Shown piece by piece: positions 1-41,295 of a stretch of DNA of 41,295 nucleotides. Made by a program: the position numbers and the translations under genes. This DNA comes from Flavobacteriaceae bacterium (GTDB taxonomy: Bacteria; Bacteroidota; Bacteroidia; Flavobacteriales; Flavobacteriaceae), in NCBI GenBank assembly GCA_015494075.1, contig WGBX01000060.1, positions 1-41,295 of the forward strand. Direction: 5' to 3'. Under the pieces are notes generated by a model. The model did no database searches, was not told the origin of the DNA, and worked only from the letters and a program-made list of their open reading frames with translations. The number at the start of each line of letters is the position of its first letter. Position 1 is the stretch's first letter.

Positions 1-42
1 ACCAAAATAACTTGTTATATGAAATAATCATTGTATTTTAAA

Positions 43-116
43 ATCAAAAAAGGAACATCACCTTTAGGGCTGGAAACTCTTGGTGACGTTCCCTATGAAA
101 GTTAAACTATGTTTAA
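43..116 (-). ncRNA. Candidate small RNA or terminated leader RNA
   Basis: Read on the minus strand, a transcript from the promoter at 122-129 would start near 116. It would first form a 5' hairpin from the palindrome at 101-117 and then a stem GGAACGTCACC / GGTGATGTTCC (arms at 92-82 and 62-52) with a 19-nt loop, followed at once by TTTTTTGATTTT. This is a convincing intrinsic terminator. The stem is complete only on the minus strand, where the odd pair is G-U; on the plus strand it would be A-C, and no T tract follows. The product would be about 70 nt with no open reading frame. It is either a free small RNA or an attenuated leader of a minus-strand gene beyond position 1. No known RNA family was recognised. 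Confidence 0.5.
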
Positions 117-117
117 C
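101..117. promoter_or_regulatory. Palindromic operator-like site 1
   Basis: GTTAAACTATGTTTAAC is a perfect 7+7 palindrome around a 3-nt centre. It covers the predicted start of the minus-strand transcript, so a bound repressor would block initiation. A second near-identical copy lies at 140-156, with 39 bp between centres. The binding protein is unknown; TetR- or MarR-like regulators commonly use sites of this size. Confidence 0.5.
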
Positions 118-121
118 GGTG

Positions 122-129
122 CAAAGTTA
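122..129 (-). promoter_or_regulatory. Minus-strand -7 promoter element
   Basis: On the minus strand this reads TAACTTTG, a perfect match to the Bacteroidota -7 consensus TAnnTTTG. It lies between two palindromes and upstream of the candidate terminated RNA. No clear -33 TTG was found at the usual distance, which could mean an activator-dependent or repressed promoter. Confidence 0.5.
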
Positions 130-139
130 CACATTTTTA

Positions 140-156
140 GTTAAACATAGTTTGAG
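140..156. promoter_or_regulatory. Palindromic operator-like site 2
   Basis: GTTAAACATAGTTTGAG matches the reverse complement of site 1 in its first 14 bases and differs only at the outer end. It lies over the -20 to -33 region of the minus-strand promoter. It is outside the predicted transcript, so its conservation points to DNA binding rather than RNA folding. Confidence 0.45.
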
Positions 157-231
157 GCACATAACTTCTTGTGATGAGGGAAATGAAACGGCTCGTCAAA
201 TAAAATATGTTTAATTAAAAATTTACGAATT

Positions 232-438
232 ATGAAAAAAATAGTTTTATTGTTAATTTTAGCTTTTGGTTTTGTTAATTTAACCAGTGCAACACAAGAA
301 AAGAAAGATGTTAAACAATGTTACGAAGGCAATGTTTGTGCAGATATCGCTGATGCCATTACAGCAAATCATTGTGGGTATTCTGATTGCGATGATGATT
401 GGTGGGTTTATGCATATAACGAATGTGTTAACGCTTAA
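232..438 (+). CDS. Small secreted Cys-containing protein
   Basis: This 68-residue protein has a clear Sec signal peptide: KK, then a hydrophobic stretch at about 4-16, with likely cleavage after the SA at 19-20. The mature chain is about 48 residues, acidic near its C-terminal part (D52, D54-D56), with two Trp (57-58) and five Cys at 30, 36, 48, 53 and 65. The odd number leaves one Cys unpaired, or free for dimerisation or for a partner. I do not recognise a family. The ATG is preceded by an A/T-rich leader without Shine-Dalgarno sequence, as is usual in this phylum. It lies 48 nt upstream of a GLPGLI protein and its receptor-like partner, separated from them by a hairpin (450-470), so the three may be partly co-transcribed. 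Function unknown. Confidence 0.7.
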   Translation: MKKIVLLLILAFGFVNLTSATQEKKDVKQCYEGNVCADIADAITANHCGYSDCDDDWWVYAYNECVNA

Positions 439-449
439 TAATAATTTTT

Positions 450-470
450 GCAGCCCTTAATAAGGGCTGC
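450..470. terminator. Hairpin, partial terminator
   Basis: A perfect 10-bp stem, GCAGCCCTTA / TAAGGGCTGC, with a single-nucleotide gap lies right after the small secreted protein. On the plus strand it is followed by ATTAAAAAAT rather than a T run, so it may attenuate or stabilise the mRNA end rather than fully terminate. On the minus strand the following tract is mostly A. Confidence 0.45.
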
Positions 471-486
471 ATTAAAAAATATAAAA

Positions 487-1203
487 ATGAAACAAATAAT
501 TATAATATTCACTTACTTTTTCGTCCATTTTGTTTATTCACAACAAAATGCGATTGTAGAATATGAATATCTCTACAATCCCAATTTGGGTGATAAACCC
601 ACTAATGAAATCATGCAGAGAGCCGCTTCAATTAATGATAAAGCAGCCGAATATGCCAAGCAATACCGGTATATTTTAAAGTTTAATCCTAACGAAAGTT
701 ACTACTACATAGATGCCGGTATGAAACCGGACGATTTAGAAGACCCTATGGCTTATCATTTGTCAAAAATGATGATAGGGCATGGAATTTTTTATCAAAA
801 CGCACCAAAACGTTATACTTTAAACCAAAAAGAAAGCATGCATCAATTGTATTTGGTTAAGGATACTATTAAAAATGATTGGACCATTAGTTATGAAAAG
901 AAAATGATTGGCAGTTATAAATGTTATAAAGCAACCAAAAAATGTCAATGTGGGCAAGATATTGTCGCTTGGTTTACACCGGAAATACCGGTACCGTTTG
1001 GTCCCGCCGGTTATGGTGGCGCCCCCGGACTGATTTTACAATTAACCTTTTTTAAACACACCTTGCGTTTAAAAAAAATAAAATTGCTCAAAAAACCAAT
1101 TTCCATTACGCCACCCGACAAAGGCGAACCTATTACAAAGGTAAAACTAGAAAACCGGCAATGGAACAGACGAATGGAGTTAATGGAGCGTAGAAGGCAT
1201 TAA
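487..1203 (+). CDS. GLPGLI-family secreted protein
   Basis: This 238-residue protein belongs to the GLPGLI family (TIGR01200), a Bacteroidota group of unknown biochemical role whose genes often sit beside TonB-dependent receptors. The naming motif appears here as GAPGLI at residues 178-183, after a Pro/Gly-rich approach (VPFGPAGYG), so one Leu of the motif is Ala. The N-terminus is a signal peptide (MKQIIIIFTYFFVHFVYSQ, cleavage near residue 18), which fixes the start at the ATG at 487; the frame is open upstream to a TTG at 448, but that would put the stem of the hairpin inside the gene. It ends 13 nt before the receptor-like gene, so the two are almost certainly one operon. It is probably periplasmic or outer-membrane associated. 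Confidence 0.85.
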   Translation: MKQIIIIFTYFFVHFVYSQQNAIVEYEYLYNPNLGDKPTNEIMQRAASINDKAAEYAKQYRYILKFNPNESYYYIDAGMKPDDLEDPMAYHLSKMMIGHGIFYQNAPKRYTLNQKESMHQLYLVKDTIKNDWTISYEKKMIGSYKCYKATKKCQCGQDIVAWFTPEIPVPFGPAGYGGAPGLILQLTFFKHTLRLKKIKLLKKPISITPPDKGEPITKVKLENRQWNRRMELMERRRH

Positions 1204-1216
1204 ATCTTTATTAATT

Positions 1217-3871
1217 TTGAAAATAGCCGTTTCCTTTTTTTTGTTTTGGTTTATTTCTCATATTTTTGCCCAAGAAATTGTAGTGCAAGGACGGATAACG
1301 GATTCCTTGCATCAAGCTCTGCCCTACGCCAATATTATGGCGGAAGCCGGACAACAACAAGCACCTATCTTTACCATGACGGACGAAAACGGCAAATACA
1401 AACTGCGTTTGCTAAAAAAATATACTTACAAGGTCATAGTGCTCTATATGGGCTATCAACCGGTAAGTTTTAAGGTAGATAGTTTATCCGAAGGTTTTAT
1501 AAAAAACATTGTTTTGCAACCGGCTGAAAATCAACTTAATGAAGTGGTTATTAAGGCAGATATACCTGTTAAAGTCAGCCAAGATACCATTACCTATAAA
1601 ACCGACCGGTTTAAAACCGGAGAGGAACGAAAACTCAAAGACGTGCTTAAAAAATTGCCCGGAATGGAAGTGGATAAAAACGGTAACGTCAGCGTAATGG
1701 GTAAAAAAGTCAGTAAAGTGTTGGTCGAAGGCAAGCCGTTTTTCGGGGGAGGTACCCAATTGGCAGTCGATAATATTCCGGCTGATGCGGTTGATAAGGT
1801 CGTCGCTATAGATGATTATAACAGTGTCAGCTTTATGAAAGGGCTGACCGATGAGCAAAAGATGATCATCAATATCAAACTCAAAGAAGGTAAAAAACGT
1901 TTTGTCTTTGGGGATATGGAAGCCGGTGGCGGAACCCAACAGAGCTATCTCGGTAAAGCCAATTTGTTTTATTACAGTCCTAAAACCAATGTGAGTTTTA
2001 TCGGCAATCTCAATAATACCGGTGAAGTTCCCATGAATTTTTCCGATTTTATGCGATTTGAAGGCGGTATTGCCGATTTGGGCAAACTCAAATCATCTTT
2101 TCAAAATTTCCGTTGGATAATGGAAATGATAGGTGCGGAAAACTTTTTACAAAAACAAAATAAATTTGGCGCGCTGCAATGGCAACAAGATTTTGGTAAT
2201 AAAATAGAATTTAGCACCTATGCCATTTTTCTCAATCAAAAAATAGAGACACAACAAATTGACGTCAATCAATATTTGGGCACGCAAACTTTTATCGAAA
2301 ACAGAAAAACAACCCAAAATCAAAAAGATATAAACGGCTTGGTGAAAATGCATTTTCGATACAAAGCAAGTGTTTTAAATTATTTTGATATGGAACTACT
2401 CGGTAATATCAAAGATGCCGATTTCAACAGTTTAAAAACTTCGACAACAGAACAGGCGGTGCAAAATATTATTGAAAATCAACAAGATAAAGCCTATCAT
2501 TGGACGAATAATTTGGCTTGGCACCGGAAAATTAACCGGAAAAATACTATCCGTTTTTTACAAAATATGACATTTGACAAAAATGAGCCCTTAGACGATT
2601 GGCAAACCAATCAACCGGTTTTGTCACAATTGTTGACTTTGCAACCGGCAGGTATTTATAAAATAAGGCAAAACCAACGAAACGATAACAAAGCATGGAA
2701 TGTAGAACTAAAACATTACTGGTTGATTAATAACAATCATCATCTTTATACGAGCATAGGCAACCATTTGAGTTTTCAAGATTTTTATACACAGAGCTAT
2801 CAGACTTTGGACGATGCGTCCAACTATGATTTAAGCACTTCGGGATTTCATAATGATTTACAATTACATTTAAACGATTTGTTTGGTGGCATGCAATACA
2901 AGTTGAGATTTAACGGATTTATAGTCAAAGCCGGTTTGTTTGCCCATCGTTATTCGTGGCAATTTGAAGGTGATTATCAAAAATATAAAGTCAAACAAAC
3001 ACTCTTGCCAGAATTTTCCCTTCATAAAAAAATCGGCTTGAAACAAAAGTTAAACTTTACCTATCGTTTAAAAGCCAATATTCCCGAGGTTTCTAAATAT
3101 TTGAAATTTTATTATTTAACCGGATTTAACACGGTAGCCAAAGGCAATCCGGAATTAAGTTATGAACAAGCGCATCATTTTAATCTGTCGTTTTCGCATT
3201 TTAGTATGGCTAACAACCTGAATTATTATTTACGTTTGCAATACCAACGCAAAGAAAGCAGTATAAAAAACAAAATTGTATATGCGGGTATTGATTATTA
3301 TACGAGTCCTGTTTTGACACATTTTCCCGACCAATCAATGAACGCAAGCTTGTATGTTAAAAAAAGTTTTAAAAAGTTTTATGCCAGTGTCAAACCGTAT
3401 TGGCAAGTGAATAATTATCATCAAAATATTCAAAATCAATGGAAAAATATCCAAAACATCACGCAAAGTTATCAATTTGAAGCTGGTACTTATTTTAAAA
3501 AATATCCTAATATTGACATTGGTTTGCTACAAAGGATAAATCGACATTTAATAGATGAACAAAGTCATCGTTATATACAAAATATCCCGTCATTAAGTTT
3601 GGCTTATGATTATAAAAGTTTTAATTTTAAGACCGACTATCAATATATACACACCAAAGATTTATTGATTCAACGTAGTGCTTACCATCTGGCAAGTATT
3701 AGTGTGATATATCAAAAAGAAAACAGTCCTTGGGGATTGGAATTACAAGGGCAAAACTTATTTGACAATCGGGTTGTCAGATCTTACCACCAATCAGAAT
3801 TTATTATTTCCGACACGGATATTTTAGTACAACCGCGAATTGTGATGTTAAACTTGCATTATAAATTATAA
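1217..3871 (+). CDS. TonB-receptor-like outer-membrane beta-barrel protein
   Basis: This 884-residue protein shows, in order, a signal peptide (1-18, ending FAQ), a carboxypeptidase-regulatory-like beta-sandwich domain (about 20-105, with GRITDS and the DENGKY turn), a plug-like domain (about 105-205, with LNEVVIKAD, LKDVLKKLPG and VLVEGKPFFGGG), and a long barrel rich in alternating aromatic residues that ends in LNLHYKL, a typical last beta strand. Such proteins form outer-membrane channels, often powered by TonB, and several are used for peptide or polymer uptake. No TonB box was evident. The start codon is TTG: the first in-frame ATG comes about 40 residues later and would delete the signal peptide. 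It follows the GLPGLI gene by 13 nt. The substrate is unknown; the family assignment is secure. Confidence 0.88.
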   Translation: MKIAVSFFLFWFISHIFAQEIVVQGRITDSLHQALPYANIMAEAGQQQAPIFTMTDENGKYKLRLLKKYTYKVIVLYMGYQPVSFKVDSLSEGFIKNIVLQPAENQLNEVVIKADIPVKVSQDTITYKTDRFKTGEERKLKDVLKKLPGMEVDKNGNVSVMGKKVSKVLVEGKPFFGGGTQLAVDNIPADAVDKVVAIDDYNSVSFMKGLTDEQKMIINIKLKEGKKRFVFGDMEAGGGTQQSYLGKANLFYYSPKTNVSFIGNLNNTGEVPMNFSDFMRFEGGIADLGKLKSSFQNFRWIMEMIGAENFLQKQNKFGALQWQQDFGNKIEFSTYAIFLNQKIETQQIDVNQYLGTQTFIENRKTTQNQKDINGLVKMHFRYKASVLNYFDMELLGNIKDADFNSLKTSTTEQAVQNIIENQQDKAYHWTNNLAWHRKINRKNTIRFLQNMTFDKNEPLDDWQTNQPVLSQLLTLQPAGIYKIRQNQRNDNKAWNVELKHYWLINNNHHLYTSIGNHLSFQDFYTQSYQTLDDASNYDLSTSGFHNDLQLHLNDLFGGMQYKLRFNGFIVKAGLFAHRYSWQFEGDYQKYKVKQTLLPEFSLHKKIGLKQKLNFTYRLKANIPEVSKYLKFYYLTGFNTVAKGNPELSYEQAHHFNLSFSHFSMANNLNYYLRLQYQRKESSIKNKIVYAGIDYYTSPVLTHFPDQSMNASLYVKKSFKKFYASVKPYWQVNNYHQNIQNQWKNIQNITQSYQFEAGTYFKKYPNIDIGLLQRINRHLIDEQSHRYIQNIPSLSLAYDYKSFNFKTDYQYIHTKDLLIQRSAYHLASISVIYQKENSPWGLELQGQNLFDNRVVRSYHQSEFIISDTDILVQPRIVMLNLHYKL

Positions 3872-4068
3872 CGTCTAACCGAGTACACAGAATAAAACTT
3901 ATAGGCATTTATAGATTGATATATTTAGGAGGTCAACTATTTAATTTTATTTTACAAAATAAAAATGATGTATTCCTAATATAGGCAATATTATACTATA
4001 AAATATTTGTTAAATAAACCAAGCCTTAGTGCTTTCATTGAGACTAAGCTGTGTACATCCAACTTTTT
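3872..4068. other. Intergenic region, no gene seen
   Basis: An A/T-rich gap between the receptor-like gene and the EamA gene. It contains a 9-bp A/T stem, TTTTATTTT / AAAATAAAA (3945-3964), and a weaker stem near 4021-4050 (AGCCTTAGT / ACTAAGCT with a bulge). Neither is followed by a good T tract. No open frame of useful length and no known RNA was recognised. TTTAGGAGGT at about 3925-3934 looks like a ribosome-binding site but precedes no gene. Confidence 0.5.
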
Positions 4069-4071
4069 ATG

Positions 4072-4079
4072 TATTTTTA
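4072..4079 (+). promoter_or_regulatory. Possible -7 element of the EamA gene
   Basis: TATTTTTA matches TAnnTTTG in seven of eight positions and is followed by CACC, as at many Bacteroidota starts. If used, transcription would begin near 4085, just upstream of the ATG at 4093, and this would rule out the GTG at 4051. Confidence 0.3.
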
Positions 4080-4092
4080 CACCAAAAATCAG

Positions 4093-4974
4093 ATGTCACA
4101 CCTTAAAGCGTACGCTAAGTTGCACTTTATCATATTTATCTGGGGATTTACTGCAGTTTTAGGCGCCTTAATTCACCTCGATTATTTAACCTTGACATGG
4201 TATCGTATGGGTTTGGCATCTTTGTTTTTGGCATTGTATATATTGTTACATCCTGTTAGGCGTCAACAAATGTTTAAATGGGATACCAAACAGCAGTTGC
4301 GTTATCTTTTGGGAGGTGTCATTATTGCATCTCATTGGTTGGCATTTTTTTATGCTATAAAGGTTTCTAATGTCTCTATTACTTTAGTAACTTTATCAAG
4401 TGGCGCTTTTTTTACTTCATTATTGGAACCACTTTTGTTTAAACGCAAAATATATATTTATGAGATATTCTTAGGCATGCTGATTTTAGGTGGCTTTTTT
4501 ATATTGTTAAAAATAGAAAATATTGACTTCACAGGTGTTTATTTCGCTTTAATTGCAGCGTTTTTGTCTGGCTTATTTTCTGTCCTTAACGGCTTGTTTA
4601 TCCGGCAACAATCGGGTGTGCAATTATCATTCTTTCAATTGTTTTATGGTTTTTTATTTCTTACTTTAATATTATTATTTAAAGGGGATTTAAAGTATTT
4701 GCCATCTCCTTCAATAACCGATTGGATTTATCTGATAATATTAGCCAGTATATGTACGGCTTATGCATTTACACAATCAATTAATTTAATGAAACATCTC
4801 AGCCCTTATACGGTAATGTTATCCATAAATTTAGAACCTGTATATGGCATTATATTAGCCGTTTTGATTTTAGGTAGCAAAGAAAAAATGTCTCCGGGTT
4901 TTTATTTAGGCGCACTTATAATTTTGACTATCATTGTTTTAAATAGTATAATTAAACACAAAAATCAAAAATAG
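4093..4974 (+). CDS. EamA-family DMT permease
   Basis: This 293-residue protein is almost entirely hydrophobic, with about ten transmembrane segments arranged as two EamA repeats, the drug/metabolite transporter architecture. The N-terminal repeat begins FIIFIWGFTAVLG; the second begins near FALIAAFLSGLFSVLNG and carries the usual SPYTVMLSINLEPVYG segment, where a conserved Pro-containing helix precedes the last two membrane spans. The substrate cannot be told from sequence; amino acids, nucleotides and drugs are all known in the family. The frame is open back to a GTG at 4051 and an ATG at 4069, but a promoter-like element at 4072-4079 and the family's usual length favour the ATG at 4093. 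It appears to be transcribed alone. Confidence 0.82.
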   Translation: MSHLKAYAKLHFIIFIWGFTAVLGALIHLDYLTLTWYRMGLASLFLALYILLHPVRRQQMFKWDTKQQLRYLLGGVIIASHWLAFFYAIKVSNVSITLVTLSSGAFFTSLLEPLLFKRKIYIYEIFLGMLILGGFFILLKIENIDFTGVYFALIAAFLSGLFSVLNGLFIRQQSGVQLSFFQLFYGFLFLTLILLFKGDLKYLPSPSITDWIYLIILASICTAYAFTQSINLMKHLSPYTVMLSINLEPVYGIILAVLILGSKEKMSPGFYLGALIILTIIVLNSIIKHKNQK

Positions 4975-5071
4975 CCGATAAAATGTTAATGTCTTATGAA
5001 GATTTGGAATTATTTTTTACTTTTACACAATTAATATAGCCGGCATTTGCCGTAAACTCAAACAAACAACT

Positions 5072-6019
5072 ATGGAATATTTGGATTTTGAAAAACCCAT
5101 CGAAGAGTTGGAAAACAACCTGAAAAAATGTTACGAAATAGCAGAAGAAACAGGTATTGATACAGGTTGTAAGAAAATTGAAAAAGAAATAGAAAAAAAA
5201 CAAAAAGAAATCTTCAAAAAATTAACACCTTGGCAACGTGTACAGTTATCACGCCATCCTGACCGTCCTTTTACATTAGATTATATCAAAGCTTTGGCAG
5301 GAGATACATTCTTAGAATTACATGGCGACCGCAATTTTGCTGATGATAAAGCTATGATTGGTGGTTTAGGCAAAATCGGAGATCAAACCTACATGTTTAT
5401 CGGTATGCAAAAAGGCCGTAATACTAAGGAACGTAAATACCGCAATTTCGGAATGGCCAATCCGGAAGGTTATCGTAAAGCGTTACGATTGATGAAAATG
5501 GCAGAAAAATTCGGAATTCCGGTAGTTACCTTGATTGATACACCGGGAGCCTATCCGGGTATTGAAGCCGAAGAGCGGGGGCAAGGTGAAGCTATTGCAC
5601 GTAATATCTTGGAAATGACAAAATTAGAAACACCAATTATCACTATTATTATAGGAGAAGGTGCCTCTGGCGGTGCTTTGGGTATTGGTGTTGGCGATAG
5701 AGTTTATATGCTCGAAAATACTTGGTATTCGGTTATTTCACCGGAGTCTTGCTCTTCAATTCTATGGCGAAGTTGGGAATATAAAGAACAAGCTGCCAAT
5801 GCCTTGAAATTGACATCTCCGGATATGCTTAAATTAGGATTAATTGATGAAATTATACCGGAGCCAATTGGCGGAGCTCATAGAAAACCTGAAGAAACTT
5901 TTCAAACCGTAGCCGATAAAATTGTAACAACTTATAATGAATTAAAAGCTATTCCGGCAGACAAGTTAGTACAACAACGTATGGAAAAATACGCCAAAAT
6001 GGGTGAATTTTCCGAATAA
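5072..6019 (+). CDS. accA: Acetyl-CoA carboxylase carboxyltransferase subunit alpha
   Basis: AccA forms, with AccD, the carboxyltransferase that moves CO2 from biotin on AccB to acetyl-CoA to give malonyl-CoA, the first step of fatty-acid synthesis. The 315 residues match the usual length. Visible family features are a helical N-terminus (about 1-50), the conserved [20 protein letters not shown] segment (about 50-70), [18 protein letters not shown] with the oxyanion and acyl-CoA-binding glycines, and [16 protein letters not shown] followed by YSVISPESC. It lacks the zinc-ribbon sequence of AccD, as expected. The ATG at 5072 follows a short A/T-rich leader; a seven-of-eight -7 match (TACTTTTA) lies at 5018-5025. 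A small membrane-protein gene follows within 11 nt and shares its terminator. Confidence 0.96.
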
Positions 6020-6029
6020 AATCTATGTC

Positions 6030-6221
6030 ATGAACTTAAAAAAGAAATTACTAACACTAGATATTATTGTTCTGTTACTTATAGCGGTTTTTGCACTTTT
6101 AATAAACGAATTAAATTTAGAAAAATACGCATTTAGATTTTGTATACCCATTATGCTAACAGTTTATTATATCGGTCGGTATTTGCCTTTACAATTGATT
6201 AAAAAAGAACTAAAAAAATAA
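6030..6221 (+). CDS. Small two-helix membrane protein
   Basis: A 63-residue protein with two hydrophobic segments (about 10-27 and 36-50) joined by a short loop, and a basic C-terminus (KKELKK). No family is recognised. It starts 10 nt after accA, so it is in the same transcript. An in-frame GTG at 6003 would overlap the end of accA and add nine residues; the ATG gives a more normal KKK-plus-helix membrane start. It ends just before a strong terminator. The function is unknown; it may be a small integral inner-membrane protein. Confidence 0.6.
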   Translation: MNLKKKLLTLDIIVLLLIAVFALLINELNLEKYAFRFCIPIMLTVYYIGRYLPLQLIKKELKK

Positions 6222-6228
6222 AAACAAG

Positions 6229-6253
6229 GGTATGCTATGCATACCTTTTTTTA
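6229..6253 (+). terminator. Terminator of the accA transcript
   Basis: A perfect 7-bp stem, GGTATGC / GCATACC, with a 3-nt loop is followed by seven T residues. It closes the accA and small membrane-protein unit and separates it from pepD. Confidence 0.8.
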
Positions 6254-6287
6254 TATAATCCTGATTTAGGATATTAAAATTTAGAAT

Positions 6288-7757
6288 ATGAAAAAAAATA
6301 TGAACAACCAAATTGCCCAATTAGAACCCAAAGAAATATGGGAAAATTTTGTGGCTTTAAACAGTGTCCCCCGCCCATCAAAAAAAGAAGAAAAAGTGCG
6401 ACAATTTATGTTGAACTTTGGTAAAAAATTAGGTCTGGAAACCTTTGAAGATAAAATTGGGAACGTAATTATTAAAAAACCTGCCACACCGGGCATGGAA
6501 AATCATAAAACAGTAGCTCTGCAATCCCACTTAGACATGGTTCCTCAAAAAAATAAAGGTACTGAGCACAATTTTGAAAAAGATGGAATTAGTATGATTA
6601 TAGACGGTGATTGGGTAACAGCCGATGGTACGACTTTAGGTGCAGATAATGGTATTGGCGTTGCTGCAATTATGGGCTTATTAGCTTCTAAAAACATTCC
6701 GCATCCACCCCTGGAAGCTTTATTTACTATTGATGAAGAAACCGGCATGACAGGTGCACAACATCTTGAAGAAGGAATTTTAGATGCTGAAATCATGCTT
6801 AACCTTGATACAGAAGAAGATACAGAACTCGATATTGGTTGTGCCGGAGGTATCGATATTACAGCTAAAGGACATTATAAACAAGAAGATACGCCCGCTG
6901 ATAATAAAGCGTATTTAATTAAGGTAAAGGGATTAACAGGCGGGCATAGTGGAATGGATATTCATCTTTATCGAGGTAATGCTAATAAAATTTTAAACCG
7001 TCTTTTATATCTCGGAGCTCAAAAAGGACTGAGTGTAAGTGAAATACACGGAGGAGGTTTGCGCAATGCAATTCCTCGTGAGGCAGAAGCTTTAGTAACC
7101 TTGCCAAAAGAAAAAGCCGGAGAAATATTAGAAGCCTTAAACACTTTAGCCGATACAATTAAAATTGAACAAGCCAAACAAGACCCTGACTTAAGGTTTG
7201 AATTCATTCCAGTTGATTTGCCGACGCATATAATGCAAAAAGATGCACAAAATAGTTTAATTAAAACAATTTATGCTGCACATAACGGGGTTTACCGTAT
7301 GAGTCCGGATATGGAAGATTTGGTCGAAACCTCAAACAATGTAGCTAGTGTCAATGTAGCTGGTGGAAATATTCAAATCGATAATTTGACGCGCTCAAGT
7401 GTAGAAAGTACAAAAGAAGATTTGGCTAATACCTTAAAAAGCGTATACGAACTCGGGGGACTAGAAGTGGCATTAACCGGTTCATACCCGGGATGGAAAC
7501 CTAATCCCAATGCACAAATATTGGCTATTATGACTGACTTATATGAAAAAATGTATCAACACAAACCGGAAGTTGTCGCTTGTCATGCCGGGTTAGAATG
7601 TGGTATTATTAAATCACATTATCCTAATATGGAAATGATTTCTTTTGGGCCTACTATTAAAGGAGCACACTCGCCAGATGAAAGGGTCAATATCAAATCG
7701 GTACAAAAGTTTTGGGATTATTTAAAAGAAACATTAAAAAATATTCCTGAAAAATAA
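6288..7757 (+). CDS. pepD: Aminoacyl-histidine dipeptidase (peptidase family M20)
   Basis: PepD hydrolyses dipeptides, classically beta-alanyl- or aminoacyl-histidine, in the cytoplasm with two metal ions. The 489 residues match the PepD length of about 485. Visible M20 signatures are SHLDMVPQ (metal His81 and general-base-associated Asp83), LGADNGIG (bridging Asp120), IDEETGMTGA (catalytic Glu150 with metal Glu151), LNLDTEED, the lid/dimer segment GLTGGHSGMDI, and the late metal His in FGPTIKGAHSPDER. HAGLECG near the C-terminus is also typical of PepD. No signal peptide is present. Two Met codons lie at the start (6288 and 6300) and either could be used. It is single, flanked by terminators on both sides, and likely serves peptide scavenging. 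Confidence 0.93.
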   Translation: MKKNMNNQIAQLEPKEIWENFVALNSVPRPSKKEEKVRQFMLNFGKKLGLETFEDKIGNVIIKKPATPGMENHKTVALQSHLDMVPQKNKGTEHNFEKDGISMIIDGDWVTADGTTLGADNGIGVAAIMGLLASKNIPHPPLEALFTIDEETGMTGAQHLEEGILDAEIMLNLDTEEDTELDIGCAGGIDITAKGHYKQEDTPADNKAYLIKVKGLTGGHSGMDIHLYRGNANKILNRLLYLGAQKGLSVSEIHGGGLRNAIPREAEALVTLPKEKAGEILEALNTLADTIKIEQAKQDPDLRFEFIPVDLPTHIMQKDAQNSLIKTIYAAHNGVYRMSPDMEDLVETSNNVASVNVAGGNIQIDNLTRSSVESTKEDLANTLKSVYELGGLEVALTGSYPGWKPNPNAQILAIMTDLYEKMYQHKPEVVACHAGLECGIIKSHYPNMEMISFGPTIKGAHSPDERVNIKSVQKFWDYLKETLKNIPEK

Positions 7758-7797
7758 TCCGGAAAAGTTATATGTTAATTTAGATATAATTTTATAT

Positions 7798-7834
7798 GAC
7801 CTGTCCGGCATTTTGTTAGACAGGTCTTTATCAT
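7798..7834 (+). terminator. Terminator after pepD
   Basis: An 8-bp stem, GACCTGTC / GACAGGTC (7798-7805 and 7819-7826), is followed by TTTATCAT. The T tract is short, so termination may be partial. Confidence 0.55.
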
Positions 7835-7899
7835 AAAGACAATAAAACACACATATTAAAATTATTTTCCTTTTATGGAAATTATAAAATAACATCGTT

Positions 7900-9171
7900 A
7901 TGAAAGATACAAAAATGTTTGATTTAATACAAAAAGAAAAAGCGCGACAAACAACCGGCTTAGAATTGATTGCTTCTGAAAACTATGTCAGCGACGAAGT
8001 ATTAGCAGCCTTAGGTTCTGTATTGACCAATAAATATGCCGAAGGTTATCCCGGAAAACGTTATTACGGTGGTTGTGAAGTCGTTGATATCGTAGAACAA
8101 TTGGCCATTGACAGAGCCAAAGAATTATTCGGTGCAGAATATGCTAACGTTCAACCGCATTCGGGTTCACAAGCTAACCAAGCTGTGTATTTTGCTATTT
8201 TAAAACCTGGCGATACCTTAATGGGTTTTGATTTATCTCATGGAGGCCATTTGACACACGGCTCACCGGTAAATTTTTCGGGCAAACTTTATAATGTTGT
8301 ATCGTATGGTGTCAATGCCGAAACAGGCAGAATAGATTATGATAAAATGCGAGAAACAGCACTCAAACACAAGCCAAAATTAATAGTAGCCGGCGCTTCA
8401 TCTTACTCACGTGATATGGATTTTGCCAAATTTAGAGAGGTTGCCGATGAGGTTGGCGCACTGTTAATGGCTGATATTTCTCATCCCAGTGGCTTAATTG
8501 CAAAAGGAGTCTTAACGGATCCTATGCCTTATGCTCATATTGTAACAACGACTACTCACAAAACCTTAAGAGGACCGCGAGGCGGTTTAATTTTAATGGG
8601 AAAAGATTTTGAAAATCCATTAGGCTTAAAAACCCCAAAAGGAAAAACACGTATGATGTCAGCAATTTTAAATTCAGCTGTTTTCCCGGGATTACAAGGT
8701 GGCCCGTTAGAGCATGTAATAGCAGCTAAAGGTGTAGCTTTTTATGAAGCATTGCAAGATGCATACTTAGCTTATATTTTACAAGTTAGAAAAAATGCTA
8801 AAGCCTTAGCCAAAGCTATGGTAGCGCTTGATTTTAATATTATCTCGGGCGGAACAGATAACCATATGATGCTAATAGATTTACGAAATAAAGGCGTTAC
8901 CGGAAAAGCTGCTGAAAAAGCTTTGGTTGAAGCCCACATAACTGTAAATAAAAATATGGTACCTTTTGATGACCAATCGCCTTTCATTACTTCCGGTATT
9001 CGCATTGGAACACCTGCAATTACGACAAGAGGTTTAGTTGAAAATGATATGGAACGTATTGCTTTTTATATCAATAAAGTAATTGCCAATATTGATAATG
9101 AAAATATTATTCAAGAAGTTCGCAATGAAATTGCCGGCTGGATGGAAAACTATCCTTTATTTGCAAAATAA
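7900..9171 (+). CDS. glyA: Serine hydroxymethyltransferase
   Basis: GlyA interconverts serine and glycine with tetrahydrofolate, giving 5,10-methylene-THF for one-carbon metabolism. The 423 residues agree with the bacterial enzyme. Characteristic segments are [12 protein letters not shown] near the N-terminus, KRYYGGCE, the PLP-contacting QPHSGSQAN, the [10 protein letters not shown] loop, and [14 protein letters not shown], in which Lys221 forms the PLP Schiff base. HMMLIDLR and [14 protein letters not shown] near the C-terminus complete the fold-type I pattern. No truncation or odd residue was found. The ATG at 7900 is the natural start: the next Met (residue 6) lies inside the conserved N-terminal helix. 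The gene stands alone; the next gene has its own promoter starting right after the stop codon. Confidence 0.97.
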
Positions 9172-9172
9172 T

Positions 9173-9202
9173 TTTGTTATTAAAAAAAAATTAGTAAATT
9201 TG
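9173..9202 (+). promoter_or_regulatory. Promoter of the DUF2853 gene
   Basis: TTTG at 9173-9176 and TAAATTTG at 9195-9202 are separated by 18 nt, the textbook Bacteroidota -33/-7 pair. Transcription would start near 9208, about 26 nt before the ATG. This is the best-matching promoter in the window. Confidence 0.75.
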
Positions 9203-9233
9203 ATATGAAATTTTAATTTAAAAATATAACATT

Positions 9234-9569
9234 ATGAGCAAATTTGATGAAGTTGTAGCAAAAGCTGCAGAACAATTAAAAAAAGTAGGTGTTACAGCCG
9301 ATGAGGCCTTGTTAAGAGCTGTAGCCAAATCACAAGGTCCTTCAATATATTTAAAAGATGCCTCTTTGGTATCTTGCGGTGATAATGCTGAACTCAAACG
9401 AGTAGAAGACAATTTTATCGTAAAAAAATTAGGTGTTACCAACGCAGATGAAATAAAAAAAGCAATTGGAAATAACTGTAGTAAATTCAAAGATATCCGT
9501 CAAAAAATGCGTGTAGCTTTCTATTATGTTTTAGTTAAAGATTTAAAGAAAGAGTCCGTTTTTAAATAA
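9234..9569 (+). CDS. DUF2853-family protein
   Basis: This 111-residue cytoplasmic protein matches DUF2853: a helical N-terminus, the central DASLVSCGDNAELKRVEDNF region where the family's SLVSC signature lies, then KKLGV, and a C-terminal KMRVAFYYVLVKDL segment. Family members are small helical proteins of unknown role found widely in Bacteroidota and Proteobacteria. It has its own near-consensus promoter (9173-9202) and its own terminator (9588-9619), so it is a compact monocistronic unit, which suggests a well-expressed housekeeping or stress product rather than part of a pathway operon. No enzymatic motif was seen. Confidence 0.82.
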   Translation: MSKFDEVVAKAAEQLKKVGVTADEALLRAVAKSQGPSIYLKDASLVSCGDNAELKRVEDNFIVKKLGVTNADEIKKAIGNNCSKFKDIRQKMRVAFYYVLVKDLKKESVFK

Positions 9570-9587
9570 ACTTATTTTTGACCTTTT

Positions 9588-9619
9588 AAAAAGCTCGGGA
9601 ATTTTTCCGGGCTTTTTTT
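9588..9619 (+). terminator. Terminator after the DUF2853 gene
   Basis: The stem AAAGCTCGG / CCGGGCTTT (one G-U pair, loop of about eight bases) is followed by a run of T. It separates the DUF2853 unit from the tig promoter. Confidence 0.8.
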
Positions 9620-9689
9620 GCTTAAAACCACTTCATAATTAGAGGTTTAAATATTTATATCGGCTCTGTTTTAATTCATAAATATTCCG

Positions 9690-9697
9690 TACTTTTG
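9690..9697 (+). promoter_or_regulatory. -7 element of tig
   Basis: TACTTTTG fits TAnnTTTG exactly and is followed by CACAAC, the usual context of a start. It lies 25 nt before the tig ATG. No clean -33 TTG was found. Confidence 0.55.
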
Positions 9698-9722
9698 CAC
9701 AACAATTTAAAATATAGTTACA

Positions 9723-11048
9723 ATGCAAATTGAAAAGAAAGACTTAGATAATTTATCTTCACAACTTATCATCAAAATCGATGAAAAAGATTATACCGAT
9801 AAAGTTGAACAAAAATTAAAAGAATATAGAAAAAACATGGAAATGCCGGGCTTTCGTAAAGGCAAAGTCCCCATGAATTTAATCAAACAAAAATATGAGC
9901 GAGCCTTAATAGCCGATGCGGTTAATAATCAAATGCAAGACGCTATCAATACTTATTTGCAAGATAATAAAATTGCCATTTTAGGGTATCCCATTCCTTC
10001 TAAAGATCAAAAAGAAATAGACTGGGCTACTGCCAATAAATTTGAATTTAATTATGACTTGGGCTTGGCACCGGAAATAGATATTGATATTACCAAATTA
10101 GAAGGAATAACAGACTATAAAATTACAGCCGATAAAAAAATGCTAGATGAAGAAGTTCAAAAAATTCAACAGCAATACGGTAGTTTTTCAGATTTAGAGG
10201 AAGTTAAAAAAGACAGTTATGTTTTGGGAACTTTTATTAATGAAGCTGAAAAAATTAATAGCCAAACAACAGCTAATATGGCTGACTTAACGGACAATGC
10301 TCAAAAAGCTTTAATTGGAAAGAAAAAGGGTGATGTAGTCGAATTTGACAGTGCTGATTTGTATAAAGACCCTCACACTATGATGCATGCATTAAATATT
10401 GATCATGATAAAGTGCACGGATTAGCTGTACCTTTAAAATTTGAGATAAATGGCGTTTTTGAATTAAAACCGGCAGAAATTAATAAAGAATTATTAGACA
10501 AAGTTTTTGGTGAAGGTAAAATAGAAGATGAAGAAGGACTGCGAAAATTTATCAAAGAAGATATAGAAAAACAACTGGAACAAACATCTGATAATCAATT
10601 ACTAAATGATGTAACTGATCAGTTGATTGAAAAAACAGAAGTCGCTTTACCCAAAGATTTTTTAATCCGTTGGATTGAAGTTGATTCCCAAGGTAAAATT
10701 ACAGGAGATAAAGCCGAAGACGAATACCAAAAAGCTGAAAAAGGCTTAAAATATCAATTAATAGAAGAAGCTATTGCTAAAAAATATGGTATTAAAGTAA
10801 CTTATGATGACTTGTTAAATTTAGTCAAAGACCTACTTAAATTGCAAATGTTGCAATATGGACAAGCCTTACCTGATGAAGAACAAATTAATGAAATAGC
10901 TGCTAATGTTTTAAAAAATGAAGAAGAAGTAAAACGTCTTTCAGATCAAATCATTAAGAAAAAATTGGTAAACGTATACAGAGAACATATACCACTTCAA
11001 AAAAAGAAGATCGGTTACAATAAGTTTTTAGACTTAAAAAAAGCCTAA
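9723..11048 (+). CDS. tig: Trigger factor
   Basis: Trigger factor is the ribosome-bound chaperone that meets nascent chains at the exit tunnel. The 441-residue protein has the N-terminal ribosome-binding domain with its signature GFRKGKVP (about 43-50), a middle domain corresponding to the FKBP-type PPIase, and the long helical C-terminal arms (about 255-441). The middle part (about 150-245) is divergent: the GKKKGDVVEF strand is present, but an acidic/His-containing insertion (DPHTMMHALNIDHDKVHG) occupies the region of the usual active-site loop and the normal aromatic pocket residues are not apparent, so prolyl-isomerase activity is doubtful. It is upstream of clpP and clpX, the same order as in many bacteria, but clpP has its own promoter. 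Confidence 0.93.
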   Translation: MQIEKKDLDNLSSQLIIKIDEKDYTDKVEQKLKEYRKNMEMPGFRKGKVPMNLIKQKYERALIADAVNNQMQDAINTYLQDNKIAILGYPIPSKDQKEIDWATANKFEFNYDLGLAPEIDIDITKLEGITDYKITADKKMLDEEVQKIQQQYGSFSDLEEVKKDSYVLGTFINEAEKINSQTTANMADLTDNAQKALIGKKKGDVVEFDSADLYKDPHTMMHALNIDHDKVHGLAVPLKFEINGVFELKPAEINKELLDKVFGEGKIEDEEGLRKFIKEDIEKQLEQTSDNQLLNDVTDQLIEKTEVALPKDFLIRWIEVDSQGKITGDKAEDEYQKAEKGLKYQLIEEAIAKKYGIKVTYDDLLNLVKDLLKLQMLQYGQALPDEEQINEIAANVLKNEEEVKRLSDQIIKKKLVNVYREHIPLQKKKIGYNKFLDLKKA

Positions 11049-11085
11049 TTTAACATCAATTATTGCCAATCTATCGGTTATGAAA

Positions 11086-11117
11086 TTTGGCTTAAAAATT
11101 GATTTTAAATATTTTTG
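11086..11117 (+). promoter_or_regulatory. Promoter of clpP-clpX
   Basis: TTTG at 11086-11089 and TATTTTTG at 11110-11117 are 20 nt apart, close to the Bacteroidota -33/-7 arrangement. The start would fall near 11123, about 17 nt before the clpP ATG, so clpPX can be expressed apart from tig. Confidence 0.6.
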
Positions 11118-11139
11118 AAATTAACCAAATCATTTTAAT

Positions 11140-11805
11140 ATGAATAATTTAGGAAAAGATTTTAGAAAATTTGCACAAGATAAAAAACGGATTAGCAGTT
11201 TAAATCTTGACGCATTTGAGAATAGTATGACACCTTATATAATTGAAGAACGTCAGCTCAATGTGGCACAAATGGATGTGTTTTCACGTTTAATGATGGA
11301 TCGCATTATATTTTTAGGGACGGCTATTGATGATCATGTGGCCAATATTTTACAAGCACAGCTATTGTTTTTAGAAAGTTTAGACGCCAATAAAGACATT
11401 CAAATCTACATCAATTCGCCGGGAGGCGGTGTTTATGCCGGCATGGGTATTTACGATACTATGCAATACATTCGTCCTGATGTTGCCACTATTTGTACAG
11501 GTTTAGCAGCATCAATGGGAGCCGTATTATTAGCAGCAGGCCAAAAAGGTAAAAGAGCAGCATTGCCGCATGCACGAGTGATGATTCATCAACCATTGGG
11601 AGGTGTACAAGGACAAGCTTCCGATATTGAAATTACAGCCCGTGAAATTTTGCGCTTAAAAGACGAACTATACGAAATATTAGCCAATCATACCGGACAA
11701 AGCATGAAAAAAATAGAAGATGATGCTGACCGCGATTATTGGATGCGCGCAGATGAAGCCAAAAAATATGGTTTGGTAGATGAGGTTTTGGTTCGAAAAA
11801 AATAA
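11140..11805 (+). CDS. clpP: ATP-dependent Clp protease proteolytic subunit
   Basis: ClpP forms the double-heptamer serine-protease chamber that degrades proteins unfolded by ClpX. The 221 residues show the catalytic triad in the canonical places: Ser125 in [10 protein letters not shown], His150 in [11 protein letters not shown] and Asp199 in DADRDYWM; the 25- and 49-residue spacings equal those of E. coli ClpP. The substrate-facing [11 protein letters not shown] segment is intact. An N-terminal extension of about 30 residues before PYIIEER is probably a removed propeptide or a flexible axial loop. It ends 9 nt before clpX, so the two are co-transcribed and made in proportion. Confidence 0.97.
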
Positions 11806-11814
11806 AAATAATAC

Positions 11815-13044
11815 ATGAAAGAAAATAAACACTGTTCTTTTTGTGGTAGGCCCGAATCGTCTGTCGAAATTTTAATTTCGGGTTTAGAAGGATTCATTTG
11901 TGAAGATTGTGCCCGGCAAGCATACGAAATTACCAAGGCTGAACTTGAAAAACAATATGGAGGTGATTTTGTTAATAACCTGGAAGAACTCAAAAAACCC
12001 AAAGAAATATTTAATTATCTAAACCAGTATGTTATTGGTCAAGATGAAGCCAAAAAAACTTTATCAGTAGCCGTATATAATCACTATAAACGCTTATTGC
12101 AAAAAGATAATGATGATGATGTTGAAATTGAAAAAAGTAATGTGATTATGATTGGCGAAACCGGCACCGGAAAAACCCTTATGGCCAGAACTATAGCCAA
12201 AATGCTCGATGTGCCTTTCGCTATTGTTGATGCTACTGTTTTAACACAAGCGGGCTATGTCGGTGAAGATGTCGAAACTATCCTAACCAGATTACTCCAG
12301 GCTGCTGATTATGATGTCGCCAAAGCAGAACGCGGTATTGTTTTTATAGATGAAATAGATAAAATTGCCCGTAAGGGAGACAACCCGTCTATTACGCGAG
12401 ACGTTTCAGGTGAAGGTGTGCAACAAGCCTTACTTAAATTACTAGAAGGAACAGTTGTTAATGTCCCGCCACAAGGTGGTCGTAAACATCCCAATCAGGA
12501 ATTCATTAAAGTTAATACGCAAAATATTTTATTTATAGCAGGTGGTGCATTTGCCGGAATAGATAAAATAATAAGCAAGCGTATCAACATGAAACCTTTG
12601 GGTTATCAAGCCCAAAAACAAGAGCAAATTGATGAAGATAATATATTGCGTTATGTTATTCCTACCGATTTGCGTAAATTTGGTTTGATTCCTGAAATTA
12701 TTGGTCGTTTACCGGTACTCACATACCTTAATAGTTTGGATAAAGAAACCTTAAAAAGGATTTTGACCGAACCGAAAAATGCCTTGATCAAACAATATAA
12801 AAAGTTATTTGCAATGGATGGTATAACATTAACTGTAAAAAATGAAGCATTAGATTATATTGTTGACAAAGCTATTGAATATAAATTAGGCGCTCGTGGT
12901 TTACGTTCTTTAGTCGAAGCAACTTTAAAAGATGATATGTTTATGTTACCGGGAAGCAAACGTAAAAAATTAGTGGTTGATAAAAAATATGCCGCAAAAA
13001 AATTATCTAAAACTTTGATAGAAAGCATTAAGAAAGCTTCCTAG
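11815..13044 (+). CDS. clpX: ATP-dependent Clp protease ATP-binding subunit ClpX
   Basis: ClpX is the AAA+ unfoldase that delivers substrates to ClpP. The 409-residue protein has the N-terminal zinc-binding domain with Cys7, Cys10, Cys29 and Cys32, Walker A GETGTGKT (114-121), Walker B FIDEID (Asp179-Glu180), the RKH pore loop (223-225) and the C-terminal small domain with LGARGLRS, which carries the sensor-2 Arg. The ClpP-docking tripeptide, usually IGF, appears as LGY at 262-264, a conservative change. It follows clpP by 9 nt and is followed by a strong terminator that ends the unit. Confidence 0.97.
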
Positions 13045-13067
13045 ATATTTTTTCTAATAAACTATTA

Positions 13068-13104
13068 AAAAAAGCCTGCTGTGTTTTAACAACAGGCTTT
13101 TTTA
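13068..13104 (+). terminator. Terminator of clpPX
   Basis: A long stem based on AAAAAAGCCTG / CAGGCTTTTTT with an imperfect upper part, followed by T residues. It closes the clpPX unit. Confidence 0.8.
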
Positions 13105-13137
13105 ATAATAATCTTTTATAATTATAAGTTTTTAATG

Positions 13138-13145
13138 TAAATTTG
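13138..13145 (+). promoter_or_regulatory. -7 element of pheT
   Basis: TAAATTTG is an exact TAnnTTTG match 22 nt before the pheT start codon. No -33 TTG is present at the standard spacing. Confidence 0.5.
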
Positions 13146-13167
13146 TAACTTTAAAAATTAATAAAAA

Positions 13168-15603
13168 ATGAAGATATCATATAATTGGTTAAAACAATTT
13201 ATTGACATAGATTGGGAAGCTGAGAAGACCGGCGAATTGTTGACAGATTTAGGGTTAGAGGTTGAAGGAATCGAAAAATTTGAAACAGTTAAAGGTGGAT
13301 TAAAAGGACTTGTTACAGGTAAAGTTCTCGAGGTGTATAAACATCCAAATGCTGATAAATTATCTATCACAAAAGTTGATTTAGGAAACGGCGAACCCGT
13401 GCAAATTGTTTGTGGTGCTCCTAATGTCGCCGCCGGACAAATTGTTCCGGTAGCCACTGTCGGAACAACATTATATGATAAAAACGGTGCTTCATTTAAA
13501 ATCAAAAAGGGAAAAATTAGAGGTGAAGTCAGTCAAGGAATGATTTGTGCAGAAGATGAAATAGGATTAGGTGACAGTCATGACGGTATTATGGTACTAG
13601 GTGAAGAAATACCGGTCGGACAACCTTTAAACAACGTCTTTAAAATTGAAACAGATGCTGTTTTTGAAATAGGTCTAACTCCTAACCGGGCCGATGCTAT
13701 GAGTCATTTGGGTGTCGCTCGTGATCTTAAAGCAGGTTTGGCACATAAAAATGTAAATGTCAATTTTAACACACCTTCAATTTCCAAATTCAATATAGAT
13801 AGCAAAACACGTCCTATTCAAATTGAAATTGAAGATAAAAACAAGTGTCCGCGTTACGTAGGTATAACCATCAAGGGAATAAAAGTTGAGCCTTCGCCAG
13901 AATGGATACAAAATAGATTGAAAGCCATAGGCCTGACGCCTATTAACAATATTGTGGATATAACCAACTATGTCATGCATGAATTAGGTCAGCCTTTGCA
14001 TGCTTTTGACGCTGAAAAAATACATGGTCATAAAATCATTGTTAAAACTGCTAACCCGGGCGATAAATTAGTAACTCTTGATGGCATTGAAAGAGATTTA
14101 GATCCTGATGATTTAATCATATATAATGAAAAAGCTCCCATGGTAATTGCAGGTGTTTTTGGAGGAATAGATTCCGGAATTACCCAAGATACAACCGATG
14201 TGTTTATTGAAAGTGCTTATTTTGATCCCGTTTCAGTACGTAAAGCTGCCAAGCGCCATGCCCTTAATACAGATTCGTCCTTCCGTTTTGAACGTGGAAT
14301 AGATCCCGAAATGACAGACTTTGCCATAAAAAGAGCGGTAACGTTGATCAAAGAATATGCAGATGCTGAAATAGTGACTGATTTAATAGATATTTATCCA
14401 CATCAAATACAGCCGCATAATATATCGCTGTCATATGAATATCTCAATACTTTGGTAGGAAATAAAATTGATAAAAATATTATTAAAAATATATTAGCTT
14501 CTCTTGAAATAAAAATTGCATCAGAAACCGAGCATGGCCTTAATTTAATAGTGCCACCTTATCGTGTAGATGTAACACGTCCGGCAGACATTGTAGAAGA
14601 GATTTTACGGGTTTATGGTTATAATAATGTAGAATATTCTTCAAAAATCAATGCTAGTGTTGAAAAATCAAACAAACTGGCTTCTTATAAATTAGAAAAT
14701 ATTGTAGCCGAACTTTTGAGAGCAAACGGCTATGCTGAAATTATGTCTAATTCACTGACAACACCTAAATATATTTCTCTTTCTGCTGATTTAAATGATC
14801 AAACAACTGTCCGGATTTTAAATCCTTTAAGTCAGGATTTGAGTGTACTTAGACAGTCTATGTTGTTTAGCGGCTTAGAATCGGTTGCATACAATTTGAA
14901 TAGAAAGCAAAACGATTTGAAATTTTTTGAATTCGGAAAAGTATATAACAAGTTTGGCGAAGGAAAATATAATGAAGAAAAACATTTGGCTTTAATATTA
15001 AGTGGAAACAATTTGCCCGAAAACTGGATTGTTTCATCTCAACCAACTGATTTTTACAGGTTAAAAGGCATAGTGGAAGCCATTTTAAACCGGTTTGGCT
15101 TAGAAAAAATAAACATAAAACCAGGCCAAAATACAGATTTGACGGATCATATTATATTTGAGGTAAACAAACAAAAAGTTGCAGAATTAGGTTTGGTTAA
15201 ATCGCGTATTAGAAAATATTTCGGTATTAAAAAACCAGTGTTTTTTGCTGATATTAATTGGGATAATTTGATGGATCAAATTAAAAAACACAATACTGTT
15301 AAATATCAAGATATTCCTAAATTTCCTGCTGTCCGTCGTGATTTGGCTTTAGAGGTAAATAAAAATGTATCTTATAAAGATTTATATGATACTGCTTTTG
15401 ATACCGAGAAAAAACTTTTAGTTGGTGTGAACCTTTTTGATGTTTATGAAGGCGATAAAATAGCAGAAGGAAAAAAATCTTATGCTTTGAGTTTTATTTT
15501 GCAAGATAAATATAAAACCTTGACAGATAAGCAAATAGATAAAACTATGAAAAAGATTTTTCAGAATCTTGAGAAAAAATTTGCTGTCAAATTAAGGCAG
15601 TAG
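13168..15603 (+). CDS. pheT: Phenylalanyl-tRNA synthetase beta subunit
   Basis: PheT is the beta chain of the alpha2-beta2 synthetase that charges tRNA-Phe; it supplies editing and tRNA binding. The 811 residues agree with the bacterial subunit. Order of domains: N-terminal B1 and EMAP/tRNA-binding domain (about 40-155, with HPNADKLSITKVD and the VCGAPNV signature), the B3/B4 editing domain (about 200-400, with GLTPINNIVDITNYV and GQPLHAFDA, then the DTDSSFRFERGID segment), B5 (about 405-480, ending VPPYRVDVTRPADIVEEI), the catalytic-like domain, and the C-terminal anticodon-binding FDX domain (about 715-811, with FPAVRRDLAL). pheS is not adjacent, as is common in this phylum. It is transcribed alone, with its own -7 box and terminator. 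Confidence 0.97.
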   Translation: MKISYNWLKQFIDIDWEAEKTGELLTDLGLEVEGIEKFETVKGGLKGLVTGKVLEVYKHPNADKLSITKVDLGNGEPVQIVCGAPNVAAGQIVPVATVGTTLYDKNGASFKIKKGKIRGEVSQGMICAEDEIGLGDSHDGIMVLGEEIPVGQPLNNVFKIETDAVFEIGLTPNRADAMSHLGVARDLKAGLAHKNVNVNFNTPSISKFNIDSKTRPIQIEIEDKNKCPRYVGITIKGIKVEPSPEWIQNRLKAIGLTPINNIVDITNYVMHELGQPLHAFDAEKIHGHKIIVKTANPGDKLVTLDGIERDLDPDDLIIYNEKAPMVIAGVFGGIDSGITQDTTDVFIESAYFDPVSVRKAAKRHALNTDSSFRFERGIDPEMTDFAIKRAVTLIKEYADAEIVTDLIDIYPHQIQPHNISLSYEYLNTLVGNKIDKNIIKNILASLEIKIASETEHGLNLIVPPYRVDVTRPADIVEEILRVYGYNNVEYSSKINASVEKSNKLASYKLENIVAELLRANGYAEIMSNSLTTPKYISLSADLNDQTTVRILNPLSQDLSVLRQSMLFSGLESVAYNLNRKQNDLKFFEFGKVYNKFGEGKYNEEKHLALILSGNNLPENWIVSSQPTDFYRLKGIVEAILNRFGLEKINIKPGQNTDLTDHIIFEVNKQKVAELGLVKSRIRKYFGIKKPVFFADINWDNLMDQIKKHNTVKYQDIPKFPAVRRDLALEVNKNVSYKDLYDTAFDTEKKLLVGVNLFDVYEGDKIAEGKKSYALSFILQDKYKTLTDKQIDKTMKKIFQNLEKKFAVKLRQ

Positions 15604-15617
15604 TTATGATAACCTCA

Positions 15618-15651
15618 ATAAAAGCGGAATAGAAATATTTCGCTTTTTTTG
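15618..15651. terminator. Bidirectional terminator, pheT and mgtE
   Basis: The stem AAAAGCG / CGCTTTT, extended by GAAT / ATTT-type pairs, is followed on the plus strand by seven T. On the minus strand it is followed by TTTATTG. It lies between two convergent genes and can serve both. Confidence 0.75.
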
Positions 15652-15653
15652 GA

Positions 15654-17021
15654 TTAAAATCCCAAAATAAGTTTGGCAATAGTAAAAAATATATAAATAC
15701 CGAAAATATCATTACTTGTAGTTATAAAAGGGCCTGTGGCCACTGCCGGGTCAATTCCTTGTTTATTTAAAAACCAGGGGACAAAGGTTCCTATTATAGA
15801 AGCCATAATAATAACTGAAATCAATGAAATGGATACTGTAAGCGCCATCTTCATGTCAAAACCGGTCAAAATATGGCCTAATAAAAATTTACCTATTAAC
15901 ATTAATATAAGGGATAAAATTAAGCCATTAAGTAAACTTAATGAAACTTCTTTAAATAAACGTTTCCATACCGAACCTGTTAGAGTGCCGTTTGCCAAGC
16001 CTTGGACAACAATAGCAGACGATTGTACACCCACATTACCGGCGGTTGCAGCAATAAGTGGCGTAAAGAAAAACAATGTGCCGTATTTATTCATAGCATT
16101 ACCAAAACCACTTAAAACAATAACACTTACGAATCCGCCAACCAAAGCCACAACTAACCAGGGTAAACGTGCCCGCATTTGTTGCATCAACTTATCGTTG
16201 GCTTCTACATCTTCGGATATACCGGCAGCCATTTGGTAATCTTTTTCAGCTTCTTCTTTGATATAGTCTACGACATCATCAATAGTAATTTGCCCTACTA
16301 ATGTTCCCAGTTCGTCAACAACAGGTATAACAAATAAATCATATTTGTGCATTACACGTGCTACTTCATCTGCCGAATCGTTTACATTGACGAAATGAAT
16401 GTTGTCATTATATACATCTTTAATAGGTGTCTTGGTAGAGGTTGTTAAAAGTTTTTTTAGTGACAAACGACCTTTTAGTCGCTCATCGTCATCAACAACA
16501 TAAATAGTATGTACCTTTTCTACTTCTTCTGCTTGCTTACGCATCTCGGCGACACTACGTAACACATTCCAATTCTCATTGACTTTGATATATTCCTTGC
16601 CCATCAACCCACCAGCGGTATCTTCATCATAGCGTAAAAGTTCGACTATATCCTTAGCATGTTCTTTATCATCGATATGAGAGATAACTTCAACCTTTTT
16701 ATCTTCGGGCAAATCAGCTATAATATCTGCTGCATCATCAGTTTCAAGTTCTTCAATTTCTTCTGCAATTTCTTTGGCTGATAATTTTCTTAGAATACGT
16801 TCTTTTAAATCATCATCGAGTTCTGCAATTATATCTGCTGTTACATCACTATCTAATAATCGTATAACATACAAGGCTTCATCAAAATCAAGCTTATCTA
16901 AGATGTCAGCCAAATCGGCAGCATGCAATCCTTCTAATAATTGAACAATTTTAGCATTATTTTTTTGTTCAATATATTTTTGTAGTTTTTTATTTAGTTT
17001 ATGGTGTATTTGTTGCATCAT
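15654..17021 (-). CDS. mgtE: Magnesium transporter MgtE
   Basis: MgtE is a homodimeric Mg2+ channel gated by cytoplasmic Mg2+. The 455 residues show the standard order: acidic superhelical MgtE_N domain (about 20-130, repeated [10 protein letters not shown] and [17 protein letters not shown] patterns), two CBS domains (about 135-265, ending [19 protein letters not shown]), a linking plug helix, and five transmembrane segments (about 285-455), including [17 protein letters not shown], the pore-helix signature, and the late [17 protein letters not shown] pore helix. The start Met pair lies inside the last codons of rsmA, a 23-nt overlap, so mgtE depends on the upstream transcript. It is the last gene of the lptD-led minus-strand unit. 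Confidence 0.95.
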
Positions 17022-17787
17022 TTTTAATCATTTTAGCCAATTCTACAAATTCATCCGGAGATAATTGTTCCGGTCTTTTTGCAAAGATACGTGCTTGTTT
17101 TAATTGGGGGCTTAAATTATAAGATTTTAAACTATTTCTGAGGGTTTTCCGGCGTTGATTAAAGGCTGTTTTGACAATTTTTTTAAGATATTGATAGTCA
17201 ATTGACGGTAAGTGCTCTTTTCTTGTCAAGCGAATAACCCCTGACTTTACTTTAGGTGGCGGTATAAACACTTGTTCATTAACAGTAAATAAGTATTCAG
17301 TTTGATAATAAATCTGTGTTAAGACTGATAATATACCATAGGTTTTATTTCCATGTTTTGCCGTAATTCGTTCAGAAACTTCCTTTTGAAACATACCTGT
17401 AAATTCAGGAACTATTTCTTTAAAATCTAAAACTTTAAAAACGATTTGTGTGGAGATATTATAAGGAAAATTTCCGGTAATTGCTATTTGTTTTCCTAAG
17501 AAGTGTTCAAATAAATTGATTTTCAAAAAATCCTCATTTATGATATGATTTTTTAAATCCGGAAAATGCTTATTGAGATATTGTACAGATTCAGGATCTA
17601 TTTCAACAACGTATACCGGTTTATTTTGTTCTTGTAATAAAAATTTGGTCATGACACCCATTCCCGGACCAATTTCTAAGACAAAATCATATTGGTTTGT
17701 TTGTAGGGTTTGCGCTATTTTGTGAGCAATATTTTTGTCTTTCAAAAAATGTTGCCCCAAATGTTTTTTGGGTTTTACATAGTTCAT
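16999..17787 (-). CDS. rsmA: 16S rRNA dimethyladenosine transferase RsmA (KsgA)
   Basis: RsmA dimethylates two adjacent adenosines (A1518 and A1519 in E. coli numbering) in the 3'-terminal hairpin of 16S rRNA during small-subunit assembly. The 262-residue protein begins [17 protein letters not shown], the family's N-terminal signature, followed by the SAM-binding [12 protein letters not shown] motif, VYVVEIDPE (ribose-binding acidic residue) and the catalytic motif IV NFPYNIS (NLPY in most members). The C-terminal domain carries [15 protein letters not shown] and [13 protein letters not shown], both typical. The frame is open to a TTG at 17808, but the ATG at 17787 gives the family's normal start. 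It follows the metalloprotease gene by 27 nt and overlaps mgtE by 23 nt. Confidence 0.96.
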
Positions 17788-17814
17788 AGAAGGTGTGTCA
17801 TATGACAATTATTT

Positions 17815-20049
17815 TTAATTTAAGACTATCTTCTTGATAGTTTTATGAGTACCATTTTCAATTTTTATGAAATAAAGCCCTTTTTTATAAGGACTTAAAT
17901 CGAAAGTATTTTCAAAATTTTTGGTAGCTTGATAAGTTTTTTGCAATATTAATCGCCCGCTGATATCCCAAAGTGTTATTGACAAAGGGTCATTAATATT
18001 GGGCACTTCAAAGCTTAGGTGTATTGTGTTTTTTGTCGGATTAGGATAAATTTTTAGAAACTTAAATTCCGAAGCATTTACATTATTAGTACTTTGCAAG
18101 CTAAACTGTCCTTTGGCAACATCAAAAAAGTAGTTATTATGTGCTTTTACCATTAAACGACCTAGTGAAGTTGTTATATTATTAGGAACCGTAAACTGTG
18201 CACTACCGTTGTTAGGAACATCTTGATTTAAAATATAGGGAAATGTAACGCCATTGTCAGCAGACAACAATATATCGACAGTAGCACAATTTACAGGAAT
18301 ACCATCAGTGCCTGCTACATCCCATGTAACTGTTTGTATGCTTTCTGCTTGCCAAGTGGCATCATTTGAAAGGTTTGTAACTCTAAAAGGGCCGCTATTC
18401 GGATCAATGTTAAAACTTATTTGAGTGTAAGGCGATTGGCCGCCACCTGGATGGTTATCTCTAACGGTTACAGCAAATGACATTGACCGACTGACAGAAG
18501 GCAAGACTTCCCAAGTATTTTGATAGGTATTGTCAATAATATTAGCCATAATCGGAAAATATCGAATAGGTAAGCTTGTAGGAGTGTAAGATCTAAATTC
18601 AGGGCCGCCGGTATGGGTGGCACTTGGCTCCCAAAAGTCTATAGAACTGTCATTTACCGGATCAATTTGTTCCCAACAATAGGTTAAAGCATCATCGTCT
18701 ATATCTTGTGCTGAGGCACTAAGCATGAAAGGTGTATCTTTGGGAATATATGTTTCACCGTAATCAACCAATTGAATGGTAGGCGCATGATTGCCAATTT
18801 GAGTGTTGATAGAACAAGTTGCTTGATTGGTGATAAAATCTCCTGCTTCGGCAATACTTACAACACTAAAATAATCATCGCTGTGAATTTGTATATTTGG
18901 AGAGCAAACACCGGCATATCCCATAATAGTGCTGGCGCTACCTGGCTCAACCGAAGTGGCTAAATTACGATTGTTATTACAAGAATTTGCAAATGTATGA
19001 TTACAGTTAAAGGCATGACCTATTTCGTGAGATACATAATCTATATCATAGGCATCTCCAATAGGATTGTTTAGCCCGGTAACTGATCGTCCTTTACTGC
19101 TTCCACAGATAATTCCTAAACCTGAAATACCACCATTGGAAGTTGAAAACAAATGCCCACCATCATAATTATCAAATCCGATATATTGATTTATAATGTT
19201 GGTGTTATCATTGAGCATTGCAATAATATCAGTATTGTCATAGGGGTCATTGTCAGGATCTAGAAAAATCACATTTTTCTCGGTTGAAACTAATTGTAAA
19301 CTTACACCAAAGTCACGTTCATAAATACTGTTTACTCTGTCAATAGTAACAGTAACTGCTGATAGTACAATATCTTTTTTTTGATCATCGGTAGCATCGT
19401 TGGATATAATACCGTTGTCAATTGCAAGATTAATATGATATTGCGAATATTCTCCGGTAGTAGCAACGGCAAAACGATATGTGCGAAGCAATTCGTCACT
19501 GATTTTTTGACGGTTTATTTTTAAATTATATTCCGGAGCAGGTGTATCTGTATAACATTCAAAATTTGAAGGTGGTAAAAATTTTTTCTCGAAAACCAAT
19601 GCCATTGTTTGATCTTTTGAGGCGGTTTCAATCACAATGTCCGGAGCTTGTGGTCGCAAAATGCCTGCATGAATACCCCAAGGACTTAATACAATACTGG
19701 CTATTTCACCTTTTGGACCGTAGCCGCGGTAGGCCCTGATATTGGTTTGTTTTTGTATTTCTTTTGATAGTGTATTAGAGAGAAAAATTTTGTAGGATGT
19801 TAAGTGTCCGTTAACATCGGGCAAATTTAAACGTATAACTTTTTTAGAATTTCCGGTTGCTTGACTTTTATTAAGTATTTTTTTTATTTGACTAATATTA
19901 ACTTTATAAGTTTGAAATTTTTTAGGCATGCGTTGAGCCGGTAAAATTTTTTCATCAATTTTTTGTGAAGAAATCTGCCATAAAGCTGCTTGTCCAAACC
20001 CGTAAAGATTAAAGAGTAAAATGCTCCATATGGTGTATATGTACTTCAT
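17815..20049 (-). CDS. Secreted reprolysin-like metallopeptidase with T9SS tail
   Basis: A 744-residue secreted protease. In order: a signal peptide (about 1-19), a propeptide-like beta-rich region (about 20-185), a metzincin catalytic domain (about 190-415) with the zinc motif HEIGHAFNCNH (His341, Glu342, His345, His351) and a downstream SIMGYAGVC Met-turn, a beta-sandwich region (about 420-640) resembling cadherin/Ig-like modules, and a C-terminal sorting domain (about 660-744) with the motifs IYPNPTKN, GRLILQKTY and KGLYFIKI typical of T9SS type A tails. It should be exported through Sec and then the type IX system, cleaved and attached or released at the surface. Likely activity is endoproteolysis of extracellular protein. 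It sits between lptD (44-nt gap) and rsmA, an arrangement probably of expression convenience rather than pathway. Confidence 0.9.
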   Translation of the reverse strand: MKYIYTIWSILLFNLYGFGQAALWQISSQKIDEKILPAQRMPKKFQTYKVNISQIKKILNKSQATGNSKKVIRLNLPDVNGHLTSYKIFLSNTLSKEIQKQTNIRAYRGYGPKGEIASIVLSPWGIHAGILRPQAPDIVIETASKDQTMALVFEKKFLPPSNFECYTDTPAPEYNLKINRQKISDELLRTYRFAVATTGEYSQYHINLAIDNGIISNDATDDQKKDIVLSAVTVTIDRVNSIYERDFGVSLQLVSTEKNVIFLDPDNDPYDNTDIIAMLNDNTNIINQYIGFDNYDGGHLFSTSNGGISGLGIICGSSKGRSVTGLNNPIGDAYDIDYVSHEIGHAFNCNHTFANSCNNNRNLATSVEPGSASTIMGYAGVCSPNIQIHSDDYFSVVSIAEAGDFITNQATCSINTQIGNHAPTIQLVDYGETYIPKDTPFMLSASAQDIDDDALTYCWEQIDPVNDSSIDFWEPSATHTGGPEFRSYTPTSLPIRYFPIMANIIDNTYQNTWEVLPSVSRSMSFAVTVRDNHPGGGQSPYTQISFNIDPNSGPFRVTNLSNDATWQAESIQTVTWDVAGTDGIPVNCATVDILLSADNGVTFPYILNQDVPNNGSAQFTVPNNITTSLGRLMVKAHNNYFFDVAKGQFSLQSTNNVNASEFKFLKIYPNPTKNTIHLSFEVPNINDPLSITLWDISGRLILQKTYQATKNFENTFDLSPYKKGLYFIKIENGTHKTIKKIVLN

Positions 20050-20093
20050 AGTCGTATGAATTATATTTACAAAGTTAAGAAAAAGTAAATGTT

Positions 20094-22682
20094 TTAAAAG
20101 AAATTTTTAAACGGCTCTTTTCTTTTGTCATATTTGATGCCTTGTAAGACAGAGGATTTAATATTAATTTTAAAATACCAATAACTTGGTTCGAAGGGGT
20201 TCCACGTAAAAGACATTTGCCAACTTTTTAAATCACGGTAAAACGTAAATTGTGTATAAGTAAATCCTTTATTGACGAAATCGTAACCACTTTGATATCG
20301 TATTTTCCATGATGGAGAAAACTGGACATTTCCTGCAAATGTTACCGAATGTGTGCCTATTTCATTATAATCCGGAACGTTTGGGCTATAGGCTTTATTT
20401 TTAAAATTGAAATTATAATTTAAACTTAAAGACCAATTAATAGGATTGTTATAAAGTTCATCGGTAACTTTTTTGTCTTTTTTACGCTTTGTTTTATTGT
20501 TTTTTTGAGTAAATGTTAGGTTGTTAAATTGGTAACCTGTTGTAAGGCTAAATGACTGAATACGTCCGATACCTTGACCCTTATTCCAAGCAAAACGATC
20601 AATATCTTGTCCATTGTCATCTAAAGCATAAAAATCATATAAAGCGCGCATATTTATTGTAAAACCTTTACTGATAGTAGCTGTTGAACTTAAATTAACT
20701 TTATTAATTTTCAAGGAATCTGCTAAAAAATTGTATCCCGTTGTAGCTGTTAAAAATCGTATCTTCTTTGATTTACCGTTTGGTTGTTTTATTTTGGCTT
20801 CAAAATTATTGCTCATATTTAATGATAACGATTTGGAAGTTAAAGTATTAGGGCGGCCATATATACCACCGTCAAAAATTGTATAATCAACAGTCTTTTG
20901 GTCGGTTGAATTGTAATATTGTTTTATAAATTGATCGAAAATAGGTGTGTAAGCGGCGTTTAAACCCAGATTAATTGTATGGCGAATACCTTGCAAGAAT
21001 CCTTTTTTTCCAAATAAATAGGTGCCGTACAAAGTTGTAGACAAGTTTGCAGAAGTTGTGATATTTCTAAAAGATTCAAATCCTTTTTTTTCTGCGACAA
21101 CTTCTCCGCCTGCACCATTATTTAAATTAGGATCCCAATTCTTTTCAACAGTTTGAAAAGCCCAAACTTCTGTATATAGAATTTGAGGTTGAAGATTGAG
21201 ATATTTAAAAATTTTCATGGTGGTGCTAATTGGTATATTATGTTTGGCTGCCAGTTTGCTGCCTTCCCACATTTTGTTAGTAAAAAATAAACTATCAGTA
21301 GTAGAAATACGTTCTTGCGCATCCAAGCTGTAAGTAAAATTGATTCTTTGAATTGCATTGTTTTTCATACCTTTTTTTGCAAAAGGATACAGCCTGCTAA
21401 CATTTAAATTGAACTGAGGTAATGTCAGATCAATTTTTCCGGTATTTACATTTTGCGTGTGATTTAAATTTACCGAATAATTTATTGGCAAATCTGCAAA
21501 TCTTTTTTGATAGGAAATAGAAGATCCAAACTCGTTACTAAGGCGCTTGTCTGTATTTAAAATATCAGTATAACTATATGAGTCACGATAATATGTGCTG
21601 CTACCAAAATCTACATGAGCTGAGAAGTTACTTAATGGATCACTTTTATTATCACGACGATGTTGCCATGTAATTTTCCACTGGTTATTTTGTACAAATG
21701 TAGGGAGTTCTTGCTCTATTTGATTTAAATACTTGAATGATAAGTCACCACTAAATTTATAGCGTTTAAAATACCTTGACTTGACTTGTAAACCGTAACT
21801 CCCGTTGGTATAAATATCACCTGTTGCTTGTAGATCTAGAAAAGGACTAATGGCCCAATAAAATCCTCCATTGGTCAAAGCATATCCATATCTTGTATCG
21901 GCAAAAGTAGGCATTAAAAATCCGGAGGTCCTGGTTTCAGTCAAAGGAAAAAAACCAAAAGGGATAATAAGAGGCGTGGCCACATCTTCTATCCACATTT
22001 GAGTGGTGCCTATTACAATTTTTTTACCCGGAACAATTTTAGCTTTTCGAGCTAAAAAATAATATTCAGGATGTTCTTTATCGGTAGAAGTTGTAAATTT
22101 TATGTTTTTAACAAAAATAACACTATCATTATATTTTTTTAAAACCTCGCTATTCATTCCAAACTCACCTTCACGTGTATAAGTATTCCAAACTAAGGCT
22201 TTTTTGGTTTTAAAATTAAATCGAATACTGTCATTTTCTGTTTCAGTATTACCTTGTTTAAAAACAGGTCTTTGTGAGAGTTGTCCCAAAGAATCCGGAA
22301 TGCGGCCGGCATATACTTCATTTTTGTTTAAGTCTAAATAAATAACGCCGGCTTTTAAATCAATGTCACCATACTTGATATGAGCATGGTTATAAAGCTT
22401 TATGAATTTTTCTTGTATATTTTCTTCGGTATAATCTTCAGCATAATGGTATAATGGCGTGTTTAAAGTACTTTGAGGCAAACTGTCATTTTTAGTTTTT
22501 AAACTATCTACCGGTGTGGTAACTTTTTCTTGTAATGTTTGTTTTGATAAATGTTTTGTTTTAATAGGTTGACTAGGAGTTTGAGCAAATACATAGGGGT
22601 TCATAAAAAAAAGTTTTAAAAAAAATAACCCCAAAGAAGTTTTGGTAAACAATTTGCATATGTTATTTTTGTAATTTGTCAT
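20094..22682 (-). CDS. lptD: LPS-assembly outer-membrane protein LptD
   Basis: LptD is the outer-membrane barrel that inserts lipopolysaccharide into the outer leaflet. This 862-residue Bacteroidota version has a signal peptide (cleavage near residue 34, after VFAQ), a spacer, an LptA-like beta-jellyroll (about 85-245, with IKYGDIDLKAGVIYLDL and GKKIVIGTTQMWIED), the joining segment TPLIIPFGFFPL and SGFLMPTF, which is well conserved in LptD, and a large barrel ending FEPSYWYFKINIKSS. The mature chain contains no Cys, so it cannot form the disulfides that control E. coli LptD assembly. It is the first gene of a minus-strand unit (lptD, metalloprotease, rsmA, mgtE) and diverges from the amidase gene. 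Confidence 0.9.
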   Translation of the reverse strand: MTNYKNNICKLFTKTSLGLFFLKLFFMNPYVFAQTPSQPIKTKHLSKQTLQEKVTTPVDSLKTKNDSLPQSTLNTPLYHYAEDYTEENIQEKFIKLYNHAHIKYGDIDLKAGVIYLDLNKNEVYAGRIPDSLGQLSQRPVFKQGNTETENDSIRFNFKTKKALVWNTYTREGEFGMNSEVLKKYNDSVIFVKNIKFTTSTDKEHPEYYFLARKAKIVPGKKIVIGTTQMWIEDVATPLIIPFGFFPLTETRTSGFLMPTFADTRYGYALTNGGFYWAISPFLDLQATGDIYTNGSYGLQVKSRYFKRYKFSGDLSFKYLNQIEQELPTFVQNNQWKITWQHRRDNKSDPLSNFSAHVDFGSSTYYRDSYSYTDILNTDKRLSNEFGSSISYQKRFADLPINYSVNLNHTQNVNTGKIDLTLPQFNLNVSRLYPFAKKGMKNNAIQRINFTYSLDAQERISTTDSLFFTNKMWEGSKLAAKHNIPISTTMKIFKYLNLQPQILYTEVWAFQTVEKNWDPNLNNGAGGEVVAEKKGFESFRNITTSANLSTTLYGTYLFGKKGFLQGIRHTINLGLNAAYTPIFDQFIKQYYNSTDQKTVDYTIFDGGIYGRPNTLTSKSLSLNMSNNFEAKIKQPNGKSKKIRFLTATTGYNFLADSLKINKVNLSSTATISKGFTINMRALYDFYALDDNGQDIDRFAWNKGQGIGRIQSFSLTTGYQFNNLTFTQKNNKTKRKKDKKVTDELYNNPINWSLSLNYNFNFKNKAYSPNVPDYNEIGTHSVTFAGNVQFSPSWKIRYQSGYDFVNKGFTYTQFTFYRDLKSWQMSFTWNPFEPSYWYFKINIKSSVLQGIKYDKRKEPFKNFF

Positions 22683-22705
22683 ATATTGTTGTAATTTGCT
22701 CTTGG

Positions 22706-22713
22706 CAAAAATA
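22706..22713 (-). promoter_or_regulatory. -7 element of lptD
   Basis: On the minus strand TATTTTTG matches TAnnTTTG exactly, 23 nt upstream of the lptD start codon, in the 48-nt divergent gap with the amidase gene. No good -33 TTG was found. Confidence 0.5.
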
Positions 22714-22730
22714 AATCTTTTGATTCATAT

Positions 22731-23981
22731 ATGATTAAAAAAGCCCAAAAAACTATGTTAAACCCTTTTAAAAATATTAAGCTGTTCTTTTTAACAGCAA
22801 TAATTGTGCTAAGCTCTTTTGAAATAAGCTTTGCTCAACAAAAAAAATTTAAAGTGGTGATAGATGCCGGACACGGAGGGCATGATACCGGTACAAGAGG
22901 GACAGGAAGAATGAAAAAAAGAGAGAAAGATATTGCTTTGTCAGTAGCCAAATTGGTAGCCGAAAAATTGGCTGTTTATAAAAATATACAGCCGATTTTG
23001 ACCCGCCGCAAAGATGTATTTTTAAAACTATATGAAAGAGCCGAAATTGCCAATAAAAATAAAGCAGATTTGTTTGTATCAATACATTGCAATGCCAATA
23101 AAAACAGGCGTGCAGTAGGTTCTGAAACTTTTGTTTTAGGTGTACATCGAAATAAAGATAATTTGGAAGTGGCTAAACGTGAAAATGCTGTAATAAAATT
23201 AGAGGCAGATAATAAATTGCATTATGAAGGTTTTGATCCGGATCATCCGGAAACATTCATAGGTTTAACATTAATGCAAGAAGCTTTTTTAGATCAGAGC
23301 ATTATGTTAGCTTCTATGATTCAAAAAGCATATAAAAACGCTACTCATCATCGCGACCGTAGTGTGCAGCAAGCCGGTTTTGCCGTTTTGCGATTAACCT
23401 ATATGCCAAGTGTGTTAACCGAAATAGGATTTTTAACCAATCCGGAAGAAGAACGGTTTCTAAATTCTAAAGCGGGACAAAATAAGATTGCGACAGCCAT
23501 TGCTAATGCAATAGTACAATATAAAAATTATATCAATTATAATACACCGGTAAGTAAACTTCCTAATTCTACTCAAGTAAAAAATACAGTTACTAGGCAA
23601 AAAAAACAAGTCAAATCTCAAACTCCTACGCACATAGCAAGCCAAAACAAGCAACAGGACCATGTTAAAAAAACAAAAACTGCTAAAATTAAATCTAATA
23701 AGACAGGTAAAAATGTGAGCTATAAGCAAGTTTTTTTTAAAGTGCAACTTTTGGCTGCTAAGAAAAAAATTCCCCTTTTGCCAGAAAATTTTAGAGGTTT
23801 AAGAGATTTGTCAATGACCAAAGAAGGCGATCTATACAAGTATTTTGCAGGTCATACTTCTGATTTTCAAAAAATCTTGGAAGTTAAAGGAGAGGCACGT
23901 TACAAATCGTTTAATCAAGCATTTATTGTGGCTTATGTTGGAGGAAAACGTGTGCCGTTAACAGAAGTTTTAAAAAAATAA
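22731..23981 (+). CDS. N-acetylmuramoyl-L-alanine amidase
   Basis: This 416-residue Amidase_3 enzyme cleaves the amide between MurNAc and the stem peptide, needed for daughter-cell separation. It has a signal peptide (hydrophobic segment about 18-33, cleavage near FAQ), the zinc site VIDAGHGGHD (His48), Glu65 in REKDIA and His119 in SIHCNA, and the catalytic Glu in TEIGFLTN. A basic, Lys/Thr/Gln-rich linker (about 270-330) leads to a C-terminal domain (about 335-416) of the size and pattern of a SPOR-like septal peptidoglycan-binding domain (VFFKVQLLAAKKKIPL, RYKSFNQAFIVAYVGGKRV). ATG codons at 22731 and 22755 are both possible starts. It precedes the MCE gene by 48 nt. Confidence 0.9.
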   Translation: MIKKAQKTMLNPFKNIKLFFLTAIIVLSSFEISFAQQKKFKVVIDAGHGGHDTGTRGTGRMKKREKDIALSVAKLVAEKLAVYKNIQPILTRRKDVFLKLYERAEIANKNKADLFVSIHCNANKNRRAVGSETFVLGVHRNKDNLEVAKRENAVIKLEADNKLHYEGFDPDHPETFIGLTLMQEAFLDQSIMLASMIQKAYKNATHHRDRSVQQAGFAVLRLTYMPSVLTEIGFLTNPEEERFLNSKAGQNKIATAIANAIVQYKNYINYNTPVSKLPNSTQVKNTVTRQKKQVKSQTPTHIASQNKQQDHVKKTKTAKIKSNKTGKNVSYKQVFFKVQLLAAKKKIPLLPENFRGLRDLSMTKEGDLYKYFAGHTSDFQKILEVKGEARYKSFNQAFIVAYVGGKRVPLTEVLKK

Positions 23982-24017
23982 TGCATACAAACTTAAAAAA
24001 TAGTAATTTTAGCCTCT

Positions 24018-24025
24018 TAATTTTG
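24018..24025 (+). promoter_or_regulatory. -7-like element abutting the mlaD start
   Basis: TAATTTTG is an exact TAnnTTTG match ending 4 nt before the ATG at 24030. If active, the RNA would begin at about the start codon, a leaderless message. A seven-of-eight copy (TAATTTTA) lies at 24004-24011 and would give a short normal leader. Confidence 0.3.
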
Positions 24026-24029
24026 ACCA

Positions 24030-24959
24030 ATGAAAATAAAAAAGGAACATAAAACAGCTCTGATAGTTATAACGGCATTAGCTCTTTTTGTTTGGGGGTT
24101 TAATTTTTTAAAAGGTAAGGACATTTTCAAATCTTATGACACATACTATAGTGTTTTAGATAATGTTGAAGGTGTTGTTTCTTCTACACCGGTAACTTTG
24201 AAAGGTATTCAAATAGGTACAATCAAAGAGATGAAGTTTGTCAATGGCTTTGACAAGACTATGCTAGTACTAGATATTGATAGGCATTTTAGATTTCCCA
24301 AAGACAGTAAAGTAAAAATATACGGTGGTAATATAATGGGTGGCAAAAATGTAGCTATAATTCCGGGACATGATACACAAATGGCTCAAGACGGCGATAC
24401 TTTACGCGTGCTTAAAATGCCGGGTATGTTTGATTTGGTCAATGATAAAATTACACCCTTGCAAAATAAATTGGATCGTATATTGAGTTCTACCGACACC
24501 TTGTTAATTGGTTTAAATAATATCTTAAATCCGGAAATGCAAAACCATTTAAAACAAGGTATCGAAGATTTTTCCGGTAGTATGCATCAGGTTGTAAAAA
24601 CCACAAAAACATTTAATCAATTTTTAGATAAACACCAGCAAAATTTAGATCATTCGGTTGAGAATGTTAACAAGATAACAGAAAATTTAGCCCACATAAG
24701 CGATACACTTAATACTCTTCAAATAGGACGTTTGGTAAATAATTTTAATCAAACTATCAATAAGCTCAACCAAAGCTTGGATAAGTTAAATAAAGGTAAA
24801 GGTTCAATGGCGCAACTTTTAAATGATCCCAAACTATACCAAAATTTAGAACAAAGTACAAGAGCCTTAAATTTATTATTGGAAGATTTGCGTGCCCATC
24901 CTAAACGATATGTGCACTTTTCAATTTGGGGTAAAAAAGAAAAAACGCAAAAAAAATAG
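24030..24959 (+). CDS. MlaD/MCE-family lipid transport protein
   Basis: A 309-residue protein with one N-terminal membrane anchor (about 8-26), a single MCE domain (about 37-115, with VEGVVSSTPVTLKGIQIGTI and GGNIMGGKNVAIIPG), and a long helical tail (about 120-300) with heptad-like Leu/Asn/Gln repeats (VENVNKITENLAHI, INKLNQSLDKLNKGKGSM). MCE proteins form hexameric rings that move phospholipids between the inner and outer membranes; MlaD is the inner-membrane subunit of the Mla system. The ATPase and permease partners (MlaE, MlaF) are not next to it here. It follows the amidase gene and belongs to the envelope cluster. A Met start further in would remove the anchor, so the ATG at 24030 is right. 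Confidence 0.88.
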   Translation: MKIKKEHKTALIVITALALFVWGFNFLKGKDIFKSYDTYYSVLDNVEGVVSSTPVTLKGIQIGTIKEMKFVNGFDKTMLVLDIDRHFRFPKDSKVKIYGGNIMGGKNVAIIPGHDTQMAQDGDTLRVLKMPGMFDLVNDKITPLQNKLDRILSSTDTLLIGLNNILNPEMQNHLKQGIEDFSGSMHQVVKTTKTFNQFLDKHQQNLDHSVENVNKITENLAHISDTLNTLQIGRLVNNFNQTINKLNQSLDKLNKGKGSMAQLLNDPKLYQNLEQSTRALNLLLEDLRAHPKRYVHFSIWGKKEKTQKK

Positions 24960-24970
24960 GTTTTCTGAAT

Positions 24971-24996
24971 AAAATCAGTTCCGATTTTCCTTTTTT
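24971..24996 (+). terminator. Weak terminator-like hairpin after mlaD
   Basis: A 6-bp stem, AAAATC / GATTTT, with a 6-nt loop is followed by CCTTTTTT. The stem is A/T-rich and weak, so read-through into the Fe-S genes is possible. Confidence 0.35.
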
Positions 24997-25029
24997 ATGT
25001 AAATTGCTATCACAATTAAAATTACGCAA

Positions 25030-26352
25030 ATGATCGGACAAATATTGTTTACCATTATTTTATTAGTCGGTGCAGGCTACTTTATTTCCAATATACAAAA
25101 AGCAATACGTAATATAAAACTCGGTAAGCCATCTCATCGTGACGACCATAAAGAACAACGTCTCAAAAATATGATTTTGAAGGCATTTGGTCAACAAAAA
25201 ATGTTTAAAAGGCCAATTCCTGCCTTATTACATTTAGTAGTTTATCTAGGTTTTATCATTATTAATATTGAGGTAATTGAAATTGTCATAGACGGCATAT
25301 TCGGAACTCACCGTATCTTATCATTTATGGGTGGGTTTTACAATTTTTTAATTGGTTCATTTGAATTTTTGGCAACTTTAGTTATTGTATCTGTTACCAT
25401 TTTTTGGATTCGACGTAATATTTTAAAATTATTACGTTTTCAAAGTCCCGAAATGAAAGGTTGGCCCAAAAAAGATGCCAATTTAATTTTATATTTTGAA
25501 ATGGTTTTAATGACGGCTTTTTTAACGATGAATGCCGCCGACTATAAACTGCAAGTTTTGCACTACGGACATTATTATTTTAAACAAGGCATTGTTGGTA
25601 GTTTTCCAATTAGCAAGTTTTTATACAATATTTTACCGGATAATCCTGAAAGTTTGGTGTTAATTGAGCGTGGTGCTTGGTGGTTTCATATCATTGGAAT
25701 ATTAGTTTTTTTAAACTATTTATATTTTTCTAAACATCTTCATATTTTATTGGCATTTCCTAACACCTATTATGCTAAATTACCGCCATTAGCTAAATTT
25801 GAGAATTTAGAAAGCGTGAAAAAAGAAGTGGCTTTAATGATGGATCCCAATGCCGATCCTTATGCTATGCCAGTTGAAGAAGCCGAAGAACCCGATCGGT
25901 TTGGGGCCAGAGATGTGTTTGATTTAGAATGGGTTTATTTACTCAATGCCTATACCTGTACAGAATGTGGGCGTTGTACGGATGTGTGCCCTGCCAATCA
26001 AACCGGAAAAAAACTCTCGCCACGTAAAATCATGATGGATGTGCGTGACCGTCTGGAAGAAGTCGGTAAAAATATAGATGCTAATGGTGAATTTGTTGAC
26101 GATGGTAAATCTTTATTGGATTATATTAGTAAGGAAGAAATTTGGGCCTGTACTACCTGTAATGCCTGTGTAGAAGAATGTCCTGTTGAAAATGATCCAT
26201 TAGATGTTATCATTGCAGTTAGACAATATTTAGTCATGGAAGAATCAGCAGCGCCATCTGAATTAAACATGACGTTTACTAATATTGAAAATAATGGCGC
26301 TCCTTGGCAATACAGTCAAATGGATCGTCTTAATTGGGTAGATGAAGACTAA
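25030..26352 (+). CDS. Membrane Fe-S protein, HdrD/EMO-like N-terminal half
   Basis: A 440-residue protein. The N-terminal half (about 1-245) has several membrane spans with His residues suited to heme b ligation (HLVVYLGF, WWFHIIGILVFLNYLYFSKHLHILLAF). The C-terminal half carries two [4Fe-4S] ferredoxin motifs: Cys310, 313, 316, 320 and Cys374, 377, 380, 384, each in CxxCxxCxxxCP form. This is the first part of the membrane-bound HdrD-like proteins, some of which act as ETF:menaquinone oxidoreductases that pass electrons from acyl-CoA dehydrogenases to the quinone pool. The Cys-rich CCG domains that complete those proteins are encoded by the next gene, 51 nt downstream, so the pair looks like a split enzyme. 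The electron donor is an inference; no etfAB is in the window. Confidence 0.85.
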   Translation: MIGQILFTIILLVGAGYFISNIQKAIRNIKLGKPSHRDDHKEQRLKNMILKAFGQQKMFKRPIPALLHLVVYLGFIIINIEVIEIVIDGIFGTHRILSFMGGFYNFLIGSFEFLATLVIVSVTIFWIRRNILKLLRFQSPEMKGWPKKDANLILYFEMVLMTAFLTMNAADYKLQVLHYGHYYFKQGIVGSFPISKFLYNILPDNPESLVLIERGAWWFHIIGILVFLNYLYFSKHLHILLAFPNTYYAKLPPLAKFENLESVKKEVALMMDPNADPYAMPVEEAEEPDRFGARDVFDLEWVYLLNAYTCTECGRCTDVCPANQTGKKLSPRKIMMDVRDRLEEVGKNIDANGEFVDDGKSLLDYISKEEIWACTTCNACVEECPVENDPLDVIIAVRQYLVMEESAAPSELNMTFTNIENNGAPWQYSQMDRLNWVDED

Positions 26353-26403
26353 CAAAATAAATAGTTAATTGATTTTGCAATTTTTAATTTAAACTCACAA
26401 AAC

Positions 26404-27198
26404 ATGTCAGAAAAAATAAAAGTTAGAACAATGGCAGAATTAGCTGCCGAAGGCAAAGAACCCGAAATACTTTTTTGGGTAGGTTGTGCCGGAAGTTTTG
26501 ATGACAGAGCAAAAAAAATAACCAAGGCTTTTGCCAAATTACTCAATAAAGCCAATGTTGATTTTGCCGTTTTAGGCACCGAAGAAAGTTGCACCGGCGA
26601 TCCGGCAAAACGCGCTGGAAATGAATTTCTTTTTCAAATGCAAGCCGCTACAAATATAGAAGTTATGAATAGTTACAATGTAAAAAAAATTGTAACTACT
26701 TGTCCGCATTGTTATAATACTTTTAAAAACGAATACCCTGACCTTGGAGGAAAATATGAAGTATATCATCATACCGAATTATTACAATCATTATTACAAG
26801 AAGGTAAATTAAAAGTAGAAGGCGGTGCTTATAAAGGTATTGACATCACTTATCATGACCCTTGCTATTTAGGAAGAGGTAATGGTCAATATGAAGCGCC
26901 CAGAGAAGTGTTGCACCAGCTGGAAATTGACATAAAAGAAATGAAGCATCATAAAGAAAATTCTGTTTGTTGTGGTGCAGGTGGCGCACAGATGTTTAAA
27001 GAAGCTGAACCTCAAAAAGAAGAAATTTTTGTATTTAGAACTCGTGAAGCACTCGAAACAAATCCTAAAGTAATTGCTACAGCTTGTGCATTTTGTAATA
27101 CAATGATTACAGATGGTGTTAAATTTTTTAATAAAGAACAAGACGTCAAAGTTTTAGATATAGCTGAAATTTTAGAGCAAGGTATTAAAGAAGATTAA
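26404..27198 (+). CDS. CCG-domain (Fe-S)-binding protein, HdrD/EMO-like C-terminal half
   Basis: A 264-residue soluble protein with two Cys-rich CCG domains of the heterodisulfide-reductase type. The first has WVGCAGS, then EESCTGDPAKR (one Cys where the second domain has CC) and CPHC; this ESCTGDPAxR form is usual in the HdrD/EMO branch. The second is complete: DPCYLGR, SVCCGAGGAQMF and CAFC. In related enzymes these residues bind a special [4Fe-4S] cluster at the active or electron-entry site. Together with the preceding membrane protein it makes one electron-transfer complex to menaquinone. The gene ends at a strong terminator, which marks the end of the pair's transcript. Confidence 0.87.
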   Translation: MSEKIKVRTMAELAAEGKEPEILFWVGCAGSFDDRAKKITKAFAKLLNKANVDFAVLGTEESCTGDPAKRAGNEFLFQMQAATNIEVMNSYNVKKIVTTCPHCYNTFKNEYPDLGGKYEVYHHTELLQSLLQEGKLKVEGGAYKGIDITYHDPCYLGRGNGQYEAPREVLHQLEIDIKEMKHHKENSVCCGAGGAQMFKEAEPQKEEIFVFRTREALETNPKVIATACAFCNTMITDGVKFFNKEQDVKVLDIAEILEQGIKED

Positions 27199-27218
27199 TA
27201 ATAATTTGATAAACTTGG

Positions 27219-27248
27219 AAGCGGCAAAATAATTTTGCCGCTTTTTTT
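27219..27248 (+). terminator. Terminator of the Fe-S pair
   Basis: A perfect 11-bp stem, AGCGGCAAAAT / ATTTTGCCGCT, with a single-base gap (effective loop a few bases) followed by seven T. Confidence 0.85.
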
Positions 27249-27294
27249 ATAATATCTGTTAATAAATTTGCTTTTAAAGCTCTTTAAGATTGTG

Positions 27295-27302
27295 TATATT
27301 TG
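27295..27302 (+). promoter_or_regulatory. -7 element of the saccharopine-dehydrogenase-like gene
   Basis: TATATTTG matches TAnnTTTG exactly and is followed by CAAAAAG. It overlaps the TTG at 27300 that opens the longest frame, so that TTG cannot be the start of a message made from this promoter; translation must begin at the ATG at 27324. Confidence 0.6.
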
Positions 27303-27323
27303 CAAAAAGACATAAAACAGCCT

Positions 27324-28535
27324 ATGAAAATAGCCTTAATTAAAGAACGAAAAAATCCACCGGACCGCAGGGTAGTTTTAACACCGGCACAAGCCAAAAA
27401 CTTGATGGAAACCTATCCTGATTTAGAAATAATAGTCGAAAAATCACCGCTTCGCGCTTATTCCGATGAAGAATATAGAAAAGCTGGTATTCCTTTGGTT
27501 GATGATGTAAGTGATGCAGACGTAATGCTAGGTGTAAAAGAAGTGCCCGTGGATGCTTTAATTCCTCACAAAAAATATTTTTTCTTCTCTCATACCATTA
27601 AAAAACAACCTTATAACAGGCCATTATTAAAAGCTATTTTAGATAAAAATATCGATTTGTATGATCATGAGACTATTATAGACAAAAAAGGACGTCGTCT
27701 TGTGGCTTTTGGTTATTATGCCGGTATTGTAGGTGCCTATAATACCTTGCGCACCTATGGTAAAAAAACTGGTTTATTTGAATTGCCAAAAGCCATAGAT
27801 TTAAAAGACAAAGTAGCTTTAATAGAGTCATTAAAAAAAATCAAACCATTACTTCCGCCCGTAAAAATAGTTTTAACAGGAAAAGGCCGCGTAGGCAACG
27901 GAGCCAAAGAAGTATTAGATGCAATACCCATTAAAGAAGTGAGTCCGGAAGAATTTTTATCAAAAACCTTTAAAGAACCTGTTTATACCCAAATAGATGT
28001 AGATTGGTACAATAAAAGAAAAGATAAAGGCTCCTTTAATTTTCAAGAATTCTTTACCCATCCTGAATTATATGAAGGAGATTTTGAAAAATTTACAAAA
28101 GTAGCGGATATTTATATTGCCGGTCATTTTTATGGACAAGGCGCACCATATATTTTGACTCAATCCCATTTACAATCTCCCGAAAACCGAATCAAAGTCG
28201 TAGGTGATATCAGTTGTGATATTAATGGTCCCATAGCCTCGACTATTAAAGCTTCTACTATTGAAAACCCTATATATGGATATGATCCGAATACCGGTCA
28301 GGAAATTGATTATAAAAATGAAACGGCTATAGCTTGTATGACGGTCGATAATCTCCCTAATGAAATTGCCCGAGATGCTTCCGAAGGATTTGGTCAAAAT
28401 TTTGTGAAATATATTATTCCCGCCTTTTTCAATGGTGATAAAGATGAGATTTTAAAAAGAGCTCAGATGACCCATAACGGCCAGTTAACAGAACGGTTTA
28501 AATATTTGCAAGATTATGTAGATGGTAAAGTATAG
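27324..28535 (+). CDS. Saccharopine-dehydrogenase-like NAD(P)-dependent oxidoreductase
   Basis: A 403-residue enzyme of the alanine dehydrogenase / saccharopine dehydrogenase (L-lysine-forming) superfamily. The N-terminal domain has IALIKERKNPPDRRVVLTP, the superfamily's opening with a substrate-binding Arg, then VKEVP and FFFSHTIKKQPYNRPLL, the SHTIK segment typical of the saccharopine branch; YDHETIIDKKGRRLVAFGYYAGIVGA follows. The Rossmann loop is LTGKGRVGNGA, as in Lys1-type enzymes. GDISCDINGPI and the DNLPNEIARDAS segment fit the family's C-terminal half. Whether it makes or breaks saccharopine, or uses another oxo-acid, cannot be decided; no other lysine gene is nearby. Its start is set by the -7 box at 27295-27302. 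It overlaps the next gene by 14 nt, indicating coupled translation. Confidence 0.8.
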   Translation: MKIALIKERKNPPDRRVVLTPAQAKNLMETYPDLEIIVEKSPLRAYSDEEYRKAGIPLVDDVSDADVMLGVKEVPVDALIPHKKYFFFSHTIKKQPYNRPLLKAILDKNIDLYDHETIIDKKGRRLVAFGYYAGIVGAYNTLRTYGKKTGLFELPKAIDLKDKVALIESLKKIKPLLPPVKIVLTGKGRVGNGAKEVLDAIPIKEVSPEEFLSKTFKEPVYTQIDVDWYNKRKDKGSFNFQEFFTHPELYEGDFEKFTKVADIYIAGHFYGQGAPYILTQSHLQSPENRIKVVGDISCDINGPIASTIKASTIENPIYGYDPNTGQEIDYKNETAIACMTVDNLPNEIARDASEGFGQNFVKYIIPAFFNGDKDEILKRAQMTHNGQLTERFKYLQDYVDGKV

Positions 28536-29331
28536 ATTTAAAGCACTGATAAAATTTTTAAAATTTCATATTACTGCTGATAATTTACATCAGTTGCATT
28601 CGCCTTTTATGTTTGACTTTGCGCGTTTTTGTTTATATAATAGAACCAATTTTTCAGATTATGAGATATTAAAAAGATACCAATATCAACTCAATCAATT
28701 AGAGGAGCTTATTACAGTAAAAGATTTAGGCGCAGGCAGTAAGACATTCACTTCAACACAGCGGCGTATCAAAGATATTGCACATATAGCCGGAAGTAGT
28801 TATACAGATATGAAAAGGTTATATCGAATTAGCCGGTATTTTAAACCTAAAAACATACTTGAGCTAGGCACGTCTTTGGGTAAAGCAACATTAGCCATGT
28901 CATTGGGACAACCTCAAGCTAAAATGACAACAGTAGAAGGCGACCATGCTATTTTAAAAATTGCTAAACAGCAACTTAATAATCAACCTGTTGGTCAAAT
29001 TAAATTTATATCTGATGATTTTGAAACTTTTTTAAATATATTAAATCAGTCACAAGAAAAATTTGATCTGATTTATTTAGATGGTCATCATTCATATAAA
29101 CCTACAATACAATATTTTAACAAATTACTTCCTCATATACATAATGATACAGTTTTGATTATAGATGATATTTATTGGTCAAATGAAATGCAAGAAGCTT
29201 GGGCATATTTAAAAAAACATCCGGCTGTATATCAAAGTGTAGATACATATTATTTTGGTTTACTGTTGTTTAGAAAAGAACAGTTTAGGCAACATTTTAA
29301 AATAAATTTATTAAGCTTAAATTTATTTTAA
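28522..29331 (+). CDS. Class I SAM-dependent methyltransferase
   Basis: A 269-residue protein with an O-methyltransferase-like Rossmann fold. The SAM motif I is ELGTSLG (Glu114-Gly120), preceded by KNI and followed by TTVEGD, whose acidic residue binds the SAM ribose; FDLIYLDGHHSYKPTI is the motif-IV region with the metal/substrate-linked Asp. An N-terminal segment of about 90 residues (HQLHSPFMFDFARF, LGAGSKT) precedes the fold and is characteristic of Bacteroidota homologues of unknown substrate. The start ATG lies inside the preceding oxidoreductase gene with a 14-nt overlap, so they are translationally coupled and may act in one pathway. The substrate is unknown. Confidence 0.82.
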   Translation: MVKYRFKALIKFLKFHITADNLHQLHSPFMFDFARFCLYNRTNFSDYEILKRYQYQLNQLEELITVKDLGAGSKTFTSTQRRIKDIAHIAGSSYTDMKRLYRISRYFKPKNILELGTSLGKATLAMSLGQPQAKMTTVEGDHAILKIAKQQLNNQPVGQIKFISDDFETFLNILNQSQEKFDLIYLDGHHSYKPTIQYFNKLLPHIHNDTVLIIDDIYWSNEMQEAWAYLKKHPAVYQSVDTYYFGLLLFRKEQFRQHFKINLLSLNLF

Positions 29332-29348
29332 TATATGCTAAAGCTCAG

Positions 29349-29378
29349 TTGTATTTTTTTATAAAAAATATATCTTTA
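29349..29378 (+). promoter_or_regulatory. Promoter of the first nuclease gene
   Basis: TTG at 29349-29351 and TATCTTTA at 29371-29378 are separated by 19 nt. The -7 box differs from consensus only at the last base. The start would be near 29384, about 24 nt before the ATG. Confidence 0.55.
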
Positions 29379-29407
29379 AGCTACTTAAACCAAACAAACA
29401 AATTCAA

Positions 29408-31396
29408 ATGAAAAAAACGACTTTTTTTATGTATGTGCTATTATTTTATAGCACATTTTTTATGGCCCAAGAGCCAGCTAATTATTATGATAATGCATTA
29501 GGGAAAACAGGTTATACCTTAAAAACCGCCTTGAAAGAAATTATCACAAATGGCTATGTTTCTTATAGCTATGACGATCTTTATACCATTTATTTGACAT
29601 CTGACAAAGATGATTATTACGAAAATGATGGTACAGTTTTAGATATTTATTCAGAAAAGCCTCAAGGTCCTGATGCGTATGAATACGTACATATAGATGA
29701 AAAATGTGGCACTTACAGTACAGAAGGCGATTGTTATAACAGAGAACATATCGTTCCACAAAGTGTTTTTGACTCGGCAAGTCCTATGGTTTCAGATGCC
29801 CATTTTGTAGTACCGACCGATGGTTATGTCAATGGGCGTCGAAGCAATTATCCCTTTGGAGAGGTTTCAGATCCTACATGGACTTCAACAAATGGTTCGA
29901 AAGTGGGGCCTAATTCAACGTCCGGTTATGTAGATACCGTATTTGAGCCTATAGATGAATTTAAAGGAGATATTGCACGTATGTTATTTTATTTTGCGAC
30001 TAGATATGAAGATCAAGTAGCTTCATGGTCGCATCCTATGTTTAACGGTACTAGCGATCAGGTATTTTCAGATTGGTTTTTGGATATTCTATTAGATTGG
30101 AATCAGCAAGATCCGGTAAGTCAACGAGAAATAGATCGTAATAATGCCGTCTATGAGTATCAAAATAACCGCAATCCTTTTATTGATCACCCTGAATGGG
30201 TATCAGACATTTGGGGAGGCACATCATCAGATGGCGATTCTACAGGTTCGGGAGATCCAGTTGTAATCAAACTAATGGACTTTGATGGTACAACACCTGA
30301 ATGGGCCTTTACGAGTAATACAACTTTTTTTGATAATGGTTCAGACGGATTTTTTGGAATTTACAATGCCAATAATGACCCCTATGATGGTCAGCCTACT
30401 GATACTGGTGTTGCCAATGCATCAGATATAGATGTGATTAATTATAATGGCATTGTTGGCGACTTTTTATTTGTTAATGACCTTGATGATGAAGGAGATA
30501 ACGGCACAACCGGCGAAGCTCTAATTCAGTTCGAATCTGTTGATGTTCAAAATTATTCAGATTTATCCTTTTCATTCGATTATGATATGTCAGGATTTGA
30601 TTCAACAGATTATATTCGCTACGAATTATATGAAGATGGTGTTAGTATAGGAGAACAAACATTAACTAATAATACAGAGGGTACATTTGTATATAATATA
30701 ACACCAGGTACACAAGCGTTTTATGCCATTATTAAAATTAAACAAAATGGCGCATCTGATCAAGCGGCTATTGATAATGTTAGTCTTAAAGGTATAATGA
30801 ACACATCCGAACCTGCTTGTATTCCTGCAACTTTAAATCTGGTTTTTGACAATTATCCAGAAGAAACCAGTTGGACTTTGTATGATAGTAACAATCAGCT
30901 AATTGATGAAGGTGGTCCTTATGATACGGAACCACAAGGCGGTTCTAAAACGATCAGTTTTTGTTTAGACCCCGGATGCTATACCTTTACTATTAAGGAT
31001 TCATATGGCGATGGTATGTGCTGCGATTATGGTTCTGGATCCTATAGTTTAGTCGAAGATGATACGCAAAACGTTTTAGCATCAGGAGGTAGTTTTGCTT
31101 CAATAGAAGAAACAGATTTTTGTGTTGGAGTAGCTTTAAGACCAGTTCAAAATGATTATGAGGAGACACAAAATATTTTTAATATTTATCCCAGCCCTGT
31201 TATTGGGGAGTTAAATTTGCAAATTAGCGATCCTAATATGGATACCGTTGAAATCCTAGATACAAATGGCCGGCTTATTTTACATCAAACATTAAAAACT
31301 AAAACTCTTAATTTACAAGATTTGTCGCCGGGAATTTATTTCATCAAAATAAGCAGTTATAAAAAAGCCTTGATAAAAAGATTTATTAAACAATAA
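29408..31396 (+). CDS. Secreted endonuclease I with T9SS tail
   Basis: A 662-residue secreted nuclease. Order: signal peptide (about 1-20, ending FMAQ), an endonuclease I (EndA/NucM-type) domain (about 22-265) with the active-site motif NREHIVPQS (His114, the general base of the beta-beta-alpha-metal site) and DEFKGDIARMLFYFATRYED further on, a jelly-roll domain (about 284-465) of the choice-of-anchor type, a module at about 470-575 with YPEETSW, CYTFTIKDSYGDGMCC and paired Cys, known from several Bacteroidota secreted hydrolases, and a T9SS type A sorting domain (about 590-662, with IYPSPVIGELNLQI, GRLILHQTL and GIYFIKI). It should degrade extracellular DNA or RNA for phosphorus and nucleoside supply or biofilm turnover. 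Its nuclease domain is closely similar to that of the gene at 32315. Confidence 0.92.
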   Translation: MKKTTFFMYVLLFYSTFFMAQEPANYYDNALGKTGYTLKTALKEIITNGYVSYSYDDLYTIYLTSDKDDYYENDGTVLDIYSEKPQGPDAYEYVHIDEKCGTYSTEGDCYNREHIVPQSVFDSASPMVSDAHFVVPTDGYVNGRRSNYPFGEVSDPTWTSTNGSKVGPNSTSGYVDTVFEPIDEFKGDIARMLFYFATRYEDQVASWSHPMFNGTSDQVFSDWFLDILLDWNQQDPVSQREIDRNNAVYEYQNNRNPFIDHPEWVSDIWGGTSSDGDSTGSGDPVVIKLMDFDGTTPEWAFTSNTTFFDNGSDGFFGIYNANNDPYDGQPTDTGVANASDIDVINYNGIVGDFLFVNDLDDEGDNGTTGEALIQFESVDVQNYSDLSFSFDYDMSGFDSTDYIRYELYEDGVSIGEQTLTNNTEGTFVYNITPGTQAFYAIIKIKQNGASDQAAIDNVSLKGIMNTSEPACIPATLNLVFDNYPEETSWTLYDSNNQLIDEGGPYDTEPQGGSKTISFCLDPGCYTFTIKDSYGDGMCCDYGSGSYSLVEDDTQNVLASGGSFASIEETDFCVGVALRPVQNDYEETQNIFNIYPSPVIGELNLQISDPNMDTVEILDTNGRLILHQTLKTKTLNLQDLSPGIYFIKISSYKKALIKRFIKQ

Positions 31397-31408
31397 GCTT
31401 TATTTTTT

Positions 31409-31441
31409 TAATCCCGACAAAGTTTGTCGGGATTTTTTTTA
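31409..31441 (+). terminator. Terminator after the first nuclease gene
   Basis: A perfect stem, AATCCCGACAAA / TTTGTCGGGATT, followed by a run of T. It ends the message before the PAS gene. Confidence 0.85.
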
Positions 31442-31473
31442 ATACCAATTTGTGTTTTAAGAAATTATTTATG

Positions 31474-31481
31474 TAATTTTG
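31474..31481 (+). promoter_or_regulatory. -7 element of the PAS gene
   Basis: TAATTTTG is an exact -7 match; a TTTG at 31449-31452 lies 21 nt upstream, slightly further than usual. The PAS gene therefore has its own promoter, independent of the nuclease. Confidence 0.55.
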
Positions 31482-31502
31482 TTACTGTAAAACAAAAATT
31501 TT

Positions 31503-32168
31503 ATGAAAAGACCAGCCACACCAACTCCAAAAGATATTGAAATAACCGTCAGTCCCAAAAAAACTATTGTTAGTCGCACAGATGAAAAAGGAATAATTCG
31601 TTTTGTAAATGATTATTTTAAAGAGATTGCCGGTTATAATGACGATGAATTAATTGGTCAACCACATAATGTTATCAGGCATCCTGATATGCCAAAAGTT
31701 ATTTTTAAACATTTATGGGATGAACTAAAGCAGGGAAATGACGTCAGAGCTATAATTAAAAATTTGGCAAAAGACGGTCGTTATTATTGGGTAATAACCA
31801 ATTTTTATCCACTTTATGATGAAAATGATCAAATAATAGGTTATTATGCCCGTCGTAAAGCTGTGCCGCAACATGTTAAAGAAGAGGTGTTTAAATTGTA
31901 TAAAACTCTCAAATCATTAGAAGAGCAAGGTGGAATGGAAGCCTCTGAAAAATATTTGCAACAATGGTTAAAAGAGCATAATACCACATATAGTCATTAT
32001 GTTGAAAGTTTATTTGGCGGTGATAAGGAGTTAATTGAACGTTATTTAAAATCTGAAATATCAGATGATGACTTGGCCAAGTGTGAAGATAAATATATTT
32101 CTAAATTTGAAAAATCTCACGCGCAAAAAACAAAAAAAAGCTTATGGAAAAAAATTATAGGTAAATAA
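31503..32168 (+). CDS. Stand-alone Aer-type PAS protein
   Basis: A 221-residue cytoplasmic protein. One PAS domain occupies about 15-120: TDEKGIIRFVNDYFKEIAGY, then the signature NVIRHPDMP (Arg59-Pro64 in RHPDMP) and NLAKDGRYYWVITNFYPLYDE. This version of PAS is the one found in the aerotaxis receptor Aer and its relatives, which bind FAD and sense redox state, so a flavin is a plausible ligand. The rest (about 125-221) is a charged helical tail ending in a Lys-rich stretch (KTKKSLWKKIIGK). There is no kinase, methyl-accepting, GGDEF or DNA-binding domain, so any signal must be passed through a partner protein. It has its own promoter and terminator and lies between two related nuclease genes. 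Confidence 0.85.
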   Translation: MKRPATPTPKDIEITVSPKKTIVSRTDEKGIIRFVNDYFKEIAGYNDDELIGQPHNVIRHPDMPKVIFKHLWDELKQGNDVRAIIKNLAKDGRYYWVITNFYPLYDENDQIIGYYARRKAVPQHVKEEVFKLYKTLKSLEEQGGMEASEKYLQQWLKEHNTTYSHYVESLFGGDKELIERYLKSEISDDDLAKCEDKYISKFEKSHAQKTKKSLWKKIIGK

Positions 32169-32187
32169 TTTTTAGGTAAACACACTA

Positions 32188-32220
32188 TAAAAAAAGCCGT
32201 CATTATGACGGCTTTTTTTG
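32188..32220 (+). terminator. Terminator after the PAS gene
   Basis: The stem AAAAAAGCCGTCAT / ATGACGGCTTTTTT, with a tiny loop, ends in a T run. It is strong on both strands. Confidence 0.88.
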
Positions 32221-32280
32221 GTGCCAATATTAATTAATTGAAAACAATCATATTAAAAAATAAATTATCATAATTTTTAT

Positions 32281-32288
32281 TAAATTTG
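32281..32288 (+). promoter_or_regulatory. -7 element of the giant nuclease gene
   Basis: TAAATTTG is an exact -7 match, 26 nt before the ATG at 32315. The upstream sequence is A/T-only and shows no TTG at the usual distance. Transcription starting near 32294 leaves only 6 nt before the TTG at 32300, favouring the ATG. Confidence 0.55.
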
Positions 32289-32314
32289 AGCCATTTATAT
32301 TGAAAAATTATGTT

Positions 32315-35300
32315 ATGAAAAATTTTTTACTAACCTTTTTTATTTTCTTTCTTGTTTTAAAACTTTCTTCACAAATTCCGGCAGGTTACTACGATTCTGC
32401 AAATGGTAAAACCGGATACGAATTAAAAACAGCTCTTAAAACTATTATAACTAATGGCCATACAGATCAAGGCTATACAGCCCTATTTACATTATACCAA
32501 ACAGCTGATGTAGATAATTATTATGAAATGGATGGGACCTTATTAGATATGTATTCAGAAAAACCAGCTTCGGCCGATGCTTACGAATTTAGCCAAACTG
32601 CTGATAAATGTGGTACTTATAGTGTAGAAGGCGATTGTTATAACCGTGAACATTTAATTCCTCAATCTGTTTTTGATTCAGCATCCCCAATGAAAAATGA
32701 CGGACATTTTGTTGTCCCGTCAGATGGATATGTTAATGGGAAAAGAAGCAGTTACGCTTTTGGAGAAGTAGCAGATCCTACATGGACTTCTACTAATGGT
32801 TCAAAATTAGGCCCTAACACAACGCCGGGCTATACTGGTACTGTATTTGAACCTATTGATGAGTTTAAAGGAGATATTGCCCGCATGTTATTTTATTTTG
32901 CCACTCGTTACGAAGATCAAGTAGCAAGTTGGTCTCATGACATGCTTAACGGTACAACTGATCAAGTTTTTTCTGATTGGTTTTTAGATGTTTTATTACA
33001 ATGGCATACCAATGATCCGGTTAGTCAAAAAGAAATTGATCGCAATGAAGCGGTTTATGATTATCAAGGGAACCGTAATCCGTTTATTGATCACCCTGAA
33101 TGGGTTAATGAAATTTGGAGTAACCAAAATGCAGGCCCGACCATCTCAAATATCACCCAAACACCAACCACAGCTACCTCATCAGATACAGTAAGTGTGG
33201 CAGCAGATGTTGCAGATGCTGACGGTGTCAATACAGTTGAATTACATTGGGGGACAGCAAGCGGTTCATTGGCAAATACCATTACTATGAGTTTGTCAGC
33301 AGGTAGTACTTATATAACCGATGCAGAAATTCCGGCTCAAGCAGAAGGCACGACAATTTATTACGAAATATATGCCATAGACAACAATGCGGATGATAAT
33401 ATTTCAGATGAACAAACTTATACAGTTAGCTATACTGCCGATTGGTGTAATTTACAATATCCGGCAACCGGTAATATTAGAAGTAATGATAATTTTTATG
33501 TTTATGCTCAAGTGTACGAACCGGGCGTTACAGACAGTGCCGGTCAAGGAAGTGGTATAGATGCTTGGATTGGTTACAGTACTGTTGATAATGACCCGTC
33601 CGATTCAGCAAACATTGGTGACTGGACATGGATACCGGCTACATACAATGTTGACAGTGGCAATAATGATGAATATATGGTTGATTTAAGTAGTAGTATC
33701 TCATCAGCTGGAACCTATTATTATGCTAGTCGTTTTCAAATAAATGGCGGTCCTTATACTTATGGTGGTTATAATAACACAGGTGACGGATTCTGGAATT
33801 CTACATATAATGGAACCGGCACTAATAAATCAGGTCAGTTAACAGTTGATATTATTGATTGGTGTAATTTGCAAAATCCACAAAATGGTCAGATTACGGC
33901 ACCCGGCAAACCTTTTGTGGTTTATGCCCAAATATATGAAGAAGGTTTGACAAATGCTGATAACACTACTGCCGGTACAGGTATAAATGCTTGGATAGGT
34001 TATAGTACAGTTGACAATGATCCTTCTGATTCAATCAATGCAGGCGATTGGACTTGGGTGCCTGCTAATTATAATATTGATAGTGGTAATAACGATGAAT
34101 TTATGGCAGATATCGGCAGTCAAATTTCTGCCGGAGGCCAATATTATTATGCCAGTAAGTTTCAATTAAATAGTGGCCCCATTGTATATGGAGGATATAA
34201 TGGCGGTTTTTGGAATTCTACATATGATGGAACCGGTACAAATAAATCAGGTTTGTTACAAGTTAACGATATATATATAACAAACATAATACAAAACCCC
34301 ACCTCTGTTCATTCATGGGACACGGTTACACTATCGGCCGATATTACAGCAGATGCAGGAGTAAACAGTGTAGAATTACACTGGGGAACAACGAGTGGAG
34401 TTTTAAACAATACTGTTAATATGAGTTTGTCGTCAGGAAATACATACACAACTGATACAGCAATTCCTACACAAGCAGATGGTACAACGGTTTATTATGA
34501 AATTTACGCGTTAGATAATAATCTTGAAGAAAAGAAATCTGCTGAACAATCATATTTAGTCAGCGATGCTTCTTGTGCCTCGGAGTTAATTATATCGGAA
34601 TATATTGAAGGTAGTAGTTATAATAAATATTTAGAGTTATATAATGGTACAGGCACGACAATAAATATGAATGATTATGAAATAAGAATTTATTCAAATG
34701 GTAACACGACTGCTTCAGCAACTATCCATTTAAATAATGTAACTTTAGCAGACTCTAATGTATATGTTCTGGCAAATTCTTCTGCAAATATTTGGTCCGG
34801 CACTCCCGATCAAACCTCAGGAAGTTTAAGTTTTAATGGTGATGATGCTGTTGAGTTGTATAATACGGTAACAGGAGAGTCGGTAGATATAATTGGACAA
34901 ATAGGATTTGATCCGGGTAGTGCATGGGGTAGTGGTAGTACTATAACCGTTGACAATACTTTGGTGCGAAAAAGTATTGTAACTTCGGGTGATATTGACG
35001 GTACAGATCCTTTTGACCCTGCAGCAGAATGGGATGGTTATGGACAAGATGATGTAACACATTTGGGATCGCATTCTATGACTTGCGGACCTTGTGTCGA
35101 ACCAACTTCAAATGCTGTATTTCATCTTGATTCACCTCAAAATGTTGCAACAACAAATGTTACAATCAATTGGACAAATGGCGATGGAGAAAAAAGAATT
35201 GTTGTTATCCGTGAAGCCAATCCGGTGACTTTTGTTCCCGTTGATGGCACAACTTATACTGCTAACTCTAACTTTACAGATGGTATAAATGTAGGAACTA

Positions 35301-38300
35301 ACGAAAAAGTGGTTTACAATGGTAATGGTTCAACTGTTGATGTAACCGGCTTAATACCCGGAACATTGTATTATGTTACGATTTATGAGTATAATTGTTC
35401 GCCCGGAAATGAGGACTATTTTACCTCAGGTACAGTACCAACCGATAGTTTTTATACAATGCCGGACAAACCTCAAAATTTTCAAAAAATATGTAGCAGT
35501 ACGACTAGTATCAAACTAAGCTGGGAAGCACCGTCCATTGGTAATTTTGATGGTTACTTGTTAGTAGCCAGAGAAAACGCAGTGCCTCATAGTGTTAATT
35601 CCTTAGATCCTAGTACAAATTTAGGTGAACAAACAGATTATGCTGCTTCAGCAATATTTGGTAGTACAACACCTTATTCTCATATATTGTACAAAGGAAC
35701 AGATACATCAGTTTTAATTACCAATTTGACTAATAATTCTACTTATACATTTCAAATTTTTACTTATACAACCAATGGTTCAATTTATGAATATTCATTA
35801 TCAAGTCAAATAACGGAAACAATATTGCTAGATGAAGTTAACGAGGCTCATGCATCTCCATTAAATGGACAAGCTCAAGTATATTGGATTAATCCGGATG
35901 TCTGTTACGACGAAATTTTGGTAGTAGCTAATGAAACGGCGGGAATTGATTTTGTGCCAAATGGAGATGGTACAGCTTATAATGCAAATCCGGTATATAG
36001 CACCCCTAATCAAGTTGTATATCAAGGAAGTGATAAAAACATCTTAGTTTCAGGTCTTACAAATGGCACAACTTATTATTTTGAGATTTTTGTACGACTG
36101 GGCAATGATTGGAGTAGTGGCATAGAAGTTTCTACTACGCCGGTTAATGCTACACAATTTCAACCGGGTCAACTGGTGTTTGTCGCCTATGACGGACAAT
36201 ATTTAGGAAGTGGATCTGATGATGAATTTTTAATTGCGACTTTGATTGATATTCAACCGGGGACCACTTTTTCATTAGTAAATTCTCGTTATGAAGCGGG
36301 AGCTCCGGCTAATGTACGCACAGACAAGTGGGGCGGTGGCGGAAATGATGCTGCCGATAACCCCGGAGTAGCTGAAATTACATATAATGGCACCGACAAT
36401 ATCCCTGCCGGATCAATTTTACGCTTACATGCACCATATAGTTCATCTAATTTTATTGACTATATGGGTGTTATTTCCGGAACAACAGAAACTGATAGAA
36501 CAGCTGATTTTTCGGTTTCATTAGTTTATGGAAATACTGCTATTCCTAATATTTCAGCATCAGGATCCGATCAATTATTTTTAGTACAAGGCTGTTTTAT
36601 TTTTGATGGTAGCAGAGATCTTAACCAAGCAAACTATTTATTGAAGGGAACATTATTACATGGTATTACCAATCGAACGCCTTGGGTTCCTTTGACAGAC
36701 GCTTGTAATGGTGACAGTAGTGGCGGAAACACAAGAGAATCTCGATTACATCCATCATTAAATTGTTTTAATGTTCAGAATGACGATGTGTCCGCAATAA
36801 GCGGATTTTATCAAAACAGTCAATTACACTCAGGATCTTTCCGTGATTTAATATTGGCAATTAGCAACTCTTCTTATTGGACATTAGGAGACGGACGTTA
36901 TAATGTCGATCCCACGACAATCTTAAGCACTGATGCAGGACATACTTTTACAATTTCAGGCGGCCATGCACCCGGAACTTGGGTTTCAACAAGTGATGGT
37001 AATTGGTTTAATTGTAGCAATTGGGAAACATTAGCTGTTCCTGATGCTACAACAGATGTATTTATTGATATTAATAGTTCAGTAGATGCTATAATTGATG
37101 CACAGGCCACTGATGCCGATTTATTCAACGGCGAGGCTGTATGTCATAATTTAACAATTACCAATAAAAATTTGATTGTTGAAGGGCTTAACACTTTAAA
37201 GATTGAAGGCGATCTGAATATTTTGAATGCAAGTGTTTTAGATGCCGATGATGGAGATGACAATACACCTGATGCAGATATTTATATAAAAGGTAATTGG
37301 ATTACCTCTACCAATAATAATTTTTTAGAAGGAAATAGTACGGTCCATTTTACCGGAGATTTTTCTCAGATGGTGCAAACTAACAATGGACTAGATGCCG
37401 AAATATTTTATAACTTGGAAATTAATAACCCGCAAGGTGTACACTTTGCTAGTGGAAATATTTCAGCAACAAATGACTTAACTATTACAAGTGCCGGAAC
37501 TTATAATATTACCAATGGTCATTATATTATGGCAGGCCATAATTTATTAAATAATGCAGATATAAGTTTAGAAAATCAAGCCTCATTATTACAAACTGAT
37601 GATACAGGAACTATAACAGGCTCAGGAACTTTTAAATTGCTAAAAACCAGCTTGCCATTAAATAATTATTGGGAATATATATATTGGTCATCTCCCTTAA
37701 ACTCTTCCAATTTTAGCCTTGGTGATATAATAAGTAATGCTTGGCGATATTATAAATTTGATCCTAACGAAGCAAATAACGGACATACTTATCCCGGTTG
37801 GGTATTGTTGTCGGCAAATGATATACCGCAAAAAGGAGTAGGATATGCAATTTCTGCACCTGCTACTGTTGCACCTAATATGATATTAGATGTATCATTT
37901 ATTAGTGCGCATGACCCTTTTAATAATGGTCCTATAACTGTGCCTGTTCTTTTGAAAGATGGCCCAGATCAAATTGGACATTTTAATTTGATAGGGAATC
38001 CCTATCCTTCTGCTATTGATTTTAATGCTTTTGCAAACGACCCGGCAAATAGTAACATATCCGGTGCTTATTATTTATGGTCTAATTGTGGTGGATTGGA
38101 TGTTAACGGTCATCACAAAACCAGTGGTTATGCAAGTTATGTTGTTTCGGGTACTTCAACCAATGCCTGTGGTGATAATACTATTGCAGCCACACAATAT
38201 ATAGCAACGGCACAAGGATTTATGGTAGAGGCTTTAAATGATAATAGTACAGTTACATTTAAAAATCCACATCGAGTATCGGGGAATAACACTAATTTTT

Positions 38301-38989
38301 TAAATAGACCACAGGCAGAAGATAAAGTATTGTGGTTAAATTTAACAGATAATGAAGGTAATTTTAGTCAAATTGCTATTGGATTTTATCCAGAAGCAAC
38401 CAAATCATATGATCGTTTATTTGATGCTCATAGTATAAGTATTGGTTCCGGATTTGCATTATATTCTTTGTCCGGAGATGAGGCATTTACCATACAAGGT
38501 TTGCCATTGGAAGGTTTTGAAGAACAAATTATTCCTTTAGGTATTGAAATTTCTCAAACGGATTCGATTACTTTTAAATTAGATCATTTTACAGGATTAG
38601 ATCAACAAGATATTTTTTTAATTGATCAAAAATTTAATAAATTTTACAATCTAAAAGATGGCGATTATACTATTCCGGTGGCATTAGGTACTGATCGTCA
38701 GCGTTTCAAAATAGCTTTTAAATCAGTTTTGTCTATAGCAGACAATACTTTGCCGGCAAATGAATTAATTATTCAAAGAAATGGTGATAACTTTTATCTT
38801 AACCTGACAGGAAGTCATCAAATGAAGCATATTCAAGTATTCAACTTGGCTGGGCAGCTTTTGTATGAAAAGGATAATTTGCTTACTAAAAATTACCAAT
38901 TTAACTTGTCACATCTTCCTTATGGAACATTTTTATTATTTAAAGTTTACACACCTGAAAATATGGTTTATATTAAGAAAAGCTTGTAA
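32315..38989 (+). CDS. Giant multidomain secreted endonuclease I with T9SS tail
   Basis: This 2224-residue secreted protein starts at the ATG at 32315 (a TTG at 32300 adds only five residues). Order: signal peptide (about 1-20); endonuclease I domain (about 22-270) with NREHLIPQS (His113); beta-sandwich A1 (about 274-373); two tandem repeats B1 and B2 (about 375-512 and 515-650), each starting DWCNLQ and containing GYSTVDNDPSDS, YNxDSGNNDE and FWNSTY; beta-sandwich A2 (about 652-749), similar to A1; a lamin-tail domain (about 754-924, ELIISEYIEGSSYNKYLELYN); three fibronectin-III-like units (about 927-1276); a region of about 250 residues (1282-1531) distantly lamin-tail-like; a long beta-rich stretch (about 1540-2140) with a W/N-rich start (GNWFNCSNWE) and IGNPYPSAIDFN; and a T9SS tail (about 2143-2224). 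It is a surface nuclease with many adhesive modules. Confidence 0.92.
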   Translation: MKNFLLTFFIFFLVLKLSSQIPAGYYDSANGKTGYELKTALKTIITNGHTDQGYTALFTLYQTADVDNYYEMDGTLLDMYSEKPASADAYEFSQTADKCGTYSVEGDCYNREHLIPQSVFDSASPMKNDGHFVVPSDGYVNGKRSSYAFGEVADPTWTSTNGSKLGPNTTPGYTGTVFEPIDEFKGDIARMLFYFATRYEDQVASWSHDMLNGTTDQVFSDWFLDVLLQWHTNDPVSQKEIDRNEAVYDYQGNRNPFIDHPEWVNEIWSNQNAGPTISNITQTPTTATSSDTVSVAADVADADGVNTVELHWGTASGSLANTITMSLSAGSTYITDAEIPAQAEGTTIYYEIYAIDNNADDNISDEQTYTVSYTADWCNLQYPATGNIRSNDNFYVYAQVYEPGVTDSAGQGSGIDAWIGYSTVDNDPSDSANIGDWTWIPATYNVDSGNNDEYMVDLSSSISSAGTYYYASRFQINGGPYTYGGYNNTGDGFWNSTYNGTGTNKSGQLTVDIIDWCNLQNPQNGQITAPGKPFVVYAQIYEEGLTNADNTTAGTGINAWIGYSTVDNDPSDSINAGDWTWVPANYNIDSGNNDEFMADIGSQISAGGQYYYASKFQLNSGPIVYGGYNGGFWNSTYDGTGTNKSGLLQVNDIYITNIIQNPTSVHSWDTVTLSADITADAGVNSVELHWGTTSGVLNNTVNMSLSSGNTYTTDTAIPTQADGTTVYYEIYALDNNLEEKKSAEQSYLVSDASCASELIISEYIEGSSYNKYLELYNGTGTTINMNDYEIRIYSNGNTTASATIHLNNVTLADSNVYVLANSSANIWSGTPDQTSGSLSFNGDDAVELYNTVTGESVDIIGQIGFDPGSAWGSGSTITVDNTLVRKSIVTSGDIDGTDPFDPAAEWDGYGQDDVTHLGSHSMTCGPCVEPTSNAVFHLDSPQNVATTNVTINWTNGDGEKRIVVIREANPVTFVPVDGTTYTANSNFTDGINVGTNEKVVYNGNGSTVDVTGLIPGTLYYVTIYEYNCSPGNEDYFTSGTVPTDSFYTMPDKPQNFQKICSSTTSIKLSWEAPSIGNFDGYLLVARENAVPHSVNSLDPSTNLGEQTDYAASAIFGSTTPYSHILYKGTDTSVLITNLTNNSTYTFQIFTYTTNGSIYEYSLSSQITETILLDEVNEAHASPLNGQAQVYWINPDVCYDEILVVANETAGIDFVPNGDGTAYNANPVYSTPNQVVYQGSDKNILVSGLTNGTTYYFEIFVRLGNDWSSGIEVSTTPVNATQFQPGQLVFVAYDGQYLGSGSDDEFLIATLIDIQPGTTFSLVNSRYEAGAPANVRTDKWGGGGNDAADNPGVAEITYNGTDNIPAGSILRLHAPYSSSNFIDYMGVISGTTETDRTADFSVSLVYGNTAIPNISASGSDQLFLVQGCFIFDGSRDLNQANYLLKGTLLHGITNRTPWVPLTDACNGDSSGGNTRESRLHPSLNCFNVQNDDVSAISGFYQNSQLHSGSFRDLILAISNSSYWTLGDGRYNVDPTTILSTDAGHTFTISGGHAPGTWVSTSDGNWFNCSNWETLAVPDATTDVFIDINSSVDAIIDAQATDADLFNGEAVCHNLTITNKNLIVEGLNTLKIEGDLNILNASVLDADDGDDNTPDADIYIKGNWITSTNNNFLEGNSTVHFTGDFSQMVQTNNGLDAEIFYNLEINNPQGVHFASGNISATNDLTITSAGTYNITNGHYIMAGHNLLNNADISLENQASLLQTDDTGTITGSGTFKLLKTSLPLNNYWEYIYWSSPLNSSNFSLGDIISNAWRYYKFDPNEANNGHTYPGWVLLSANDIPQKGVGYAISAPATVAPNMILDVSFISAHDPFNNGPITVPVLLKDGPDQIGHFNLIGNPYPSAIDFNAFANDPANSNISGAYYLWSNCGGLDVNGHHKTSGYASYVVSGTSTNACGDNTIAATQYIATAQGFMVEALNDNSTVTFKNPHRVSGNNTNFLNRPQAEDKVLWLNLTDNEGNFSQIAIGFYPEATKSYDRLFDAHSISIGSGFALYSLSGDEAFTIQGLPLEGFEEQIIPLGIEISQTDSITFKLDHFTGLDQQDIFLIDQKFNKFYNLKDGDYTIPVALGTDRQRFKIAFKSVLSIADNTLPANELIIQRNGDNFYLNLTGSHQMKHIQVFNLAGQLLYEKDNLLTKNYQFNLSHLPYGTFLLFKVYTPENMVYIKKSL
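33438..34265 (+). repeat. Tandem intragenic repeat B1-B2
   Basis: Two direct repeats of about 410 nt (33438-33850 and 33859-34265) encode modules of about 135 residues that share DWCNLQ, VYAQ, IDAWIGYSTVDNDPSDS/INAWIGYSTVDNDPSD, GDWTW, DSGNNDE and GFWNST blocks. The DNA is also similar (for example both begin GATTGGTGTAATTT), so this is an internal duplication inside the giant nuclease gene. Confidence 0.85.
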
Positions 38990-39011
38990 ACGGATTTTTA
39001 TTATTTAAGAA

Positions 39012-39044
39012 TCAAAAAAAGCGCCTTTTAGGCGCTTTTTTTTA
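39012..39044. terminator. Bidirectional terminator, nuclease and aconitase
   Basis: A stem AAAAAAGCGCCT / AGGCGCTTTTTT with a 2-3 nt loop has A and T runs on opposite sides, so it can terminate both convergent genes. Confidence 0.88.
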
Positions 39045-39059
39045 ATTTAGAAAATTTAT

Positions 39060-41295
39060 TTATTTTTCTAATTTTTCTTCTTCGTTATTTGCTTTTATAT
39101 AATTTAATGCACTACCGGCTTTAAACCACTCAATTTGTTGCGCATTATAAGTATGATTTACTTTGATAATATCTATTGATTTATCAGAGTGTTCAATCTC
39201 AATAGTTAAAGGTTTGCCCGGCGCAAACGTATTTAAATCTACAAAATTGAAACGATCTTCTTCTTGTATTTTATCATAATCGGCTTCGTTTGTGAATGTT
39301 AAAGCCAACATACCTTGCTTTTTCAAATTGGTTTCATGAATACGAGCAAATGATTTAACAATAACGGCAATTACTCCCAAATGTCTGGGTTCCATTGCTG
39401 CATGTTCTCTTGATGAACCTTCTCCATAATTATGATCACCAACAATAACACTGAGCATTTTGGCTTTTTTAATATCACGGGCTACCTTTGGAACAGCTTC
39501 ATATTTGCCGGTGATAGGATTTTTAGTTTCGCCTGCTTTTCCTGTAAAGGCATTAATACCACCTAATAGCATATTATTGGAGATATTATCTAAATGACCA
39601 CGGTATTTTAACCATGGGCCGGCCATAGAAATATGATCAGTAGTACATTTACCAATAACTTTCACCAATAATGGTGCATCGTAAATGTTGTCACCTTCCC
39701 AAGCAGGAAATGGTGTTAGAAGTTGCAGCCGTTCGGAATTAGGATTAATGATTATTTCTATATCAGAGCCGTCTTCAACAGGTGGTATATATCCGGGATC
39801 ATCTACTGCAAAACCTTTTGGAGGTAGTTCCCAGCCTGTTGGATCATCAAACTTAAAGCCGTCAATTGTATCTGTTTCCGGATTAAAATCTAATTTTCCG
39901 GATATAGCAGTAGCCATAACCATTTCCGGAGAAGCTACAAAGGCATGTGTGTTAGGATTTCCGTCAGCTCTTTTAGCAAAGTTACGGTTAAAGGAGTGTA
40001 CGATGGTATTTTTGGGATTCCCTTCAATATCATCACGGCGCCATTGTCCAATACACGGGCCGCAGGCATTGGTGAAAATTTTAGCTCCCAATTTTTCAAA
40101 TACTTCTAATATGCCATCTCTTTCAGCTGTATAACGTACTTGCTCAGAACCGGGATTGATACCGATTTGTGCTTTAGGTTTAATACCTTTTTCTAATGCT
40201 TGACGGGCAACTGATGCCGCTCGTGATAAATCTTCATACGATGAGTTGGTACAAGAACCTATCAAGCCCCATTCAACTTCTAACGGCCAGTCATTTTCAC
40301 GGGCAACTTTTGACATTTCTTTAACAGGCGTATCTCTATCGGGTGTAAATGGCCCATTTAAATAAGGTTCCAGCTCGTTTAAATTAATTTCTATTAATTC
40401 ATCATAATAGTTTTCCGGATTGGCATAAACTTCGTCATCTGAGCGTAAGTAATCTTTAATTTCGTTAGCTGCATTAGCTACATCATCACGGCCGGTAGCT
40501 CTCAAATACCGCTCCATAGCAGCATCATAAGCAAAATTAGAATTGGTGGCACCAACTTCCGCGCCCATATTACAAATGGTTCCTTTACCTGTTGCCGATA
40601 AGCTTTCGGCACCTTCACCAAAATATTCGATAATAGCACCGGTTCCACCTTTAACGGTTAATAATCCGGCAACTTTTAAGATAATATCTTTGGGAGCTGC
40701 CCAACCACTGAGTTTTCCTGTTAGTTTAACGCCTATAAGTTTTGGAAATTTTAATTCCCAAGGCATGCCGGCCATTACATCTACGGCATCGGCACCGCCG
40801 ACACCAACAGCAACCATACCTAAACCGCCGGCATTGACGGTATGAGAGTCTGTGCCTATCATTAACCCGCCAGGAAAAGCATAGTTTTCTAAAACAACTT
40901 GATGGATAATTCCGGCACCCGGCTTCCAAAATCCTATTCCGTATTTTTTAGAAACCGATTCTAGAAAATTATAAACTTCATTGTTTTTGTTAATGGCTTC
41001 TTGTAAGTCTTTACTTACCCCCATATAAGCTTGAATCAAATGGTCTAAGTGTACGGTTGATGGTACAGCTACCTTTTTTTTGCCGGCTTGCATAAATTGT
41101 AATAAAGCCATTTGCGCTGTCGCATCTTGCATAGCCACACGGTCAACTTTAAAGTCGACATAGTCTCCTGCACGTTTAAATTCACGATCCGGATCACCTT
41201 GCCATAAGTGAGAATAAAGTATTTTTTCAGAATAAGTTAAAGGGCGTCCTAAAACTTTTCTTGCTTTGTCTACCCGTTTTGGGAGGGTCTCATAG
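39060..41295 (-). CDS. acnA: Aconitate hydratase, 5' end cut by window
   Basis: Aconitase isomerises citrate to isocitrate through a [4Fe-4S] cluster in the TCA cycle. The frame is open to the right edge: 744 codons are present and the start lies beyond 41295. Translating the edge gives [20 protein letters not shown] and then [10 protein letters not shown], the family N-terminus, so probably only about 10-15 residues are missing; the GTG at 41138 is not the start. Signatures are [34 protein letters not shown] (substrate site), [13 protein letters not shown] and [11 protein letters not shown] with the three cluster Cys, and [22 protein letters not shown] with the active-site Ser-Arg loop. The length and motifs match the mitochondrial-type aconitase used in Bacteroidota. 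The symbol follows that usage; acnA-type naming is not certain. Confidence 0.95.

Follow-up and report, generated by a model that had tools for sequence, protein, structure and literature searches.

A predicted sense/antisense RNA module at the leader of a secreted-peptide operon from an uncultured member of the Flavobacteriales

In Bacteroidota, outer-membrane operons are commonly accompanied by antisense RNAs. The left end of the window (the whole 41,295-nt stretch of DNA analyzed here, from an uncultured Flavobacteriales bacterium) holds a predicted tiny RNA opposite the control region of a secreted-peptide operon, which raises the question of what this RNA is and which gene it concerns. 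A sequence-only reading of positions 43–129 had proposed that the minus strand carries a separate transcription unit, with promoter and terminator of its own, either a new small RNA or the terminated leader of a gene to the left. The minus-strand unit and the new small RNA were supported; the leader of a left-hand gene was not. We consider it very likely that the predicted antisense RNA is real, and it probably lies antisense to the 5′ leader that precedes the plus-strand peptide/GLPGLI/TonB operon rather than being a leader of the left gene. Overall, a sense/antisense RNA control module is the best explanation of the locus and, in our judgment, a likely one.

The predicted small RNA and the operon opposite it

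The minus-strand box read at 122–129 is an exact match to TAnnTTTG (Table 1). In Flavobacterium psychrophilum this box is reported at −12 to −5 (PMC9723704), and by that rule the start of the small RNA (sRNA) was put 5 nt after the −7 box. A fold as good as that of the predicted transcript (z −5.8) occurred in none of 200 shuffles. Fold comparison confirmed that the terminator stem pairs fully only as minus-strand RNA, where 11 of 11 pairs form, one of them G-U; as plus-strand RNA the same stem (52–62/82–92) has one A-C mismatch and is not followed by a U tract, again as first described. The fold of 36–115 had a z-score of −3.5 as minus RNA versus −1.6 as plus RNA. The predicted sRNA thus combines a stable hairpin and U tract on one strand with a TAnnTTTG −7 box. 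The box alone is close to chance, with 83 in the window against 71 expected and at least 83 in 8 of 100 shuffles; a box followed by a same-strand terminator of at least 10 pairs was found three times in the 41-kb window and in none of 40 dinucleotide shuffles. The other sites in the window with a box and a strong terminator within about 90 nt are at 9573 (+) and 32102 (+). A simple terminator scanner did not list the 52–92 hairpin, because its 19-nt loop exceeds the scanner's limit of 8. The interval 43–129 had been described as free of ORFs; no ORF of at least 60 aa overlaps it, and a 2-codon ORF (19–27, plus strand) lies just to its left.

Table 1. Features of the RNA module and the adjoining operon in the window
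Feature	Position	Strand	Basis
−7 promoter box of antisense sRNA	122–129	minus	exact TAnnTTTG, TAACTTTG
Predicted antisense sRNA, 72 nt	start 117, end 46	minus	−12 to −5 rule; fold z −5.8; two-hairpin fold
sRNA 5′ hairpin, GUUAAAC AUA GUUUAAC	101–117	minus	fold prediction
Terminator hairpin	52–92; arms 52–62 and 82–92, loop 63–81	minus	fold; minus-only wobbles
Terminator U6 tract	46–51 (A6 on plus)	minus	sequence
Mini-uORF ATG AAA TAA	19–27	plus	ORF of ≤4 codons conserved in leader
Long stem of leader	103–154; arms 103–117 and 140–154	plus	fold, wobbles, covariation
H-type pseudoknot candidate	164–197; S1 164–168/180–184, S2 173–178/192–197	plus	pattern
Alternative pairing P4	133–154 with 201–222 (pre-start region)	plus	complementarity
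68-aa peptide with signal-peptide-like start, first gene	232–438	plus	ORF; no family above cut-off
GLPGLI family protein	487–1203	plus	TIGR01200, 141.7 bits (cut-off 50)
Outer-membrane protein, CarboxypepD_reg-like domain, TonB-receptor-like	1217–3871	plus	PF13715, 53.2 bits

The operon under the leader extends from 232 to 3871 on the plus strand. The only matches of its first gene, to models of metallophores and Cys-rich lipoproteins, stayed below cut-off, and its third gene matched Plug (14.1 bits, cut-off 23.9) and SusC (44.5 bits, cut-off 368) below the family cut-offs. Position 1 of the window is the end of contig C60, so that the gene to the left is not visible. No Rfam family matched the window at its gathering score. 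One of the five sub-threshold matches in 1–1000 was to BTnc231 (49–244, minus strand; 14.8 bits versus 80.4, E 3.6), which is at chance level. Models of defence genes gave nothing of note; a single match, to Cas11e, was weak (E 0.0064). The inverted repeats had also brought to mind integron attC sites or invertible promoters, which were dropped, since the arm order and the short spacing differ.

Copies of the module in the genus

In a DNA search of 60 relatives, 58 gave a match at E ≤ 1, nearly all of it short AT-rich noise; strong DNA matches to 40–230 were confined to the same genus. The copies fall into sequence types A to D, and two covariance models were built, R1 from 14 type A copies and R2 from 5 type B copies. 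R1 matched 9 of 13 genus genomes at E ≤ 0.01 and R2 likewise matched 9 of 13, adding G007, which places the module in 10 of the 13 (one of them, G006, weakly, at E 0.0042). Among 149 genomes of the family, searched with both models under Infernal's stricter filters, two genus members matched and none of the 147 others did. R2, built from type B alone, recovered every one of the 14 type A copies in the genus (E 8e-11 to 2e-5) as well as types C and D, and matched the window at E 3e-8; since it finds every type A copy, types A and B are homologous.

We analyzed 23 copies: 15 of type A (window, L028, three in L029, L030, L031, two in L032, two in L033, L034, L035, L037 and L046), five of type B (L065, L068, L072, L073 and L075), one of type C (L059), one of type D (L081) and one degenerate copy, A2 (L064). 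The G006 copy (L060/L038, E 0.0042), in which the first hairpin was not found, was left out. A search of genome contigs returned 12 stretches, of which L044 and L051 had no R1 match and were taken as chance, and L046 matched; viral contigs gave no match to the hairpin pattern. L046 (JALVXC010000159.1) belongs to a metagenome-assembled genome (MAG) labelled Campylobacteraceae and carries the module at 125 bits; the contig is probably misbinned, and the module that of a Flavobacteriales member. A common insert splits the leader pseudoknot region in L035 (from ~165) and L046 (from ~2600). On a contig of genome G001 (L029, 1–10060), three module copies stand in tandem with one cassette each. Searches of an open-licence library turned up no description of the module and, for GLPGLI, a single paper with a different subject.

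In most type A cassettes the leader is followed by a signal-peptide-bearing peptide of ~70–90 aa, a GLPGLI gene and a CarboxypepD_reg/outer-membrane protein gene; in the remaining cassettes a larger secreted protein or lipoprotein-like ORF follows. Apart from a common signal-like start, eight of the nine first-gene peptides compared share 19–29% identity and the syntenic one 60%, and several contain Cys. A perfect hairpin (GCAGCCCTT/AAGGGCTGC) lies at 450–470 (+), between the peptide and GLPGLI genes, and a strong hairpin occupies that intergenic place in 8 of 9 cassettes, with unrelated letters except in two close relatives. The 450–470 hairpin may set a high peptide-to-receptor ratio.

The predicted minus RNA is 65–77 nt long in all 23 copies. 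Its homologous TAnnTTTG box is exact in 20 and has one mismatch in L037, L064 and L081; differences between copies fall mainly on the free positions nn. A 5′ hairpin that begins at nt 1 or 2, followed by the terminator hairpin, is predicted in 22 of 23 copies, the exception being L064, and this fold is kept across the four types while the letters change. Before the terminator hairpin, a run of at least five A occurs in the same 22 copies (in L073 one G separates it from the stem), always, from type A to type D, at the side corresponding to the 3′ end of the minus RNA. The terminator stem itself reads quite differently among types A, B/D and C, with 5′ arms by type of GGAACATCACC, GGGAAAGCAA and ACCACTC, each with a matching 3′ arm. 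Compensatory change in this stem had been named beforehand as a test, and what was found is a stem swapped wholesale between sequence types with its arms still matching. The terminator loop (63–81 in the window) has 11 sequences among the 15 type A copies, whose stem arms hardly vary, and four among the five type A copies of one genome.

The leader, missed in the first reading, is itself a conserved predicted RNA. Twenty copies have sufficient DNA upstream to show whether a plus-strand TAnnTTTG box lies to the left of the terminator, and 18 of them have one, L072 and L081 being the two without; in the window, L033_69 and L034 the contig stops too soon. An ORF of at most four codons was found in 19 of 23 copies, with 4.0 expected from mononucleotide shuffles. 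In 18 of these it precedes the terminator stem by 29–36 nt, and its stop codon may be TAA, TAG or TGA; one of the four misses, L033_69, has ATGAGATAG, which the 62-nt limit of the search excluded. The long stem, whose loop contains the sRNA promoter box, is remade with other letters in type B (12 pairs) and type D. Within type A, 97.9% of its cells are paired, and 3 of 500 shuffles had a covariation score as high, a result that may be inflated by the relatedness of the copies; the RNAalifold covariation term by itself was only −0.6. The S1/S2 pattern of the candidate pseudoknot fits 17 of 23 copies, and two of the six misses are interrupted by the insert. S1 is nearly invariant, with one C-A mismatch in the window, and S2 is GAYGAG/CUCRUC in type A and ACCGG/CCGGU in type B.

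The alternative pairing P4 was scored in 21 of the 23 copies, L035 and L046 having no start positions. In the window it comprises 19 Watson-Crick pairs, two G-U pairs and one mismatch, and none of 200 shuffles gave a pairing as strong. It spans 13–23 positions in 19 of 21 copies (10 in L072 and 6 in L073) with 0–2 mismatches, and ends 0–13 nt from the start codon, L073 excepted. P4 exceeded all 200 shuffles in 13 of 21 copies and was equalled by 3–40 of 200 in the other eight. In each of types A to D, the pre-start region of the same type is a better partner for the loop than those of other types; the loop of the A2 copy (L064) pairs better with type A pre-start regions than with its own. Covariation of P4 within type A did not go beyond shuffles (148/500). 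The support for this predicted pairing lies between types.

Strand-specific pairing and competing explanations

Where one strand can form a G-U pair, the other has an A-C mismatch, and wobbles can therefore tell which strand folds. Across the 20 copies of types A and B, the terminator stem contains 18 wobble cells that pair only as minus RNA and none of the opposite kind, and the long stem contains 11 that pair only as plus RNA and none of the opposite kind; these cells count copies rather than events, and correspond to about three independent changes in the terminator stem and about four in the long stem. Other mismatches numbered one and four, respectively. In the 17 of 23 copies that fit the pseudoknot pattern, S2 has six plus-only wobbles, no minus-only wobble and five other mismatches, and S1 has one A-C cell (in the window) and one other mismatch. 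P4 wobbles favored the plus strand 33 to 0, a count biased by a scoring that prefers G-U to A-C. This asymmetry indicates that both predicted RNAs are under separate, strand-specific base-pairing constraint.

One alternative is that the plus leader alone is functional, as a structured cis-regulator of riboswitch-like or protein-bound type, and that the minus box is a by-product of the conserved loop. The plus-strand wobbles of the long stem, S2 and P4 agree with such a regulator, as does a long 5′ leader before secreted-protein genes. However, the wobbles of the terminator stem are minus-only, an A run beside the hairpin and a hairpin placed at the predicted +1 are meaningful only for a minus RNA, and Rfam offered no match, and we regard this explanation as unlikely.

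The near-perfect palindrome at 101–117, present in all four types A to D, could also suggest that a dimeric transcription factor binds at 101–117 and 140–156, around the minus promoter, with RNA pairing as a side effect. A fixed operator would not require the letters of a palindrome to change together with those of a distant partner arm, and the wobbles are strand-specific; operator sites are accordingly a rather improbable explanation.

A type I toxin-antitoxin pair, in which the antisense RNA would silence a toxic small peptide, is brought to mind by the hydrophobic start of the 68-aa peptide and the antisense RNA to its leader, and antisense pairs with small ORFs in B. thetaiotaomicron are reported to resemble type I systems (PMC7366714). 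The genes downstream of the leader nevertheless vary: a small peptide comes next in most type A copies, but larger secreted proteins do in others, and the range extends to proteins of 392 aa (with a secretion-tail domain) and 468 aa and to complete GLPGLI/outer-membrane operons. A toxin-antitoxin pair thus appears very improbable.

The order of promoter and terminator would fit the attenuator or riboswitch leader of a left-hand gene that the sequence-only reading had allowed for. This reading is already contradicted, and we give it hardly any credence: in the nine type A/A2 copies with a visible left gene, that gene is co-directional with the plus operon in seven (including the syntenic G001 copy, L029 6230, where it is on the plus strand) and divergent in two, it differs between copies, and 18 of 20 copies have a plus promoter box in between. 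A chance likeness arising in AT-rich intergenic sequence, although compatible with the near-chance frequency of the box by itself, is already contradicted by the relatives and has a negligible probability, given the absence of box-plus-terminator pairs from the 40 shuffles and the architecture kept in 22 of 23 copies.

A possible switch and its relation to known antisense RNAs

On the sense/antisense explanation, the two RNAs probably form a genetic switch between them. A plus-strand promoter, which in the window would lie just beyond the left contig end and is seen in relatives, would make a leader of ~200–240 nt for the secreted-peptide/GLPGLI/outer-membrane operon. Another promoter, situated in the long-stem loop, would make the 65–77-nt antisense RNA, which would run the opposite way and end at its own terminator near the 5′ part of the leader. 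We infer that the antisense RNA represses. It would pair with the leader from the region of the terminator hairpin to the left arm of the long stem, and the freed right arm would clamp the stretch directly before the start codon and so block translation; when no antisense RNA is present, the long stem would occupy the right arm and leave the start region open. The mini-uORF and the pseudoknot would probably tune the switch. That the leader is controlled by the antisense RNA in some manner seems likely to us; the specific route, from arm capture to a clamp on the start region, is put forward tentatively.

Fold predictions agree with this route in part. In free leaders the long stem was predicted to have on average 11.3 pairs in type A and 12.5 in type B, against 4.5 and 4.9 for P4. 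When the stretch covered by the antisense RNA was blocked, P4 rose from 4.5 to 14.5 pairs (13 type A copies) and from 4.9 to 14.6 (5 type B copies), and the long stem fell from 11–13 pairs to fewer than one. The folds were nested, without pseudoknots, and the loss of the long stem follows by construction, so that the informative part is the takeover by P4. P4 was predicted to dominate even without the antisense RNA in types C and D, as well as in L029_197 and L065, and pairing of the start region rose little on blocking (0.52 to 0.61 in type A). Because these exceptions form P4 when free and the start-region change is small, the switch is a hypothesis that fits type A best. In types B and D the loop does not overlap the right arm, so that there the long stem could form alongside P4. 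A broader and more speculative picture, possible but doubtful, is that of a multi-copy chromosomal module in which each copy has its own antisense RNA, capture of one arm flips the other onto the start region, fast-changing terminator loops give paralogs partly private addresses, and translation is linked to the switch through the mini-uORF.

Among known systems, the nearest are the DonS-like cis-antisense RNAs of Bacteroides, and the module may, by analogy, work like them. These RNAs are described as 78–128 nt long and encoded on the opposite strand at the 5′ side of SusC-type operons, and DonS as repressing its operon (PMC7366714, PMC11697453); 32 DonS-like RNAs are reported in B. thetaiotaomicron (PMC10994844), and the mechanism of DonS repression is called unknown in a 2025 paper (PMC11697453). 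Like the DonS-like RNAs of polysaccharide utilization loci (PULs), the RNA predicted here is short and opposite the 5′ side of an operon with an outer-membrane gene. It differs in that its first gene encodes either a small secreted peptide or some other surface protein, the outer-membrane protein further downstream does not reach the SusC family cut-off, and a switch-like fold is conserved in the leader. With a strict pattern, the module architecture was found upstream of none of 30 SusC-type genes (30 of 56 matches, in one Bacteroides-like genome). Membership in the DonS-like group is not claimed, because the SusC feature was looked for and not found.

In CopA/CopT of plasmid R1 and Inc RNA of ColIb-P9, the antisense RNA targets a structured leader that contains a mini-ORF and pairs over a long range beside the start site. 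By this comparison the module would work like plasmid replication-control antisense RNAs, although its copies, unlike CopA/CopT and Inc RNA, adjoin chromosomal-type surface-protein genes rather than replication genes. Within the same bacterial order, F. psychrophilum is reported to have Rfp small RNAs, antisense RNAs and unassigned 5′ elements without an Rfam match (PMC9723704). The module differs from these in being found in a single genus among the 149 family genomes.

The module offers a concrete, structure-level hypothesis that can be tested by a few point changes in a leader reporter. In addition, wobble asymmetry across paralogs can tell which strand of an overlapping pair carries which fold.
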